Shown: positions 1 through 64,000 of the stretch, piece by piece
Layout: the number at the start of each line of letters is the position of its first letter
How positions within the stretch are numbered: position 1 is the stretch's first letter
Assembly (NCBI RefSeq): GCF_900143055.1
Contig: NZ_FRCW01000001.1
Location: forward strand, 1-64,000
DNA length: 64,000 nt
Direction: 5' to 3'
Source: Fibrobacter sp. UWR3
GTDB taxonomy: Bacteria > Fibrobacterota > Fibrobacteria > Fibrobacterales > Fibrobacteraceae
Position numbers and translations under genes: made by a program
The notes under the pieces: model-generated
The model's database searches: none
What the model saw: the letters and a program-made list of their open reading frames with translations, nothing else
What the model was told of the DNA's origin: nothing

Positions 1-135
1 GTGACCCCGGGTGACACCGTCACGATCCACGTGAACCTCATCGCCCCGATCGCCATGGAAAAGCAGCTCCGCTTCGCTATCCGCGAAGGTGGCCGTACTG
101 TTGGTGCTGGCTCCGTAACCGAAATCATCAAGTAA
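1..135 (+). CDS. tuf: Elongation factor Tu, C-terminal end (partial)
   Basis: The window opens inside this gene. The first 44 codons, open from base 1, match the end of EF-Tu domain 3: [20 protein letters not shown], then a stretch containing [13 protein letters not shown], ending in IIK. EF-Tu brings aminoacyl-tRNA to the ribosome as a GTP-bound complex. The GTPase domain lies outside the window. rpsJ starts 9 bases after the stop, the usual tuf-rpsJ order at the head of an S10 operon. Confidence 0.95.
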
Positions 136-144
136 GGAAAAATC

Positions 145-453
145 ATGGCTGGTGAACGCATCCGTATTCGCTTGAAGAGCTTCGACCATCGTATGATCGA
201 CCGCTCTGCCCAAGACATCGTGAATACAGCTAAGCAAACGGGTGCCCGCATTGCGGGACCCATCCCCCTCCCGACGAAAGTCCAGAAGTATACGGTGCTC
301 CGCTCTCCGCATATCAACAAGACTTCTCGTGAACAGTTTGAATCCCGTACGCACAAGCGTCTTATCGACATCCTCGATGCTACGTCGCAGACTGTTGATT
401 CCCTCATGAAACTTGACTTGCCGGCTGGTGTCGAAGTCGAAATTAAGGTCTAA
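145..453 (+). CDS. rpsJ: 30S ribosomal protein S10
   Basis: The 102-residue length and the order of conserved blocks ([10 protein letters not shown] near the start, then [23 protein letters not shown] and THKRLIDI) identify S10, a protein of the 30S head that also acts in transcription antitermination as NusE. It is the first gene of the S10 operon, with an AAGGAAA ribosome site just before the ATG. rplC follows after 5 bases. Confidence 0.98.
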
Positions 454-458
454 TAACA

Positions 459-1076
459 ATGAACGGTATTCTCGCAAAGAAGTTGGGAATGACCCAAGTG
501 TTCACGGAACAGGGCGAATGCGTCCCTGTCACGGTTCTCGAAGCCGGTCCGTGCGTGGTCGTTTCCCACAAGACAGAAGAAAAGGATGGCTACAAGGCTG
601 TCCAGATCGGCTTTGGTCTCAAGAAAGAACAGCGTGCCAACAAGGCTGAAATCGGCCACTTCAAGAAGGCTGACGTCGCTGTTCGTGAACACCTCGCCGA
701 GTTTGACGTTGCTGATCTCGAATCCTGGCCGGTTGGCAAGGAATTCGGTGCAGCTGACTTTGCCGATGCGAAGATGGTGAACGTTTCCGGTATCTCCAAG
801 GGTCACGGATTCTCTGGTACCATCAAGCGCCACGGCTTCCACAGCGGTCCCCGCTCTCACGGTACGCACAACATGCGCGAACCGGGCGGTACGTCTGCTC
901 ACTCCTACCCGGGCCGTGTTTTCCCGGGCAAGCGCATGGCAGGCCAGTACGGCAACAAGAAAGTGACCGTGAAGCACCTCCAGGTCGTCAAAGTTGATGG
1001 CGATCGCAACCTGATCTTCGTCCGCGGCGCAGTCCCCGGTGCAAAGAACAGCATCATCGTGGTGAGGAAAGACTAA
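459..1076 (+). CDS. rplC: 50S ribosomal protein L3
   Basis: The protein has 205 residues and begins MNGILAKKLGMTQVF, the usual L3 start. It has the glycine/histidine-rich extension (GHGFSGTIKRHGFHSGPRSH) that reaches toward the peptidyl transferase centre. L3 is one of the first proteins to bind 23S rRNA. Its stop overlaps the rplD start by one base (TAATG), which suggests translational coupling. Confidence 0.98.
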   Translation: MNGILAKKLGMTQVFTEQGECVPVTVLEAGPCVVVSHKTEEKDGYKAVQIGFGLKKEQRANKAEIGHFKKADVAVREHLAEFDVADLESWPVGKEFGAADFADAKMVNVSGISKGHGFSGTIKRHGFHSGPRSHGTHNMREPGGTSAHSYPGRVFPGKRMAGQYGNKKVTVKHLQVVKVDGDRNLIFVRGAVPGAKNSIIVVRKD

Positions 1077-1696
1077 TGGCTAGTGCAAAGCTTTTCGCCG
1101 CAACAGGCGATTTCAAGAACGATATCGAACTCCCGAAGCTGTTTGATGAAGAAGTCAACAAGGTCTGCATGTACCTCCACATCAAGGCTATCCTGAACAA
1201 CAACCGTCAGGGTACTGCCCAGGCTAAGAACAAGTCCTCCGTTAGCGGTGGCGGTCAGAAGCCGTGGAAGCAGAAGGGCACCGGCCGCGCTCGTTCCGGC
1301 CAGAACACCTCCGCTGTGTGGGTTCGTGGTGCTAAGGCCCATGGTCCGAAGTCCCATGACTACTTCGAGAAGGTGAACAAGAAGGTGAAGAAGATCGCCT
1401 TCCACTCCGCTCTCGCCTCCAAGGCCCAGGAAGGCAAGGTCGTCGTGTTCGAAGCCCTCAGCTTCGACGCCCCGAAGACCAAGGACCTCCTCGCCGTCCT
1501 CAAGAAGGCTAACCTCGAACAGCGCAACGCCCTGTTCATCGTGAGCGCGAAGGATGCGAACCTTTACCTCTCCTCCAACAACATTCCTTGGTGCCGTTGC
1601 GCCCGCGTCGAAGATGTCAATACTTACGACATCGTCCGCGCCAACAACGTCGTCATCTCCCAGGCTGCTCTCGCAGAACTTGAAGGAGGCCGCTAA
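1076..1696 (+). CDS. rplD: 50S ribosomal protein L4
   Basis: The protein has 206 residues. The long internal loop (SVSGGGQKPWKQKGTGRARS, about residues 55-75) is the L4 extension that lines the peptide exit tunnel. In enterobacteria L4 represses its own operon; the sequence here does not show whether that holds. It shares one base with rplC before it and one with rplW after it. Confidence 0.98.
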   Translation: MASAKLFAATGDFKNDIELPKLFDEEVNKVCMYLHIKAILNNNRQGTAQAKNKSSVSGGGQKPWKQKGTGRARSGQNTSAVWVRGAKAHGPKSHDYFEKVNKKVKKIAFHSALASKAQEGKVVVFEALSFDAPKTKDLLAVLKKANLEQRNALFIVSAKDANLYLSSNNIPWCRCARVEDVNTYDIVRANNVVISQAALAELEGGR

Positions 1697-1998
1697 TGAA
1701 GGAAATTCGTGAAATCCTGCTTACCCCGCACGTGACCGAAGAAACCATGAAGAACATGGTGAATCCGCGTAACGACGTGCACAGGTACGTTTTCAAGGTT
1801 GCCATGAACGCTACCAAGACCGAAATCAAGGACGCTATCGAAAAGCGCTTTGAAGTGAAGGTCGACGCTGTGAACACCGCCATTACCCGCGGTAAGATCA
1901 AGCGCGTTCGCATGGTTCCTGGCAAGAAACCCAACTGGAAGAAGGCCTACATCACGCTGAAGGCCGGGCAAAAGATTGCCGAGTTCGAAGGAGTATAA
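1696..1998 (+). CDS. rplW: 50S ribosomal protein L23
   Basis: This 100-residue protein has the L23 pattern: an N-terminal [12 protein letters not shown] block, then [19 protein letters not shown] and a basic segment [20 protein letters not shown]23 sits at the tunnel exit, where trigger factor docks; trigger factor itself is encoded at 18255. The gene follows rplD with a one-base overlap and is preceded by GAAGGAGG. Confidence 0.98.
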
Positions 1999-2000
1999 CT

Positions 2001-2831
2001 ATGGGTCTGAAATCTTATAGACCGCTTACCCCGACGCTGCGCTACAAGCAGATTGGTGACCGCAAGGAAATTACGGCCGAAAAGCCGTACAAGCCGCTCA
2101 CCGAAGGCATCAAGAGCAGCTCCGGTCGTAACAACGCTGGTGAAATCACTTCCCGCCGTCGCGGCGGTGGCCACAAGAAACTGTACCGTATCATCGATTT
2201 CAAGCGCCAGTTCGCAGGCATCCCCTGCACTGTCGAGACGATCGAGTACGATCCGAACCGTACGGCCCGTATCGCCCTGGTCAAGTACCAGAACGGCAAG
2301 CGCGCCTACATCGTCGCTCCGGCTAACGTGAAGGTCGGCGATGTGCTGAATTCCGGCGAAGGTGCCGAATTCCGCGTGGGTAACGCTCTCCCGATTCGCG
2401 ACATTCCGCTGAACACCATGATCCACAACATTGAGCTGAAGCCCGGCAAGGGTGCCCAGCTGGTCCGCTCCGCCGGTGCCGCTGCCGAACTCGTCGCCAA
2501 GGACGGCAAGCTCTGCCAGGTCAGGATGCCGAGTGGCGAAGTCCGCTTCATCTCTGAAGATTGCCTCGCCGTTGTGGGCCAGGTTTCCAACATCGACCAC
2601 ATGAATGAATCCTCGGGCTCTGCCGGCCGCTCCCGCTGGCTTGGCAAGCGTCCCTCCGTCCGCGGTGTCGTTATGAACCCGGTCGACCACCCGCTCGGTG
2701 GTGGTGAAGGACGTACCTCTGGTGGTCGTCATCCGTGCTCTCCGTGGGGTAAGAACTCGAAGGGTGCAAAAACTCGTAACAACAAGCGTACCGATAAGTA
2801 CATCGTGCGCCGTCGTCAGAAGAGGGCCTAA
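2001..2831 (+). CDS. rplB: 50S ribosomal protein L2
   Basis: The 276-residue protein has the full L2 layout: N-terminal [12 protein letters not shown], the [18 protein letters not shown] block, and the C-terminal [18 protein letters not shown] region containing the conserved histidine near the peptidyl transferase centre. The basic tail ends in RRRQKRA. It is spaced 2 bases from rplW and 3 from rpsS. Confidence 0.98.
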
Positions 2832-2834
2832 TTC

Positions 2835-3119
2835 ATGTCGAGATCCCTTAAGAAAGGTGCGTTCGTGGATTCCCACGTTCTCAACAAGGCCCAGGCTATG
2901 GCTGGCTCCGACAAGAAGCAGCCGATCAAGACCTGGTCCCGTCGTTCCACCATCGTTCCGGATATGGTCGGACTTACCTTCTCCGTGTACAACGGAAAGC
3001 AGTTCCTCCCGGTCTATGTTTCTGAAAACATGGTCGGCCATAAGCTCGGCGAATTCGCAATGACCCGCACGTTCCGCGGCCACCGCAAGACGGAAACCGC
3101 CGCTGGAGGTAAGAAATAA
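2835..3119 (+). CDS. rpsS: 30S ribosomal protein S19
   Basis: The protein has 94 residues with the usual [15 protein letters not shown] start and the [20 protein letters not shown] and [16 protein letters not shown] blocks. S19 lies in the 30S head near the A site. Its stop overlaps the rplV start (TAATG). Confidence 0.98.
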
Positions 3120-3469
3120 TGCAAGCTGTTGCTAAAGTGAAAAACGTCCGTTACGGTGTGCGCAAGCTCCGCCGTGTCGTGGACCTGGTTCGTGGCAAGC
3201 GTGTTGACGAAGCATTCGCAATGCTTTCCATTCTCCACACCAAGACCAAGGGCGCCCCGCTCGTCGAGAACGCTCTCAAGTCTGCCGTCGCGAACTACAA
3301 GCAGAAGGCCGCTGGTGCGGTCGCTGCCGAAGAGCTCGTGATCAAGACCATCGCTGCCGATGGCGGTACGATCATGAAGCGTATCCACCCGCGTTCCCAG
3401 GGCCGTGCTTTCCGTATCGAAAAGCCGCTCTCTCACCTCACCGTCGTCGTCGCCGACAAGGAGAAATAA
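3119..3469 (+). CDS. rplV: 50S ribosomal protein L22
   Basis: The 116-residue product has the L22 features [32 protein letters not shown] and the hairpin tip [12 protein letters not shown] that lines the exit tunnel. It sits in the usual place between rpsS and rpsC and overlaps rpsS by one base. Confidence 0.98.
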
Positions 3470-3471
3470 CA

Positions 3472-4131
3472 ATGGGTCACAAGAGTCATCCCAATGGTCT
3501 TCGTCTTGGCGTTATCCGCGGTTGGGAATCCAAGTGGTATGCCGAAGACAATTTCGCAGATCTTCTTTATGAAGACATCACCCTCCGTCGCTACTTGATG
3601 AAGCGCTTCGAACATGCCTCCCTCTCCAAGGTCGGCATCGAACGCACCGTCAAGAAGGTGAACGTGAACCTCTTTACCGCCCGCCCGGGTATCGTTATCG
3701 GTAAGAAGGGCGAAGAACTCGATCGCGTCAAGAGCGAACTCCAGTTCCTCACCGGTAAGGAAATCTTCATCAGCGTGCACGAGATCAAGCGCCCGGAAAC
3801 GGATGCCAAGCTCGTCGCTGAAAACATCGCGCGTCAGCTCGAAAAGCGTATCTCCTTCCGCCGCGCCATGAAGCGCGCCATCCAGTCCGCTATGCGCCTG
3901 GGTGTCGAAGGTATCAAGGTGCAGTGCGGCGGCCGTCTCGGCGGTGCCGAAATTGCCCGCGTCGAGAAGTATGCCGAAGGCCGCGTGCCTCTGCACACTC
4001 TCCGTGCTGACATTGACTACGCGACTTCCATTGCTAAGACCGTCTATGGTGCCATCGGTATCAAGGTGTGGATCATGCACGGCGAAAAGATTGGCAAGGA
4101 CGTCATGAACGACAACAAGAGAGAGAAGTAA
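3472..4131 (+). CDS. rpsC: 30S ribosomal protein S3
   Basis: This 219-residue protein starts [14 protein letters not shown], has the KH-domain GxxG-type loop ([14 protein letters not shown], about residues 65-78) and the C-terminal [15 protein letters not shown] block. S3 is part of the mRNA entry channel. rplP follows after one base. Confidence 0.98.
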
Positions 4132-4132
4132 T

Positions 4133-4546
4133 ATGCTGAGTCCTAAAAGAACATTACATCGTAAGCAGATGAAAGGCCGCATGAAGGGTGTCGCTTCCCG
4201 CGGCAATTCCATGGCCTTCGGCGAATTCGGCATTCAGGCTCTTGAAAAGTGCTGGCTGACGGCTCGCCAGATCGAAGCGGCTCGTATCGCTATGACCCGT
4301 AAGATCAAGCGTGGCGGTCGCGTGTGGATCCGCGTGTTCCCCGACAAGCCCATCACTCGTCACCCGGCCGAAGCCCGTATGGGTAAGGGTAAGGGCGGCG
4401 TCGAATTCTGGGTCGCCGTGATTCTTCCGGGTCGCATCATTTTCGAAATGGGCGGTGTTGAACGTGAACTCGCCATGGAAGCCCTCCATGTCGCTTCGCA
4501 GAAGCTCCCCCTCAAGTGCAAAATCATCGAAGAATCGGAGATCTAA
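4133..4546 (+). CDS. rplP: 50S ribosomal protein L16
   Basis: The 137-residue protein begins [19 protein letters not shown] and contains [20 protein letters not shown], the conserved L16 segment near the A-site tRNA elbow. Length is normal. Its stop overlaps the rpmC start by one base. Confidence 0.98.
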
Positions 4547-4749
4547 TGAAGGCACGTGACATTAAAAACGAACTGAGAGCTCTCGACGTGAAGCAGCTCA
4601 AGGAAAAGCTGGCTCAGTTGAATCTCGATTTGTTCAATTACCGCATGACTGCGAAGCTCGGTAATTTGGAAAAACCCTCTATGATTCAGGCTGCCCGCAG
4701 GGACATCGCCCGTATCAAGACCATCCTCAGCGAAAAGGCCAAGGCATAA
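4546..4749 (+). CDS. rpmC: 50S ribosomal protein L29
   Basis: The 67-residue protein [11 protein letters not shown]... has the two-helix L29 shape with the [20 protein letters not shown] block. The reading frame stays open 30 bases further upstream, but that part lies inside rplP; the ATG at 4546, after GGAGATCTA and overlapping the rplP stop, is the likely start. L29 lies at the exit tunnel beside L23. Confidence 0.96.
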
Positions 4750-4766
4750 GCCGGCAGGAGCAGGAA

Positions 4767-5021
4767 ATGGATAGAAACCTTCGTAAAGTCAAGCAGGGAA
4801 TTGTCAGTTCTGACAAGATGGACAAGACCATCACGGTTGTGGTTGAAAACCGCAAGCGTCATCCCATGTACAACAAGATCATGACCACCACCAAGAAGCT
4901 CAAGGCTCACGACGAAAATAACGAAGCGGGCGAGGGTGACCTGGTGGAAATCATGGAAACTCGTCCTCTTTCCGCAACCAAGCGCTGGCGTCTCGTCCGC
5001 GTGGTCGAAAAGAAGAAGTAA
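4767..5021 (+). CDS. rpsQ: 30S ribosomal protein S17
   Basis: The protein has 84 residues with the OB-fold pattern [20 protein letters not shown], followed by [20 protein letters not shown] and [10 protein letters not shown]17 is a primary 16S rRNA binder. A GGCAGGAGCAGGA stretch precedes the start, which lies 17 bases after rpmC. Confidence 0.98.
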
Positions 5022-5042
5022 ACTCCTGGAGTAAGGCGAATT

Positions 5043-5411
5043 ATGATTCAAGAAGAAACCAGACTCGTCGTGGCTGACAACAGTGGAGCCAAGGAAGTCG
5101 CCTGCATCCGTGTTTTGGGTGGCACGAACCGTCGCTATGCTAGCATCGGTGATGTCATCAAGGTAGCCGTTAAGGACGCTATCCCCCAGAGCAAGGTGAA
5201 GAAGGGTTCCGTGGCCGACGCCGTCGTCGTGCGTACGCGCAAAGAAATCTCCCGTCCGGACGGAACGTTCATTCGTTTCTCGGACAACGCAGTTGTGCTC
5301 ATCACCAAGGATGGCGAACCGCGTGGAACCCGTATTTTTGGACCGGTGGCTCGTGAGCTCCGCGAAAAGAATTACATGAAGATCATCTCCCTCGCACCTG
5401 AGGTTCTCTAA
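5043..5411 (+). CDS. rplN: 50S ribosomal protein L14
   Basis: This 122-residue protein starts [18 protein letters not shown], the typical L14 sequence, and contains [20 protein letters not shown] and a normal C-terminal block ending LAPEVL. L14 forms part of the intersubunit bridge region. It overlaps rplX by one base. Confidence 0.98.
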
Positions 5412-5710
5412 TGGCAAACATCAAGAAGAATGATAACGTCAAGGTGATTTCCGGTGCCTTCAAGGGCAAGACCGGCACCGTGATTAGTGTCAAGGCCGGC
5501 AAGGTGACCGTCAAGGACGTGAACGTCTGCAAGCGTCACGAGAAGCCGAGCCAGACCAACCAAACTGGCGGCATCATCGAGAAGGAAATGCCCATCGACA
5601 TTTCCAATGTGATGCTCCTCGAAGGCAACACGCCTGTCCGTACCCGCATCGTTCGCGAGAAGGGCAAGAAGGGCGTTCGTACCAGTGTCAAGACTGGAAA
5701 GGCTGTGTAA
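5411..5710 (+). CDS. rplX: 50S ribosomal protein L24
   Basis: The 99-residue product has the KOW motif (NDNVKVISGAFKGKTGTVIS) at its N-terminus and the GGIIEKEMPIDISNVML segment. L24 is an assembly initiator for the 50S subunit. The gene is coupled to rplN by a one-base overlap. Confidence 0.98.
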   Translation: MANIKKNDNVKVISGAFKGKTGTVISVKAGKVTVKDVNVCKRHEKPSQTNQTGGIIEKEMPIDISNVMLLEGNTPVRTRIVREKGKKGVRTSVKTGKAV

Positions 5711-5719
5711 GGTAAAGAA

Positions 5720-6259
5720 ATGAACCAGATGAAGCAATTTTATCTCGAAAAAGTCGTTCCGGCCTTGCAAGCAAAGTTTGCCTACAAGAACGTGATGGAA
5801 ATTCCCCGTCTCCAGAAGATCGTGGTGAACATGGGCGTGGGCGCTGCCGCTCAGAATCGCAAGATTCTCGATGAAGCCGCTGAAACCCTCACGGCCATCA
5901 CCGGTCAGAAGGCAGTCGTCACCACCGCGAAGAAGGCTATCGCCAACTTCCACCTCCGTGAAGGCATCGGCATCGGTGCCAAGGTCACTCTCCACGGCGA
6001 CATGATGTGGGACTTCCTCTATCGTTTCATCAACATCAACCTCCCGCGTGTCCGTGACTTCCGTGGTCTTGCACGCCGTGGTTTTGATGGAATGGGTAAC
6101 TTCACCCTCGGTATCAAGGAACAGACGATCTTCGTCGAAATCGATATCGATAAGATTTCTCGTACCTTCGGTATGGACATCTCCTTCGTGACTTCCGCCA
6201 AGACGGACGACGAAGGCCGCGCCCTGCTCGAAGAACTTGGACTCCCCTTCAGGAAGTAA
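5720..6259 (+). CDS. rplE: 50S ribosomal protein L5
   Basis: The protein has 179 residues with the L5 signature blocks [35 protein letters not shown] and [19 protein letters not shown]5 binds 5S rRNA in the central protuberance. Length and order are standard; rpsN follows after 9 bases. Confidence 0.98.
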
Positions 6260-6268
6260 GGTAATACC

Positions 6269-6454
6269 ATGGCAAGCAGAAGAATGATTGAAAAATGCAA
6301 GCGTACCCCGAAGTATACCGTTCGTGGGTATAACCGTTGCAAGCGTTGCGGTAGGCCGCACGCCTTTATGCGCCGCTTTGGCCTTTGCCGTATTTGCTTC
6401 CGCGAAATGGCACTCGCCGGCGAAATCCCCGGTATCACAAAGTCGTCTTGGTAA
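6269..6454 (+). CDS. rpsN: 30S ribosomal protein S14, short zinc-binding type
   Basis: The 61-residue length and two CxxC pairs (CKRC at about 24-27 and CRIC at about 40-43) mark the short, zinc-binding form of S14 (also called rpsZ) rather than the roughly 100-residue zinc-free form. It begins [16 protein letters not shown]. It occupies the normal spc position between rplE and rpsH. Confidence 0.97.
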
Positions 6455-6468
6455 GGAGAGTATAACTC

Positions 6469-6864
6469 ATGGCAATGACAGATCCTATCGCCGATATGCT
6501 CACCCGCGTGCGCAATGCCTGCAAGGCAAAGCTCCCCGTGGTGGACATTCCTGCCAGCAACCTGAAGCGTGAAATTGCACGCGTTCTGCAGGAAAAAGGT
6601 TTCATTAAGAAGTTCGTCGTCGTCGATGACGGCAAGCAGGGTATCCTCAAGGTTCTGCTCCGCTACACGAACGGCGTTCCCGCAATCCAGGGCCTCCAGC
6701 GCGTCTCTACGCCGGGTCTTCGTCACTACGTTGACGTGGCCAAGCTCCCGCGCGTCCGTAACGGCCTCGGCTATGCGATTATCTCCACATCTAAAGGTGT
6801 GATGACTGACCACGAAGCCCGCGAACAGAAGGTGGGTGGCGAAGTTGTCGCAAAGGTCTGGTGA
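6469..6864 (+). CDS. rpsH: 30S ribosomal protein S8
   Basis: The protein has 131 residues: MTDPIADMLTRVRNA near the start and the C-terminal ISTSKGVMTDHEAREQKVGG block conserved in S8. In E. coli S8 represses the spc operon; nothing in this sequence proves or excludes that here. AGGAGAG precedes the start. Confidence 0.98.
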   Translation: MAMTDPIADMLTRVRNACKAKLPVVDIPASNLKREIARVLQEKGFIKKFVVVDDGKQGILKVLLRYTNGVPAIQGLQRVSTPGLRHYVDVAKLPRVRNGLGYAIISTSKGVMTDHEAREQKVGGEVVAKVW

Positions 6865-6872
6865 GGTAAAAG

Positions 6873-7412
6873 ATGTCCCGTATCGGAAAAGCTATTATCA
6901 ATATCCCGGCTGGCGTTAAAGTCGCCGTCAATGGTCAGAACATCAAGGTGGAAGGCCCCAAGGGCAAGCTGGAAACTACTGTTCATGAGCTGATTTCCAT
7001 CAAGCTCGAAGGCAACCAGCTTTCTTTCTCCCGTCCGAACGATGAAAAGTTCTCCCGCGCTATGCACGGTACCACCCGCGCCCTCGTCGCCAACATGGTC
7101 GAAGGCGTTACCAAGGGTTTCGAGAAGACTCTCGAAATCGTCGGTGTGGGCTACCGCGTCGAACAGAAGGGCAAGGACCTGAACCTCGTTCTCGGTTTCT
7201 CCCACCCGGTCATTTTCAAGGCACCCGAAGGCGTCGAGCTCAAGGCTGTCGACCCGCTGAAGATTTCCATCTCCGGCATCGACAAGCAGAAGGTCGGCCA
7301 GGCTGCTGCAGAAATCCGCAAGTACAGGAAGCCTGAACCGTACAAGGGCAAGGGCATCAAGTACACCGGCGAAATCATCCGCCGTAAGCAAGGTAAGAAG
7401 ACAGGTAAATAA
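6873..7412 (+). CDS. rplF: 50S ribosomal protein L6
   Basis: This 179-residue protein has two L6 repeats, beginning MSRIGKAIINIPAGVKV, and ends with the KYRKPEPYKGKGIKYTGE segment that is the family signature near the C-terminus. L6 sits near the factor-binding site. The ribosome site GAGGTAAA precedes the ATG. Confidence 0.98.
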   Translation: MSRIGKAIINIPAGVKVAVNGQNIKVEGPKGKLETTVHELISIKLEGNQLSFSRPNDEKFSRAMHGTTRALVANMVEGVTKGFEKTLEIVGVGYRVEQKGKDLNLVLGFSHPVIFKAPEGVELKAVDPLKISISGIDKQKVGQAAAEIRKYRKPEPYKGKGIKYTGEIIRRKQGKKTGK

Positions 7413-7421
7413 GGGTAAACT

Positions 7422-7793
7422 ATGACTGCAATTGCTAAGAAAAGAATCCAGTCCAGAATCGCACGCCATGCTCGTGTGCGCAAGACTGTTGTCGGAACTG
7501 CAGAATGCCCTCGTTTGGCTGTTCGCCGTTCCTTGTCCCACATGGTCGCCCAGATTATCGATGATGCGAACAACAAGTCTCTCGCTCAGGTCGCAACGAC
7601 TGCCAAGGAATTCCAGGGCAAGTTCGCCGAAATGACGAAGACGGAACAGGCCAAGCAGCTTGGCCTCCAGATCGCTGAAATCGCGAAGTCCAAGGGCATT
7701 GAATCCGTGGTCTTTGACCGCGGCGGTTACATCTATCACGGTCGCGTTCAGGCTCTCGCTGAGGGAGCTCGTGAAGGCGGACTCAAATTCTAG
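7422..7793 (+). CDS. rplR: 50S ribosomal protein L18
   Basis: The 123-residue protein has a basic N-terminus (KKRIQSRIARHARVRK), RLAVRRSLSHMVAQIIDD and a C-terminal VVFDRGGYIYHGRVQALAEGA block, which together mark L18, a 5S rRNA binder. It ends in TAG at 7791-7793. Confidence 0.98.
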   Translation: MTAIAKKRIQSRIARHARVRKTVVGTAECPRLAVRRSLSHMVAQIIDDANNKSLAQVATTAKEFQGKFAEMTKTEQAKQLGLQIAEIAKSKGIESVVFDRGGYIYHGRVQALAEGAREGGLKF

Positions 7794-7804
7794 TGAGGTA
7801 CACT

Positions 7805-8287
7805 TTGGAACGCGAAGCTCAAGTTTCTGAATTTGAAGACAAGGTTGTACACATCAACCGTTGCGCAAAGACCGTCAAGGGCGGTCGCCGTATGTCCTTC
7901 TCCGCTCTCGTTGTCGTCGGCAACAAGAACGGCAAGGTCGGCGTGGGTCTCGGCAAGGCTAAGGAAGTTTCCGAAGCCATCCGCAAGGGTACCGAAGCCG
8001 CTCAGCGCAATATCGTCGAAGTCCAGCTCCTCGACGGCACCATCCCGCACGACATCGAAGTGAAGAGCGGTTCTACCCGCATCCTCCTCATGCCGGCTGC
8101 TCCGGGTACTGGCGTTATCGCCGGTGCTGCCGCCCGTGCTGTTCTCGAACTCGCCGGTGTGCGCAACATCCTCACCAAGATTCACGGTTCTTCCAACCCG
8201 AGCACTGTCGTCAGCGCTTGCCTGGAAGGCCTGATGTCCCAGAAGAACAAGCAGGACTGCGCCAAGCTGCGCGGTTTTGAAGCCTAA
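7805..8287 (+). CDS. rpsE: 30S ribosomal protein S5
   Basis: The protein contains the S5 double-stranded RNA-binding signature ([20 protein letters not shown]) and ends with a [19 protein letters not shown] block. Two starts are possible. TTG at 7805 has a GAGGT site 5 bases upstream and gives [13 protein letters not shown], 160 residues. GTG at 7793 overlaps the rplR stop, as other junctions in this operon do, but lacks a clear ribosome site and adds four residues. I prefer TTG. Confidence 0.93.
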
Positions 8288-8300
8288 GGAGTAATACACC

Positions 8301-8480
8301 ATGAAGAAAGTTCGTATTACTTTGATCAAGGGCACTGTTCGCCGCCTGCCGGTGCACCGTGCCAATGTGAAGGCCCTCGGCCTCCGCAAGATCGGACAGT
8401 CTGTTGAACACGTTTTGACCCCCAGCATCCAGGGCATGATCAATGCCGTGGCTGACATGGTGAAGGTCGAGGAGATCTAA
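8301..8480 (+). CDS. rpmD: 50S ribosomal protein L30
   Basis: A 59-residue reading frame between rpsE and rplO translates as MKKVRITLIKGTVRRLPVHR, then a segment with LGLRKIGQSVEH, and ends VKVEEI. This is the L30 pattern, at the expected place in the spc order. AAGGAG lies before the ATG. rplO starts 2 bases after its stop. Confidence 0.96.
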   Translation: MKKVRITLIKGTVRRLPVHRANVKALGLRKIGQSVEHVLTPSIQGMINAVADMVKVEEI

Positions 8481-8482
8481 TA

Positions 8483-8923
8483 ATGGAACTCAATACTCTC
8501 AATCCTGGCAAGGCTGCCAAGGGCAAGAGCCGCAAGCGCATCGGTCGCGGTCCGGGTTCCGGTTGGGGCACCACTGCTGGCCGTGGTCAGAAGGGTGCCG
8601 GTGCTCGTAAGAGCGCCCAGGCCGGTCGTGTCGCCTTCGAAGGCGGCCAGATGCCGATCCACCGTCGCATCCCGAAGCGTGGTTTCAAGCACGCCGGTGT
8701 TGAATTCCAGATCGTCAACCTGAAGAAGCTCGCTGGCGTTAGCGTCACGGACTTCGACGCTCAGGTGATGTTCGACCAGGGTTTCATCAAGGATATTGAC
8801 AAACCGATTAAGGTCCTCGCTTTTGGAACCATCGACAAGGCAATCAACGTAAAGGTTAACGCTATCAGCGAAGCTGCAAAGTCTGCAATCGAAGCTGCCG
8901 GCGGCAAAGTCGAGATCGTCTAA
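8483..8923 (+). CDS. rplO: 50S ribosomal protein L15
   Basis: This 146-residue protein has the glycine-rich L15 N-terminus (RKRIGRGPGSGWGTTAGRGQ), the GGQMPIHRRIPKRGFKH block and an acidic C-terminus ending AAGGKVEIV. It overlaps the secY start by one base (TAATG). Confidence 0.98.
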   Translation: MELNTLNPGKAAKGKSRKRIGRGPGSGWGTTAGRGQKGAGARKSAQAGRVAFEGGQMPIHRRIPKRGFKHAGVEFQIVNLKKLAGVSVTDFDAQVMFDQGFIKDIDKPIKVLAFGTIDKAINVKVNAISEAAKSAIEAAGGKVEIV

Positions 8924-10281
8924 TGGAAGCTCTCAAGAAAGCCATAGATGCGTTCGTCAACGCGTTCAAGATAGCCGACCTGCGTAAGAAGATTCTCTTC
9001 ACGCTCGCCGTGCTCATCATCTACCGCGTGGGCGCACACATCACAATCCCCGGAGTAAACGCTGCCGTGCTGGCAGAATACTTCAAGAACTCGAACAACC
9101 TGTTCGGCCTGTACGACTCCTTCACGGGCGGTGCGTTTGCGAAAGCGACCGTGTTCGCCCTGGGTATCATGCCTTACATTAGCGCGAGCATCATCATCCA
9201 GTTGATGGGCTCCGTTATCCCGGGCATCCAGATGCTCCAGAAGGAAGGTCAGGAAGGCCGCGCCAAGTTGAACCAGTACACCCGCTACTTTACGGTGGCT
9301 CTCGCCGCCTTGCAGGGCTGGGGCATTTCTGTGTGGCTTTCCTCCCTCAAGGTGTCCGTTTCCGGTGTCCAGGTTTCTGCCCTCGCAGACGACTTCGCCA
9401 CCGGTGCCGGTAACATCGGTTTCCGCTTACTTGCTACCCTGACCTTCACCGCAGGAACCATCTTCGTGATGTACCTGGGCGAACAGATTACTTCGCACGG
9501 TGTGGGCAACGGTATTTCTCTTATCATCTTCGCCGGTATCGTCGGGGGCCTTCCGCGGGCCTTCCTCGCCCAATGGGAAATGTTCAAGGAAGATATCCAG
9601 CCGCTCGCTAGCGAAATCATCATTCTCGCTATCGTGGTCGTGATTATCGGATTTATCGTTTTCGTAGAGCAGGCGAACCGTCGCATTCCACTCCAAAGTC
9701 CTCGCAGGACTGTCGGCAACAAGGTCATGGGTGGCCAGTCCAGCTATTTGCCCTTCAAGGTGAATACCGCTGGCGTGATCCCCGTGATTTTCGCAAGCTG
9801 CATCATGTTCATTCCGGCCATGATCGCTTCCTGGTTCCCGAACGTCTCTGCGATGCAGTCGTTCGCCATCGCGTTCGTCCCGGGTCACCTGTCCTACAGC
9901 GTGATCGACGCGCTCCTTATCATATTCTTCACCTTCTTCTACACGGCAATCCAGTACAACCCTAACGACATTGCCGAAAACCTGAAGAAGTCTGGGGGAT
10001 TCATTCCGGGAGTTCGTCCGGGCAAGCAGACGGCCGAATATATTGACCACGTTTTAACCCGAATTTCTCTTCCCGGGTCGCTTTACCTCGCTTTTATTAG
10101 CGTTGCGCCCTGGTATCTGAAAGACGCCTTCGATATGAGTTTCTATATTGGGGGCACCTCGGTACTTATCGTGGTCGGTGTGGCGCTGGATACGCTTCGT
10201 CAACTCGAAGCCCAGTTGCATACCAAGAATTATGAAGGTTTCTTGAAGCATGGCCGCATTCGCGGCAGGATGGCATCTTAG
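8923..10281 (+). CDS. secY: Protein translocase subunit SecY
   Basis: The 452-residue inner-membrane protein has about ten hydrophobic segments. Signatures include [11 protein letters not shown] in the first helix, [16 protein letters not shown] in the second, QRR-like [14 protein letters not shown] in cytoplasmic loop 4, and [20 protein letters not shown] followed by a C-terminal block ending IRGRMAS. It forms the protein-conducting channel used by SecA, which is encoded at 43526. It is coupled to rplO and infA by one-base overlaps. Confidence 0.98.
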
Positions 10282-10499
10282 TGGCTAAAGAAGAAGGCAT
10301 TCAAGTAGAAGGCGTTGTGTTGGAGGCTCTCCCCAACGCATTCTTCCGTGTCCAACTCGGAAATGGTCACGAGATCCTCGCACATGTTTCAGGAAAGATG
10401 CGTCGGCATTTCATCCGAATTTTGCCGGACGATAAAGTGTTGGTAGAAATTTCTCCCTACGACCTCAATCGTGGAAGAATCACTTACCGTTACAAGTAA
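10281..10499 (+). CDS. infA: Translation initiation factor IF-1
   Basis: The 72-residue protein has the IF-1 OB fold: [40 protein letters not shown] and [15 protein letters not shown]. The GTG start overlaps the secY stop (TAGTG). IF-1 binds the A site during initiation. In many genomes adk and map lie between secY and infA; neither is present here. Confidence 0.97.
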
Positions 10500-10526
10500 T
10501 AGGTATTTTCAAAGAAGGTCAAACCT

Positions 10527-10643
10527 ATGAAAATCAAAGCCTCCATCAAACCCAGATGTGAAAACTGCAAGATCATCCGTCGCAAGGGTGTATTGCGCAT
10601 CATCTGTTCGAAGAACCCCCGTCACAAGCAGAAGCAGGGATAA
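10527..10643 (+). CDS. rpmJ: 50S ribosomal protein L36
   Basis: A 38-residue frame, [20 protein letters not shown], followed by [18 protein letters not shown], carries the zinc-ribbon pattern of L36: Cys-x2-Cys, a later Cys and a His. It sits in the usual place between infA and rpsM, with AAGAAGGT ahead of the start. Confidence 0.96.
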
Positions 10644-10652
10644 GGAGATCGT

Positions 10653-11021
10653 ATGGCACGTATAGCTGGTGTCGATTTGCCGAAAAACAAGACCGTCGAG
10701 TACGGTCTCACGGCAATCTATGGTGTCGGTCTGTTCACCGCAAACAAGGTCTGTGCTCAGCTGGGCATCGACAAGAACAAGAAGTGCGATGACCTCACCG
10801 AAGAAGAACAAGGTAAGATTCGTCATCTTCTCGAAGACGAATACTCCGTGGAAGGTCAGCTCCGCGCGGAAGTTACCCTGAACATCAAGCGTCTCTTGGA
10901 TATCGGTTGCTACCGTGGTATCCGCCACCGCAAGGGCCTGCCGGTCCGCGGTCAGCGTTCCCGTACCAACGCCCGTACCCGCAAGGGCCCCAAGAAGACT
11001 GTGGCTAACAAGAAGAAGTAA
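10653..11021 (+). CDS. rpsM: 30S ribosomal protein S13
   Basis: This 122-residue protein begins [19 protein letters not shown] and ends with the basic [19 protein letters not shown] segment typical of S13, which contacts P-site tRNA and the 50S subunit. The ribosome site AAGGAGA is 6 bases before the ATG. rpsK follows after 11 bases. Confidence 0.98.
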
Positions 11022-11032
11022 GGAGATTCGTC

Positions 11033-11476
11033 GTGGCTGAAGAAGAAATCAAGGAAACCGCTGCCGCTGCTGAAGCTCCGGCCGCAGCCGCTACTGAAGA
11101 AGTTAAGGTCAAGAAGGGCAAGAAGCGTATTGACATCCAGGGCATCGCCTGCGTCAACGCCACCTTCAACAACACAATCGTCTCTATCACCGACGCTCGT
11201 GGCAACGTCGTCGCTTGGGGTTCCCCCGGTAACTCCGGCTTCAAGGGCTCCCGCAAGAGCACTCCGTTTGCCGCCCAGCTCGCTGCCGAAACTGCCGCCC
11301 ACAAGGCTTTCGACCTCGGCATGCGCAAGGTGGATGTCCGCGTGAAGGGTGCCGGTGGTGGCCGTGAGTCCGCCGTCCGCGCTCTCAAGAATGCGGGCCT
11401 CGAAGTTCTCTCCATTCGAGACGTGACGGGTATTCCGCACAACGGTTGCCGTCCTAAAAAGAAGAGAAGGGTCTAA
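11033..11476 (+). CDS. rpsK: 30S ribosomal protein S11 with Ala/Glu-rich N-terminal extension
   Basis: The S11 core ([20 protein letters not shown] to [15 protein letters not shown]) begins at about residue 35. Before it lies a low-complexity stretch of about 30 residues rich in alanine, glutamate and lysine, longer than in most S11 proteins. GTG at 11033 follows AAGGAGA at a good distance, so the extension appears to be translated. S11 lines the mRNA path on the 30S platform. Confidence 0.97.
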
Positions 11477-11494
11477 TCCAAAGAGGTATCGCCT

Positions 11495-12469
11495 ATGATG
11501 TGGAAATCACTTCAGATGCCGCGTAGCTTCCAGAAGGTGGAATCTAGCGAAGACGGTCGCAAGGCCAAGTTTGTTGTCGAGGCTCTCGAAAGGGGCTGGG
11601 GCATCACGCTCGGTAACGCTCTCCGCCGTGTGCTTCTTTCCTCCCTGCAGGGTGCGGCAATCGTCTCCGTGAAAATCGAAGGCGTTGAAAAGGAAATGTC
11701 TACGATTCCGGGTGTCAAGGAAGATGTCACGGATATCATCCTGAACTTGAAGAGCATCCGCGTGAAGCTCCTTTCCGACCATGACGAAACACTGCACCTG
11801 GATATGTCCGGTGACGGCGAAGTCACGGCCAAGGACTTCATGGACAATCCGAACGTGGTCATCCTGACCCCGGATGTCCATATCGCGACATTGAACGGGA
11901 ACGCTTCGCTCTCCATGGATGTGAAGATCTCCTGTGGCCGCGGTTTTGTCCGTGCCGACGAATTGAAGGACAAGGACGCTCCGATCGGCGTTATCGCCAC
12001 GGACGCTAACTTCAACCCGGTGCAGCAGGTCGCGATGCACATCAGCGATACCCGCGTTGGACAGCGTACCGATTTCAACCGCCTGGAACTCGAAATCACG
12101 ACTGACGGCTCCATCGATCCCGAAGACGCCCTCGCATACGCTGCGAAGCTCCTCGTCGATCACCTGGAAATCTTCATCAACTTCGAAGGCGACCTCGAGA
12201 GCCCCGAAGAAATCGAGATGGACGAAGAACGCCAGCGTATTGCGACGCTCCTGCGCACCCGCGTGGAAGAACTCGAACTCTCCGTTCGTTCCAGCAACTG
12301 CCTGCGTATGGCCAACATCCATACCGTCGGCGAACTTGTGCGCAACAAGGAAAACGATATGCTCAAATACAAGAACTTCGGAAGGAAGTCCTTGGTGGAA
12401 CTTAACGAGGTATTGACCTCCATGGGCCTTTCTTTTGGCATGGACGTCGATGACTACTTGAAGGATTAA
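11495..12469 (+). CDS. rpoA: DNA-directed RNA polymerase subunit alpha
   Basis: The 324-residue protein has the N-terminal dimerisation domain (RGWGITLGNALRRVLLSSL, about residues 35-55) and the C-terminal domain that binds promoter DNA and activators (SVRSSNCLRMANIHTVGELV, and KNFGRKSLVELNEVL). Two ATGs stand in tandem at 11495 and 11498; the first, after AGAGGTATC, is used here. rpsD, often found just upstream, is absent. Confidence 0.98.
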   Translation: MMWKSLQMPRSFQKVESSEDGRKAKFVVEALERGWGITLGNALRRVLLSSLQGAAIVSVKIEGVEKEMSTIPGVKEDVTDIILNLKSIRVKLLSDHDETLHLDMSGDGEVTAKDFMDNPNVVILTPDVHIATLNGNASLSMDVKISCGRGFVRADELKDKDAPIGVIATDANFNPVQQVAMHISDTRVGQRTDFNRLELEITTDGSIDPEDALAYAAKLLVDHLEIFINFEGDLESPEEIEMDEERQRIATLLRTRVEELELSVRSSNCLRMANIHTVGELVRNKENDMLKYKNFGRKSLVELNEVLTSMGLSFGMDVDDYLKD

Positions 12470-12471
12470 CA

Positions 12472-12942
12472 ATGAGACACGGTGTAAAGAACAAGAAACT
12501 GGGCGTGAACGCCCAACACAAGCGTGCCATCCTCCGCGCCCTTGCTACCTCCATTATCGGTAAGGGCATGGAAGCCGAACAGTCTGCCCGCTACGTGCGC
12601 ACTACGCTCCACAAGGCAAAGATTGTCCGCTCCAACGTGGACCGCATGATTACCTACGCGAAGAAGGGCGACCTTTCTGCCCGTCGCGAAGCTGCCCGCT
12701 TCATCACGAGCCCGAAGGTGCTGCAGGACCTGTTTGCTACCATCGGCCCGCGCTACGCGACCCGCAACGGTGGCTACACTCGCATCATCAAGCTCGGCCC
12801 GAACCGCGCTGGTGACGCTGCCGAAATGGCCCTCATCGGCCTCGTCGAAGACGAGATCGTCGTGAAGGAAAAGAAGGCTGCTGAACCCGCCAAGTCCGAT
12901 GCCGTGAGCATGGTCGAAGGCGAAGGCAAGGCTTCCAACTAA
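12472..12942 (+). CDS. rplQ: 50S ribosomal protein L17
   Basis: The 156-residue protein starts MRHGVKNKKLGVNAQHKRAI and has the L17 core through GGYTRIIKLGPNRAGDAAEM. A charged tail of about 40 residues follows, which is longer than in E. coli. It is the last gene of the ribosomal run and ends 15 bases before a strong terminator. Confidence 0.97.
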   Translation: MRHGVKNKKLGVNAQHKRAILRALATSIIGKGMEAEQSARYVRTTLHKAKIVRSNVDRMITYAKKGDLSARREAARFITSPKVLQDLFATIGPRYATRNGGYTRIIKLGPNRAGDAAEMALIGLVEDEIVVKEKKAAEPAKSDAVSMVEGEGKASN

Positions 12943-12957
12943 GGCACAGCGCTTTTG

Positions 12958-12993
12958 CGAAAAAGGTCCGGCGTAAAAGCCGGACCTTTTTCG
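12958..12993 (+). terminator. Rho-independent terminator of the ribosomal locus
   Basis: A perfect 15-bp inverted repeat: CGAAAAAGGTCCGGC, a 6-base loop GTAAAA, then GCCGGACCTTTTTCG. The run of T lies inside the right arm and the run of A inside the left arm, so it could act on both strands. It ends the roughly 12.9-kb run of co-directional genes. Confidence 0.93.
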
Positions 12994-13080
12994 TATAGAA
13001 AAATGACACGGGAATGACTCTGTAGGCACGCTTTTTTTGTATTTTTGTAGAACGTCTATTTTATTGCTGGTTAATGAATT

Positions 13081-14259
13081 ATGTCTAGGTTCGCGACATT
13101 TATCCTGTTCCTGTCTGCTTTTTGCGCCCTCTCGTTTTCGGCGACGCTCCCGAGCGGTGTTACCGGCGTGACCCAGCAGGGAATCCAGCCCAGGAGCAGC
13201 GTGACGCTTGCTCCCGCGTATTCGGAAGTCACCGTCGATTCCACGTACAAGCTGGGGCCGGGCGACTTTCTCGATATCGGGCTCGAGAACAACTACCTGA
13301 CGGTGCAGATTTACCCGGACGGCTATGTCGCAATCGAGGAATGCGGTTCCGTGAAGGTGGCGGGCAAGACCCTCGCCGAGGCCCGCGAACTTATCCTCGA
13401 CCTTGCATCGAAGCGCTACAAGCGCGAGTACTGCTACGTGCAGCTTTCGGCCCTCAAGCGGTTCCGCGCGAGCATCATGGGCGCGGTGGTGCACGTGGGC
13501 CAGCACCCGGTGGACCCGCAGACGCGCCTCAGCTACTTTATCCGGCAGGCGGGCGGTCCGCTCCCGACCGCGAACCTGGAAGACATTACCCTTATTAGGA
13601 ACGACGATACGCTGCATATCGACTTCAACGCGATATCGACCAAGGGCGATTTCGCGAGTGACCCGATTATAGAGCAGGGTGACCGGATATTCGTGCCCTA
13701 CCAGGTGATGGGCGAGAACGTCGCGCTCCTGTTCCCGGGTTACCGCACGAGCGTGCCCTACAAGGAAGGGCGCACCATTCAGGAATACTTCGAGCTTTCG
13801 GGCGCCGGCCGCCTCCACAACTACGGCTACAAGGCCGTGTGCGTGCGCGAACCGGGTAGCGACCCGCGCTGGATTCCCATAACCGAGATGAGCAAGACCA
13901 CGGTGCAGGCCAACACGGAACTCGAGTTTACCGTGAAGGAGATGCTCGTTTACGTGGGCGGCGCCGTTGCCCGCATTGGGCAGGTGGAATACAACCCGAG
14001 CTGGCACGCCATCGACTACATCGCCGCGGCGGGCCTCAACACGATTTCGGGTACGTGGAGCCAGGTGAAGGTGTGGCGCGGCAACAAGCCCGACCCGCTG
14101 AAGCTGAGCGTTACCGAGGACCCGATTCTCCCCGGCGACTACATCGAGATTCCCAAGAGCCGCTACGAGGCGTTCAAGGACTTTACGCTGTTCCTCGCCT
14201 CGCTCCTCACGGTCGTGTCATCGGCCTTCATCATCTACGCCAGTTACAACAAACAGTAG
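13081..14259 (+). CDS. Polysaccharide export protein, Wza-like
   Basis: This 392-residue protein has a signal peptide (about residues 1-20, cleavage near SFSA). The polysaccharide biosynthesis/export domain starts at YKLGPGDFLDIGLENNYLTV (about 52-71), and ligand-binding SLBB-like segments follow. No lipobox is seen: the only early Cys follows Phe. The C-terminus holds a clear hydrophobic segment (FLASLLTVVSSAFIIYA), which is unusual for an outer-membrane export channel. It is followed by Wzz-like and Wzy-like genes with 6- and 3-base gaps, so it likely exports capsule or exopolysaccharide as part of that set. Confidence 0.85.
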   Translation: MSRFATFILFLSAFCALSFSATLPSGVTGVTQQGIQPRSSVTLAPAYSEVTVDSTYKLGPGDFLDIGLENNYLTVQIYPDGYVAIEECGSVKVAGKTLAEARELILDLASKRYKREYCYVQLSALKRFRASIMGAVVHVGQHPVDPQTRLSYFIRQAGGPLPTANLEDITLIRNDDTLHIDFNAISTKGDFASDPIIEQGDRIFVPYQVMGENVALLFPGYRTSVPYKEGRTIQEYFELSGAGRLHNYGYKAVCVREPGSDPRWIPITEMSKTTVQANTELEFTVKEMLVYVGGAVARIGQVEYNPSWHAIDYIAAAGLNTISGTWSQVKVWRGNKPDPLKLSVTEDPILPGDYIEIPKSRYEAFKDFTLFLASLLTVVSSAFIIYASYNKQ

Positions 14260-14265
14260 CGCACT

Positions 14266-15468
14266 ATGAAACAAGAGAGTTCAGGATTTATCGAAGTCTG
14301 CCTCAGGCTCATCAACAGCAACCTGCGGCACTTTTGGCTGTGCGCCTCTATCGTGATTATACCTACGCTCGCGGTGTTCGCCCTCGTGATGTGGGTAATC
14401 GAGCCCACGTACCGTTCCAAGGCGATTGTCACTCCCCCCTCGGCATCGAAGACGAGCCTCCAGGGTCTGGGCAGCCTTCTGGGCGGGGCTTCGGGCGGCC
14501 TCAGTTCGCTTCTCGGTTTTTCGTTCAGCGATAACGACGCGAACGCCGTGTGGACTATCCTCAATTCGTGGGAACTCCACAACATGGTCATCGACAAGTT
14601 CAACCTTGCCGAGCACTACGAGTTCGACGGCAACTTCCATGCCGACCTGCTGAAGGAATTCCGCAAGAACTTCAGCCTCGACTGCAACAAGGAAAGCATG
14701 TTCGAGGTCGCCATCGAGGACAAGGACTACAAGCTTGCCGCCGCCATGGTGCAGTTCATGCTCGACAAGGCGGATTCCGCGTTCAACGCGTTCAAGACGG
14801 CGCAGGCGAAGCAGTCGAGGGAATACATGCAGTCGCGCCTGGATTCGTGCGAGCATGCGCTCGACTCGCTGTTGCAGGGCTTTACCAAGTTCCAGGTGGA
14901 ACACGACTTCTACGACCCGGAAATCCAGCTGGAATCGACCATCAAGTATTTGGGCGAACTGCAGAGCAGGCGCGAGGAACTCTCGATTGAACTTGCGTTC
15001 GAGAAGGCGGACCGCGGCGAAGGCAGCAAGCGCTACGACGAACTTTCCAAGCGCTACAAGAGCGTGAACTCCGCGTTGAACGGCGCCCTCAACGGCAAGC
15101 AGAAGAACGTGGGCGTGGTGTCGCTCAAGAAGTCTCCCGAACTGACGGCCGAGTACATGCAGTGGAAGGCGCAGATAAAGATTCAGGAAGCGCTCTATAA
15201 GATTCTGCGCCAGCAGAGCGAGGAACTCCGCATGGAGGAATCCAAGATGCTCACCAACCTGCACGTGCTGGAAGCTCCCTGGGAAAACGACAAGAAGGTC
15301 GCCCCCCTGCGCGGTGTGACCCTCATCTTTACCGTGTTCGTCACGTTCCTCATCGCGACGATTGTTGCGAACACGCTCGACTACCTCAAGGAAGAGGAGG
15401 CGCGCGGTTCATCGGTCGCCGAGCAGTGGAAGGCGTTCAAGGGGTTCTTCAGAAAACAGAAGGCATAG
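14266..15468 (+). CDS. Chain-length determinant (Wzz-like) protein
   Basis: The 400-residue protein has the Wzz topology: one membrane segment near the N-terminus (FWLCASIVIIPTLAVFALVM, about 24-43), a long periplasmic domain predicted to be mostly helical with charged heptad-like stretches (about 170-330), and a second membrane segment (LIFTVFVTFLIATIVAN, about 350-366). A flexible Gly/Ser-rich stretch lies at about 65-85. No tyrosine-kinase domain is fused. It probably sets polysaccharide chain length with the neighbouring Wza- and Wzy-like proteins. Confidence 0.82.
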   Translation: MKQESSGFIEVCLRLINSNLRHFWLCASIVIIPTLAVFALVMWVIEPTYRSKAIVTPPSASKTSLQGLGSLLGGASGGLSSLLGFSFSDNDANAVWTILNSWELHNMVIDKFNLAEHYEFDGNFHADLLKEFRKNFSLDCNKESMFEVAIEDKDYKLAAAMVQFMLDKADSAFNAFKTAQAKQSREYMQSRLDSCEHALDSLLQGFTKFQVEHDFYDPEIQLESTIKYLGELQSRREELSIELAFEKADRGEGSKRYDELSKRYKSVNSALNGALNGKQKNVGVVSLKKSPELTAEYMQWKAQIKIQEALYKILRQQSEELRMEESKMLTNLHVLEAPWENDKKVAPLRGVTLIFTVFVTFLIATIVANTLDYLKEEEARGSSVAEQWKAFKGFFRKQKA

Positions 15469-15471
15469 CCT

Positions 15472-16911
15472 ATGTTTCACTGGATGGCTGTTTATCCGGT
15501 AACGTGCGCGCTCCTTCTGGTAGTGCTCTTTTGCCTGTTGCAGTCGTGGCTCCTGAAGAAGGACTTCTTTAGTCCGGTGACGGTTTATTGTTTTTCGCAG
15601 TGCATAACGCTAGCGATTGCCTACCTGCAGATAGACGCGTTCATGTCGGATTTCAAGCCGCTCACCTGGATGGTGTGGATACTCGGGCTTGTCGCCTTCT
15701 GTTCGGGCTGCTATGTCGCGAAGCTTTCGGCGAAGGCGCGCTCTCTCCCGGTGCGCGTCGTGGAGGCGACTCCCCCGCAGGGCTACAACTGGCGGCTCCA
15801 CCTGGTAATTTCGTTTTTCCTGTTTGCTTTGTTCCTTGTGGGCGTGGTAAAGATTATCGCGGTCGCGGGGAACCTCATCATATTCACCGAGAATCCGGGC
15901 CGCTGGATGAGCAAGGACGTGAGCTACGGGTACTTTCCGCTGCTGTTCAGTAGCGGGCCACTGTGCGTGCTCATGTTCGGGGTTGCCGCGTTCAAGAAGT
16001 TCAACGATGTGGTGTGGGTGAGGCGCGTCTCGTTCGTGATGGTGTTCGTGGTGATTGTCGTGAACCTGCTTGCCTACCCGAACCGCACGGCGCTCTTTTT
16101 CAACCTGGGATTCTTGATGATTCTCATCAACTATCTCTACAAGCGCATATCGCCGCTCATTATCCTTATCGCGATGGCGGTTGCTATCCTGAGCTTTGTC
16201 GCCATCAGTAACCTGCGTAACCAGTACGGTACCAAGGGGGTCGAGGACAAGGCGCTCGAGGTGCTGGTGGTGCTCCCGTACAAGTACGTGGCCAACAACT
16301 ACTGGAACATGGACTACGCGATAAACCCGCCCAACGACGACGAGTACCACCCGCATACCTACGGGCTTGATTTTTTGAGCGGGTTCCTCGAGTTTTTCCG
16401 CATCCCGGGGAGTTTCAGGAATTCGTTCGGCTGGGACGACGCGTTCAACGAGAGCATCCAGAAGGAGTACGGGTTCAACACCGTGAACTACCTGTGGGAT
16501 GTCTACAAGGATTTCCACCTGCTGGGAGTGCTGTTCTTCCCGTTCCTGTGCGGCATAGGCCTTACGGTTCTGCACCTGAAGCTGTGCAGGCCGTTTACGC
16601 CGAGGCAGGTGATGTTCCACGTGTTCTTTATCTACTTCGTGGGCTGGTGGTTCTTTACCTCGGGCTACAAGCAGAGCATCTACTGCATGTGGGGCGTGGC
16701 GATATACCTAGTGACTACGATATGCTCTAGGCCCGTGGAACTTTCGCAGGAAGGCGGCGAGCCTGCGGGCCAGTCGCCTGCAGGGCTTGCAGACGCGACT
16801 TTCAAAAACGGGGATGTGCGGGAATGCGCCCCGGAGTGCCTACCAGCGGATGCGCCGCTTGAGGGTGAAGTAGAATGCGAGCGCGACGGTAAGGAAGACG
16901 TCGCCCGCTAG
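15472..16911 (+). CDS. Oligosaccharide repeat-unit polymerase, Wzy-like
   Basis: This 479-residue integral membrane protein has roughly ten to twelve hydrophobic segments and a large loop at about 265-345, as in O-antigen/capsule repeat-unit polymerases. Specificity cannot be read from the sequence. The last 55 or so residues form a hydrophilic, Cys/Glu-rich tail, and their coding region overlaps by 72 bases the 3' end of the convergent flippase gene. The gene starts 3 bases after the Wzz-like gene. Confidence 0.72.
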   Translation: MFHWMAVYPVTCALLLVVLFCLLQSWLLKKDFFSPVTVYCFSQCITLAIAYLQIDAFMSDFKPLTWMVWILGLVAFCSGCYVAKLSAKARSLPVRVVEATPPQGYNWRLHLVISFFLFALFLVGVVKIIAVAGNLIIFTENPGRWMSKDVSYGYFPLLFSSGPLCVLMFGVAAFKKFNDVVWVRRVSFVMVFVVIVVNLLAYPNRTALFFNLGFLMILINYLYKRISPLIILIAMAVAILSFVAISNLRNQYGTKGVEDKALEVLVVLPYKYVANNYWNMDYAINPPNDDEYHPHTYGLDFLSGFLEFFRIPGSFRNSFGWDDAFNESIQKEYGFNTVNYLWDVYKDFHLLGVLFFPFLCGIGLTVLHLKLCRPFTPRQVMFHVFFIYFVGWWFFTSGYKQSIYCMWGVAIYLVTTICSRPVELSQEGGEPAGQSPAGLADATFKNGDVRECAPECLPADAPLEGEVECERDGKEDVAR

Positions 16912-18102
16912 GGTGAGCGCGGGGATGCATTCGGGCGCGAACATGCCCGACCCGTAGTAGCACACGCCGATATTGAAAATGCCTCCGAGGGCTATGAGCG
17001 TGCAGTAGAGCGCCATGCGGCGTTCCTTGAGCAGGGTGGATATCATGTTCATGCGGATGGCCTGCAGTATGAGCGAGCAGGTGAGTATGCGGAGGCAAAG
17101 CGAACTCGTGTATAGCACGTCGCTTGTCCAGGGCGCTGCAAAGAAGATTATCTTGAGCGTCCATTCGGGGAACACCGAGAACGGCGTGCTCACCGCGGCT
17201 ATAAAGAGGGTGAATATCCCGATGTCGCGCAGGTGGAGCGTGCGGCTGTCGGTCTGGTGGAGCGATATGAGGCTCGACGATATGAAGTGCACCATGAGCC
17301 CCGACGCCAGTATTATTAGTTTATGCGCAAAGTTGTACGAGCCGAGGAATTCGGGAGTTGCGGCATGCGATGCGGTGTATAGCCCCACCGGCAGGTAGGC
17401 GAAGCTTGCGATGCTCGCGATGGCGTAGGGGACCGCGGATTTGAACATGAGGGCGAAGAACCTGCGCGCATGCCTGCCGATAGAAAGGACCGCCGGGGTG
17501 AACGCCTGCCGCACGCCGAACCCGAACGCGGGCAGTGCCGCGAGCACCATCGAAAGCGCGATGGGCGCGATGGAATCGAAGCGGAGCGCGCAGAGTGCGA
17601 TGCCCATGATGGCGGTGTACGATACGGTGTGGAGTATTTTCGAGATGAGCAGCTTTTTCCAGAAGTTTCCGCAGATGAAGTACCAGTCGAAGAACGCGTG
17701 CTGGAACAGTAGCCCGAAGGCAAGAATGAGTTCGCCCCAGAAGGCGGGGTGGTCGTGGCGTGCGACAATCGCGAAGATGACCATCGCGCTGGCGGCGATA
17801 GCCGTGGTGAGGAGCCTCAGCTGCAGCACATTCCTGAACAGCCTGCCCTCGGTGGCCCTTTTCCCGAAATAGGCGAGAATGAGCGTGGCCATGCCGAAAT
17901 CGGCGAGCGCGCAGAATATGGTGTAATCGCTTTGTAAGATTCCGAAATATCCGAAGTTGACAATTCCGAGGTTATTTGCGATAATATTCTGTACAAGGAC
18001 GGAAACGCCTTGTATGAGTATGTTCACCAAGGAAATGAAAACGCCGATCTTTATGTTCTTGAATACTTGCAACGAGGGATAAAATAGATGTTTTGCTCGC
18101 AA
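16840..18102 (-). CDS. Polysaccharide flippase, Wzx-like (MATE/MOP superfamily)
   Basis: The 420-residue protein has about twelve hydrophobic segments and begins with FKNIKIGVFISLVNILIQGV, as in lipid-linked oligosaccharide flippases. It would move repeat units across the inner membrane for the Wzy-like polymerase. The frame opens with TTG at 18102 and no better start is seen close by, so the exact N-terminus is uncertain. It is convergent with, and overlaps, the polymerase gene. Confidence 0.78.
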   Translation of the reverse strand: MRAKHLFYPSLQVFKNIKIGVFISLVNILIQGVSVLVQNIIANNLGIVNFGYFGILQSDYTIFCALADFGMATLILAYFGKRATEGRLFRNVLQLRLLTTAIAASAMVIFAIVARHDHPAFWGELILAFGLLFQHAFFDWYFICGNFWKKLLISKILHTVSYTAIMGIALCALRFDSIAPIALSMVLAALPAFGFGVRQAFTPAVLSIGRHARRFFALMFKSAVPYAIASIASFAYLPVGLYTASHAATPEFLGSYNFAHKLIILASGLMVHFISSSLISLHQTDSRTLHLRDIGIFTLFIAAVSTPFSVFPEWTLKIIFFAAPWTSDVLYTSSLCLRILTCSLILQAIRMNMISTLLKERRMALYCTLIALGGIFNIGVCYYGSGMFAPECIPALTLAGDVFLTVALAFYFTLKRRIRW

Positions 18103-18138
18103 ATGTTTTGGACTTTTTCTAATTTTGGGTGCGGAAAC

Positions 18139-18218
18139 GCGAAAGTGGCGGAATTGGCAGACGCGCCAGACTTAGGATCTGGTACTTCGGTGTGAGGGTT
18201 CGACTCCCTCCTTTCGCA
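18139..18218 (+). tRNA. tRNA-Leu (anticodon UAG)
   Basis: The acceptor arms GCGAAAG and CTTTCGC pair fully. The anticodon stem CCAGA/TCTGG encloses CTTAGGA with anticodon TAG. A long variable arm (TACTTCGGTG) and a T arm with GGTTCGACTCC follow, giving a class II tRNA of 80 bases. The discriminator base is A; CCA is not encoded. trigger factor begins 36 bases downstream, so the two may be co-transcribed. Confidence 0.96.
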
Positions 18219-18254
18219 GAGAATTTCAAATTAAACCGCATATCGGAGTCCATA

Positions 18255-19514
18255 ATGTCCGTTGAAATCAAAGAAACAAGCGCAACCGTGCGCACCCTCG
18301 AAGTCGCAATCCCGCAGGCCGACCTTGAAGCCCCCTTCGAAAAGAAGCTTTCCCAGTACAAGAAGCAGGTGGCCCTGAAGGGTTTCCGCCAGGGCATGGT
18401 CCCGAAGGCGATGATCCTGAAGCAGTTCGGTGACGCCATCCGTCACGAGGCCGTGAACGAGACCGTCGACAAGGTTGTGGGCGAGGCGCTCAAGAACGCG
18501 AACATTATCCCGGTCGGCCAGCTCAAGGTCACCAAGTTCGAAGACAACAAGGAAGCCGGCGTCGCACTGACCCTCGAAGTCGAAATTGACCCCGAAATCG
18601 ACATCAAGGGCTACGACAACACGGGCATTACCGTTCCCGATACCGCCGTGCACGAAGAGGAAGTCCAGGAAGAATTTGACCGCCTGGTGAAGATGTGGAG
18701 CAAGGACGAGCACGTCGACCGCGCCGCGGGCAAGGGCGATGTCGTCGTGGGCAACTACATCGAGGTCGTTATCGACGGCGAAAAGCAGGAACTCCCCGAA
18801 AACAAGGAATTCCGTAGCCTGCTCGGCGAATCCGCCTCTCCGGGATTCGACGAGGGCCTCATGGGCGTCAAGGCGGGCGACAAGAAGGAAATCAACTTCA
18901 AGTACCCCGATGACCACAAGGACGAACGTTACCGCGGCAAGACCGCCCAGTTCAACGTGGAAATCACCGACGTGCGCGAAATCGTGCCGCCGACCTTCGA
19001 CGAGGAATTCTGCAAGCAGGTGGGCGTCAAGGACGTCGACGAACTGAAGGCCAACCTCGCCGAGAGCCTCGCCAACCAGAAGCAGGATGCCGCCAAGACG
19101 AAGGCCGTGAACGAGGCTATCGACAAGCTTATCGAGCAGAACCCGTTCGAGGTGCCGAACGCCCGCGTGCTCGACCTCATCAGGTGGTCGCTCAACCGCA
19201 ACGTGCAGGACGAGAAGGACGCCGTCGAGCCGACCGAAGAACAGGTGAAGACGCTTTCTCCCGAGGCTATCCGCGAAATCAAGAAGCACCGCATTCTCGA
19301 CTTCGTCGCCACGAAGGAAAAGCTCAAGGCGAGCCAGGCCAAGGTGGACGAACGCCTCCAGCAGATGGCGAATGCCTACCATATCGGCTTCGAAGATTTG
19401 AAGAACCATTTCCGCCAGAGCGGCAGAATCAACCAGCTGCGTGACGAACTCCGTGTCCAGATGGCTGCGGACTTCATCGTGGGCATCCGCCCCGCTGCCG
19501 AAGAAACCAAGTAA
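18255..19514 (+). CDS. tig: Trigger factor
   Basis: This 419-residue ribosome-bound chaperone has the docking motif GFRQGMVP (about 43-50), an FKBP-type prolyl isomerase domain around 160-245 (GKGDVVVGNYIEVV to KTAQFNVEITDVREI), and a helical C-terminal domain. The ATG at 18255 follows CGGAG; the open frame upstream runs through the tRNA and is not coding. It heads a tig-clpP-clpX(-lon) cluster for folding and proteolysis. Confidence 0.96.
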   Translation: MSVEIKETSATVRTLEVAIPQADLEAPFEKKLSQYKKQVALKGFRQGMVPKAMILKQFGDAIRHEAVNETVDKVVGEALKNANIIPVGQLKVTKFEDNKEAGVALTLEVEIDPEIDIKGYDNTGITVPDTAVHEEEVQEEFDRLVKMWSKDEHVDRAAGKGDVVVGNYIEVVIDGEKQELPENKEFRSLLGESASPGFDEGLMGVKAGDKKEINFKYPDDHKDERYRGKTAQFNVEITDVREIVPPTFDEEFCKQVGVKDVDELKANLAESLANQKQDAAKTKAVNEAIDKLIEQNPFEVPNARVLDLIRWSLNRNVQDEKDAVEPTEEQVKTLSPEAIREIKKHRILDFVATKEKLKASQAKVDERLQQMANAYHIGFEDLKNHFRQSGRINQLRDELRVQMAADFIVGIRPAAEETK

Positions 19515-19527
19515 AAGAGGTTAGTTA

Positions 19528-20118
19528 ATGATCATTCCTACCGTCATTGAGACCACCGGGCGTGGTGAACGCGCCTACGACATCTACTCCCGCCTCCTCA
19601 AGGAGCGCATCATCTTCTTGGGTACGCCCATCAACGATGAAGTGGCGAACAACGTCATGGCGCAGCTGATTTTCCTTGAGTACGAGAACCCGGAGAAGGA
19701 TATCACGCTGTATATCAACAGCCCGGGTGGTTACGTGTCGGCAGGACTTGCCATTTACGATACCATGCAGCATGTTCGCCCGAATATCGCGACCATCTGC
19801 ATCGGAAGCTGCGCCTCGATGGCCGCCGTGCTCCTTGCCGCGGGTACCAAGGGCAAGCGCTATGCGCTCCCGCATTCCCGCATCATGCTGCACCAGCCGT
19901 CGGGTGCCGCTACCGGCCAATCTACCGATATCCAGATTACCGCGAAGGAAATCGTCCGCACCAAGGATACCCTCACCGAGATCGTGGCGAAGCATACGGG
20001 CAAGTCTATCGATGAAGTCCGCGCGAAGACCGACCGCGACTTTTACATGGGGCCCGAGGAAGCGAAGTCCTTCGGCGTTATCGACGAAATTTTTATTCCG
20101 CGTAAAGAGGGAGTGTAG
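19528..20118 (+). CDS. clpP: ATP-dependent Clp protease proteolytic subunit
   Basis: The 196-residue serine protease has catalytic Ser97 (GSCASMAA), His122 (RIMLHQP) and Asp171 ([13 protein letters not shown]), matching the E. coli positions. It forms the degradation chamber that works with ClpX, whose gene starts 5 bases downstream. AGAGG precedes the ATG at 19528. Confidence 0.98.
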
Positions 20119-20123
20119 CGCTC

Positions 20124-21479
20124 ATGTACCGTAGCGGGAAAAACCATCCGACCGTGACATGCAGTTTCTGCGGAAAGCCCGCGGAACGTGTCGAGAAGAT
20201 GATTACTGGCGCAGGTGTCCAGATTTGTAGTGACTGCGTGGCGATGTGCCACCGCATTATCGAAGAGGACAAGTCCCGCTCGATGCAGGAGAGGGCCAAG
20301 GCGGATGCTGCCGTGCAGAAGCCGCTCCCGCTCCCGACCGAAATCAAGGCGCACCTGGACGAGTTCGTGATTGGCCAGGACCAGGCGAAGATTGCGCTCT
20401 CCGTTGCCGTCTACAACCACTACAAGCGCTTGCGTTACAGGCAGGCCCATGCCGATGCGCCGGGCGTCGAGGTGGAAAAGTCCAACCTGCTCCTGGTGGG
20501 CCCCACCGGTAGCGGCAAGACGCTCCTCGCGCAGACCATGGCGCGCTTCCTGGACGTGCCCTTTACCATTGCCGACGCCACGGTGCTTACCGAGGCGGGC
20601 TACGTGGGCGAGGACGTGGACAGCATTATCGTGCGCCTGTTGCAGGCTGCCGACTACGATGTGGCCCGTGCCGAGCGTGGCATCATCTTTATCGACGAAA
20701 TCGACAAGATTGCGCGCAAGACCGCGAACCCTTCCATCACTCGTGACGTGAGTGGCGAAGGCGTGCAGCAGGGTCTTTTGAAGCTCCTGGAAGGAACCGT
20801 TGCCGCAGTGCCGCCGAAGGGTGGCCGCAAGCACCCCGAACAGCCGCTGGTGCAGGTGAATACCAAGAACATCCTGTTCATTTGCGGTGGCGCCTTCGAG
20901 ACGCTCGACAAGATTATTGCCCAGCGCGTGAACAAGGGTGGCATGGGTTTCGGCGCCGATATCCGCAGCGAGAAGGACAACACGCTGAGCGAGCTGTTCC
21001 AGCAGCTGGAACCCGACGACCTTATCCGTTTCGGGCTCATTCCCGAAATCGTGGGCCGCTTGCCGATTGCGGTTGCGCTCGAGGAACTCGACGAGTCTGC
21101 ATTGCTCAACATCCTGACGCAGCCGAAAAACGCGCTCGTGAAGCAGTTCAAGAGCCTGTTCGAGATGGACGGTATCGAACTCTCGTTTACCGACGACGCC
21201 CTCAAGGAAATCGTGCACGAGACGATGAGCCGCAAGACCGGTGCCCGCGGGCTCCGCTCCGTCATGGAACGCACCCTGCAGAAGGCGATGTTTACGATGC
21301 CCGGTTCCGACGTGAAGAAGCTCGTGGTGACCGCCGATACGGTGAAGAAGGGACTTGCCGTCGCTTCCGAGGAAGCTTCTCCCGAGGACAATTCCGTGGA
21401 GTTCGGCGGGGTTGCCGACCTTTCGGAATCCGAGTTCGTGAAGGATTCCCCGCGCCGTGGCCGCAAGAAGGCTTCGTAG
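20124..21479 (+). CDS. clpX: ATP-dependent Clp protease ATP-binding subunit ClpX
   Basis: The 451-residue unfoldase has an N-terminal zinc finger (Cys13, Cys16, Cys35, Cys38), Walker A GPTGSGKT (126-133), the pore loop GYVG, Walker [10 protein letters not shown] and sensor motifs near the C-terminus ([13 protein letters not shown]). The ClpP-binding loop reads MGF instead of the more common IGF. It is translated right after clpP and its transcript ends at the hairpin at 21502. Confidence 0.98.
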
Positions 21480-21501
21480 GGCTTGCTGAAAAAATGTTCT
21501 A

Positions 21502-21540
21502 GCGGTTGCCGCGGGAATTGCGGCAGCCGCCTTTTGTTTC
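21502..21540 (+). terminator. Rho-independent terminator after clpX
   Basis: An 11-bp stem, GCGGTTGCCGC and GCGGCAGCCGC, with one G-T pair and a 7-base loop, is followed by CTTTTGTTTC. It separates the clpX transcript from lon, which appears to have its own promoter just downstream. Confidence 0.85.
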
Positions 21541-21550
21541 TTTAAGATAC

Positions 21551-21558
21551 TATCTTTG
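21551..21558 (+). promoter_or_regulatory. Possible TAnnTTTG promoter element of lon
   Basis: TATCTTTG lies 6 bases before the lon ATG. This fits the TAnnTTTG -7 element of Bacteroidetes-type promoters. A clean TTG 20 bases upstream is missing. If it is used, the transcript would begin at or next to the start codon. Confidence 0.4.
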
Positions 21559-21564
21559 CAGTGT

Positions 21565-23901
21565 ATGAACTTTGATTTTTCGAAAACGTATCCGCTGCTC
21601 CCGCTCAGGGATGCCGTGGTGTTCCCGCACACGACCCGCCGTATTTTGGTGGGCCGCGACATGTCTTTACGCGCGCTTGAATTTGCCGAAAGCCACAATA
21701 ATGAAATAGTCCTCGTTGCACAGAAGGACGTGACCGTTGAAGAAATCCAGAACCCGATGCTCGACCTGTATTCGGTGGGCGTGATTGCGCATGTGAGTAA
21801 CGTGATGCCGTTCCCGAACGGCTGCGTGAAGGTGGTGCTCGAGGGCGAGGAGGTTGTGGACCTGCGCTCCATCCTGATGAACGACGGCTTCTTGAACGTG
21901 ACGGTTTCCCCACGCAAGATGCGCATCGGCGCTAAGGACAAGACCTCCCTTTTTGACGAGGTGCTTACGCGCTTCCGCGACTACGCGACAAAGAGGAACA
22001 TCGCCGAGGGCATGGTCGATGCGTTCTTCGGCATGGAAAACCAGCTGGACGCCTATTACGGTATGATTCCGTTCTTGCAGGTGTCGCTTGCCGAGAAGCA
22101 GAGCTTTCTGGAGATAGCGACGCTCGACGAGATGTCGGCGAAGCTGCTTGCGCTGATGGACGTTTCCGAGGACAACGAGAACGTGCTCGTGCGCGTGCAG
22201 CAGAGCGTGCGCCAGAAGATGGCGCAACAGCAGAAGGAATGGTTTATCTCCGAACAGATCCGCCAGCTGCAGGATGAACTGGACGGTGATGGCGAAGGGG
22301 CCTCGGAACCCGAACAGCTCTTGAAGAAAATCAGGGCGAAGAACTTTACCCCGGCAATCGTGGAAAAGCTTGAGGACGAGATTAGCCGCATGAAGCTCAT
22401 GCAGCCGACCTCGCCGGAATATGCGGTGAGCCGCAACTACCTCGACTGGTTTTTGAACCTGCCCTATGGCGTGTACACCGACACCGTCCTCAACATGAAG
22501 AAGGTGAAGAGCGAACTCGATTCCAAGCACTTCGGGCTCGACAAGGTGAAGGAACGCATCATGGAATACGTCGCGGTGCTCAAGCTCACTGGGACCGAAC
22601 GCCGTTCTCCGATTTTGTGCCTTGTGGGGCCTCCCGGCGTGGGCAAGACGACCCTCGTGGAATCGATTGCGAACGCGATGCAGCGTAACTTTGTGCGCAT
22701 TACGCTCGGTGGCGTGCGCGACGAGGCCGAAATACGCGGGCATCGCCGTACCTACATCGGAGCGATGCCGGGCCGCTTTATCCATGCGCTGCGCCGTGCC
22801 AAGTGCATGAACCCGATTATTCTGCTCGACGAAATCGACAAGATGGCGAGCGACTTCCGTGGCGACCCCGCGAGCGCGATGCTCGAGGTGCTTGACCCGG
22901 AACAGAACCACGACTTTACCGACCACTTTATGGAAGTGGGCCTCGACCTGAGCCGCGTGCTGTTTATCGCAACGGCGAACAGCGAGAGCGAAATCCCCGA
23001 GGCTCTGCGCGACAGGCTCGAAATCGTGCGCCTGCCCGGCTACTACCCGCACGAGAAGCTGCAGATTGCAAGCAAGTACCTGGTGCCGCGCATTTGCGAA
23101 CGCACCGGCGTAAAACTCGGCGAGCAGGTTTCGTTTGACGATGTGATTATCAACCAGGTGATGCGCGGCTGGACCCGCGAGGCGGGCGTGCGCGAACTGG
23201 AACGTACCCTCGAGAGTGCGGTGCGCCACCGTGCGAAAGAAATCGTGATGGGCAAGAAGATTAAGCCCGCCGTTACCGAGAAGCAGTTGCAGGAATACCT
23301 CGGCGCCCCGAGATTCCTCGACAGCCAGCTGCCCGAACCGGGCCGCCCCGGCGTGGTTACAGGCCTTGCGTGGACAAGCGTGGGTGGCGAGATTCTCCCC
23401 ATCGAATGCATGCTCCTGAGCGGCAAGGGCCAGATTATAATGACCGGAAAGCTCGGCGACGTGATGAAGGAATCCGCCCAGATTGCGGTGAGCCTGGTGC
23501 GCGAACGCCTGCACCGTTTTGGCATCGACCCCGCGATTGTCAAGAAGACGGACATCCACATCCACGTGCCCGAAGGCGCCGTGCCGAAGGACGGGCCCTC
23601 CGCGGGTATCGCCCTCACGCTGTGCCTGCTCTCTGCGTTTACCAGGATTCCCGTGCCGCCTGACGTCGCGTTTACCGGCGAGGTGAGCCTCACGGGCGCA
23701 TGCCTTGCGATTGGCGGGCTCAACGAGAAGGCGCTTGCGGCTCTCCAGGCCGGCGTGAAGACGCTTCGCCTGCCTGCCCAGAACAAGAAGGACGTGGACG
23801 AACTTCCGGCACCTGCAAAGAAGGGCCTCAAGATCTATACGCACAAGCACATCGACGAAATCGTGAAGATTCTGTTCGTGCAGAAGAAGGCGAAGAAGTA
23901 G
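21565..23901 (+). CDS. lon: ATP-dependent protease La (Lon)
   Basis: The 778-residue protease has the N-terminal substrate domain (YPLLPLRDAVVFPHTT), the Walker A motif GPPGVGKT (355-362), and the catalytic dyad Ser679 (PKDGPSAG) and Lys722 (GGLNEKALAAL). It degrades damaged and regulatory proteins in the cytoplasm. The frame is open 9 bases upstream to a TTG, but the ATG fits the family. No ribosome site is visible, which fits a leaderless or very short leader mRNA. Confidence 0.97.
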   Translation: MNFDFSKTYPLLPLRDAVVFPHTTRRILVGRDMSLRALEFAESHNNEIVLVAQKDVTVEEIQNPMLDLYSVGVIAHVSNVMPFPNGCVKVVLEGEEVVDLRSILMNDGFLNVTVSPRKMRIGAKDKTSLFDEVLTRFRDYATKRNIAEGMVDAFFGMENQLDAYYGMIPFLQVSLAEKQSFLEIATLDEMSAKLLALMDVSEDNENVLVRVQQSVRQKMAQQQKEWFISEQIRQLQDELDGDGEGASEPEQLLKKIRAKNFTPAIVEKLEDEISRMKLMQPTSPEYAVSRNYLDWFLNLPYGVYTDTVLNMKKVKSELDSKHFGLDKVKERIMEYVAVLKLTGTERRSPILCLVGPPGVGKTTLVESIANAMQRNFVRITLGGVRDEAEIRGHRRTYIGAMPGRFIHALRRAKCMNPIILLDEIDKMASDFRGDPASAMLEVLDPEQNHDFTDHFMEVGLDLSRVLFIATANSESEIPEALRDRLEIVRLPGYYPHEKLQIASKYLVPRICERTGVKLGEQVSFDDVIINQVMRGWTREAGVRELERTLESAVRHRAKEIVMGKKIKPAVTEKQLQEYLGAPRFLDSQLPEPGRPGVVTGLAWTSVGGEILPIECMLLSGKGQIIMTGKLGDVMKESAQIAVSLVRERLHRFGIDPAIVKKTDIHIHVPEGAVPKDGPSAGIALTLCLLSAFTRIPVPPDVAFTGEVSLTGACLAIGGLNEKALAALQAGVKTLRLPAQNKKDVDELPAPAKKGLKIYTHKHIDEIVKILFVQKKAKK

Positions 23902-23951
23902 GTAGCCTGAGTGTCACCTTGGAGCGCGAAGCGCGATAGGTACATTTATTG

Positions 23952-23978
23952 TCCCCGGTGCGCTCCGGGGATTTTTTT
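23952..23978 (+). terminator. Rho-independent terminator after lon
   Basis: TCCCCGG and CCGGGGA form a 7-bp stem around TGCGCT, followed by seven T. It lies about 50 bases after the lon stop and ends the protease cluster. Confidence 0.88.
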
Positions 23979-24013
23979 GTATTTTGAATAAAGAAATTTG
24001 ACGGACAAATTAT

Positions 24014-24454
24014 ATGTCGAAAGATAAGCCACTATATACGCTTGAAAAAAGAGATGTTCTCTTTTTTGTGATTGTAGAAACTGTTCTTTTTCTTTTGCCG
24101 ACAATTTTAACTGTGGCAGCGATTGCTTTGGGTTTTTATGTAGATTATGGTACGGGTCCGGATAAACGGGCGTGGATTCTTTCTGCAGTGTTTTGGCCTT
24201 TTATTCCATTCGCTTTGTGCGCCCCTTTTGTGTGCGTCTATAGAAAACTTTGGCGCACGCCGCATGATTTCTTTACCATTGCCAAGATTTCGTTTGTTCC
24301 GTTTATTCCAGGATGGCTGTATATATTGGGCTGCGCTATTTGGTTGTCTATCAAGTGGGAATGGGAAATGGTGGGGATTCTTGGTTTACCGTCCTTTATT
24401 TTCTTGGCTTGCTATCTCATTGTTTTACTGGGCCTTTTTCTTGCTAGACGATAA
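24014..24454 (+). CDS. Small integral membrane protein, unknown
   Basis: I do not recognise this 146-residue protein. It has four hydrophobic segments: about 13-42, 53-77, 92-112 and 118-143. The loops are short and charged (TGPDKR, YRKLWRTPHD). Codon use is more AT-rich than in lon before it or yggS after it. The ATG at 24014 lacks a strong ribosome site. The gene stands alone between the lon terminator and the yggS promoter. Confidence 0.65.
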   Translation: MSKDKPLYTLEKRDVLFFVIVETVLFLLPTILTVAAIALGFYVDYGTGPDKRAWILSAVFWPFIPFALCAPFVCVYRKLWRTPHDFFTIAKISFVPFIPGWLYILGCAIWLSIKWEWEMVGILGLPSFIFLACYLIVLLGLFLARR

Positions 24455-24471
24455 CTCGTTTTATATATTTG
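24441..24471 (+). promoter_or_regulatory. Bacteroidetes-type promoter of yggS
   Basis: TTG (24441-24443), exactly 20 bases, then TATATTTG (24464-24471). This matches the -33 TTG / -7 TAnnTTTG arrangement known from Bacteroides. It lies 24 bases before the yggS start, inside the end of the preceding gene. Confidence 0.55.
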
Positions 24472-24495
24472 TGCGTTGAAAAATAGGGGCGTAAA

Positions 24496-25281
24496 ATGGA
24501 ATTTACTCTTGATGAAATGCGTGAACACCTTGCTACTCTCGAGGCAAGGATTGCGGAAGCCTGCAAGATTGCGGGCCGTAGCCGTGAATCGGTAAAACTC
24601 GTTTGGGTGAGCAAGTTCCACCCGGCAGAAGCCGTGGAAAATGCAATTAGTTTGGGTGCGACCGATTTTGGCGAGAACCGCGTGCAAGAAGCGGAACTCA
24701 AGTTCAGCGAACCGCGTATGGCGAAGGACGGGAGTCGCGTGCGTTGTCATGTGATTGGCCCCGTGCAGAGCAACAAGTTAAAGAAGGCGGCCATCGTTGC
24801 CGACTGCATCCATTCTATCGCGAGCATCGAGGCAGTGGAAAAGCTGGAACGCGTTTGCGCGGCACTCCCCGGAGAGAACGGCGCGGGCAAGATTCTCGAT
24901 ATCCTTTTCCAGGTGAACGCTGGCGAAGAAGAGACGAAGAGCGGGCTCGACGTGCATGAGGCCGAAGCATTCCTGAACGGGCTCGCAGAAAAAGCGGGCG
25001 CCGCTTCCGACGGCAAGAGCGAAAACTTCCCGCACCTGCGTTTCCGCGGGCTCATGACCATCGGGAAGAATACGGGTGTCGCCGAAGACAGCCGCGAATG
25101 TTTCGCGTTCCTCCGCGGATTGCGCGACAAGTTCTTGGCACGTGGCGGCGTGTTCGCGAACTTCGACCAGCTTTCGATGGGCATGACTGGCGACCTGGAA
25201 GTCGCGATTGAAGAAGGCTCCACGATGATTCGCGTGGGCACGGCCCTCTTCGGCGAACGCGACTACAGCAAACCGGTGTAG
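24496..25281 (+). CDS. yggS: Pyridoxal phosphate homeostasis protein (YggS/PLPBP family)
   Basis: The 261-residue protein has the PLP-binding lysine in VKLVWVSKFHP (Lys40), the FGENRVQE motif, HVIGPVQSNK and the C-terminal SMGMTGDLEVAIEEGSTMIR block. Members are single-domain PLP carriers that balance vitamin B6 and amino acid pools, without known enzyme activity. A promoter of Bacteroidetes type sits just upstream. The start follows AGGGGCGT. Confidence 0.95.
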   Translation: MEFTLDEMREHLATLEARIAEACKIAGRSRESVKLVWVSKFHPAEAVENAISLGATDFGENRVQEAELKFSEPRMAKDGSRVRCHVIGPVQSNKLKKAAIVADCIHSIASIEAVEKLERVCAALPGENGAGKILDILFQVNAGEEETKSGLDVHEAEAFLNGLAEKAGAASDGKSENFPHLRFRGLMTIGKNTGVAEDSRECFAFLRGLRDKFLARGGVFANFDQLSMGMTGDLEVAIEEGSTMIRVGTALFGERDYSKPV

Positions 25282-25305
25282 CGCCTTTCCCCGCAGAAAC
25301 TTCTC

Positions 25306-26160
25306 ATGAATTCCGCGCTCCTTGCCGCCATATTCATTGCAATATTCCTGCTGCTCGTCTTGACGCGGCGGAAGGGCGGGCATCGCGGGGATTCACGGCA
25401 AGGTCGGCCCGGCCGGCGCGCTTCCCGCAAGTCGCCCGCAGGTAACGGATTCGACGGCGCGGGCTACTGGAATGCGCGCGACGTGCAGTTCCGGCAGGAG
25501 GATCGCCCTCCGGTCGATGCTCGCAAGGCCCGCGGGCTCGAGGCCGCCCTGGCCGATGACGTTCACGGAAAGTTCGGCGAGGCGGCCACGTCGGCGCTCG
25601 TAGCGCGGGCGGCTTCCGGTGACAGGCGAAGGCATTTCATATTGCAGAACGTTTTTATCCCGACGCATGCGGGCTATACCGAAATCGATACGGTGCTGTT
25701 GCATGTCACGGGCATCTATGTTTTCGAGACGAAGAACATCTCCGGCGAAATCGAGGGCGACCTCGATGTGGAACGCTGGAACCAGGAATTGGGCCCGCGG
25801 GTGCATCACACGCTGTATAACCCCATCCGGCAGAACACGGGCCACATGGGGGCGCTTCTCCGGCAGTTGAAAGTCCGTCTCGAGAGCGCGAGCATATATT
25901 CCTTCGTGGTGTTCAGCGACAGGTGTACGCTCAGGAACGTGCCTGCCTGCGGGCAGTTCGGCAAAAACGGGAATGGCTGGCGGGTGCTTCACCTGTGCGA
26001 ACTGCGCGAATCGCTCGAGCATGCATTCAGTTCGCGCCCGCAGGTGTATGATTCCCGCACGCTGGAATCGTGGTGGCAGGCGCTGCAGCCCTGCGTGAAC
26101 GTTCCCGAAAGCGTCCGGCAGAATCACGTGAAGTCTGTTCAAAAATTGCACACAACATAA
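25306..26160 (+). CDS. NERD-domain protein with N-terminal membrane anchor
   Basis: The 284-residue protein begins with a hydrophobic segment (LLAAIFIAIFLLLVL, about 4-18) and then a basic, Gly/Arg-rich linker. The nuclease-related domain spans about 105-260, with EID (126-128) and ETK (141-143) fitting the PD-(D/E)XK metal-site pattern, plus NPIRQNTGHMGALLRQL. NERD proteins are thought to act on nucleic acids, but the substrate is unknown. It follows yggS by 24 bases and is probably co-transcribed. Confidence 0.82.
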   Translation: MNSALLAAIFIAIFLLLVLTRRKGGHRGDSRQGRPGRRASRKSPAGNGFDGAGYWNARDVQFRQEDRPPVDARKARGLEAALADDVHGKFGEAATSALVARAASGDRRRHFILQNVFIPTHAGYTEIDTVLLHVTGIYVFETKNISGEIEGDLDVERWNQELGPRVHHTLYNPIRQNTGHMGALLRQLKVRLESASIYSFVVFSDRCTLRNVPACGQFGKNGNGWRVLHLCELRESLEHAFSSRPQVYDSRTLESWWQALQPCVNVPESVRQNHVKSVQKLHTT

Positions 26161-26211
26161 CGCACACATTTTGTCCCCTCGAAAAACTTTTTTATACTCG
26201 CGCATTCAACT

Positions 26212-26251
26212 CCCACAATAAACATCTTATCCCCACAATAAACATTTTATC
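26212..26251. repeat. 20-bp tandem duplication
   Basis: CCCACAATAAACATCTTATC is followed directly by the same 20 bases with one change (C to T). A third, degenerate start (CCCGCGCATC) follows. Function unknown; it lies about 225 bases upstream of a lipoprotein gene. Confidence 0.8.
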
Positions 26252-26357
26252 CCCGCGCATCACTTCCCCGCAAACGCATCTCGCACCCGTAATCATCATA
26301 CATTTTTCTTACAAAATAAAGCGTTCCACCTAAAGTAAGAAAAAAATATGTTAACTT

Positions 26358-26375
26358 GTTGTAATTATATACAAC
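26358..26375. promoter_or_regulatory. Palindrome, possible operator
   Basis: GTTGTAATTATATACAAC has 6-bp arms (GTTGTA/TACAAC) around a 6-base centre. It lies just upstream of the weak promoter-like pair for the lipoprotein at 26474, so it may be a regulator site. No regulator is assigned. Confidence 0.4.
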
Positions 26376-26473
26376 AGAATAGTCAAAATCTTGTGACAGG
26401 AATCAAATTATTTTCTAAATTCGCTGCCGGGTTAAGACGAGAACAAAGAACTTTTAAATCCTACAAGGAGAAA

Positions 26474-27319
26474 ATGACGAAAAAGCTAATCGCCCTCTGC
26501 TCTTTTGTGTTCCTGCTGTGCTCCTGCGCCGGCGTGAATGTCAAGCAGCCCGATATCGGAAACGTCAAGAAGGTTGCTATCCTGAGCGTCACCGGTAGCG
26601 AGGAATACGAAGATATCGAAGTCGTCAAGGGCAAGAAGGAAACTCTCCTCTCTGTCGTGGGCAACATCATCAAGGACAACGTCGAGATGATTAACGAGCC
26701 GCAGGTGAATATCGCGACTCACGGCGCGAACGCGCTGTTCCAGGTGCTCAACGGCATTGATGGCTGGAGCGTTATCCCGTTCGAAGAAGTGAACAACAAC
26801 GAAGAGGTGAAGGCCTTCTTCGAGAACAAGGATACCTGGGAAAAGGTCGAGGGCTTCGCCGAGAAGGTCGCTCCCCGCGACGGCAAGCGCCGCGTGCCTG
26901 CAAGGGGCATGTACGAACTCTCCTTTGACAAGGTTGACCCCGAAGGCAATACTTGGGTGAACGGTGAACGCATCGAAGCCCCGGTACACCGCGCACTCGG
27001 AAAGATGTGCCAGTCTCTCGGTGTCGACGCCATCGTCGTGGCCGAATACTACTTCTACTACGAAACCGGCATGATGACCAAGATTACGAGGAACGTGACC
27101 CCGATCGTGCTCGTGAACGTTGCCATGATCGACAAGAACGGCGAGAAGGTGCTCTTCACCGACCGCGGCTGGAAGCAGGTCGAGGGTAGCGAATCCGCAA
27201 AGGTCAACGGCGATTACGTGAACCTTCGCGAGGACAAGTCCGTGAAGGCCTACAACCTCGCCATCGACCAGATTATGGAAGAATTCCGCAAGGAAGCCGT
27301 GAAGAAGCTCGGCAAGTAA
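26474..27319 (+). CDS. Lipoprotein, unknown function
   Basis: The 281-residue protein has a lipoprotein signal (MTKKLIALCSFVFLLCSC; lipid-bearing Cys at about 16 or 18). The mature part is well folded in composition, with VKKVAILSVTGSEEY, later LGVDAIVVAEYYFYYETGMM and VLVNVAMIDKNGEKVLF. This resembles secreted proteins of the CsgG/GNA1162-like kind only in a general way, so no function is given. AAGGAG precedes the start by 6 bases. Codon use is GC-rich, like core genes. Confidence 0.75.
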   Translation: MTKKLIALCSFVFLLCSCAGVNVKQPDIGNVKKVAILSVTGSEEYEDIEVVKGKKETLLSVVGNIIKDNVEMINEPQVNIATHGANALFQVLNGIDGWSVIPFEEVNNNEEVKAFFENKDTWEKVEGFAEKVAPRDGKRRVPARGMYELSFDKVDPEGNTWVNGERIEAPVHRALGKMCQSLGVDAIVVAEYYFYYETGMMTKITRNVTPIVLVNVAMIDKNGEKVLFTDRGWKQVEGSESAKVNGDYVNLREDKSVKAYNLAIDQIMEEFRKEAVKKLGK

Positions 27320-27353
27320 CCTAGAAGAATTGTATTACTCCCTGGAAACGAGA

Positions 27354-27382
27354 GGCTGCGCTTTAACGGGCGCAGCCTTTTC
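27354..27382 (+). terminator. Rho-independent terminator
   Basis: GGCTGCGC and GCGCAGCC form an 8-bp stem with an 8-base loop, followed by TTTTCC. It lies 35 bases after the lipoprotein gene. Confidence 0.75.
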
Positions 27383-27499
27383 CACATCCTGTAAAAATAG
27401 CCCGTTTTCCCGATAAGCGGCATTTTTCGCTGATTGGCGATGCTCAATTTGCTCCCCAAAAACATATATTTTTCGGGACAAGAGCAATGTGAGTTTATT

Positions 27500-28291
27500 G
27501 TGAAACTGTTTAATGTAAAACCGCTTATATTCGTCCTTTTTGCTTGTGTGCTCAACCTTACCGGCTGTGCTGTTACCTCTTCGGGTAACATGGTGGGCGA
27601 GGCGGCCTCGCTCCGGTATTCCACGGCAGAAAAGACATTCCGCTTTATGGAGGTGGGCACGACTTTCGCGGGTACGGACCACACTATAGAAGCCCCGCAT
27701 AGCGACATGCACGTGTATGGCTTTACGGAGAACTTTAAGGTGGGCCTTGCCTCGATGGATTATTCCGTGCTGGGCCAGAAGGGCGGCCTTTTCCTCTCGC
27801 TCCCGGTTTCTATCCCGATGGATGTCGGCATCCGACCTGTTTTTGTGCAGTGGCTGGGCCCGCTCTACCTGGGTGCGGGCGCGTCGTTTGTCGGGGGTTT
27901 CTACCCCAACCGCCAGGATAGCGATTTGGAACCCGAGCCAGACAATTCCCTCGGCCGTTTTGATTTTTTCATCCTGTACAACTTTGGCGGCGGTGTCATG
28001 TTCGATCTCGGGGAAAGTATTACCCTTGGCGCCTACATGAACTACGAGAGGATGGCCATGAATGATGGCGGCTCTTCGGAAGACGACCTTATATTTATCG
28101 ATATCATCTCTTTCGGCGATAAAGAGAACATGCCCGCGTATGCCATTCGCAAGAACGTGACGACGCTTGGCGTAAACATCTTCGTAAAGCTGAAGAGCCC
28201 CGTTGGCTTCTACGCCGAATACACGCCCGAGGACTTTCTGGGCAATGGCGGCTGGCAGAAGTACCGCTTCGGCGTAATCGCGCTGTATTAA
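27500..28291 (+). CDS. Lipoprotein, outer-membrane beta-barrel-like, unknown
   Basis: The likely GTG start at 27500 gives 263 residues with a lipoprotein signal (VKPLIFVLFACVLNLTGC; lipid Cys about residue 19). The mature part has alternating hydrophobic and glycine/aromatic strands (LYLGAGASFVGGFYPN, FFILYNFGGGVMFDLGES) and ends in RFGVIALY, a terminal aromatic as in outer-membrane barrels. The frame is open 66 bases further upstream, where the translation looks non-coding. I do not recognise a named family. Confidence 0.65.
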   Translation: MKLFNVKPLIFVLFACVLNLTGCAVTSSGNMVGEAASLRYSTAEKTFRFMEVGTTFAGTDHTIEAPHSDMHVYGFTENFKVGLASMDYSVLGQKGGLFLSLPVSIPMDVGIRPVFVQWLGPLYLGAGASFVGGFYPNRQDSDLEPEPDNSLGRFDFFILYNFGGGVMFDLGESITLGAYMNYERMAMNDGGSSEDDLIFIDIISFGDKENMPAYAIRKNVTTLGVNIFVKLKSPVGFYAEYTPEDFLGNGGWQKYRFGVIALY

Positions 28292-28320
28292 GCACTTGCC
28301 ATCATTCAGTCTATCATTCG

Positions 28321-29685
28321 CTAAATACACCAGGCCATATACGACGGGACCTTCATTACCCCGTCATCAACCGCAAATTGTTTCGGATGGATTATAATGG
28401 ACTCGCCTATGCGTTTCTTGAATTTATCCTTGAACTTGCCGAGTGATGTTGTCGTATAATTTTTCGAAGACTTCACCTCTACCGGGAACACCTTGAAATT
28501 GACCTTGCTTTCATTAGAAATCAAGAAGTCTATCTCCATGGAATTGCGATGCTTTGCGGCATCGTATTCCGTATAGAAAAAGAGTTTGCGCCCTTTGGCT
28601 CGAATCATCTGCGCAATCATGTTTTCATGGAGCATCCCCTCGTTCAGCGAGATTTTGCCTTCCATGATGGCCTTATATAACTGGTTCGACGCAATCTCGT
28701 TTTCGCTAAAAGCAAGGCTCACCAAAAGGCCCGTATCGCACAGATAGCACTTGACCAACGAATCGTTCTTGTTCAAAGCGAAGCCGACATTGGGATCATC
28801 GCATTTATAACAAAGGTTACAAATCATTGAGTCGTCAAGCCAAAAGAGCGGCTCGTCATATTTGGAGAATGTCGCCGCATTAGACTTGTCAATCTCGGTA
28901 AGGACAATTTTTTTCTCGTGGGTTGAAAGGTAACCCGGAATGTTTTCAAAAATTGCGGAGACCTTGGAATTGTAACGCTTAGATGCCTTCCTGATATCGT
29001 CGCGATAGAGGTCCAGAATTTTCCGTTTTTCCTTGTCGCTCTTCGAAAAGTCCCGATTGTTCTCTACATACGCAACAATGCTTTGTGGCATGCCGCCCAC
29101 CAGCATATACTCCCTGAAAAGGCGCGTCGCACGCTTATGAAAATGATCTTCTAAAGGTTTCTTTTCGGCAAAGCACTTGCCAATATACTCAAGCAAGACA
29201 TCTTCGCCCAAGGCCCTGGCGAACTCCTCGAAATCGCAAGGGAACATTTTAAGTTTTTCTTCTTCGGAGGGGATTGTTATGTCATCGACATTTTCCTTTA
29301 TAGAAATCAGTGACCCCGTCTCGATGAAATCGTAGCGGCCATCCGCCACAAGGTACTTTATCGATTCCCGCGCCTTCGGGAATTTCTGGATTTCGTCAAA
29401 GATGATCAGCGACTCTCTCTTGAACAGCGGCTTATTGTATTCCAGAGACAGGACCTGGAAGAAAATGTCCAGGTTGTTCAGGTTCGTCTCGAAATTATCG
29501 CGAACCTTTTTGGAGGCCTTGTTGAAATCAACAAGAATATACGACTTGTATTCACGTTCACCGAACCGCTCGGCCACGGTGGATTTGCCAATTCGACGAG
29601 CCCCTTCTATCAGCAGGGCGCTCTTCCCGTTGGATTCTTTTTTCCATTTCACAAGACGGTTGTAGGCTTTTCTCTGAATTTCCAC
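28321..29685 (-). CDS. AAA ATPase with DUF4143-type C-terminal domain
   Basis: The 454-residue protein has Walker A GARRIGKST (about 27-35), Walker B LIIFDEIQ, and a C-terminal PD-(D/E)XK-like domain (MEIDFLIS, then FPVEVKSSKNYTTTSLGKF) typical of the large ATPase/DUF4143 family of unknown role. A GTG at 29685, six bases after GGAG, gives the family-typical start EIQRKAYNRLVKWKKESNGK; the open frame upstream runs into repeats. Gene numbers vary widely between strains in this family. Its promoter region carries three phased repeats. Confidence 0.88.
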   Translation of the reverse strand: MEIQRKAYNRLVKWKKESNGKSALLIEGARRIGKSTVAERFGEREYKSYILVDFNKASKKVRDNFETNLNNLDIFFQVLSLEYNKPLFKRESLIIFDEIQKFPKARESIKYLVADGRYDFIETGSLISIKENVDDITIPSEEEKLKMFPCDFEEFARALGEDVLLEYIGKCFAEKKPLEDHFHKRATRLFREYMLVGGMPQSIVAYVENNRDFSKSDKEKRKILDLYRDDIRKASKRYNSKVSAIFENIPGYLSTHEKKIVLTEIDKSNAATFSKYDEPLFWLDDSMICNLCYKCDDPNVGFALNKNDSLVKCYLCDTGLLVSLAFSENEIASNQLYKAIMEGKISLNEGMLHENMIAQMIRAKGRKLFFYTEYDAAKHRNSMEIDFLISNESKVNFKVFPVEVKSSKNYTTTSLGKFKDKFKKRIGESIIIHPKQFAVDDGVMKVPSYMAWCI

Positions 29686-29700
29686 AGGTTTCTCCGTTTC

Positions 29701-29779
29701 AATAGTGCGCAAAGTAAAATATATACTATTTACCAATAGTGCGCAAGGTATTTTTTTTTAAAACCGCCAATAGTGCGCA
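29701..29779. repeat. Three direct repeats, 34-bp period
   Basis: The 11-base core AATAGTGCGCA occurs at 29701, 29735 and 29769, each exactly 34 bases apart. Flanks are also similar (CC before copies 2 and 3, AAGTA/AGGTA after copies 1 and 2). The core holds the palindrome TGCGCA. The array covers the presumed promoter and leader of the ATPase gene on the minus strand. Confidence 0.9.
29716..29746 (-). promoter_or_regulatory. Likely promoter of the DUF4143 ATPase gene
   Basis: On the minus strand TTG (29746-29744) is followed by 20 bases and TATATTTT (29723-29716), one base off TAnnTTTG. The TTG is next to repeat copy 2, and the expected start of transcription falls inside copy 1, so the repeats could act as operators. 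Confidence 0.4.
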
Positions 29780-29936
29780 TAGTTTCAACTTTTTGGGGCT
29801 CTGCCAGGCTGTTCTTTGATAGGGGCGCCCTGCCCTCTTCCTGTATCCAAAGCGTATCTAAATTTTTGAGATTTGCGAAAAGTTGTGAAAAATTCAACAA
29901 TTTTGAATAAAAACGGCACTTTTGTATTAAAAAATG

Positions 29937-29965
29937 TTGACAAAACGGGGTTTGGAACCTAGATT
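29937..29965 (+). promoter_or_regulatory. Sigma-70-like promoter of the TIGR02147 gene
   Basis: TTGACA (29937-29942), 17 bases, then TAGATT (29960-29965). Transcription would begin about 6 bases on, only a few bases before the ATG at 29975. Confidence 0.5.
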
Positions 29966-29974
29966 CATAGGTAT

Positions 29975-30829
29975 ATGGCCCCATTGCTGCAGTATCAAGA
30001 CTATAGGTGCTACCTGCAAAACTTCTATGACTGGAAAAAGCGGACGTCCGCTTTCTCCTGGCGCGACTTTTCCAGGATGGCGGGGTTTGCCTCGCCCGTG
30101 TTCCTGAAGCAGGTTTGCGAGGGCAAGGCGAACCTCGGGAAAAAGGCGACCGTCAAGGTGGCGGATGCGTTCGGGTTTGTCGGCGCCGAGCGCGAATACT
30201 TTTTCAACATGGTCCAGTATGCCCAGGCCAAGACCGACGAGAAGCGGCGCTACGCCTTTGCCGAGATGGAGAGCATCGCGAGCGCGAACAGGGTGGCGCA
30301 TGTCGGCACCGATGCCTACAAGTACTATGATTCCTGGGTGCACCCGGTGGTGCGTGAACTCGCGCCGGCCATGCCGGGGGCTATGCCGAAGGAAATCGCG
30401 CAGAAGTGCCTCCACGAGGTCTCGGCGAAGGAGGTGAAGGATTCCATCGATTTCCAGGTGGAGGCGGGGCTCCTCAAGAAGACGGGGCCGGGGGAATACG
30501 AGCAGACGGACAAGTTGCTGGCCGGCGATACGCAGTCGATGGCGCTGGCGGTCCGCTCCATGAACAGGCAGATGGCGCAGTTTGCCGCCGAAACCCTTGA
30601 CAGCGTCCCGGCAGACGAGCGCTTTGTCTCGGGCATTACCATGGGTGTTTCGGACGATGCCTTCGGCAAGATTGTCGAGGCGCTGCGCAAGTGCCGCGAA
30701 CAGGTGCAGAGCATAATCTTTAACGACGACAAGGTGGAGCGTGTATTGCGGCTCAACCTGCAACTATTCCCGCTGACCGAAAGGATCGGGGACACTGAAG
30801 ATACTAAAACTAAAAGGAACACGCCATGA
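29975..30829 (+). CDS. TIGR02147 family protein, putative DNA-binding regulator
   Basis: The 284-residue protein starts MAPLLQYQDYRCYLQNFYDW and continues with FSWRDFSRMAGFASPVFLKQ, a helix-turn-helix-like segment, then SAEREYFFNMV-type sequence. This is the layout of TIGR02147 (DUF4423), a family with many copies in Fibrobacter and suspected to be regulatory. The C-terminal half (residues about 150-270) is a separate helical domain. It overlaps the next gene by 4 bases (ATGA), implying coupling with that lipoprotein. Its function is not established. Confidence 0.85.
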   Translation: MAPLLQYQDYRCYLQNFYDWKKRTSAFSWRDFSRMAGFASPVFLKQVCEGKANLGKKATVKVADAFGFVGAEREYFFNMVQYAQAKTDEKRRYAFAEMESIASANRVAHVGTDAYKYYDSWVHPVVRELAPAMPGAMPKEIAQKCLHEVSAKEVKDSIDFQVEAGLLKKTGPGEYEQTDKLLAGDTQSMALAVRSMNRQMAQFAAETLDSVPADERFVSGITMGVSDDAFGKIVEALRKCREQVQSIIFNDDKVERVLRLNLQLFPLTERIGDTEDTKTKRNTP

Positions 30830-31530
30830 AAAGAACACTTTTGCCGCTTTTAACTGTTGCCGCAAGCATGACGATAATCGCATGCGGTAGTGACTCAGGT
30901 GCCAACGCAGTCCCCTCGCCAGGGAATACATCGGCAATCCTCCAGCCAAGCGACTGCGAAGGAATTATGAAGGCATTGCCCGTGCAGCCGGAACTGGCCT
31001 ACACCGCCACCTATGACGCAGAGGAAGATGAGTGTGTCGTAGTTTTTCCAAGCGCGGTAGACACATCGGCAAGTTTTAATTTCCGCAGCAACCTAGGAGC
31101 CTATAGCCTTTCACTTGTAGATAAGGGCTCAAAATATGATTATTACGCCAACATGGGGATTCTATTCCATAGGTCAAGCCAACCCAACCAGTTTACTTTT
31201 AATCTGCGATCAGACTGTAAAAATGCTGCCTACGTGGCAAACATTCCCGAAAAAGATTCTACTTGGGAAGCCGAAAAACGCTGTGACTTATTCACAAAAT
31301 CAAACAAAGACAGCTACATCTACATGACACAGCCGCAATGGAGCGAACACCAGGCAGCCCTTACCGCAGACGGCTGGATGCCTATAGCCAAATGCAATGT
31401 GTCACCATTCACTGGTACAATCTGCTTCCAAAAACAGATAAATGACTACATCTTCGAATTAGGATATAGACCCAAGGAAGAAGATTTAATGATGAGGGTA
31501 GAAGTCGTGTTTGAATACCAGAAAATCTGA
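30826..31530 (+). CDS. Lipoprotein coupled to the TIGR02147 gene
   Basis: The 234-residue protein has a lipoprotein signal (MKRTLLPLLTVAASMTIIAC, lipid Cys20), a short linker, and a mature domain with several Cys (SDCEG, SDCKNAAY, KRCDLF, AKCNVSP, TICF) that could form disulfides. I do not recognise the family. The start overlaps the stop of the upstream regulator-like gene, so both are made from one message and the lipoprotein may be its effector or partner. Confidence 0.75.
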   Translation: MKRTLLPLLTVAASMTIIACGSDSGANAVPSPGNTSAILQPSDCEGIMKALPVQPELAYTATYDAEEDECVVVFPSAVDTSASFNFRSNLGAYSLSLVDKGSKYDYYANMGILFHRSSQPNQFTFNLRSDCKNAAYVANIPEKDSTWEAEKRCDLFTKSNKDSYIYMTQPQWSEHQAALTADGWMPIAKCNVSPFTGTICFQKQINDYIFELGYRPKEEDLMMRVEVVFEYQKI

Positions 31531-31540
31531 CACAAGCAAA

Positions 31541-31689
31541 AGTGTAATACTTAAATAGTTCTATTCAAGATGAAGAATCGAATCCCTTACTACGTTCTGG
31601 CCTTGCTGTGTACCCTGCTTTGGGGGCTTTTCGCCTGTTCCAAAGACAACACCGCAGGCGGAACGGTAGACGGGAACTCGATTGCGGAA
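31541..31689 (+). repeat. 149-bp duplication, copy A
   Basis: Nearly identical to 35579-35727. It starts with AGTGTAATACTTAAATAG, the same bases that in copy B encode the last residues (SVILK) and stop of the surface protein, then covers the signal-peptide half of the lipoprotein gene. Copy A thus carries a relic of a surface-protein 3' end that is no longer attached to a gene. Confidence 0.88.
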
Positions 31690-32199
31690 GTTCATATTGA
31701 TTCTGTCAAGGTGTTCGCGGATGCGTTATCTGCAAGTATGGACAAGCCTGAAATAGATTCAACTATTTTCTGGTATAAAATAAATTTCAATGGTGTAGGG
31801 GAAGAAGTTTTCTCCTATGAAGAAACGGAACCATTCTTTTATTGCAGTATTAATGTTTATCGTTCTGAATACGGCGTTCGTACTGTTGAATCGTTTTCAA
31901 GGGGAGGTCTTTCCCTACGCACGTTTTTCGTCACCTTAAGTGATGAAGGGGTTGTCTTTCATGAGAAACTAGACAACTCATATGCGCCGGAAGAAAATCG
32001 CTGGGAGGGCGACCTTTCCGCTTTTGAAAAATCCTGCGAGAACAAGGGATGGAATTTGTATCGCCATTATGTCGATTTCCCGGAAAAGGAAATTCATTTG
32101 ACCTGTTACACGTCCAAGGACCATTTGACAGAAACCATGGATGAAGTCCTAGATGGCTATGTAGAAAAGATGAAACAACAATGCATGGAGGATAAGTAA
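31570..32199 (+). CDS. Small lipoprotein, paralogue 1
   Basis: The 209-residue protein has a lipoprotein signal (YVLALLCTLLWGLFAC, lipid Cys23) followed by SKDNTAGGTVDGNSIAE. It is a full-length paralogue of the protein at 35608: both have EIDSTI.WY near residue 60 and KSCE.KGW.LYRHYV near the C-terminus, with conserved Cys. Family unknown. The start region lies in a 149-bp duplicated segment. The surface-protein gene follows after one base. Confidence 0.75.
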   Translation: MKNRIPYYVLALLCTLLWGLFACSKDNTAGGTVDGNSIAEVHIDSVKVFADALSASMDKPEIDSTIFWYKINFNGVGEEVFSYEETEPFFYCSINVYRSEYGVRTVESFSRGGLSLRTFFVTLSDEGVVFHEKLDNSYAPEENRWEGDLSAFEKSCENKGWNLYRHYVDFPEKEIHLTCYTSKDHLTETMDEVLDGYVEKMKQQCMEDK

Positions 32200-32200
32200 G

Positions 32201-33466
32201 ATGACTACCCAGATCCGCCTCTCCCGTCCGAGCCGATTCTCGGCTTTCAAGACAATCATTCTCTGCTTGCTGGCAGGGCTTTCTTTACCAACCATGCTAT
32301 ATGCAGATTGGGATGGTGGTGTCAAAAAGCCTTCAACCATTGAAAAAAATGGCAGGACATTTTATGAAATTGAGTCTGCCGAAAATCTTGCATGGTTTAT
32401 GATGCAGGTAAACAAGGGCAATACCGGTTATAATGCAGTCTTGAAAAAAGACATTTCAATTGTTGATTCTGCCGTAACAGGAAAATCAGTCAAATGGACG
32501 CCGATTGGAGATGCAGATAGTGTTAGTTACAAGGGTGTGTTTGACGGTGATGGGCATACGATTTCAGGAGTTTATTCAAATGCAAAGTATGCAGGTTTCT
32601 TCGGGTTTATTGGCCCTGGCGCGGTTATTAAAAATCTAAATCTTCAAAATGTATTGGCTCAAAGTTATTTTGGAGTAACATCTAGAGCAGGCTTACTGTC
32701 GAGTATGTTCTCTGGAGATTCCGTTATTAATGTTTCTGTTGCGGGAACTGTTTCGGATACCACATATGCAGGAGGTCTTGCCGCCATTATCAAGAGCAAG
32801 GCTTATATTAACGGCTTTAGGGGCGATGTTTACTTTGTAGGAAAAGCAAAAAAATATAACGAGTATATTGTATATTCCGAAAAACAAGTTGCTGGTGGTG
32901 TTGCCGCGTTGGTGATGGATTCTGTAAAAATTTTAAACAGTCATGTTTCGGGACTCGCAGATAGTTCTGAAATAAGGGGCATGGTGGGTGGTTTTATTGG
33001 TATAGATTCTGCTTATGCATATTTTGAAAATGACACTAATAATGTTAATATACGATTGAATGATTCTCCGGCTGATTTAGGGGGCTTTGTGATGCGTGTC
33101 GCACCTAGTGCTACTGCGGATTTTGTAAGTTGTCTTAATAGGGGGAATATCCAGGGTAGTCAAAGTTATGTTGGTGGCTTTGTGGGGTATAGCAAAGGCA
33201 ATCTATCGTTTTATAATTCTGTGAATGAAGGAGAGATTAAGCATCCTGGAAGCATTACTTCTTCACATTTCGCAGGTGGATTTATAGGATGCATGTCTGC
33301 AAATGGTCAGGTTTCCATAGATCATAGTTTTAATATGGGCAACATATATTCGGCTTACGAGGCGGGTGGATTTGTGGGATTGGCTATCGCAAGATTAACT
33401 ATCACAGATTCTGAAAATGCAGGTACAATTGATGGAAAGACTGCTGCTGGTGGTTTTGTTGGGTAA
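32201..33466 (+). CDS. Surface protein, N-terminal part (GLUG-like repeats)
   Basis: This 421-residue open frame has a long signal peptide (hydrophobic core IILCLLAGLSLPTMLYA, about 19-35), then DWDGGVKKPSTIEKNGRTFY, an IDSA/AENLAWF segment and six or so repeats built around GGFVG or GGFIG (GLUG-like). Without the rest it lacks the linker and C-terminal sorting region, so the product would probably be released or degraded. AAGTAAG precedes the ATG. Confidence 0.7.
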   Translation: MTTQIRLSRPSRFSAFKTIILCLLAGLSLPTMLYADWDGGVKKPSTIEKNGRTFYEIESAENLAWFMMQVNKGNTGYNAVLKKDISIVDSAVTGKSVKWTPIGDADSVSYKGVFDGDGHTISGVYSNAKYAGFFGFIGPGAVIKNLNLQNVLAQSYFGVTSRAGLLSSMFSGDSVINVSVAGTVSDTTYAGGLAAIIKSKAYINGFRGDVYFVGKAKKYNEYIVYSEKQVAGGVAALVMDSVKILNSHVSGLADSSEIRGMVGGFIGIDSAYAYFENDTNNVNIRLNDSPADLGGFVMRVAPSATADFVSCLNRGNIQGSQSYVGGFVGYSKGNLSFYNSVNEGEIKHPGSITSSHFAGGFIGCMSANGQVSIDHSFNMGNIYSAYEAGGFVGLAIARLTITDSENAGTIDGKTAAGGFVG

Positions 33467-33508
33467 GCATCGGCAGATAGTTCGCTCATTATTGATTATA
33501 GCAGAAAT

Positions 33509-35596
33509 GTGGGGACAATTGTTGGTCGCTATACGGGAGGATTTATTGGAGAAGCGTGGGACACGATTATAATTGATCATAGTGTGAATGCGGGTGAAAT
33601 CGCAGGAACTGGAGAACATATTGCAGGTTTCATAGCACAAGTATCTGGAAAAACCGCAAAGGTTGATGTTAGGAATTCTACCAATATGGGTAAAATTATA
33701 ACTGACGGGGGAGCTGATGTTGGTGGTATTTTTGGAACTTGTTCCAATTGTACTGCGACAAATTGCGAAAATTATGGTGAAATTATTCTTGATGGTAAGG
33801 ACAATAGCAAGACTGCTAATGTTGGCGGAATTCTTGGAAACTGGGGTTCTGCGATAAATTGCAGAAATTATGGAAACATTACAATTGATTCGGTAGGTTC
33901 TCCCACTGTTGGCGGTATTGCAGGTTTAGGCACTGTTCAGGGGTGTGTCAACAAGGGCGCAATTACCGTAAATACGCGGTCTACAAGTAAGGTTGGTGGA
34001 ATCGGTGGTCAAACAAGTGCGTATTATTCGTTGAATGAAGGGCGCGTTGTTGTAAATTTGGCAGGTATAGGCGAGGAATGCTATGCCGCAGGTATCACGG
34101 CGACGATTTCGTCAACAACAAGACTTGGAGGAAATATAAATAAAGGGACTATTATTGTGAATGGGGGTAATGGTGATGCTCACGTATATCCGCTACATGG
34201 AGTTTCTGCTGATGGAAAATCTACGAGGGCAAAGGCTGTGGCAGGAAGCATTTCCTTATCTGATTCAATTGTAAATAATGGGCGTTTGACTGCAGGTTCT
34301 ACATTGAAAAATAATAAGGATACGGTTGCCCAGTGTGCTTTTTTTGATAAGGATATTTACCGTGTTGATGACGACTCACTTGGTTTCGGTATATCAACTG
34401 CTGAAATGGAGACGATAGAATTTGCGTATCGCCTAAATACTTGTAATGGCTTGGTCAAAAATTCTGGTTATTGGAGCCAGCATGGAGACAACTATCCTGT
34501 AATGTCTGATCAAGACAATCATGCAATCTACAAAGTTATATTCAAGGATTCTTCTAGGGTTATTAATATCAAGACTTATAAGATTGGTGAAAGCCTTACC
34601 AACTATGAGGGAGTAATTATAGACATGCCTGAAGCTCCTGATCCTAGCGATGCCGATGAAGACTTGAAGTTTGGCTATTGGGCTTATGAAAACCAGGTGA
34701 TAGACGAAAATACGATTATTAATGGTGATTATACCGTTTATGCGACATATGTGCCAAAAAATTCTGTGGTTGAAACTTTGGCCTTTAAAACGGAGACCGG
34801 CGATGTTTTTGCAAAATATGTGATTTCAGATAAAATGGTAGAAATTACTTTGCCAAATGCTCCTTCCAAGAATGGTTATGAATTTCTTGGCTGGTACAAT
34901 GGAAACCAATTTGTCGGTGCCGCGGGTGCAAAAATTGTTCCGAACGGATTGTCAGTCTTGAACGCAAAATATGAGACTATTTTGTACAAGATTTCGTTCA
35001 TCTCTAGAACGGATACTCTACAGACAGGTTCTTTTGCTTATGGAGATATGCCGGAATATAAAGGCGAAAAGCCTACGTGTGCTGAGTTAGGGTATGAGTT
35101 TGATGGCTGGATGCCTATTGTTGCTGCTGTTAGTGCGGATAAGTCTTATTATGCTCGGTGTTCAAAGAATGGGGCTGGAATTTCCTCCAGTTCTTCTGAA
35201 CAACCTTCTAGCAGTTCTGAGATTGCTTCTAACTCTTCGAGTTCTCTGGGCGATGAAACAAGTTCTTCGAGCACGATAGCGTCTTCGTCATCGGAGGCTG
35301 AAAGCAGTTCTTCTGCAAAGTCTGAATCATCTTCCTCGTCGAAGGTGAATAGTAGTTCCTCGAAGGGAACGGATATTGCGTGGAACACTGTTCAGCCTAT
35401 GTTCAATCTTGCGGTAAACGGCATGACGCTCACGCTTTCTAATACGCAGGGTGGCGTTGTCCGCATCTTCGATGCGCTCGGTCACATGGTTGCCGCCAAG
35501 TCAATTGCCAGTGCAACGACGAGTATCACCCTGCAAACTCCGGGCAACTACATCGTCCGGGTGAACGGGGCAAGCCGTAGTGTAATACTTAAATAG
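33509..35596 (+). CDS. Surface protein, C-terminal part (repeats, Ser-rich linker, sorting domain)
   Basis: The 695-residue frame could begin at a GTG (33509) but no ribosome site is seen, so it is likely silent unless the stop is read through. It holds more GGI/GGF repeats to about 300, InlB B-repeat-like units (YEFLGWYNGNQF, YEFDGWMP), a serine-rich linker (about 555-620), and a C-terminal domain with VRIFDALGHMV and a PGNYIVRV motif, similar to T9SS-type sorting domains. Confidence 0.65.
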   Translation: MGTIVGRYTGGFIGEAWDTIIIDHSVNAGEIAGTGEHIAGFIAQVSGKTAKVDVRNSTNMGKIITDGGADVGGIFGTCSNCTATNCENYGEIILDGKDNSKTANVGGILGNWGSAINCRNYGNITIDSVGSPTVGGIAGLGTVQGCVNKGAITVNTRSTSKVGGIGGQTSAYYSLNEGRVVVNLAGIGEECYAAGITATISSTTRLGGNINKGTIIVNGGNGDAHVYPLHGVSADGKSTRAKAVAGSISLSDSIVNNGRLTAGSTLKNNKDTVAQCAFFDKDIYRVDDDSLGFGISTAEMETIEFAYRLNTCNGLVKNSGYWSQHGDNYPVMSDQDNHAIYKVIFKDSSRVINIKTYKIGESLTNYEGVIIDMPEAPDPSDADEDLKFGYWAYENQVIDENTIINGDYTVYATYVPKNSVVETLAFKTETGDVFAKYVISDKMVEITLPNAPSKNGYEFLGWYNGNQFVGAAGAKIVPNGLSVLNAKYETILYKISFISRTDTLQTGSFAYGDMPEYKGEKPTCAELGYEFDGWMPIVAAVSADKSYYARCSKNGAGISSSSSEQPSSSSEIASNSSSSLGDETSSSSTIASSSSEAESSSSAKSESSSSSKVNSSSSKGTDIAWNTVQPMFNLAVNGMTLTLSNTQGGVVRIFDALGHMVAAKSIASATTSITLQTPGNYIVRVNGASRSVILK

Positions 35597-35727
35597 TTCT
35601 ATTCAAGATGAAGAATCGAATCCCTTGCTACGTTCTGGCCTTGCTGTGTCCCCTGCTTTGGGGGCTTTTCGCCTGTTCCGAAGACCGCACCGCAGGCGGA
35701 ACGGTGGACGGGAACTCGATTGCGGAA
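35579..35727 (+). repeat. 149-bp duplication, copy B
   Basis: Partner of 31541-31689. Here the segment includes the true 3' end of the surface-protein gene and the 5' part of the second lipoprotein gene. After ATTGCGGAA the two copies diverge at the DNA level while the proteins stay related. Confidence 0.88.
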
Positions 35728-36249
35728 TACACCATTCCGGAACATCCGCTGGATTCTTCGAAAGTATTTGAAGATAAACTTTCTGCGTCTATTGATGATG
35801 ACGAAATTGACTCAACCATTTACTGGTATGAAATCCATTTCAATGGTGAATGGGAACAGTATCTTACTACTGTTGACGGCTCATGCTTCATCAATATCTA
35901 TCGTCCGGAATATGGAGTGCTGATGGCAGGGAGTGCTTGGAGTGACAATTCGTATTATTATATATTCTATATATTCTTCCTTACCGCAGGTAATGATGGA
36001 GTTGTCTATCATGAAAAAATCTACAACAACTATGGTAGCAAGGACTTGTGCGAAAAAGACCTTGCCGATATTGAGAAGTCTTGCGAAACGAAGGGCTGGG
36101 ACTTGTATCGCCACTATGTAGAGTGCCAGGATGTCAGGGAAGTGCGTTTGACCTGTTCCTCTCCCGAAGTGCCGTTGACAGAAAATCCCGATGATATTCT
36201 GGAACGCTATGCTGAAGACATGAAGCAAAAGTGCCTGGACTATAAGTGA
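35608..36249 (+). CDS. Small lipoprotein, paralogue 2
   Basis: The 213-residue lipoprotein (signal ending LLWGLFAC, lipid Cys23) is a paralogue of 31570-32199. The central part differs and includes an unusual Tyr-rich stretch (SYYYIFYIFF, about 111-120). The C-terminal ADIEKSCETKGWDLYRHYVE is conserved. Its last 280 bases are repeated almost exactly at 40087-40366. The next gene follows after one base. Confidence 0.75.
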   Translation: MKNRIPCYVLALLCPLLWGLFACSEDRTAGGTVDGNSIAEYTIPEHPLDSSKVFEDKLSASIDDDEIDSTIYWYEIHFNGEWEQYLTTVDGSCFINIYRPEYGVLMAGSAWSDNSYYYIFYIFFLTAGNDGVVYHEKIYNNYGSKDLCEKDLADIEKSCETKGWDLYRHYVECQDVREVRLTCSSPEVPLTENPDDILERYAEDMKQKCLDYK

Positions 36250-36263
36250 TATGCGGAAGATTG
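35970..36263 (+). repeat. 294-bp duplication, parent copy
   Basis: This stretch (end of the lipoprotein gene and first 13 bases of the next gene) recurs at 40087-40380 with about three mismatches that I can see. Confidence 0.88.
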
Positions 36264-37060
36264 CTTGTTTGATTCTGCTCTTGGCTGATATTGCGTTGTC
36301 ATGTGAGGTTGTCGCAATGTCAAGTCATGATTACCCTATTGTAGAAATCAATCTGTTTGATGAGAATAAGGTTGATATGGGCAAGGTGAAATCGATTGAC
36401 TATGGAAATGGTCTGCTTAAAGAAGAAAAGACCTTCTTGGCGTATCGTGCGGATTTGGATACATCGGTGTATGTTTACTTGAATGGCAAGCAAATGAAAT
36501 TTTATAAGATGTGTCATTCGGCCCAGGAGTGCGATAGTTTATACGAAGACTACGATTTTGCGAAGGTCATATCCGACGAAATGCACAAAATGGGGTCAAG
36601 GGGATTGTTTGTGCGCAAGTTTGACGCTGATTCCTTGTCTAGACATATCCTTGATGTGATGCTGTCGGAATCGTATAATGACTTTACCCTTTCCGGTATC
36701 TCTTATAATTACGATAGATCCTATAGTGACGAAGATGACCATGATGCCGATGTCGCGGCAGAGGCGCTGACGGCGGGAATGTTCTGCGAAGGTTTTTGCT
36801 ATTTTATGGACACCTTGAGCCAGTGCCCGGAATTGGTTACGGCTAGTATTCCTGGAACCCGTCTTATGAATAGTGTGACTATTCGCAAAATTTCGGGCAA
36901 TGCCTACCTAGTAGAGAAAGATTGGCGCGATGAACTATATAGAATGTATGGTTTGAATGGTGCTTTGCTAGACCAGGGATATATACATGGTGGAATACTT
37001 TGGGTAAGGCAAACACCTGTAATCCTGGAAATTTCGAATCAAAGGTTTTTGTTGAAATAG
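36251..37060 (+). CDS. Secreted protein, unknown
   Basis: This 269-residue protein has an N-terminal signal (MRKIACLILLLADIALSCEV). It has an acidic middle (YSDEDDHDADVAAEAL, about 160-176), several Cys and a C-terminal region ending ILEISNQRFLLK. I do not recognise it. It follows the lipoprotein gene by one base, and parts of it are found as a deleted remnant at 40368-40405. AT-rich codon use suggests a different history from core genes. Confidence 0.65.
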   Translation: MRKIACLILLLADIALSCEVVAMSSHDYPIVEINLFDENKVDMGKVKSIDYGNGLLKEEKTFLAYRADLDTSVYVYLNGKQMKFYKMCHSAQECDSLYEDYDFAKVISDEMHKMGSRGLFVRKFDADSLSRHILDVMLSESYNDFTLSGISYNYDRSYSDEDDHDADVAAEALTAGMFCEGFCYFMDTLSQCPELVTASIPGTRLMNSVTIRKISGNAYLVEKDWRDELYRMYGLNGALLDQGYIHGGILWVRQTPVILEISNQRFLLK

Positions 37061-37155
37061 AGATGGTTTTACCTATTCTAGTTACAATTACGGCAATAAT
37101 TTTGTTACGCATTTTTTGATTGATTATTTAGGATGGAAAGGCCGAGGATATTGGT

Positions 37156-37905
37156 ATGCGTTCGGTGAAAATATTGTTGTTTTCGTCTTGCTTCCTTTTT
37201 TTAGGATGCTTCGGGACAAGGCAAGAGACTGATAAACAGCCTGTAAATATAAATTACTCTAGATTTGTTGAATCGGACGGTATGGGAATGAATTATCAGT
37301 CTATAGAAGATCTTTTTAATGTGCGTTTTAATAGCAAGGACTTGGAATGGGAAAAAGAAAAGAATATCTTTTATGTTCTTTTTTCTGATATTGAAATATA
37401 TATCCTATCATTGCCTCAAGATAGTTCCGATGCTCTGATTTATATGCTGTACTCAATTGAGGACGAACATCTCGCTGAAACGCGAGGAGATTTTGAAGAG
37501 TGTATGGAAGGGAACATAAAAGAAAGAATGCCGACAGTCTATGACCTGTGCCGAAAAAGGGTTCCCATGCCGCCGGCTTTGATTGATAAGATGAAGTCCT
37601 TCTTGCTGGACGGCAAACAATCAATTGATAGTCGCAATTGCGCCACAAATTTAGACATGTTTATTTTTGATGGCGAAAAGTACCACTATTTCGACATGTC
37701 CAAGCCCTCCTGTCTCGATGAAAACATTAAAAAAGACCCACGCATTTCCGAATACATCGAGTTCTACAACGAGATGGCGGCATTCATAAAGCAGGACTTC
37801 AGCGCCTGCCGCTGGGACAACTTCGGCAACAGGGAAAAGATGATCCGCGAGTGCGGCAAGTTCAACTGGCGCTGGAAAAGGGAATATCCGAATTTGGTAG
37901 AATAA
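37156..37905 (+). CDS. Lipoprotein, unknown (DFSxCRWD family member 1)
   Basis: The 249-residue lipoprotein has a signal ending FLFLGC (lipid Cys19). Its C-terminal part has PALIDKMKSFLLDGKQS and DFSACRWDNF, which are similar to KPKLKEWLNLLREHKSE and DFSQCRWDKL in the next protein, so the two are distant paralogues. The first two thirds are AT-rich, while bases after about 37680 are clearly GC-richer, as if the 3' end had another origin. Function unknown. Confidence 0.65.
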   Translation: MRSVKILLFSSCFLFLGCFGTRQETDKQPVNINYSRFVESDGMGMNYQSIEDLFNVRFNSKDLEWEKEKNIFYVLFSDIEIYILSLPQDSSDALIYMLYSIEDEHLAETRGDFEECMEGNIKERMPTVYDLCRKRVPMPPALIDKMKSFLLDGKQSIDSRNCATNLDMFIFDGEKYHYFDMSKPSCLDENIKKDPRISEYIEFYNEMAAFIKQDFSACRWDNFGNREKMIRECGKFNWRWKREYPNLVE

Positions 37906-37941
37906 GTAGATTCATCTCTTAATTGATTTAGCAGGGTTCGA

Positions 37942-38688
37942 ATGGCGAAAATGGTGATATTAGTATTATTTCTTTTTTTATCGGTTTGTGCGCAGGCTGA
38001 TAAGCTCAAGGACACGTTGTTTCTCCAAAAAACGGATCCGCATCATCTCTATTATGCTGATAAAGATGTTGTTTTAGAATCATCCGTATCTCTTTTTGAA
38101 ATAATATATGATAATATCCGTCCGTTATTTCCTGGCAAAAATATAGATAAGGATGGCCCTTTTTTTTATTATGAACATATTGATCACACTGACAGGGACA
38201 TGCATGCTTTTTTTTCATATGAGACCGATTCCATTTATATAATTGTAGATCCGAGTTGGGTTTCAAAGGACTTTCCAGTGGCAGGCCGTATTGGTAGATG
38301 CTTGAAAAAGCATTTTATGCTTAATTTTGGAAGATATCAAAAATCTTGTTCAAAGGCTATTCCACTCAAACCAAAACTTAAGGAATGGTTGAATTTATTG
38401 AGAGAGCATAAATCTGAAATACTTTACGCCTCGCGGCCCATTGAAACATATGAGTTGATATTCAGAGATAATGGCGCAGATAAAGAATTTTATGTACCAG
38501 ATATTTCAAAAATACAGAAAGACCAACGTTCCATTGTACTTGATTTCTATGAAGAAATTTCTCTTTTGCTTCAGGAACTGATTGAAATAGATTTTTCGCA
38601 ATGTAGATGGGATAAACTAGTAGATAATCCGGAACGCTTCTATATTTCCCATGGAAATCAGTTGGATGTGGAGTGCGAAGAACCATGA
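37942..38688 (+). CDS. Secreted protein, unknown (DFSxCRWD family member 2)
   Basis: The 248-residue protein has a short signal peptide (MAKMVILVLFLFLSVCAQA). It shares the IDFSQCRWDKL block and the region around residue 145-165 with the protein before it. The rest is AT-rich in coding and has no recognised domain. Its stop overlaps the next ATG (ATGA), so it is likely coupled to it. Confidence 0.65.
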   Translation: MAKMVILVLFLFLSVCAQADKLKDTLFLQKTDPHHLYYADKDVVLESSVSLFEIIYDNIRPLFPGKNIDKDGPFFYYEHIDHTDRDMHAFFSYETDSIYIIVDPSWVSKDFPVAGRIGRCLKKHFMLNFGRYQKSCSKAIPLKPKLKEWLNLLREHKSEILYASRPIETYELIFRDNGADKEFYVPDISKIQKDQRSIVLDFYEEISLLLQELIEIDFSQCRWDKLVDNPERFYISHGNQLDVECEEP

Positions 38689-39314
38689 ATTTGATGAAAA
38701 AGATTTTTATTATTTTTTCTTTTTTCGCCTGTTCCGTAATGGGTTCTGATTTGAAATTCGAAGAATCTCCAAAAGAAATGATACATCAAAAAATTACTAT
38801 GGAAAAAAATGTTTTTGAGATGTTTTTTAGAGATTCTTTGTACAGTTGGGAAAGGAATGGAATTTACTTGTTTGTTGAGCAAAAAGAAAAATTAAAGCTC
38901 TTTTTTATAAATGGAAGAGAAGTGAATCTTTATCAACATCCGATTATGAATGAATCCCGCTGGATAAATCCAGATGGTTATCTAGATGAACGAAAAAGAA
39001 AGGTGAACCAAATCAGTTTTGACAGGTGTTTTCGGCGAATGGTTCTTGATGAGGGTGCTGCCTTGTTTTTGAAGAATACGCCTTTTGAACGATATCCTTT
39101 GATAACAGTTATGAAAGGTTGGGAACGTCTTTCCAATACGGATGATGTCATTTATTTTGGCTTTGTAAAAGAAGGTGATGGTGTAAGAGAATTCTTTTTT
39201 AATGATTTTAGAAAAGATGAAATAGTAATAAAGAAACCTTTGGATAGATTGATTCCTTTGTATGATTTGCTGAAAAAGCAACCATTTGATGCTTATATGG
39301 ATGATTGTAAATGA
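38685..39314 (+). CDS. Secreted protein, unknown
   Basis: The likely ATG at 38685 overlaps the previous stop and gives 209 residues; a second ATG lies at 38694. The N-terminus is a signal peptide (KKIFIIFSFFACSVMGS), perhaps a lipoprotein if Cys is used. No domain recognised. The protein is rich in Phe, Lys and Arg (SFDRCFRRMVLDEG, EFFFNDFRKDE). Its stop overlaps the next gene's start (ATGA). Confidence 0.6.
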   Translation: MNLMKKIFIIFSFFACSVMGSDLKFEESPKEMIHQKITMEKNVFEMFFRDSLYSWERNGIYLFVEQKEKLKLFFINGREVNLYQHPIMNESRWINPDGYLDERKRKVNQISFDRCFRRMVLDEGAALFLKNTPFERYPLITVMKGWERLSNTDDVIYFGFVKEGDGVREFFFNDFRKDEIVIKKPLDRLIPLYDLLKKQPFDAYMDDCK

Positions 39315-40042
39315 AAAAACGGATTTTGTTTATACTGCTTTTATTTTTCTGTGGATGTGCCAAAAAACCGGTCGTTGGTGATTGGCTCCATTCGCGGCTT
39401 TCTGCTGAAGATACTTTCTTGATTCCGGAAAAGCAGACCATCCATGTTTTTGCTGAATGGAACATGCTGCGATGGGTCGGTTCTTCGCTTCGAATGGAAC
39501 GTACTATAGATAAAGAAGCGCTTGTTTATTCGTTAAGCAATCCTTCAGGGGTCGTGGAAGGTCGTTATAATCCAGGTTTTTGTTTGCGTGGCTCGGGTCT
39601 TCTTGGGGACAAATTGTTTGATTCCAACCAGAACAATGGCGGGTTGGATGCTGAATGCTTATATACAATGAATCCTTCTACATTTGAGTGGATTATGGGG
39701 GCTATGTTTGGCCGATCCATGGTGTTGGATACTACGAACGATTATATTCGTGTTTTTTATTCGGGCGACAGCCTTTGCATTGAATCAGAACAAATCCAAA
39801 ATCATAAAAGATTGAAGCAGAATTACCTCGCTGTAAAAGATGAACAGGGATTTGTTCGTGAAACTTTGCAAGGCCCCATTTACGAGTTTGACATTCCTCT
39901 AAATGAGCCTATTTTCTCCTTGACCGTCCGTACAGACCCCAAAGACTTCAAGGGCTACAAGCCCCTGAAACTTGACCCGTCCATCCTCCCGCTCGAAAGT
40001 CCCGGCTACAAGAAACTCCGCGAGCAGGATACGCAAAAATAG
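39311..40042 (+). CDS. Lipoprotein, unknown
   Basis: The 243-residue lipoprotein has a signal ending LLFFCGC (lipid Cys14 or 16). No family recognised. The C-terminal 35 residues (DPKDFKGYKPLKLDPSILPL and on) are coded in GC-rich, biased codons, in contrast with the AT-rich body, like the pattern in the gene at 37156. It ends the tandem array of secreted proteins, before a decayed duplicate. Confidence 0.65.
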   Translation: MKKRILFILLLFFCGCAKKPVVGDWLHSRLSAEDTFLIPEKQTIHVFAEWNMLRWVGSSLRMERTIDKEALVYSLSNPSGVVEGRYNPGFCLRGSGLLGDKLFDSNQNNGGLDAECLYTMNPSTFEWIMGAMFGRSMVLDTTNDYIRVFYSGDSLCIESEQIQNHKRLKQNYLAVKDEQGFVRETLQGPIYEFDIPLNEPIFSLTVRTDPKDFKGYKPLKLDPSILPLESPGYKKLREQDTQK

Positions 40043-40086
40043 CGATAATTGTCCAAGGTGGGCAAATATTAATCAATGTGCTGGCT

Positions 40087-40405
40087 TATATTCTTCCTTA
40101 CTGCAGGTAATGATGGAGTTGTCTATCATGAAAAAATCTACAACAACTATGGTAGCAAGGACTTGTGCGAAAAAGACCTTGCCGATATTGAGAAGTCTTG
40201 CGAAACGAAGGGCTGGGACTTGTATCGCCACTATGTAGAGTGCCAGGATGTCAGGGAAGTGCGTTTGACCTGTTCCTCTCCCGAAGTGCCGTTGACAGAA
40301 AACCCCGATGATATTCTGGAACGCTATGCTGAAGACATGAAGCAAAAGTGCCAGGACTATAAGTGATATGCGGAAGATTGTATGGTTTGAATGGTGCTGC
40401 GCTAG
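40087..40405 (+). pseudogene. Remnant of a duplicated lipoprotein gene pair
   Basis: 40087-40380 copies 35970-36263: the last 92 codons of the lipoprotein at 35608, its stop, and the first bases of the next gene (ATGCGGAAGATTG). The sequence then jumps to TATGGTTTGAATGGTGCT, which in the parent lies at 36947, so 683 bases of the second gene are missing. The signal peptide of the first gene is also absent. It is almost certainly not functional. Confidence 0.85.
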
Positions 40406-40428
40406 TTCGCAAACTCGAGATTTTTTTC

Positions 40429-42579
40429 TTAGTTTTTCACGCAGCGGACAGAGAACCCGCGGTCTTTTTCGTTGTATTGTGATGAGTAGAATCCCAATGC
40501 TGTTTTGCGGTAATCGAGGTAGGCATAGATTGCACCTGTAACCTTCTTGGCTTCGGATGATGTCCAGAAGTTTGCGAAGTAGCCGTCATCGTCAAATGTC
40601 GTCTGGCTGAAATCCCCGCTGGGAGTGGTATGCGTCCCATAATAGGCGCCCGTCGGTATAGCCGAGAAACCGTATGGGTCATTGGAGACGGTCGATGTCG
40701 AATAGGTCTGCCATCCCTTTGCCGACTTCAACAGGCCCGAAGCGCCATCAACCTTATAGACATAGTTTGCCACCTGGTACCATTCGGTGGAATCGGGAAG
40801 GTGCCAGCCATCGGGGCAGATGCCTTGATGTGGGGACTCGATTTCTTCGGCTGCCGATGCGGTCAGATAGCCCGAGGGCAGGTTCATCGCGGCGGTCCAC
40901 GTGTAGAGCCTTCCGCCAAGGTTGCAGTTCTTCTCCACGTTCTTGTAGCACCAGGCATTGGCGACCAGGTTGGTGTTATCCTTGTCGTAGTAGTTCAGGT
41001 TTTCGGCCATCCATGTCTGTAGCCCGATAGTGACGGTTTTGTATTCCTGGCCGTCGCGGCTATCCTTGAACGAACCGTATTCGACCTCGCTGTTCCGGAA
41101 ATGTTCTTTTGGGAGGTCATAAAGCGATACGGGACGCCAGCTGCCATGACCGCCATCGCAGATATAGGTGTCCTTCGATGTCTCGGGCGACATGAATGTG
41201 CCTGATTTCTTGACGGTGCAGGCATTCTCGTAAAGGGCTTCGGTGGAATACATGATTCTCCAGGCCCCTTCTTCGCAGACATACTGTTTTCCGAGATTGC
41301 TGCTGTATCCGTTTTTCACCTTGAGGAATTCCGCGTCGTTTTCGTCGGTGCAAGCACCAAAGCCATAAGCGTCGCCAACAAACAGCCCGATATACTTTTC
41401 GAACGGGGGAACCTGCGGATTGATTTCTTCAAGCATCTGGCGAATGCCCTGTGTCCCGTACGAATACGCCATTATCCAGTCGGCCATTTTTACGCGAGTT
41501 TCTTCGTCATCGTCCCAGGTGCCGTCTTTTTCGAGGTTTTCCGCGATGCTCGTAAGGCGGCTGAGGAGTTCGGATTCCGTGAGGTCGCCCTGCAAGAGGA
41601 CAGATGCGGCCAGCAATTTGGCGTCATCCTCTGTCTTGCCGAAAATGCTCAGGTCTTCGAAAGAGTGGTTCGCTCCACCGAAGTTGAATGCCTTCATTAT
41701 TTCCTGTTCTGCAGCAGCCTTTGCGGCGGGAACGTTCTTGTATTTCCCGCTTTCCGTATAAAGATACACTACGCGCTTGTGAATCAAGTGGATCAGGACA
41801 TTCATGTTCACGCTTTCGCGGTCCTTTAGGTCGACAATGCCTCTCAAGGTCAGGGTGCCCGTAGAGGGCTTGAAAAAGTTTTCGTTGTAGTAGGAGCCGC
41901 TTACCTGCAATTGCGCGTATTGTGTGGATAAAGTAATTTTCGGTGACGTGAAATCTCCCTGCGAGCCGGTCACTTCCCATTCGAAATTGGTTCCGGTAAG
42001 GTCTAGCGCTTCGTCAAGTTCGGAAAGCCTCAGGGTGCTGCCTGCGGCATACGGCCCCTTCTCGGCGACACCATTGAAAACCTGCTTGCTGATGGCGACG
42101 GTCTTGACGGTTTCGTCGGCGCCCTGCACGCTCGAACTGGATTCGGGAACGCTGCTTGAACTGGAAACCTTGCTACTGGATGATTTGCCCTGGCTACTCT
42201 TTTCGCTGGATGAACTCTTGTCGGATGAATCTCCCTTGGAGGAACTTGATGACTTGCCCGAATTAGAGGAGTCATTCTTGCTTGAACTAGAAGACTCCTT
42301 CTTGCCGGAACTCGATGACTTCTTTTCGTCGGAGGAACTTTCTGGTTTTCCAATATTTTCCCAGTCGCTTCTCACGCATTTATAGTTAGCGTTTGCCTTT
42401 TCGACAAAGACAACCTCGCCCTCGCGTTTGTCGTTGCATTTTCCCAGGTCGTAGATGGTTTCTACTGAGGAGTTATCAGATGGGTCGGAGATGAATGTAT
42501 TGCTGGAATCGTCGCCACACGACGCCAACAGCATCGCCATGGCAGAAAGGCCTAGAAAGCCGATTCTTTCCTTTTTCAT
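40429..42579 (-). CDS. FISUMP-domain lipoprotein with Ser-rich linker
   Basis: The 716-residue lipoprotein has a signal ending AMAMLLASC (lipid Cys21), a serine/lysine-rich linker (about 78-155, repeats of SSSSK type), a central region of about 160-480 with no recognised fold, and a C-terminal Fibrobacter succinogenes major paralogous domain: FKDSRDGQEYKTVTIGLQTW, MAENLNY, CPDGWHLPDSTEW, and RGFSVRCVKN at the end. Surface exposed by inference. AAGGAGATC precedes the start on its strand. Confidence 0.88.
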   Translation of the reverse strand: MKKERIGFLGLSAMAMLLASCGDDSSNTFISDPSDNSSVETIYDLGKCNDKREGEVVFVEKANANYKCVRSDWENIGKPESSSDEKKSSSSGKKESSSSSKNDSSNSGKSSSSSKGDSSDKSSSSEKSSQGKSSSSKVSSSSSVPESSSSVQGADETVKTVAISKQVFNGVAEKGPYAAGSTLRLSELDEALDLTGTNFEWEVTGSQGDFTSPKITLSTQYAQLQVSGSYYNENFFKPSTGTLTLRGIVDLKDRESVNMNVLIHLIHKRVVYLYTESGKYKNVPAAKAAAEQEIMKAFNFGGANHSFEDLSIFGKTEDDAKLLAASVLLQGDLTESELLSRLTSIAENLEKDGTWDDDEETRVKMADWIMAYSYGTQGIRQMLEEINPQVPPFEKYIGLFVGDAYGFGACTDENDAEFLKVKNGYSSNLGKQYVCEEGAWRIMYSTEALYENACTVKKSGTFMSPETSKDTYICDGGHGSWRPVSLYDLPKEHFRNSEVEYGSFKDSRDGQEYKTVTIGLQTWMAENLNYYDKDNTNLVANAWCYKNVEKNCNLGGRLYTWTAAMNLPSGYLTASAAEEIESPHQGICPDGWHLPDSTEWYQVANYVYKVDGASGLLKSAKGWQTYSTSTVSNDPYGFSAIPTGAYYGTHTTPSGDFSQTTFDDDGYFANFWTSSEAKKVTGAIYAYLDYRKTALGFYSSQYNEKDRGFSVRCVKN

Positions 42580-42707
42580 ATTGATCTCCTTTGTGAGGGC
42601 GGGTCCTGTTATGGTAATATATAATTTTTAGGAGGGGATATATAACTTGCTATTTTGAAAATTTATTATTTTAAATTATATTTAAGGGTATAGCAGTCCG
42701 AGGAACC

Positions 42708-42992
42708 ATGAACTTGCCGCTGAACATACAACGCCAGATAGAGGAGTTTGCGAAAACTTGCAAACTCGAGAAGGTCGTTTTGTTTGGTTCTCGGGCAAGG
42801 GGGACTAACCGGGAGCGGAGCGATATTGACTTGGCGGTTTCTGGTGGTGGTGTGGATCGCTTCGAGGAGTTGCTTGAAGAGCAGGCGGATACGCTTCTGT
42901 CGTTTGATGTTGTGAACCTGAACGAGGTTGTTTCAGACAAGTTGAAGGCTGCCATTGCTCGAGAGGGGAGGCTGCTGTATGCAAAAGTTTGA
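42708..42992 (+). CDS. Minimal nucleotidyltransferase (MntA-like)
   Basis: The 94-residue protein has the pol-beta superfamily motif GSRARG (27-32) with SDIDL (38-42) and a third acidic site near FDVVNL (Asp66). Such proteins usually pair with a HEPN-domain partner in toxin-antitoxin modules, where they add AMP to the HEPN toxin. Here the partner's start codon overlaps this gene, but it ends after 11 codons. GAGGAACC precedes the ATG. Confidence 0.9.
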   Translation: MNLPLNIQRQIEEFAKTCKLEKVVLFGSRARGTNRERSDIDLAVSGGGVDRFEELLEEQADTLLSFDVVNLNEVVSDKLKAAIAREGRLLYAKV

Positions 42993-43014
42993 GAACTTCG
43001 TGAACTGCTTTTAG
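42979..43014 (+). pseudogene. Truncated HEPN partner (11 codons)
   Basis: ATG at 42979, inside the end of the nucleotidyltransferase gene and after GAGGGGAGG, reads MQKFENFVNCF and stops at TAG (43012). HEPN partners of this family often begin with a K-F-E-N-F-type sequence and run to about 130 residues. The downstream bases do not continue the family in any frame that I can follow, so the rest seems deleted. Confidence 0.6.
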
Positions 43015-43111
43015 GCCTCCCTACGTACAAATTTCTTTACTTTGTGCGTGCTGTAAGCATTTTGAAAGAAACGAATAGGTTTTTTGTCGCAATGCCCTAG
43101 CGAGATGTATC

Positions 43112-43119
43112 TATATTTG
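43112..43119 (+). promoter_or_regulatory. Possible TAnnTTTG promoter element
   Basis: TATATTTG lies 57 bases before the small membrane protein at 43176. A TTTG occurs upstream at 43083, but the 25-base gap is longer than in the best examples. Confidence 0.3.
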
Positions 43120-43175
43120 GCCCCGGTTTTGGATGTTTGTCTGTTGTTGATTGGAGACAAAGGAAAGGGGTTGAA

Positions 43176-43385
43176 ATGACCTTGTTTGGAGATAGTGAAC
43201 TCTTGGTTCTTGTAATCAAGTTCGTGTGCGTGGTGGGTGTTTCGGTCGTGCTGTTTGCATACGCCTGCTGGAGGCTCTACCGCCATGAGGCACACTTCGT
43301 GCCGGTGCGCAAGAAGGAAAAGTGGGAAATCGCGTTCGAGAACTGGCTTCGCGAACACGGGAACCACGAACTCAACAGGTTCTAG
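43176..43385 (+). CDS. Small single-pass membrane protein
   Basis: The 69-residue protein (start ATG at 43176 after AAAGGAAAGGGG) has one hydrophobic segment (LLVLVIKFVCVVGVSVVLFA, about 9-28) and a basic, aromatic tail (YRHEAHFVPVRKKEKWEIAF). No family recognised. The frame is open 39 bases upstream, without a ribosome site. Codon use shifts to the GC-rich core type, so it is probably a resident gene. Confidence 0.6.
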   Translation: MTLFGDSELLVLVIKFVCVVGVSVVLFAYACWRLYRHEAHFVPVRKKEKWEIAFENWLREHGNHELNRF

Positions 43386-43459
43386 CGCCTGAACCCTCAA
43401 AAACGTTTGTTTTGGGCCACCTGCCGCGTGCGGGGGCTTTTTGTGTGGGCGTTTTTTCC

Positions 43460-43467
43460 TAAATTTG
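43460..43467 (+). promoter_or_regulatory. Possible TAnnTTTG promoter element of secA
   Basis: TAAATTTG lies 58 bases before secA. A TTTG occurs 16 bases upstream (43440), a shorter gap than the 20 bases seen at yggS and lysC. Confidence 0.35.
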
Positions 43468-43525
43468 CAGACGTAAAATTTAATCGTGGCCGCGGGTACG
43501 CCTTCGGCCGTTATAAAGGAACGTT

Positions 43526-46489
43526 ATGAGCATAGTAGATACTGTCCTCCACAAGGTTTTCGGAACTCCGCACGAACGCAAGGTGAAGCAGCTCCGCCCT
43601 GTAATCGAGAAGATTCATGCGGCAAGGCTTGCCCTCGAGGCCCTGGACGATGCGGCCCTTGCCGCGAAGAGCGCGGAATTCCGCGAGAAACTCAAGAACG
43701 GCGGCACTCTCGAGGATATCAAGGTCGATGCCTTTGCGGTGTGCCAGGAAGCCTGTGACCGCAGGCTCGGTATCTTCAACATCTTCAAGCCGGAATATGG
43801 CTTCGACTTCAGCCGCCTCGGCCCCGAACTGCAGGATGCGGTGAACGACGCGAAGGCGGAACTCGACAGCGGGAAGAACGAATGGGAAGTCTACCTGCCT
43901 GCCGCCCTCTACGCGAAGGTGCGCGAGCTCTACCCGGAATCGGTAAAGCCGTTCCGCATGATGCCCTTCGACGTGCAGATGATCGGTGGCCTCGTGCTCC
44001 ACGAGGGCGCGATTGCCGAAATGGCGACGGGTGAAGGTAAGACCCTCGCTGCCGCCCTCCCGGTGTACCTGAACGGCCTCGGCGGCCACGGCGTGCATGT
44101 GGTGACGGTGAACGACTACCTCGCAGGCCGTGACGCGAAGCAGATGGGCCTCGTGTACAAGTTCCTCGGGCTTACGGTGGGCCTTATCGTGAACGGGCTC
44201 GACCCGGAAACGCGCCGCACGAGCTACAACAGCGACGTGACCTACGGTACCAACAACGAGTTCGGCTTTGACTACCTGCGCGACAACATGGCGGTCGACC
44301 CCTCGCAGCTGGTGCAGCGCGAGCTCAACTTCTGCATCGTGGACGAAGTGGACTCCATCTTGATTGACGAGGCGCGTACCCCGCTTATCATCAGCGGCCC
44401 TGCCGAGGATGCGACCGACAAGTACTCGAAGGCGAACGAGATTGCCCAGAAACTCATCAAGAACAAGGACTTCGGCGTGGACGAGAAGGACAAGTACATC
44501 ATGCTCACCGAGAAGGGCGTGAACCACGTGGAAAGCCTCCTCCAGATTACGAACCTCTACGGCGAGCACGCCGACTGGGTGCACTACATTGACCAGGCAC
44601 TCCGCGCATGGCACCTGTACGAGAAGGACGTGGACTACATCGTGCGCGATGGCGAAATCGTCATCGTGGACGAGAACACGGGCCGCCTCATGGAAGGCCG
44701 CCGTTACAGCAACGGCATGCACCAGGCCATCGAGGCGAAGGAAGGCGTGCAGATCCGTCGCGAGAACCAGACGCTTGCGACCATCACGTTCCAGAACTAC
44801 TTCCGCATGTACAAGAAGCTCTCGGGCATGACGGGTACCGCCGAAACCGAAGCTACGGAATTCATCAAGATTTACAACATGAACACGTGGGTGATTCCCA
44901 CGAACAAGCCCTGCATCCGCCAGGACCTGCAGGACATGGTGTACAAGAGCGAAGACGCGAAGTGGCGCGCCATCGTGGCAGAAATCAAGGAACGCCACAG
45001 CAAGGGCCAGCCGCTCCTCGTGGGTACGGCATCCATCGAGAAGTCCGAGCACCTGCACGGCCTTTTGGAGAAGGAAGGCATTCCGCACGAAGTCTTGAAC
45101 GCGAAGAACCATGGCCGCGAAGCGGAAATCATCCAGTACGCGGGCTACAAGGACAAGGTGACGATTGCGACCAACATGGCTGGTCGCGGTACCGACATCG
45201 CGCTTGGCCCGGGAGTCACGGAACTGGGTGGTCTCCATGTGCTTGGCACGGAACGCCACGAGTCCCGCCGTATCGACAACCAGTTGCGCGGCCGTTCGGG
45301 CCGTCAGGGTGACCCGGGTTCGAGCCAGTACTTCCTTAGCCTCGACGACAACCTGATGCGCATTTTCGGTGGCGACAGCGTGAAGAACTTGATGACCCGC
45401 TTTGGCGTGGGCGAAGACGAGGTGATTACGCACCCGATCGTTTCCCGCTCCATCCGTGGTGCACAGCGCCGCGTGGAAGGCCAGAGCTTCGATATCCGTA
45501 AGCACTTGCTCGACTACGATAACGTGATGAACGAGCAGCGCAAGGTGATTTACGGGCTCCGCCGCCGTATTCTGAACGGCGAGGACATCAGCCAGGAAAT
45601 CATGGACCGCATCGAGGACGCGTGCGATATCAAGGTCTCTAACTACATCGTGGCGAAGAGTTACCCCGAGGACTGGAACCTCGAGGGCCTGCATACCGAC
45701 CTGCAGCGCACGCTCGGCATGGAATACCACCTCACGCTCGACGAGGCGATGCACAAGACTCCGGAACAGGTGCTCGACGAGATTATCGGGCTCTGCAAGG
45801 CGCGCTACGAGAAGCTCGGCAAGATTATCCCGGAAGCCGACTTCCGCAACATCGAGCGCCGCTTCCTGCTCATGACGATTGACCAGGTGTGGAAGGAACA
45901 TTTGTATGCGATGGACCAGCTGAAGGATGCCATCCGCTTCCACGGTTACGCGCAGAAGGACCCGCTGATGGTCTACAAGAACGAGGGCTTCAAGCTGTTC
46001 GAGGGCTGCCTCGAGAAGATTGCGACCCTCACGGCGCTGCGCATCTTGAACATCCGCATTACGCTCCCGAACGGCATGACCGTGTCGCCGGACCAGCTGC
46101 AGCTCAAGAGCCAGGAACAGATTGATGCTGAACGCAAGGCCGCCGAAGCCGCGCAGGCACAGGGCGGCTCACCGACCGATAAGGCCGCTGAGCCTGCCGA
46201 AGCGGAGCAGCTGAGTGCAGAAGGCGCGAAGGCCGCGGGTCTCGCCGGCCAGGCCGCTACTTCCGAAAGCAACGCCATCTCGGAAGAACAGCAGGGCGCC
46301 CAGCCGATGCCGCAGTCCGCCTTGCCGGGCACGCGCCCGACGGTGCGCCGTACCTACACGAACCCCGCCGTGCTCGCCGCCGCAAGGAAGCGCGCCCAGC
46401 AGCAGGGCCCGAAGCTCGGGCGTAACGACCCGTGCTGGTGCGGTTCCGGCCTCAAGTACAAGAAGTGCCACGGCAAGGACGTGGAGTAA
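43526..46489 (+). CDS. secA: Preprotein translocase ATPase SecA
   Basis: The 987-residue motor has Walker A ATGEGKT (167-173), the DEVD box (273-276) with SILIDEARTPLIISG, the helicase motif GRSGRQGDPGSSQYFLSLDD, and a C-terminal zinc site CWCGSGLKYKKCH (970-982) for SecB or ribosome contact. An Ala/Gln-rich linker (about 870-930) precedes that tail. It pushes proteins through SecYEG. AAAGGAACGTT precedes the ATG. Confidence 0.98.
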   Translation: MSIVDTVLHKVFGTPHERKVKQLRPVIEKIHAARLALEALDDAALAAKSAEFREKLKNGGTLEDIKVDAFAVCQEACDRRLGIFNIFKPEYGFDFSRLGPELQDAVNDAKAELDSGKNEWEVYLPAALYAKVRELYPESVKPFRMMPFDVQMIGGLVLHEGAIAEMATGEGKTLAAALPVYLNGLGGHGVHVVTVNDYLAGRDAKQMGLVYKFLGLTVGLIVNGLDPETRRTSYNSDVTYGTNNEFGFDYLRDNMAVDPSQLVQRELNFCIVDEVDSILIDEARTPLIISGPAEDATDKYSKANEIAQKLIKNKDFGVDEKDKYIMLTEKGVNHVESLLQITNLYGEHADWVHYIDQALRAWHLYEKDVDYIVRDGEIVIVDENTGRLMEGRRYSNGMHQAIEAKEGVQIRRENQTLATITFQNYFRMYKKLSGMTGTAETEATEFIKIYNMNTWVIPTNKPCIRQDLQDMVYKSEDAKWRAIVAEIKERHSKGQPLLVGTASIEKSEHLHGLLEKEGIPHEVLNAKNHGREAEIIQYAGYKDKVTIATNMAGRGTDIALGPGVTELGGLHVLGTERHESRRIDNQLRGRSGRQGDPGSSQYFLSLDDNLMRIFGGDSVKNLMTRFGVGEDEVITHPIVSRSIRGAQRRVEGQSFDIRKHLLDYDNVMNEQRKVIYGLRRRILNGEDISQEIMDRIEDACDIKVSNYIVAKSYPEDWNLEGLHTDLQRTLGMEYHLTLDEAMHKTPEQVLDEIIGLCKARYEKLGKIIPEADFRNIERRFLLMTIDQVWKEHLYAMDQLKDAIRFHGYAQKDPLMVYKNEGFKLFEGCLEKIATLTALRILNIRITLPNGMTVSPDQLQLKSQEQIDAERKAAEAAQAQGGSPTDKAAEPAEAEQLSAEGAKAAGLAGQAATSESNAISEEQQGAQPMPQSALPGTRPTVRRTYTNPAVLAAARKRAQQQGPKLGRNDPCWCGSGLKYKKCHGKDVE

Positions 46490-46500
46490 GGATTAGGGGT

Positions 46501-46546
46501 GTCATCCTGAGCGAGATGCCGCGAGGCATCTCGTCGAAGGATCCAG
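46501..46546. repeat. REP-like palindromic repeat, copy 1
   Basis: Starts GTCATCCTGAGCG and ends GTCGAAGGATCCAG; between them CGAGATGCC and GGCATCTCG form a 9-bp hairpin, nested in ATCCT/AGGAT. The ends recur at 53620-53664 with a different stem. It lies between secA and tmk. Confidence 0.8.
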
Positions 46547-46568
46547 TCCAGTGTATTGTTACGGTAGA

Positions 46569-47201
46569 ATGATGCAGACCGCGAAGCGTTTCTTTAGTCT
46601 GGAAGGCATCGACGGGTCGGGAAAGACGACCCAGATTGACATGCTTATCGCCGCCCTCACGAAGGAAGGCTATTCCGTCGTGAAGTTGCGCGAACCTGGC
46701 GGCGCGAAGATTTCGGAACGCATCCGCGAGATACTGCTTGACCCTGCGTTCAAGGGCGTGATGGGCGACAAGACCGAACTCCTTTTGTACAATGCCGCCC
46801 GCGCGCAGGTGATTCACGAGATTATCCAGCCGGCACTCGATGCGGGCAAGGTCGTGATTGCCGACCGCTTTGCGTGGAGCACGTTCGCCTACCAGGGATA
46901 CGCCCGCGGGCTTGGCGCCGGCATGGTGCAGCAGCTTACGGAACTGACCTGCGGGGGGTGCTTCCCGGAACTCACGGTGGTGCTCGATATCGACGTGCAG
47001 CGCGGCCGCGCACGCACCGCGAAGCGGGGCGAGGCACCCGATCGCCTGGAGCAGGAGAAGGCCGACTTTTTCGAACGGGTGCGCCAGGGGTACCTGGCCG
47101 CGGCTCGCGAATACCCGGACTGCGTTGCCGCAATCGATGCGGACCGCACTCCCGACGAAGTCTTTGCGGATTTGTTCGCGCTTGTGAAGGCGAGGCTCTG
47201 A
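46569..47201 (+). CDS. tmk: Thymidylate kinase
   Basis: The 210-residue enzyme phosphorylates dTMP to dTDP. It has the P-loop EGIDGSGKTTQ (13-23), the LREPGGAKISERIRE block, and DRFAWSTFAYQGYARGLG, which is the dTMP-binding and DRY/DRF motif. ATG at 46569 (or 46572) starts the family sequence; an upstream GTG at 46551 lies in the repeat and is unlikely. The gap to prs is 57 bases. Confidence 0.94.
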   Translation: MMQTAKRFFSLEGIDGSGKTTQIDMLIAALTKEGYSVVKLREPGGAKISERIREILLDPAFKGVMGDKTELLLYNAARAQVIHEIIQPALDAGKVVIADRFAWSTFAYQGYARGLGAGMVQQLTELTCGGCFPELTVVLDIDVQRGRARTAKRGEAPDRLEQEKADFFERVRQGYLAAAREYPDCVAAIDADRTPDEVFADLFALVKARL

Positions 47202-47210
47202 TTAAAAAAC

Positions 47211-47218
47211 TATATTTG
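47211..47218 (+). promoter_or_regulatory. Possible TAnnTTTG promoter element of prs
   Basis: TATATTTG lies 40 bases before prs. No TTG stands 19-21 bases upstream, so only the -7 part is supported. Confidence 0.35.
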
Positions 47219-47258
47219 CGCTACCCAAAAGGTTCAACTTTAACATCAAGGCGCATTT

Positions 47259-48425
47259 ATGTCAGATCGTTTTATCGTGACCGGCAACTTCACCGATGAC
47301 CCGTTCGCCATCGACATGGCCCAGTACATCGGCCTCCGTGAAGACATCTCCGACGTGGTCTCCCTGAAGACCTTCGCCAACTCCGAATTCTGCCCCCGCT
47401 ACATGCTGGATGTGGACGACATGGAGCATATCGGCCGTCGCCTCGAGGGCAAGATCGTGTTGATTTGCTCGGTCTCGAACCACGAACGCAGCCGTAACGA
47501 CTACGCCATGCGCAACTGCATTCTGGCCCGCGCCGCGAAGGACAACGGTGCCGAGCAGGTGGTGCTCGTGGAACCCGACCTGTTCTACAGCGCACAGGAC
47601 CGTGGCCCGCACCGCATTGGCCCTCTCGAGAAGGACCGCCCGGACATCGACTTGAAGAAGTTCGACGGCCAGGCCTTCACGAGCCTCCTCTACGCCGAAC
47701 TCCTCAAAAAGTCCGGTGTCGATGCCGTGGTGACGGTGCACAACCACAGCGTCAAGGTGCAGAACCTCTTCAGCGAAATTTTCGAAGGTCACTTCCACAA
47801 CCTCATCCCGACCGACGTCTACGCCCACTACATCAAGAACAGCAACTTCGTGCAGACGGGCAAGGACGGCAACAACCTGGTGATCGTTTCCCCGGACAAG
47901 GGCGCACGCCCGTTCATGAACGCCGTCTACGAGGCGCTCGACCTGCCGGAATGCAAGCGCGTGGTGATGGACAAGGTCCGTACCGGCGAACGTGAAATCA
48001 GCATGACCTTCAACCCGGAACTTTCCGACATCAGCATCGAGGAAATCCAGGGCAAGGACGTGATCGTGTTCGACGACATGGTGCGTACGGGTACGACCAT
48101 CGTGCAGTGCTGCGAGCACATCAAGAAGGGCAACCCGAACCGCGTGTGCTTCGGCGTGACGCACTTCCACACGAGCCCCGAGGCCCGCGAGAAGCTCAAC
48201 AGCCCGGCCATCGACGAAATCCTCACGACGTCCACCCTCCCGGACATCATGAACCGCGACTGCCAGGGCCGCCTCCGCAAGAAGCTCACCGTGATGAAGC
48301 TCGGCAAGTGGATTGCCCGCCACGTGATGCAGATGTACGGTCTGGACGACGGACGCTTCGAGAAGGACTTCTACAAGATCGACATGAGCTCGAAGAACCC
48401 GCGTTGGCCGCCTGTATTTTTCTAG
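47259..48425 (+). CDS. prs: Ribose-phosphate pyrophosphokinase, divergent long form
   Basis: The 388-residue protein has the PRPP loop VIVFDDMVRTGTT (about 268-280), the flexible-loop region with ERSRNDYAMRN and the FANSEFCPRY block equivalent to the F-x-D/N-G/S-E motif. It makes PRPP from ribose 5-phosphate and ATP for nucleotide and amino acid synthesis. It is about 70 residues longer than the common bacterial form and is quite diverged, with VTVHNHSVKVQNLF where most have VITMDLH-type sequence. Confidence 0.88.
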   Translation: MSDRFIVTGNFTDDPFAIDMAQYIGLREDISDVVSLKTFANSEFCPRYMLDVDDMEHIGRRLEGKIVLICSVSNHERSRNDYAMRNCILARAAKDNGAEQVVLVEPDLFYSAQDRGPHRIGPLEKDRPDIDLKKFDGQAFTSLLYAELLKKSGVDAVVTVHNHSVKVQNLFSEIFEGHFHNLIPTDVYAHYIKNSNFVQTGKDGNNLVIVSPDKGARPFMNAVYEALDLPECKRVVMDKVRTGEREISMTFNPELSDISIEEIQGKDVIVFDDMVRTGTTIVQCCEHIKKGNPNRVCFGVTHFHTSPEAREKLNSPAIDEILTTSTLPDIMNRDCQGRLRKKLTVMKLGKWIARHVMQMYGLDDGRFEKDFYKIDMSSKNPRWPPVFF

Positions 48426-48432
48426 TTTGTTC

Positions 48433-48460
48433 GCGTCCCGCTAGGCGGGGCGCTTTTTTA
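48433..48460 (+). terminator. Rho-independent terminator after prs
   Basis: GCGTCCCGC and GCGGGGCGC form a 9-bp stem with one wobble pair and a very tight loop, followed by six T. Confidence 0.85.
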
Positions 48461-48473
48461 AATTGAGGTTTCC

Positions 48474-50036
48474 ATGACCGTTTCGATGCAAGATGTGATG
48501 AAACAGTCCGGCGTGGCGTTCGGTACGAGCGGTGCGCGCGGCCTGGTAACTGCCATGACCGACCGCGTGTGCTACGTGTACGCGCGTTCGTTTATCAAGT
48601 ACTGTGAACAGAGCTACAAGTGCGAGCATACGATTGCGATTGCGGGTGACCTGCGCCCGAGTACGGAACGCATTCTGAAGGCGCTCGTGAAGGCGGGCGA
48701 GGACAGCGCGTGGAAGGTCGTGTACTGCGGCCGCATCCCGAGCCCGGCGATTGCGCTGTACGGCATCGACAAGGCGCTCCCGACCATCATGGTCACGGGT
48801 AGCCACATCCCCGCAGACCGTAACGGCATCAAGTTCAACCACCCGCAGGGCGAGATTTCCAAGAAGGATGAGCAGGGAATCGTTTCGCAGTCCGTCGACT
48901 TTGACGAGGCGATTTTCGATGCAGGCGGCATGCTGAAGAATGCCCCGGAACTCCCCGCCGTGGAGATGGAAGCGGAAGAGAACTACCTGAAGCGTTACCC
49001 CGCGTTCTTCGGCAGCAAGGCTCTCTCGGGCCTCACCATCGGCGTGTACCAGCATTCCGCCGTGGGCCGCGATATCGTGGTGACGGTGCTCGAAAGCCTG
49101 GGCGCCACGGTGAAGCCCTTCGCCCGCAGCGAGACGTTTATCCCGGTCGATACGGAAGCTATCCGCAAGGAAGACGAAGACCTTGCCCGCGACTTCGCGC
49201 ACAAGGACTTCGTCGATGCGATTTTCAGCACGGATGGCGACTCCGACCGCCCGCTTTTGGCAGACGATACCGGCATGTGGCTGCGTGGCGACGTGCTGGG
49301 CATCCTCGCTGCCCAGGCGCTTGGCATCAAGCGCATTGCAACTCCGGTGAGTTGCAACACGTCGCTCGAGAAGTCCGGCTCCTTCGAGAAAATTTGCCGT
49401 ACCCGCATCGGGAGCCCGTACGTGATTGCCGGCATGGAAAGCCTTGTGGACGCCGCGGACAAGGGCGCGTCCGTCGCCGGTTACGAGGCGAACGGCGGGT
49501 TCCTGCTGCAGACCGACCTTACGCGTGAATTCGTGGACAGCGATGGCCGCGGCGGCGAGACGCGTGCCACCCGCACGCTGCCCGCACTCCCGACCCGCGA
49601 TGCGCTCCTCCCGATGATTGCCGTGATGGTGCGCGTGCGCGAGGAACGCATGTGCGTCGTCGACCTGCTCAAGCGCCTCCCCAAGCGCTTCACGCTCAGC
49701 GACCGCCTCAAGGAATTCCCGACCGCGACCTCGAAGGCCAAACTTGCCGAAATCCGCGAGCAGAAACTCGGCGAAAAGCTTTTCGGCGCGCTGACCGCGA
49801 AGCCGAGCCGCTTCAAGCCCAAGGACGGTTCCGCCCCGGCGCAGTTCCAGGGCAAGATTGTCGCAATCGACGAGACCGACGGCTACCGCATGGAATTCGA
49901 TTCCGGCGACATTGTGCACCTGCGCCCGAGCGGCAACGCTCCCGAGTTCCGCTGCTACGTGGAAACCGAGGACAAGGTGCGCTCCGCCGAGCTTCTCGCG
50001 GCCTGCATGAAAATCATGGAAGGCTGGCGCGGTTAA
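48474..50036 (+). CDS. Phosphohexomutase (phosphomannomutase/phosphoglucomutase family)
   Basis: The 520-residue protein has the phosphoserine loop TGSHIPADRNG (Ser110), the metal site DGDSDRP (254-260), the sugar loop GYEANGGF (336-343) and the C-terminal phosphate-binding RPSGNAPEFR. It interconverts hexose 1- and 6-phosphates, supplying sugar nucleotides for envelope polysaccharides. Whether mannose, glucose or another sugar is preferred cannot be told. It has its own leader after the prs terminator, with TGAGG before the ATG. Confidence 0.88.
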   Translation: MTVSMQDVMKQSGVAFGTSGARGLVTAMTDRVCYVYARSFIKYCEQSYKCEHTIAIAGDLRPSTERILKALVKAGEDSAWKVVYCGRIPSPAIALYGIDKALPTIMVTGSHIPADRNGIKFNHPQGEISKKDEQGIVSQSVDFDEAIFDAGGMLKNAPELPAVEMEAEENYLKRYPAFFGSKALSGLTIGVYQHSAVGRDIVVTVLESLGATVKPFARSETFIPVDTEAIRKEDEDLARDFAHKDFVDAIFSTDGDSDRPLLADDTGMWLRGDVLGILAAQALGIKRIATPVSCNTSLEKSGSFEKICRTRIGSPYVIAGMESLVDAADKGASVAGYEANGGFLLQTDLTREFVDSDGRGGETRATRTLPALPTRDALLPMIAVMVRVREERMCVVDLLKRLPKRFTLSDRLKEFPTATSKAKLAEIREQKLGEKLFGALTAKPSRFKPKDGSAPAQFQGKIVAIDETDGYRMEFDSGDIVHLRPSGNAPEFRCYVETEDKVRSAELLAACMKIMEGWRG

Positions 50037-50072
50037 GACCTGCACAAGTATTTTTTGTATCTTATAACTTGT

Positions 50073-51020
50073 ATGTTGAAGAAACTGCTGATTATCCTCC
50101 TGCTCCCGTGCGTGGCCGCCTTTGCCGCCAGCGGTCGCTACTGGAATACCGGGCTTGGCGGTGTTACGATGCAGTTCCTTTCGATGCAGGTGTCGCCGCG
50201 CAGTGCAGCTCTTTCTGGTGCGGGCGTCGCCGATGCAAGCCGCATCTCCGAAGTGACGCGCAACCCTCTGGCACTCACGGGTCTGCGCGAATCCGAATTC
50301 GGGCTTAACCAGATAATTTTCGGTGATGCGGGTGCAGACAACTTTGTCTCTGTTTATTACGGGCTGCCGCTTTTCGAATCGCTCGCGCTTTCCTTCGGGC
50401 TCGAGTACCTCGGGTACGATGACCTGGAGGGCCGTGACGAGGAAGGCATGCTTACCGGGGATTACGGTGCGTATGCGTGGGCATTGCAGGCTGGCGCCGG
50501 CAATTACGGCAAGGCCTTTGGCTGGTCGCTTTCTGCACGTTTTGCCTACCAGGCGATTGACGACGAGTCGACCCTCGCCATTCTGGGCGATGCGGGCGTC
50601 GTTTACCGCATGCTCAAGTACCTCTCGTTCGGCGCCACCATCACGAACTTCGGCTACGTGACCGACAGCGAGTACAGCGGCGAGCACGAGGCCGCCCCGA
50701 TGGCACTGCAGGCGGGCGTTACGGGCATCGTTCCCGTGAGTAGCCTCCTCGGGCTCGAGAGCCTCTGGGAAGTTCACGTTTCTGCCGACGCCTACCGCCG
50801 CGCCGACATGGACGACCCCGAATGGCGCTTCGGCATGGAAGTCGCCTACCAGGAATTCCTGCTGCTCCGTGCGGGCTATGCGGCGCGCCCGCATACCGAG
50901 GACGGCTTCAGCGCGGGCCTCGGGTTCACCTTCGGGCGAATCGTGTTCGACTACGGCTACTCGCCGCGCCCCGCGCTTGGCGACGGCAACCACTATCTCG
51001 GCCTGGGCGTAAGGTTCTAG
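50073..51020 (+). CDS. PorV/PorQ-family outer-membrane protein
   Basis: The 315-residue protein has a signal peptide (LKKLLIILLLPCVAAFA), then FLSMQVSPRSAALSGAGVAD, RNPLAL and repeated barrel-like strands, ending in LGLGVRF with a terminal Phe. This matches the PorV/PorQ family linked with type IX-like secretion and surface attachment. It could serve proteins such as the one at 32201. A TATCTTATAA stretch upstream may be its promoter. It converges with the gene at 51029. Confidence 0.8.
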   Translation: MLKKLLIILLLPCVAAFAASGRYWNTGLGGVTMQFLSMQVSPRSAALSGAGVADASRISEVTRNPLALTGLRESEFGLNQIIFGDAGADNFVSVYYGLPLFESLALSFGLEYLGYDDLEGRDEEGMLTGDYGAYAWALQAGAGNYGKAFGWSLSARFAYQAIDDESTLAILGDAGVVYRMLKYLSFGATITNFGYVTDSEYSGEHEAAPMALQAGVTGIVPVSSLLGLESLWEVHVSADAYRRADMDDPEWRFGMEVAYQEFLLLRAGYAARPHTEDGFSAGLGFTFGRIVFDYGYSPRPALGDGNHYLGLGVRF

Positions 51021-51028
51021 CCCTTATT

Positions 51029-51979
51029 CTAGCCCGCCTCCGCCATGCTCCCCGCGTGCTTGCGCACCTGGTAGCAGAGGCTCCCCCTGCTTATTCCTAG
51101 CTTGCTCGATGCCATGCTCTTGTTCCATTCGCACGAGTCGAGCACGTTCTTGATGACTTCCCACTTGGGGGCGGCCGCGCGCCGCTTGGCCCAGAGTGCG
51201 TTTTGCTCGCCCTTTTGCCTTGATTCTTCTTCGTGTACCGATGCCATCGCGAATTCCTCGCACAGGAGTTCCTCGAGCCTTATCCCGTGCGATTCCAGCA
51301 GGGCGTAGCGCTGCAGCACGTTTTTCAGCTGCCTCACGTTGCCGGGCCACTTGAACTGCCTGAGGGCGGTAATCTCGCCAATGGTGAGCCTTGTCTTGGG
51401 GACCTCGAAATGCGTGCGTCTCGCATGCTCGCATATCCTGTACCACAGGTCGCGTGCGAGCTCCTCGAAGTCGTCGCGCGAGCGCAGGGGAGGGATGACT
51501 ATCGGGAATACGTTCAGCCTGAAGAACAGGTCTTCGCGGAAACGTTTTTCGAGCACCTCCTTCTTGAGGTTCCTGTTTGTAGCGCAGATGAGCCGGAAGT
51601 CGACGTGGATGCAGTGCGAGCCGCCTACGGGCAGTACCGTGCGTTCCTGCAGAATGCGCAGTAGCTTGCTCTGGGCGTCGAGCGGGAGTTCGCCTATCTC
51701 GTCGAGGAACAGCGTGCCCCCGTGTGCCGACCGCACGATTCCCTTCTGGTCGGCGTATGCCCCGGTGTAGGCGCCCTTTACGGAGCCCTCGAGCGTGCTT
51801 TCGATGAGGTTCTGCGCGAGCGCCCCGCAGTTCAGCGCGATAAACGGGCCGTTCCTCCGCGGGCTCTGCTCGTGTATGTAGCGTGCCGCGACTTCCTTGC
51901 CTGCGCCCGATTCCCCCTGGATGAGCACGGGTACGGAGGAGTTCGCCGCGATTTTCATGAGTTCCTTAGGTTGTTTCAT
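51029..51979 (-). CDS. Sigma-54-dependent transcription activator without sensor domain
   Basis: The 316-residue protein starts directly with the AAA+ domain: Walker A GESGAGKE (22-29), sigma-54 contact loop GAYTGA (69-74, Tyr in place of the usual Phe), Walker B FLDEI (91-95). A Fis-type helix-turn-helix follows at the C-terminus (NKSMASSKLGISRGSLCYQV). No receiver, GAF or PAS domain precedes it, so control must come from elsewhere. AGGAG lies 6 bases before the ATG. It diverges from lysC. Confidence 0.92.
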   Translation of the reverse strand: MKQPKELMKIAANSSVPVLIQGESGAGKEVAARYIHEQSPRRNGPFIALNCGALAQNLIESTLEGSVKGAYTGAYADQKGIVRSAHGGTLFLDEIGELPLDAQSKLLRILQERTVLPVGGSHCIHVDFRLICATNRNLKKEVLEKRFREDLFFRLNVFPIVIPPLRSRDDFEELARDLWYRICEHARRTHFEVPKTRLTIGEITALRQFKWPGNVRQLKNVLQRYALLESHGIRLEELLCEEFAMASVHEEESRQKGEQNALWAKRRAAAPKWEVIKNVLDSCEWNKSMASSKLGISRGSLCYQVRKHAGSMAEAG

Positions 51980-52070
51980 GGTGGTCTCCTAACCATAAAA
52001 CGGTTTCGCGGCGATTTTGAGCCAAGCCCTCCCTGTTTTTTTACATTCGCGTATCAATTTTTACAAAACC

Positions 52071-52101
52071 TTGCCGCGCACTTGTCAAATTTCTATCTTT
52101 G
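52071..52101 (+). promoter_or_regulatory. Bacteroidetes-type promoter of lysC
   Basis: TTG (52071-52073), exactly 20 bases, then TATCTTTG (52094-52101), the same geometry as at yggS. Transcription would begin near 52107, giving a leader of about 155 bases before the lysC ATG. Confidence 0.55.
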
Positions 52102-52262
52102 CCCCCGCGCGGCGGTAAAATGCCGTCGCAGACATAGACAACCATATTACCAAAGTGGCTGGCCAGATGGGTAGGCTTGGGCAAGTATCCCGAACGGGAT
52201 GCTGATCGCGAGGAAAGCGGTTGCGCTCGAAGCCGAGAGGTTTGGTGGCCCGAAAGGAAAAA
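52102..52262 (+). ncRNA. Structured leader RNA of lysC, class unknown
   Basis: About 160 bases between promoter and ATG are rich in short hairpins: a GC-rich one near 52105-52130, CTTGGGCAAG, ATCCCGAACGGGAT (52185-52198), CGAG/CTCG around a GC-GGTT-GC inner stem (about 52208-52230), and GCC/GGC around the GAGAGGTTT. The aspartokinase context suggests an amino acid-sensing element, but I could not fit the lysine riboswitch core. A short internal ATG frame is unlikely to be a leader peptide. Confidence 0.45.
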
Positions 52263-53585
52263 ATGAGTCAAAGAATCGTATGCAAGTTCGGCGGCAGCTC
52301 TGTCGCCGATGCCGGCCAGTTCAAGAAGATCAAGGCCATCGTTGAATCCGACAAGAACCGCAAGGTCATCGTCGTTTCCGCCCCCGGCAAGCGCAATCCT
52401 AAGGAAACCAAGCTTACCGACCTCCTCTACAGCACCTACGACCTCGCCTCCAAGGGCCTCGACTTTTCGACCCCGTGGAACCTGATCCGTCAGCGCTACG
52501 ACGAAATCTGCAAGGACCTCGGTCTCGAAGACAAGCTGACCGAAGACCTCGACAGCCTCGAGGACAAGCTGAAGAACCACCCCGAATCCGTCAGCACCGA
52601 CTTCCTCGTGAGCCGTGGCGAATTCCTGTGCGCCCGCCTCATGGCCAAGTACCTGGGCGCAAACTTCGTGGATACCTTTCCGCTGATTACCTTCGATGAC
52701 AAGTACCGCATTGTCCCGAAGACCTACGAAGACATCGCGAAGGCCCTCTCCGACGAGAACCAGCTTTACGTGCTGCCGGGCTTCTACGGCGCAAACCTCC
52801 GTGGCGAAGTCAAGACCTTCAGCCGTGGCGGTTCCGACATTACGGGCGCCATCCTCGCTAACGGCATCGATGCCGCCAAGTACGAGAACTGGACCGACGT
52901 CTCGGGCATGCTCATGGCTGACCCGCGCATTGTGGAAAATCCGCTGCCCATTGAATACGTGAGCTACCGCGAAATCCGCGAACTCGCTTATTCCGGCGCT
53001 TCCGTGCTTCACGACGAATCTATCGCTCCGTGCCGCGCCAAGAAGATTCCTATCAATATCCGCAACACGAACCGCCCCGAAGACGCGGGCACCATCATCG
53101 GCCCCACTCCGGAAGAAGCGAAGCTCCCGATTACGGGTGTCGCCGGCCGCAAGGGCTTCTCGATGATCTACATCGAAAAGTCCATGATGAACAAGGAAGT
53201 CGGTTTCGGTCGCCGCGTGCTCGCCGTGCTCGAAAGCGAAGGCCTCTCCTACGAACTGTGCCCGAGCGCCATCGACTCCATGAGCATCGTGGTGGATAGC
53301 AAGGCCCTCGACGCCGTGCAGGACGTGGTCCTCGAAGACATCACGCAGCAGATGCGCCCCGACCGTATCAAGGTCTTCCCGGGCATCTCGCTCATCGCGA
53401 CTGTCGGTCACGGCATGACGAACAAGATCGGTGTGGCTGCAAAGCTCTTCACCGCTCTCGCCGACAACAAGGTAAACGTCCGCATCATCGACCAGGGTTC
53501 TTCGCAGATCAACATCATCACCGGTGTTGACGAAGCCGATACCGAGAAGGCCATCAAGGCCATCTACGGCGCATTCGTGAAATAA
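52263..53585 (+). CDS. lysC: Aspartate kinase
   Basis: The 440-residue enzyme phosphorylates aspartate, the first step to lysine, threonine, methionine and diaminopimelate. It has KFGGSS (8-13), the SRGGSDITGA ATP-site motif, and two ACT domains in the last 140 residues (MNKEVGFGRRVLAVLESEGL, then VRIIDQGSSQINII). No homoserine dehydrogenase is fused. AAAGGA precedes the ATG; the open frame upstream lies in the structured leader. Confidence 0.96.
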   Translation: MSQRIVCKFGGSSVADAGQFKKIKAIVESDKNRKVIVVSAPGKRNPKETKLTDLLYSTYDLASKGLDFSTPWNLIRQRYDEICKDLGLEDKLTEDLDSLEDKLKNHPESVSTDFLVSRGEFLCARLMAKYLGANFVDTFPLITFDDKYRIVPKTYEDIAKALSDENQLYVLPGFYGANLRGEVKTFSRGGSDITGAILANGIDAAKYENWTDVSGMLMADPRIVENPLPIEYVSYREIRELAYSGASVLHDESIAPCRAKKIPINIRNTNRPEDAGTIIGPTPEEAKLPITGVAGRKGFSMIYIEKSMMNKEVGFGRRVLAVLESEGLSYELCPSAIDSMSIVVDSKALDAVQDVVLEDITQQMRPDRIKVFPGISLIATVGHGMTNKIGVAAKLFTALADNKVNVRIIDQGSSQINIITGVDEADTEKAIKAIYGAFVK

Positions 53586-53619
53586 AGGTCCCTGAGCCTG
53601 CCGAAGGGCCTTTGCGAAC

Positions 53620-53664
53620 GTCATCCTGAGCGGAGGCGCATAGCGCCGAAGTCGAAGGATCCAG
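53620..53664. repeat. REP-like palindromic repeat, copy 2
   Basis: Starts GTCATCCTGAGCG, has the stem GGCGC-ATA-GCGCC, and ends GTCGAAGGATCCAG. A related short palindromic piece (CCTGAGCCTGCCGAAGG) lies just before it at 53591-53607. Shares both ends with 46501-46546. Confidence 0.8.
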
Positions 53665-53678
53665 ACCCGCATTAAACC

Positions 53679-53710
53679 GCCCCCGACTATCACGGCCGGG
53701 GGTGTTTTTT
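53679..53710 (+). terminator. Rho-independent terminator after lysC
   Basis: GCCCCCG and CGGGGGT pair across an 11-base loop that can add further pairs, followed by G and six T. Confidence 0.8.
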
Positions 53711-53738
53711 ATATATATTACAATCGGAGGTACAAACC

Positions 53739-53990
53739 ATGTCACATTGTCGTTTTTGCGGTTCATCCAGTCACGGGAGCGGTTGCTCCTACAGCCCCAC
53801 CGGCAAGCATGTCCATATCGCGGACTCTTCGAGTTGCATCTACTGCGGCTCGTCCAGTTATGGCTCGTGCAGCTATAGCCCCACCGGCAATCACAAGCAT
53901 GGTCACGGTAACGACAAGTGCGCCTACTGCGGCTCGACTAGTTATGGCTCCGGCTGTAGTTATAGCCCGACAGGGAAACACGAGCATTAG
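53739..53990 (+). CDS. Cys/His-rich triple-repeat small protein
   Basis: The 83-residue protein consists almost wholly of three repeats of about 26 residues: C-x2-CGS[ST]S[HY]GS(G)-CSYSPTG[KN]H-x-H. Each has three Cys and one to three His, a set that could bind one metal ion. There is no signal peptide. It is preceded by CGGAGGT at good spacing and followed after 8 bases by a membrane-protein gene. I know of similar repeats only in uncharacterised proteins; metal binding is inferred. Confidence 0.8.
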   Translation: MSHCRFCGSSSHGSGCSYSPTGKHVHIADSSSCIYCGSSSYGSCSYSPTGNHKHGHGNDKCAYCGSTSYGSGCSYSPTGKHEH

Positions 53991-53998
53991 GACTTGTG

Positions 53999-54790
53999 AT
54001 GAACCTTGACTTGCTTAGAGTTTTCGGCATCCTGATTGCCGTGCACGAGTTAAATAGACTCATGAGGCTCTTGTTGCAGGTTACTATGGTGGGGTTTGAA
54101 GAGGGCGAGTCCTTTACGGATATTGCTCCGATGATTCTCGCAAGTGTCGCCATTATTCTCGTGGGGATAATCGTGTTCGCAAAAAAGAGCGCGAAACTCC
54201 TGAGAGTCTTTTCCGCAATCATGATAATAGTGAGTATTGTTGGCGGTATAAACTTCGCGCGCGTGTATTTGGGCCTTCAATATTCGCCGGGTGTCGGGTT
54301 CCTGCTGCAAAGGCTGGCCGACCACTTTATAAACATGTTTATGGTAGTCTATTTCGTTTCGTTGTTTATGGGGAACATGAAGACTCAGGAAGGGAGCCAC
54401 GTGAATCTGAGCCTGCTCCGGTTCTGCGCCGTAGTATTCTTGGTAGACGGGTTTGGCTTCTTGGTACATATCGGGTACGACCATTCCGTGCCTGTCGTAA
54501 TCATGACTGCGGCTTCGATTGCGGCGGGCATTGTTGCCCTTGCCAAGAATAACACGCTGGTCCTGAAGGCCTTTGCGGTATGTTCAATTCTCTGGCTCCT
54601 GTGGACTCACATTGAATTTGTCCGTATAAACATGTTTGGCGCGTATTACGTTGCCAATGCTATCGTGAGCATAGTTTTCAGTGCGCACCTTGTGGTGTGC
54701 ATCGCAACGTTCTTTATAGATGTAGAAGAAAGCAAGTTCTACCTCCAGAAACTGAAGGCGCTTTTCTTCAAGTGGAAGAATCTTACCTGA
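53999..54790 (+). CDS. Multi-pass membrane protein, unknown
   Basis: The 263-residue protein has about seven hydrophobic segments in pairs (for example ILASVAIILVGIIVFA and AVVFLVDGFGFLVHIG). No family recognised. A GTG 3 bases upstream is an alternative start; AGGA lies 7 bases before the ATG. It probably forms an operon with the Cys/His-rich protein, so the two may act together at the membrane. Confidence 0.7.
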   Translation: MNLDLLRVFGILIAVHELNRLMRLLLQVTMVGFEEGESFTDIAPMILASVAIILVGIIVFAKKSAKLLRVFSAIMIIVSIVGGINFARVYLGLQYSPGVGFLLQRLADHFINMFMVVYFVSLFMGNMKTQEGSHVNLSLLRFCAVVFLVDGFGFLVHIGYDHSVPVVIMTAASIAAGIVALAKNNTLVLKAFAVCSILWLLWTHIEFVRINMFGAYYVANAIVSIVFSAHLVVCIATFFIDVEESKFYLQKLKALFFKWKNLT

Positions 54791-54838
54791 TTTATTCCGA
54801 TTTGTTACGTTAGACAATTTTGCTATAGTGCATTTTAT

Positions 54839-54924
54839 GCGCTATAATTCTCTAAATGTGTAAAAAAATACAAGATTTAGAGCGTTATAAGCACTTTTTA
54901 GCGTTATAATTCTCTAAATATGTA
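54839..54924. repeat. Direct and inverted repeats between convergent genes
   Basis: GCGCTATAATTCTCTAAAT at 54839 and GCGTTATAATTCTCTAAAT at 54901 are near-identical; between them ATTTAGAGCGTTATAAGC (54875-54892) is a related copy in the opposite orientation. The set can form alternative hairpins and may end transcription on either strand. Confidence 0.75.
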
Positions 54925-54944
54925 TTTTTTCTGAATTCTAAACT

Positions 54945-56105
54945 TTACCGCTTCTTCACGGTCCTGACGGCGGGGCTTATTTTCTTTTCGTCGGTGCCGA
55001 GGTAGCGGCCCTGCATGTCGAACATGCGGGCGTTGGCTGCGCGTCGGGTTTCGTAATATTCGCGTGGTATCGCAATGCCGGTTGTGGAATCGGGTGACGC
55101 AGGCTCCATGCTCGATTCCAGATTCCACTTCTCGAGGGAATCGAGTCCCGCGTTCCCGAGCACGGCCAAGTCATAGCCGATGACCTTCAAAGCCCCCGCG
55201 GCGTAAGCGGTGTCGAGCTGTTCCGAAATTCTTGCACTGTCTGCGAGTGCGTGCGAGTCGTCGGTGCGGAACAGTTCCAGGTCTACCCAGAATTCAATCC
55301 CGTATTGCTTGCAGGCGCTTGCAACCGCCCGCTCGTAGTTGCCTACGGTCGCGGTTTCAGCATGGTGCTTGCCTGCGTCGCTCGCGCCTACGCCATCCTG
55401 CACGGCGATTACGTCGGGCTTGAATCCTGTGGAAAAAAGTTTCTCGAAAAACGATTGCAGCTTTGCGGGCGATTCTAGATTCTGGTTGTAGAAGGGTGCG
55501 GCCATCACCTTCCAGCCCTTAGCCTGTGCGGCTTCGGTGACCGGTTTCAAGAAGTGCTTCGTAAGCATTTCCGGCGTCGCGTCATCGCGCAGGCCGTCCC
55601 AGTAGTAGCGCGCGATCTCTTGCGGGATGTACACGCCCTCGACGACGGTCTCGCTCCCGTACAGCGCATAAATTTCTTCGAGCACCTTCAGGTTGCGTGC
55701 AGACAAAGTATCGAGCTGCTCGGCGGTCGGTGGCGTGTACCAGTTGTCGCCATTGTAGTAAAGCCCGAGCCAGACCCTGGTCCCGGTGGCCTTCGCCGCC
55801 TCGATGCTTTTGGGAAAAAGTTCGTTGTTCTTGTACTGCGTGTTCTGCAAAAAGTCCAGTTGCGAGGGGTAGTACAAGTGTGTCGCTTCGACGGCGGCAT
55901 ACTGCAACACGACCTCGTCCATCCCGAGTGCGTGCAGGCGCTGGTGCATGTGCGTGATGGAATCTTGCGGGTAGTAGGCGGTGGACCAGCCCGCATCGAA
56001 AACACCCGCGAACCCCACGGCATGGGCGGTACCGGCAAGCGGCCCGACAGCTCCGCACAAGAGCGCGGGAAGCATGAGTCGGAATATGTGCTGCGAGATG
56101 GACAT
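54945..56105 (-). CDS. DUF4434-like secreted protein, glycosidase-type barrel
   Basis: The 386-residue protein has a signal peptide (LMLPALLCGAVGPLAGTAHA, about 10-29). It continues with VFDAGWSTAYYPQDSI, GLYYNGDNWYTP, GVYIPQEIARYYWDGL and KVMAAPFYNQN, consistent with DUF4434, a TIM-barrel family related to glycoside hydrolases. Substrate unknown. The last 30 residues (MFDMQGRYLG...AVRTVKKR) look like a short sorting-type tail. A palindrome abuts its start codon. Confidence 0.78.
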   Translation of the reverse strand: MSISQHIFRLMLPALLCGAVGPLAGTAHAVGFAGVFDAGWSTAYYPQDSITHMHQRLHALGMDEVVLQYAAVEATHLYYPSQLDFLQNTQYKNNELFPKSIEAAKATGTRVWLGLYYNGDNWYTPPTAEQLDTLSARNLKVLEEIYALYGSETVVEGVYIPQEIARYYWDGLRDDATPEMLTKHFLKPVTEAAQAKGWKVMAAPFYNQNLESPAKLQSFFEKLFSTGFKPDVIAVQDGVGASDAGKHHAETATVGNYERAVASACKQYGIEFWVDLELFRTDDSHALADSARISEQLDTAYAAGALKVIGYDLAVLGNAGLDSLEKWNLESSMEPASPDSTTGIAIPREYYETRRAANARMFDMQGRYLGTDEKKISPAVRTVKKR

Positions 56106-56106
56106 A

Positions 56107-56130
56107 CCCGAAATATATACTTATTTCGGG
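56107..56130. promoter_or_regulatory. Palindrome touching the start of the DUF4434 gene
   Basis: CCCGAAATA and TATTTCGGG form perfect 9-bp arms around a 6-base centre. On the minus strand it ends one base before the ATG at 56105, so the site overlaps where a ribosome site or promoter should be. Confidence 0.5.
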
Positions 56131-56159
56131 CGAAAGGCACGATTCTCGTATCGGTGACG

Positions 56160-57908
56160 TTATTCCAGCGCGGCCATCACGTCTTCCACAATCTGCTTGG
56201 GCGTGAGGCGGTTCCTTTCCATGAGTTCGCCGTAAGGCACCTTGTCGTAGAATTCCTTCTTGAGGCCTTTTACGAGTACGCGCATGTCGCTGTTGCCGTA
56301 GAAGCGGGCGATCTTTTCGCCGAAGCCGCCGTCAATCACACCGTTTTCGAGCGTCACGACTACCTGGTGGTCGGCGCGCAGGCCGTCCAACACTTCGCGG
56401 TCCACACCCGTTGCAAATCGCGGGTTGATGATGGTCGCGTCGATTCCCTGCTTGGCGAGTTCTGCTGCGACTTCTTCGGCGAGGGCGTAATAGCTGCCGA
56501 GACCGATAAGGGCGACCTTGCTTCCGCGCTTGTCAACCTTGAATGTGTTGAGCTTGGAGTAATCAGTGTCGATTTTTACGCTGCGGTGCGCAACCCCGTT
56601 CGGGATGCGGATGGCCATGGGGTGTTCTGTCTGGTCAATGGCGTAGTCCATCATGGCGATTGCCTCTTCCACACAAGTCGGGCAGAGGTAAACCAGGTTC
56701 GGGATGTTGCTCATCATCGGGATGTCGAAAATGCAGAGGTGCGTGGTGTCGTTCATACCGTCGGCGCCGGACATGGTAATGAGCAGTGTGGCCGGATTGT
56801 TGTTCGCGCACAAATCCTGCGAGAGCTGGTCGTAGGTGCGCTGGATAAACGTGCTGTGTGTGCTGTACACGGGCTTTGCGCCGCCCTTCGCGAGTCCGGA
56901 GGCGAGTGCGACGGCGTGCTCTTCAGCGATGCCCACGTCAATGAATTGCTTGCCCGCCGCTTTACGCTGCTCGGCAAAGAACCCGATGCCTGCGGGCACG
57001 GCGGAATGGATTACGACGATTTTCGGGTCGGCCTTGATTTTTTTCATCAGGTAGTCGCCGAGGATTGCACCGTAAGATTCGCCGCTGCCCCAGTCCACCA
57101 CGCCGGTCGGGATGTCGAAGGGAGCCGCCCAGTGGAAGCCTTCCTTCGCGTTTTCGGCGAAGCTGTAGCCCTTGCCCTTGAGCGTGTGGATGTGCACCAC
57201 CACGGGCTTTGTGGAATCTTTCACCTGCTTGAATGCCGCGATAAGCGATTCGATGTCGTTACCTTGTTCTACATACAGGTAGTCAAAGCCGAGGCTCTTG
57301 AAATAGTTGTTTTCGCTCTTGCCCTGGGTGGCGCGGAGTTCCGCGAGGCTCCCGTAAAGCCCGCCGTGGTTTTCGGCGATGGACATTTCGTTGTCGTTTA
57401 CGACCACGATAAAGTTGGTCGCGTATTCACCGGCGTTGTCGAGGCCTTCGAATGCTTCACCGCCGCTTAGGGAACCGTCACCGATGACGGCGATGACGTT
57501 GCCCTTTTCGCCCTTGATATCGCGGGCGGTTGCAAGCCCGAGCGCAAGGCTCACCGAGGTTGAAGTGTGGCCAATCATGAACTGGTCGTGTTCGCTTTCG
57601 CAAGGTTCGGTGTAACCTGTGACGCTCCAGTACTTTTCCGGATTCAGGAACGCTTCGGCGCGGCCTGTCAAAATCTTGTGCGTGTAGCTCTGGTGGCTAA
57701 CATCGTAGACAATCTTGTCCTTGGGCGATTCAAATACATAGTGCAATGCGATGGTCGGTTCCATGAATCCAAGGTTCGGGCCCAGGTGTCCGCCACATTT
57801 TGAAATTTTGTTCAAAAGCGCCGTGCGAATCTCGCCGGCCAGCGCCTTCAGGCTTTCCGCGTCCATCTTCTTCACATCTCTCGGGGATGCAATCTTTTCA
57901 ATTAACAT
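56160..57908 (-). CDS. dxs: 1-Deoxy-D-xylulose-5-phosphate synthase, short form
   Basis: The 582-residue thiamine-diphosphate enzyme joins pyruvate and glyceraldehyde 3-phosphate in the MEP isoprenoid pathway. It has DVSHQSYTHKILTGR (69-83), the ThDP motif starting GDGSLSGG (143-150) with the Asn at about 171, and a transketolase-like C-terminal half. It is shorter than the usual 620-640 residues. ATG at 57908 is preferred over a frame opening 13 codons upstream. It is followed by the DUF4434 gene on the same strand. Confidence 0.9.
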   Translation of the reverse strand: MLIEKIASPRDVKKMDAESLKALAGEIRTALLNKISKCGGHLGPNLGFMEPTIALHYVFESPKDKIVYDVSHQSYTHKILTGRAEAFLNPEKYWSVTGYTEPCESEHDQFMIGHTSTSVSLALGLATARDIKGEKGNVIAVIGDGSLSGGEAFEGLDNAGEYATNFIVVVNDNEMSIAENHGGLYGSLAELRATQGKSENNYFKSLGFDYLYVEQGNDIESLIAAFKQVKDSTKPVVVHIHTLKGKGYSFAENAKEGFHWAAPFDIPTGVVDWGSGESYGAILGDYLMKKIKADPKIVVIHSAVPAGIGFFAEQRKAAGKQFIDVGIAEEHAVALASGLAKGGAKPVYSTHSTFIQRTYDQLSQDLCANNNPATLLITMSGADGMNDTTHLCIFDIPMMSNIPNLVYLCPTCVEEAIAMMDYAIDQTEHPMAIRIPNGVAHRSVKIDTDYSKLNTFKVDKRGSKVALIGLGSYYALAEEVAAELAKQGIDATIINPRFATGVDREVLDGLRADHQVVVTLENGVIDGGFGEKIARFYGNSDMRVLVKGLKKEFYDKVPYGELMERNRLTPKQIVEDVMAALE

Positions 57909-58031
57909 AGGGTACCGTCTTAAAGTTGTTCTAAAGTAAATATACAACCTGCTGCGCTTTTTATTCTTCCCGAAAACACTTTTTCTGGTTCTTACAGGAA
58001 ACAGGCGATATCATTTATTATTTTTTCTCCT

Positions 58032-58658
58032 ATGCGTCGCGTTTTATCATTGCTCGCTGGGCTTTTCCTTGCTGTGCTCTTTGTTGCCTGCTCCGAGTCG
58101 TTCACCGACCCGCGCGATGGCCAGAGCTACGACGTAGTAAAGATTGGTGGCCTCACCTGGTTTGCGGAGAACCTGAATTTCGTGACCGAGGGGAGCGTGT
58201 GCCCCGAGGGCGACAACCGCAACTGCGATAAGTACGGAAGGCTCTATACTTGGGACGATGCGAGCACGGCGTGCCCCGGAGGCTGGCATCTCCCGGACAG
58301 CGCGGACTTTGCATCGCTTATTACGGAGGCGGGCGGCGCGGATTTTGCGAGCGGCATGGCAGTCGCGGGCGAAAAACTAAAGTCCACCGGCGGGTGGTTC
58401 AAGAAGGGGAACGGTACCGACGCGTTCGGCTTTAACGTGCTCCCCGCAGGTTATCGCGGCGCCGTTTATGAAGGCGAGTGCGGCGCACTTGCCGGCGGTA
58501 CATACGACGGTATCGGCGGTTACGCCTATTTCTGGAGTGCGACCGCCACGCCCGACGATCTCGCGTATTACCTGTTCCTTGATTTCAGCAGCAAGGCCGC
58601 AAGCATGAACGCCTTCCCCAAGGGGGACTTCCGTTCCGTGCGCTGTGTTTACAGGTAG
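58032..58658 (+). CDS. FISUMP-domain lipoprotein, small
   Basis: The 208-residue lipoprotein (signal ending LAVLFVAC, lipid Cys20) consists almost only of a FISUMP domain: FTDPRDGQSYDVVKIGGLTW, FAENLNF, KYGRLYTWDDA, CPGGWHLPDSADF, and GDFRSVRCVYR at the end. It lacks the serine linker of the larger protein at 40429. Its end overlaps by 10 bases the convergent gene at 58649. Confidence 0.88.
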   Translation: MRRVLSLLAGLFLAVLFVACSESFTDPRDGQSYDVVKIGGLTWFAENLNFVTEGSVCPEGDNRNCDKYGRLYTWDDASTACPGGWHLPDSADFASLITEAGGADFASGMAVAGEKLKSTGGWFKKGNGTDAFGFNVLPAGYRGAVYEGECGALAGGTYDGIGGYAYFWSATATPDDLAYYLFLDFSSKAASMNAFPKGDFRSVRCVYR

Positions 58659-59464
58659 AGGCTTATGCCACCGGTAACACCTACGTTGTCGTGCCAATCG
58701 GAAGTGCCTATATAAGTGAAGACTCCGCCTACGCTGAATTCGAGCCAGCGGTTGAGTCTGTAGCCTGCAGTGAGATACCCTGTCGCAATGCCAGGGGTGT
58801 CCAGATGAATGCCCTCGATTTCGGAATTCGGACCGTAGGAACTTACGCTCAGGTTGAAGAATAGCTTGTCGAAATAGAACCCGGCGTATAGTCCCGCAAA
58901 AAAGCTTGCATTAAAACGGGAAGTGTGGTCGCCGATAGTCTTGCACTCGCCGTCATCATCTCCGCAGTCTTCGCCCGTCTCTCCCCAGTATTCTAGGTCG
59001 CTGTATTGGCTGTATGTCCCGATGAACGTGCCGAATTCAAAGTGCGTGAAGTTTGCGCCCATCGTGAGGTGCGAAAAGAGGCCGTCCTTGTAACCGAGGC
59101 CACCTCCAACCACGAAACTCTTGCCTTTATAGAGGTAGTCGATTTTTCCGCTGAAGTCGAGGCCGCCCATCTCGTACGCGGCATCCTTGAACTTTATCTC
59201 TTTTTCAAAAAGCCTATCGAAATCTGCGGTTTCATATATGTCTTCGGAGATGTCCACGTTCTTTTCTGCATTGTAGTTGACCTTCGCCGTGAATCTCCAC
59301 GATGAGGAATTGGGTGCCTGCTGGGTGTTTGCGCCATGTACTTCCGGTGCCTCGGATGCCGTCATCCGGAACTTGTGTATTTGCGTCGTGACGCACCCCG
59401 TGGTAAGCAGGGCTGTCAATGCGTAAATGACTAGTGCTGTTGTTCGTGCGAATTTCATGCGCAT
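58649..59464 (-). CDS. Lipoprotein, beta-barrel-like, unknown
   Basis: This protein of 271 residues (or 269 from the second ATG) has a lipoprotein signal ending ALLTTGC (lipid Cys24). The mature part alternates in a barrel-like way with many Gly and aromatics (KSFVVGGGLGYKDGLFSHLT, FNASFFAGLYAGFYFDKLFF) and ends VGVTGGISLYL. It is similar in plan to the lipoprotein at 27500, but I see no clear shared motif. Family unknown. Confidence 0.68.
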   Translation of the reverse strand: MRMKFARTTALVIYALTALLTTGCVTTQIHKFRMTASEAPEVHGANTQQAPNSSSWRFTAKVNYNAEKNVDISEDIYETADFDRLFEKEIKFKDAAYEMGGLDFSGKIDYLYKGKSFVVGGGLGYKDGLFSHLTMGANFTHFEFGTFIGTYSQYSDLEYWGETGEDCGDDDGECKTIGDHTSRFNASFFAGLYAGFYFDKLFFNLSVSSYGPNSEIEGIHLDTPGIATGYLTAGYRLNRWLEFSVGGVFTYIGTSDWHDNVGVTGGISLYL

Positions 59465-59546
59465 AAGGTAAGAAATTGCCTCTGCACGGTCAATAATGCA
59501 GGCTAATCTTTACGATAGGCGGCAAATTGCACGGATAAAGCGGGCT

Positions 59547-60917
59547 CTAGTAGAACAGCTTCACGAGCAGTGTACCCACGATGGTCGAGACGATGACGCT
59601 CACGAGGCCCGGCCGCATAAAGCTATGGTTCAACAGGTACTTGCCGATGACGGTTGTGCCCGAGCGGTCGAAGTTCACGGTCGCAATGTCCGAGGGGTAG
59701 TTCGGGATAAAGAAATACCCGTACACGCTCGGTAACACGCCTAGGAGCACAGGACCTTCGATGCCGAGGCTATAGGCGAGCGGGAGCATGGCGACCACCA
59801 CCGCGCCCTGCGAGTTGATGAGCACACTCACCGCGAAGAACGCAAACGCGATGGCCCACGGGTAATGCTGCACGATGTCCTTGAGGCCGCCCTGCATCAC
59901 GTCCATGTAGTTCGCGAAGTAGGTATCGGCAAGCCAGGCAATCCCGTAAATCGCGACGACGGCGACCATGCCGCTCTGCCACACGGCGCCCGCCACGGCC
60001 TTCTTGGGACTCGCCTTGCAGCAGATAATCATGAACGCCGCGGCCGTTATCATCACAATTTGGATGATGATGTTCATGGCGAGCGGCTTCATTTGCGCCA
60101 CGCCGTCAATTACTTTACCTGTAGGGAACTTGGGGCGAATGTCGTGGCCCGCAATCTGCATAATGGAGAAGAATACGATGACGGCGAGAGCACCGAGGAA
60201 AATGAACACGGCGCGCTTCGCTTCCTTGGAGACTTCCTTGTCGAGCACGGAAGCGGTATTCCCGTACATGTATTCCTTCATCTGCGGGTCCTTGAGGCGG
60301 GCCTGGAATGCGGGGTCCTTGTCGAGGTCGAGCCCGCGCCTGTACGAAACGAGCGCTGCGGCCATGAGCCCGCAGAGGCACGCGGGGATAGTAATCGCGA
60401 TGACCTGCAGGTTGTTGATGTTGAACCCGTTCGCGTTCGAGATAATCACGAACGAGGCGACGGCAGCTGCAATGGGCGAGCAGGTGATACCGACCTGCGA
60501 TGCGACGGAGGCCACGCCGCAGGGGCGTTCCGGGCGGATTCCCTTCTTGAGCGAGATATCGCAGATAATCGGCATGAGGGTGTAAACCACGTGGCCGGTA
60601 CCCACGAGCACCGTGAGGAAGAACGTGCAGAGCGGGGCGAGAATCGTGATGTGGTTCGGATGCTTGCGCAACAGGCGCTCCGCAACCTGGATCAGCCAAT
60701 CCATGCCGCCCGATGCCTGCAATATGCCTGCGCAGGTCACCGCCGCGATGATGATGTAGATAACGTCGGTAGGCGGCTTGCCGGGCTGCAGGCCGAAGCC
60801 GAGTACGAGGATGGCAAGGCCGATTCCCGAAATGGCACCGAGGGCAAGGCTCCCGTAACGGGAACCCACGTAGAGTGCGAGAAGCACAACCAGGAGTTGG
60901 ATTATCATTAACGTCAT
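59547..60917 (-). CDS. dcuB: Anaerobic C4-dicarboxylate transporter, Dcu family
   Basis: The 456-residue inner-membrane protein begins MTLMIIQLLVVLLALYVGSR and contains GTGHVVYTLMPIICDIS, RPERPCGVASVASQVGIT and the C-terminal PNYPSDIATVNFDRSGTT, all typical of DcuA/DcuB, which exchange fumarate, malate, aspartate and succinate. Succinate export suits the fermentation of Fibrobacter. DcuB rather than DcuA is a weak preference. Confidence 0.9.
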   Translation of the reverse strand: MTLMIIQLLVVLLALYVGSRYGSLALGAISGIGLAILVLGFGLQPGKPPTDVIYIIIAAVTCAGILQASGGMDWLIQVAERLLRKHPNHITILAPLCTFFLTVLVGTGHVVYTLMPIICDISLKKGIRPERPCGVASVASQVGITCSPIAAAVASFVIISNANGFNINNLQVIAITIPACLCGLMAAALVSYRRGLDLDKDPAFQARLKDPQMKEYMYGNTASVLDKEVSKEAKRAVFIFLGALAVIVFFSIMQIAGHDIRPKFPTGKVIDGVAQMKPLAMNIIIQIVMITAAAFMIICCKASPKKAVAGAVWQSGMVAVVAIYGIAWLADTYFANYMDVMQGGLKDIVQHYPWAIAFAFFAVSVLINSQGAVVVAMLPLAYSLGIEGPVLLGVLPSVYGYFFIPNYPSDIATVNFDRSGTTVIGKYLLNHSFMRPGLVSVIVSTIVGTLLVKLFY

Positions 60918-61007
60918 ATTTTTAAAATAATCTTTTTCTTGGAAAAAGGGTTGACATTTTTGATAATTCTCCGTAAAAACAGGTCGGCAGTGTAGCCGCC
61001 GGTGAAA

Positions 61008-61036
61008 AAAAAGACCCCGCTAGGCGGAGTTTTTTA
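61008..61036 (-). terminator. Terminator for the 61064 gene
   Basis: On the minus strand the stem made by ACTCCGCC-type and GCGGGGTC sequence is followed by seven or eight T. It lies just after the secreted-protein gene. A near-copy is found at 61814. Confidence 0.75.
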
Positions 61037-61063
61037 ATTTGTAAAGAAAAAGCCGTGATGCAT

Positions 61064-61714
61064 TCAGTAATGGATAATGTATTTATTCTTGCCGTTGTTA
61101 AAGCGTCCGCTAGCGTCACGGTTGTAGATTTTTGTCGGTTCGAATTTTTTTGTGTGTGCGGGGGGAAGTATTTTGGTTTGCTGTTGAGGAATGACCGTGT
61201 ATTCGCCGATAGCTTCTATTTTAGGATCAATATCGCATTTGTAATATTCATCCCAAATTTCATAATATAGAACGGAATAGTTTTTTATATATATTGTATC
61301 ACCTATATTTAGATTTAATTCACATGGATAAATAATTCTCGAATCGGCTTTTTTTGACATTGGAGACTCAATTTCGTAAGATAAGGTTACATTTTCTAGC
61401 CAAGCTGCACATCCCCAACTTTCTTCTGATGCGCTGTTATTATATAGAGGATTGTTTTGATAATGGACTGTTACACTGGAACAATAGGGTACTCCGTGTC
61501 TTATGCATTCCGACAAAAATTGAGCCTCTGCTGTTGAGTCTACAATTCCAGAAATGTTTATAGTGTGTTTTAGGCTGGGAAATGCCGAAGAATCGGCTCC
61601 GTCAAATGAATCCTCTGCCACTTGTTGCATTCCTGGAACATAAAAAAAAGAGCATTTTCCCGCAAAAACGTTGCTACAAGCAATAAAAGCAATGATAATG
61701 AGTAAGGAACGCAT
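61064..61714 (-). CDS. Secreted protein, unknown
   Basis: The 216-residue protein has a signal peptide (MRSLLIIIAFIACSNVFAG) and seven Cys in the mature part (GKCSFF, SECIRHGVPYC, WGCAAW, YPCELN, YKCDID). No domain recognised. Codon use is AT-rich compared with dcuB and dnaN on either side, so it may have been gained recently. A terminator follows it. Confidence 0.65.
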   Translation of the reverse strand: MRSLLIIIAFIACSNVFAGKCSFFYVPGMQQVAEDSFDGADSSAFPSLKHTINISGIVDSTAEAQFLSECIRHGVPYCSSVTVHYQNNPLYNNSASEESWGCAAWLENVTLSYEIESPMSKKADSRIIYPCELNLNIGDTIYIKNYSVLYYEIWDEYYKCDIDPKIEAIGEYTVIPQQQTKILPPAHTKKFEPTKIYNRDASGRFNNGKNKYIIHY

Positions 61715-61813
61715 ACCTGTAATATATATTTATTTTAAATGAAAAACAAAAATTGTTTTTTTTGAAAAAAAGATGTAAACTTGTAAAACTTGTAGGCAAA
61801 ACAAATATAAAAT

Positions 61814-61843
61814 AAAAAAGACCCCGCCGGGCGGAGTCTTTTA
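61814..61843 (-). terminator. Terminator for dnaN
   Basis: Read on the minus strand, GACTCCGC-type and GCGGGGTC arms (one mismatch) with a tight loop are followed by six T. It lies about 35 bases after the dnaN stop. Confidence 0.78.
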
Positions 61844-61877
61844 ATTTGTTTGTAACGCGTGGCTTAAAGCGCGATTA

Positions 61878-62999
61878 TTAGTCGTCGTTCAGGTGCGTCG
61901 GCATCAGGAGGAAGCTGAACCCGAGATTGTCGCCTACCGGTTCAATGATGCAGGCGCCGATGGGGTTGTTCATCTTCATGATGGTCTCTTCGCTCTTGCA
62001 CATGCTGAAGATTTCGGAGAGGTAGCGACCGTCGAACCCGATGCTGAAGTTGCCTTCGCCGTTGTGCGTCACTGCGAGTGCTTCGCGGGAATCGCCACCG
62101 ACATCCGGGTCGCTTGCGCTGAGTTCCATGTTGTTGCCGTCAATCTGCAGGCGCACCTTGTGGGTACGCACGTTCGCCATGGCAATCACGCTGCGCATCT
62201 TGTTCTGGAATTCAACCGTGTTCATCTGCACGGTGCGTTCGAAGTTCTGCGGAATCACCGCACGGTAGTTGGGGTACGGTCCTTCGAAGAGCTTCGAGAT
62301 AACCTGGGTGGAACCGGTGTTGAAGAGGATGTGCGTTGCAGACGTACGGACCTCGACTGTAGCATCGGGCTTCACCATGTGGAGGATAAGCTGGAGGGCC
62401 TTCTTCGGGATGATGGCGCCGTTCGTGAGGTTCGCGCCTTCCTGTTCGATGGAGGCACGGCCCAGACGGTGACCGTCGGTCGCAATCATGGAAATCACGC
62501 CGTCCTTGGCTTCAAGATAGACGCCGTTCAGGTTGAGGCGGATAGTGTCGGTCGAGCAGGCGAAGGTCGTCTTTTCGGCGAGGAAAGCGAGTTCGCTTGC
62601 GGCAAAGTTGAGGGATTCGCCTTCGGAGACTTCGGGGAACGGCGGGAAGTCGCTCGCGTCGATACCGCTGATGGAGGCCTTGCCCTTCGCGCTCCACTGG
62701 ATGGTGGCGAGGTAATCCTGCACGTCGAAGGTCACATTCGTGATGCTCGGGTCGACGAGGCTCTTCACGAGGTCGAGCAGCTTGCGCGCGTTGATGACCA
62801 CGGAACCGTCGCGTTCGCCCTGGACTTCGACCTTGACCCTGATACCGAGGTTCAGGTCGGTCGCGCTCACTTCGAGGAAGTTGCCTTCCAGGCGCAGAGC
62901 GAAGTTGTTGAGAATCTGGATGGTGGACTTGTTGGGGACTGCGTTGATGGCTGCCTGCAGTACATCCAGGAAAGCGTTCTTTTCGATCACGAACTTCAT
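61878..62999 (-). CDS. dnaN: DNA polymerase III subunit beta (sliding clamp)
   Basis: The 373-residue clamp starts MKFVIEKNAFLDVLQAAINA and has the three repeated domains; TDGHRLGRA is at about 175-183 and the C-terminus ends SFLLMPTHLNDD, close to the family's conserved MPMRL ending. It tethers polymerase to DNA. No dnaA or recF is next to it here. The small gene at 63003 lies only 3 bases upstream. Confidence 0.97.
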   Translation of the reverse strand: MKFVIEKNAFLDVLQAAINAVPNKSTIQILNNFALRLEGNFLEVSATDLNLGIRVKVEVQGERDGSVVINARKLLDLVKSLVDPSITNVTFDVQDYLATIQWSAKGKASISGIDASDFPPFPEVSEGESLNFAASELAFLAEKTTFACSTDTIRLNLNGVYLEAKDGVISMIATDGHRLGRASIEQEGANLTNGAIIPKKALQLILHMVKPDATVEVRTSATHILFNTGSTQVISKLFEGPYPNYRAVIPQNFERTVQMNTVEFQNKMRSVIAMANVRTHKVRLQIDGNNMELSASDPDVGGDSREALAVTHNGEGNFSIGFDGRYLSEIFSMCKSEETIMKMNNPIGACIIEPVGDNLGFSFLLMPTHLNDD

Positions 63000-63002
63000 T
63001 GT

Positions 63003-63155
63003 TTAGGCACCTCTCTGAATAAGCATCGTACCCACGAAGAATACGACCGCAATAATTCCGATAATTACGATAACCCCTTTATTCAGGGCGTTCTTTTTGT
63101 TTGGCGTAAAATTTTTGACGTTCTGCTTAGCGCGTCTGCGTTCGCTTCGGCTCAT
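63003..63155 (-). CDS. 50-residue membrane protein upstream of dnaN
   Basis: A short frame reads MSRSERRRAKQNVKNFTPNK, then a basic stretch and one hydrophobic segment (GVIVIIGIIAVVFFVGTML, about 27-45). GGAG stands 6 bases before its ATG and dnaN follows after 3 bases, so it looks real and co-transcribed with dnaN. The positive N-terminus would stay in the cytoplasm. Function unknown. Confidence 0.7.
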   Translation of the reverse strand: MSRSERRRAKQNVKNFTPNKKNALNKGVIVIIGIIAVVFFVGTMLIQRGA

Positions 63156-63221
63156 GTTATGTCTCCATTGTTTTTTACAATGAAAAACTACTATTTTTTA
63201 AGGCCGAGCGAGGTAAGATTT

Positions 63222-63488
63222 ATGAACGGAACGGCTCTAAACAAGATAAAAAGCAAGGCGCTGGGGGTTGCCGGCACCGCACTGAGCAGGGTTGAACTGG
63301 CTACGGAAGAAGGTAGGCTCAAAACCAAGTTCCAGTCCCTCGGCCAAAAGCTCTACAAGGCGGTCCAGGGCGACCTTCTTTCCACCATCAAGGACGACCC
63401 GTCGGTGGTGGAACTCATCGGCGACATCGAGGAGACCAAGCGCCGTATCGAAGACCTCGAGACAAAGATTGCCGGAGGGGGCCGCTAG
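63222..63488 (+). CDS. Small coiled-coil protein
   Basis: The 88-residue protein (ATG at 63222 after GAGG) has a predicted helical C-terminal half with heptad-like spacing (VVELIGDIEETKRRIEDLET, about 63-82). No signal peptide or membrane segment. The M23 peptidase gene follows after 3 bases, so it probably belongs to that envelope unit. The family is unknown to me; small proteins of this kind are often annotated only as hypothetical. Confidence 0.7.
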   Translation: MNGTALNKIKSKALGVAGTALSRVELATEEGRLKTKFQSLGQKLYKAVQGDLLSTIKDDPSVVELIGDIEETKRRIEDLETKIAGGGR

Positions 63489-63491
63489 CCC

Positions 63492-64000
63492 GTGCGCAAG
63501 CTCGAAGTCCATGTGTTTACGGAACGGACGTCCGGCAGCAAGAACTTCCGGCTGTCGTTCTGGCGCATACTCCTTGTGCCGGTGGCCATACTGCTCGCGG
63601 CAGTCGGGTTTATCCTGTTCTCCCCGACGCAGATTATAGACAACTTAACAACAGACGATATCGTTTCGGTTTACCGCCAGAACAAGGCCATCAAGGAAGA
63701 AATCAAGGGTATCCGCGAGACGGTGGACGAATCTATCCTCAAGGCGGAGGAGACGAAACTCCTGCGCGACAGCACCATGAAGCTGAGCGGGCTCGGGTTT
63801 ACGCTGGACGATGCCCTTGGCGAGGAATCGGTGCCGTTCTCTTCCAGGAAGAGCCTGCGCGAAATCGAGAGCAGCTTCAAGAGGCTCTTGAAGGGAATCG
63901 AGGCGGATTCGGCGCTGGCGGCGCGCTTCCCTGTGATTCACCCGCTCAAGAACGGGCACGCTATAAGGAACCGGTTCGAGATGATTCGCGACCCGTTTAC
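63492..64000 (+). CDS. M23-type metallopeptidase, N-terminal part (partial)
   Basis: GTG at 63492, after GGAGGGGG, opens a frame to the window end. It encodes a short basic start, one membrane segment (ILLVPVAILLAAVGFILFSP, about 26-45), a helical region (about 60-145), and then FPVIHPLKNGHAIRNRFEMI, which fits the start of an M23 (LytM-like) domain, where G-x-I/R-x-x-F comes before the zinc His. The catalytic part is beyond the window. Confidence 0.78.
   Translation, partial: MRKLEVHVFTERTSGSKNFRLSFWRILLVPVAILLAAVGFILFSPTQIIDNLTTDDIVSVYRQNKAIKEEIKGIRETVDESILKAEETKLLRDSTMKLSGLGFTLDDALGEESVPFSSRKSLREIESSFKRLLKGIEADSALAARFPVIHPLKNGHAIRNRFEMIRDPF

Follow-up and report, generated by a model that had tools for sequence, protein, structure and literature searches.

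PDC-S01, a family of proteins in which an ATPase is fused to a PD-(D/E)XK domain, is described as ranking fourth in frequency among prokaryotic systems, most candidates of its sort still awaiting validation (PMC12988326), and no other single locus is as frequent in rumen genomes (PMC13356809). Nowhere does the text of the archaeal PDC-S01 paper mention a promoter, an operator or a direct repeat, and in those parts of the open-access literature that were searched, with subscription papers and preprints lying outside this set, we found neither a reported mechanism for PDC-S01 nor a description of repeats for DUF4143, COG1373 or PDC-S01. A described case of control at a defence promoter is that of RptR, the repressor of a type I restriction-modification island, a separate 9-kDa protein that acts through three direct repeats of 9-bp sites over the -10 region and also controls its own gene (PMC12255303). 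Here we describe three direct repeats ahead of a PDC-S01 gene in Fibrobacter sp. UWR3, found in a 64,000-nt stretch of DNA (the window; NZ_FRCW01000001.1, positions 1 to 64,000).

The gene lies on the minus strand at 28321-29685 and encodes 454 amino acids between a GTG start codon (29685-29683) and a TAG stop codon (28323-28321). Pfam matches AAA_14 (E 2.5e-21) and then DUF4143 (E 5.4e-17), both passing the cut-offs, and these are the only Pfam domains in the protein, with no transposase or recombinase domain found. The preliminary description assigned the protein to an ATPase family of unknown role, which needs updating, since PADLOC matches it across its entire length to PDC-S01 (E 1.2e-96), a candidate phage-defence family; the window gene may accordingly have a role in defence. 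The AlphaFold2 model (mean pLDDT 90.6) comprises an AAA domain (residues ~1-205), a helical linker, helices with a two-strand wing (~234-316), which by the secondary structure of the model are a winged helix, and a mixed alpha/beta C-terminal domain that is PD-(D/E)XK-like (~317-454). Fold matches to residues 1-326 were led by the archaeal ATPases 2qen (Z 16.4) and 2fna (15.1), followed by STAND proteins and ORC/Cdc6, and the modelled fold is that of an AAA+ protein with a winged helix, like Cdc6/Orc1 and these two ATPases. The C-terminal half of the model, searched by itself, gave weak nuclease matches (best Foldseek E 0.008), MspJI, Bax1, Can2 and DdmD among them, and this domain carries a conserved E-I-D...E-V-K motif. 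Across 59 homologues G28, G33, K34, D97, E98, E384, E403 and K405 are invariant and D386 is present in at least 90%, and at these alignment positions both the ATPase and the nuclease motifs are intact in the window protein. Divergent from the gene lies a TIGR02147 gene (DUF4423; 29975-30829) belonging to a Fibrobacter paralogue family.

Upstream of the GTG, a 17-nt direct repeat, CAATAGTGCGCA, is present in three copies that are 100/94/88% identical, and the steps of 34 and 34 between their starts at 29700, 29734 and 29768 confirm the exact 34-bp period reported previously. In the direction of the gene, the distal copy 1 reads AACTATGCGCACTATTG (29768-29784), the middle copy 2 TACCTTGCGCACTATTG (29734-29750) and the promoter-proximal copy 3 TACTTTGCGCACTATTG (29700-29716); on this minus strand the copies have a common part, TGCGCACTATTG, preceded by a partly conserved stretch, then variable bases. 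Core copy numbers were taken from pattern searches of the whole 3.55-Mb genome, in which the 11-mer core AATAGTGCGCA occurred three times, all in the window array, and its reversed control pattern once. Among 111 family genomes the paired window pattern was found in the window, at this gene in one further Fibrobacter, once as an array that lacks a gene, and nowhere else, and because it is so rare, the occurrence of the copies at one fixed step is no chance event.

The middle copy holds a putative -35 hexamer, TTGCGC (29746-29741), followed after a 17-nt spacer by a putative -10 hexamer, TATATT (29723-29718), and the expected transcription start falls within the proximal copy. The promoter proposed earlier, with its TTG at the middle copy and its start under the proximal one, thus holds as a sequence match (TTGCGC-N17-TATATT); it is absent from a consensus promoter scan because the first hexamer is too far from TTGACA. 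A three-copy array in an Erysipelotrichaceae MAG (L055) has its core in common with the Fibrobacter array and a downstream protein that is 67% identical, and it displays a putative -35 element at the same place, an 18-nt spacer and TATAAT at the same position between repeats. Arrays from Prevotella are instead associated with a Bacteroidota-type TAnnTTTG promoter, and promoter type seems to follow the host. Family-wide, a simple promoter scan put predicted promoters inside the array at a rate just moderately above that expected from the span of the array.

Arrays of this kind are widespread among related genes. We assembled 205 distinct homologous genes from Fibrobacter, Treponema, Prevotella and Erysipelotrichaceae, largely by similarity to the window gene, with many genomes being MAGs and start codons chosen by rule, and the array fraction therefore applies to this branch of DUF4143. 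A strong three-copy repeat, defined by a score of at least 31/39, was detected in 127/205 genes, 126 of them at a step of 31-35 bp (mostly 33) just 5' of the start codon, compared to 2/317 control upstream regions, 0/124 downstream flanks and 0/205 shuffles at that step; in a second control set an array score was reached by 1/264 upstream regions, a hit that we put down to chance. The enrichment holds within each of the four sampled lineages, and the shuffles, downstream flanks and two control sets rule out chance or an AT-rich artefact. A control gene that scored at lag 34 (L323), polysaccharide deacetylase-like by eye, has an AT-rich upstream region and was judged a chance case. When a first set of genes was compared with per-gene shuffles, 110 of 125 distinct genes had a repeat at p <= 0.01, nearly all at 32-34 bp; by this test about one-eighth of the set had no detectable array, including the fairly close homologues L142, L145, L146, L187 and L190, and distant DUF4143 genes in it often lacked one. 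Plasmid homologues from Collinsella, Vibrio, Criblamydia and Segatella are preceded by arrays at 32-33 bp and one from Acinetobacter by two copies, while no significant three-copy array was seen for the two Fusobacterium homologues or for the one from Runella.

The last copy mostly begins 10-60 bp ahead of the start codon in the 139 strong arrays, and the conserved core spans ~13-18 bp, with the remainder of the unit near background. Three copies are present in 109 of these arrays, four in 19, five in 10 and six in one, indicating that copy number is mostly fixed; the idea of a copy-number-variable control array is thus weak, with 30 arrays of four to six copies in its favour. A two-copy scan of species genomes, with copies 18-28 bp apart, also returned arrays at exactly 34 bp in Fibrobacter and in Erysipelotrichaceae, Treponema and Prevotella MAGs.

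Other DUF4143 genes have the same upstream architecture with a different repeat sequence. Within the window genome the arrays of paralogues differ from one another, except for those of two close paralogues, and a second core tested, TTGCGCTTTTGGCAA, matched at three places in the genome when up to one mismatch was tolerated, each of them within its own array. Two array cores of this genome are therefore confined to their own genes, but elsewhere repeats do occur away from any DUF4143 gene. A Fibrobacter MAG contains a two-copy array of the window type without such a gene (L049:4952-4996), the first spacer of which resembles that of the Erysipelotrichaceae array, and in a Prevotella MAG (L051:826-870) the 22-bp repeat AAACCTGCGCACTATTGACATT occurs twice, 34 bp apart, ahead of a gene that by eye is XRE-like helix-turn-helix; these two orphan arrays may be remnants. 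In Treponema (L050:3155-3590), an array with the core TGCGCATAATCAGA, as in paralogue L182, stands directly before a C-terminal DUF4143 fragment, apparently an internally deleted copy.

By single linkage the 139 arrays form 35 operator clusters, several of which can be found inside one genome, and close homologues in different phyla have their repeat sequence in common. Across phyla, operator similarity and protein identity gave a rank correlation of 0.18, compared to a maximum of 0.108 when permuted within phyla. Operators were similar in all pairs above 95% protein identity, in ~38% of pairs between phyla at 60-75% and in almost none below 50%, and the covariation was strong only above ~60% identity. 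When operator similarity was regressed jointly on the identities of the single domains, the signal came from the winged helix and the nuclease-like domain in every identity range above 45%, with little or no signal remaining for the AAA domain, and window-wise covariation peaked near residues 250-275, 295-311, 332-340 and 373-407. This covariation is an association between pairs that are not independent, array and gene being co-inherited, and joint inheritance could produce such co-divergence without any contact; the domain-specific signal in these alignments argues modestly against co-inheritance alone as the cause.

From an array whose step and place are conserved in all four lineages sampled and whose sequence diverges together with the protein, we infer, with good support, that the repeats are operators, as the preliminary description had suggested; the family-wide spread, the paralogue-specific sequences and the joint movement of array and gene were all missing from that picture. 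The reading that we favour, and regard as reasonably likely, is that the array is a self-matched operator, private to its gene and travelling with it, which the gene's own DUF4143 protein binds to repress the promoter. The data suggest that each ATPase-nuclease recognises and controls its own gene, and an autoregulated single-gene cassette is the simplest account of them. A PDC-S01 protein would bind three or more copies of the adjoining array via its C-terminal half, through contacts of the winged helix that are probably aided by the nuclease-like domain, and the bound form would be an AAA+ assembly fitting a step of approximately three helical turns. Binding would block the protein's own promoter and hold the level of the ATPase-nuclease low until release by some signal, possibly phage DNA or protein or the ATP state. 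With each operator private to its protein, many paralogues could coexist in one genome without cross-control, and array and gene would pass between genomes as one unit.

The last of these points bears on the strongest rival explanation, and the evidence for movement can be read both ways. At the window, the stretch common to non-syntenic close homologues is the array plus the gene (28321-29784, minus strand), with homology beginning at about the distal copy. Among eight orthologues from the genus in differing contexts, the common DNA mostly spans 1407-2865 of the oriented loci, with the first repeat at one limit and the stop codon at the other. Genome G088 contains two copies that are 98.8% identical across 1397 bp with unrelated flanks, and the window genome has another copy pair, 92.5% identical across 1438 bp between these same two limits. 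The 3' edge of homology lies inside the stop codon in 40 of 92 pairs with unshared context, and the 5' edge is 0-4 bp from the first repeat in 19/43. Shared context in place of a moved cassette was rejected, as even in pairs that are 92-99% identical the homology breaks off close to the first repeat and at the stop codon. Judged from these comparisons, array and gene move as one cassette, and the moved unit carries a single gene, with no partner of the toxin-antitoxin kind. In one genome, two DUF4143 copies that are 98.8% identical (L332/L333) lose homology inside the stop codon, so that the flanks supply its last two bases (TAA vs TGA).

Such sharp borders would also be expected of a mobile element. 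In that case the array would serve in cis as the end of a single-gene element that mobilises itself; the ATPase-nuclease would bind this end and move array and gene to new sites, roughly as TnsA/TnsC act at the ends of Tn7, with autoregulation a by-product of promoter overlap. We consider this unlikely. In addition to the near-identical copies and precise edges, it is favoured by direct duplications of 20-270 bp that flank 18/131 genes (including one of 80 bp that closely brackets array and gene in L063), compared to 1/264 control genes, and by the presence of COG1373 among recently transferred gut genes (PMC10782964). However, most copies lack flanking duplications, the lengths of which vary, the protein has no transposase or recombinase domain among its Pfam matches, no inverted repeat was found in the window cassette, and no arrays at the family step were found in 124 downstream flanks. 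Moreover, in the near relative G081 the window site (L298:827-1495) is occupied instead by a toxin-antitoxin-like pair, a 63-aa gene and then a PIN_3-domain gene, with flanks matching on both sides, implying that the site exchanges different cassettes. Of the control genes, a single one has direct repeats at its edges (36 bp, 92%); it lies in the window itself, at 61063-61714. In its broadest form, the proposal would make DUF4143/PDC-S01 genes a very numerous class of small elements that mobilise themselves, with many mutually private repeat specificities. Each would copy itself, precisely bounded by first repeat and stop codon, inside a genome and from one genome to another, and would use its private array both as operator and as mobilisation site; this form likewise strikes us as improbable.

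It is also possible, though we find it quite improbable, that the protein is a positive or mixed autoregulator, or that the array serves for sensing or as a decoy, an assembly site at which interference by phage would trigger the nuclease, as opposed to a plain repressor site. An AAA+ assembly would fit well on three or more evenly spaced sites, and the fold matches include STAND-type ATPases such as Avs proteins, but the window repeats overlap the -35 element and the expected start, the usual place for repression. Still more doubtful is the proposal that another regulator, a host factor or one encoded elsewhere, binds the arrays, with the DUF4143 family simply its regulon. Binding by the DUF4143 protein itself is something that we infer, and the array before the XRE-like gene in Prevotella has no DUF4143 gene nearby; nevertheless, 35 operator clusters, several per genome, would each need their own regulator, and homologous genes share cores across phyla while promoter type appears host-linked. 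Three further candidates were rejected: a single regulon of one regulator by the many different cores inside one genome, a classical transposon by the lack of inverted repeats in the window cassette and of a second end, and a CRISPR array or known RNA element by the absence of an Rfam match together with 17-bp units, short fixed 17-bp spacers and three copies.

On the favoured reading of a self-matched operator, the array would be a concrete candidate DNA target for what is reportedly one of the most abundant kinds of candidate defence gene in prokaryotes. It yields a prediction of the DNA that the protein recognises and makes regulation and triggering testable, while the many protein-repeat pairs offer material for deriving a recognition code, and the exact borders of the moved unit define what would have to be included in a test of a complete system.

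The window gene matches PDC-S01, the family with the ATPase and PD-(D/E)XK fusion, over its full length, and differs in that the array is not part of the system as described in the literature searched. Tn7 combines an AAA+ ATPase (TnsC) and a PD-(D/E)XK nuclease (TnsA) with arrays of TnsB binding sites at the element end; AAA+ and PD-(D/E)XK-like domains likewise accompany an array here, but in one fused protein, with no DDE transposase and no second end found. Orc1/Cdc6 proteins, which lack a nuclease domain, bind ORB repeats that serve as origins and often lie beside the initiator gene through an architecture of AAA+ and winged helix, an architecture also seen in the window protein (fold match 2qby), which in contrast has a nuclease-like domain. 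The iterons of plasmid Rep genes are direct repeats near the gene of a winged-helix binder that regulates itself, and the window array is similarly placed near the gene of a winged-helix protein; iterons, however, are ~20-22 bp apart and serve replication. RptR and the window gene compare in having three direct repeats at a defence promoter, which here is a candidate one, and in autoregulation, which here is proposed. In the present case, however, the 454-aa ATPase itself is the suspected binder, the repeats follow at a step of 32-34 bp and their sequence varies from paralogue to paralogue.
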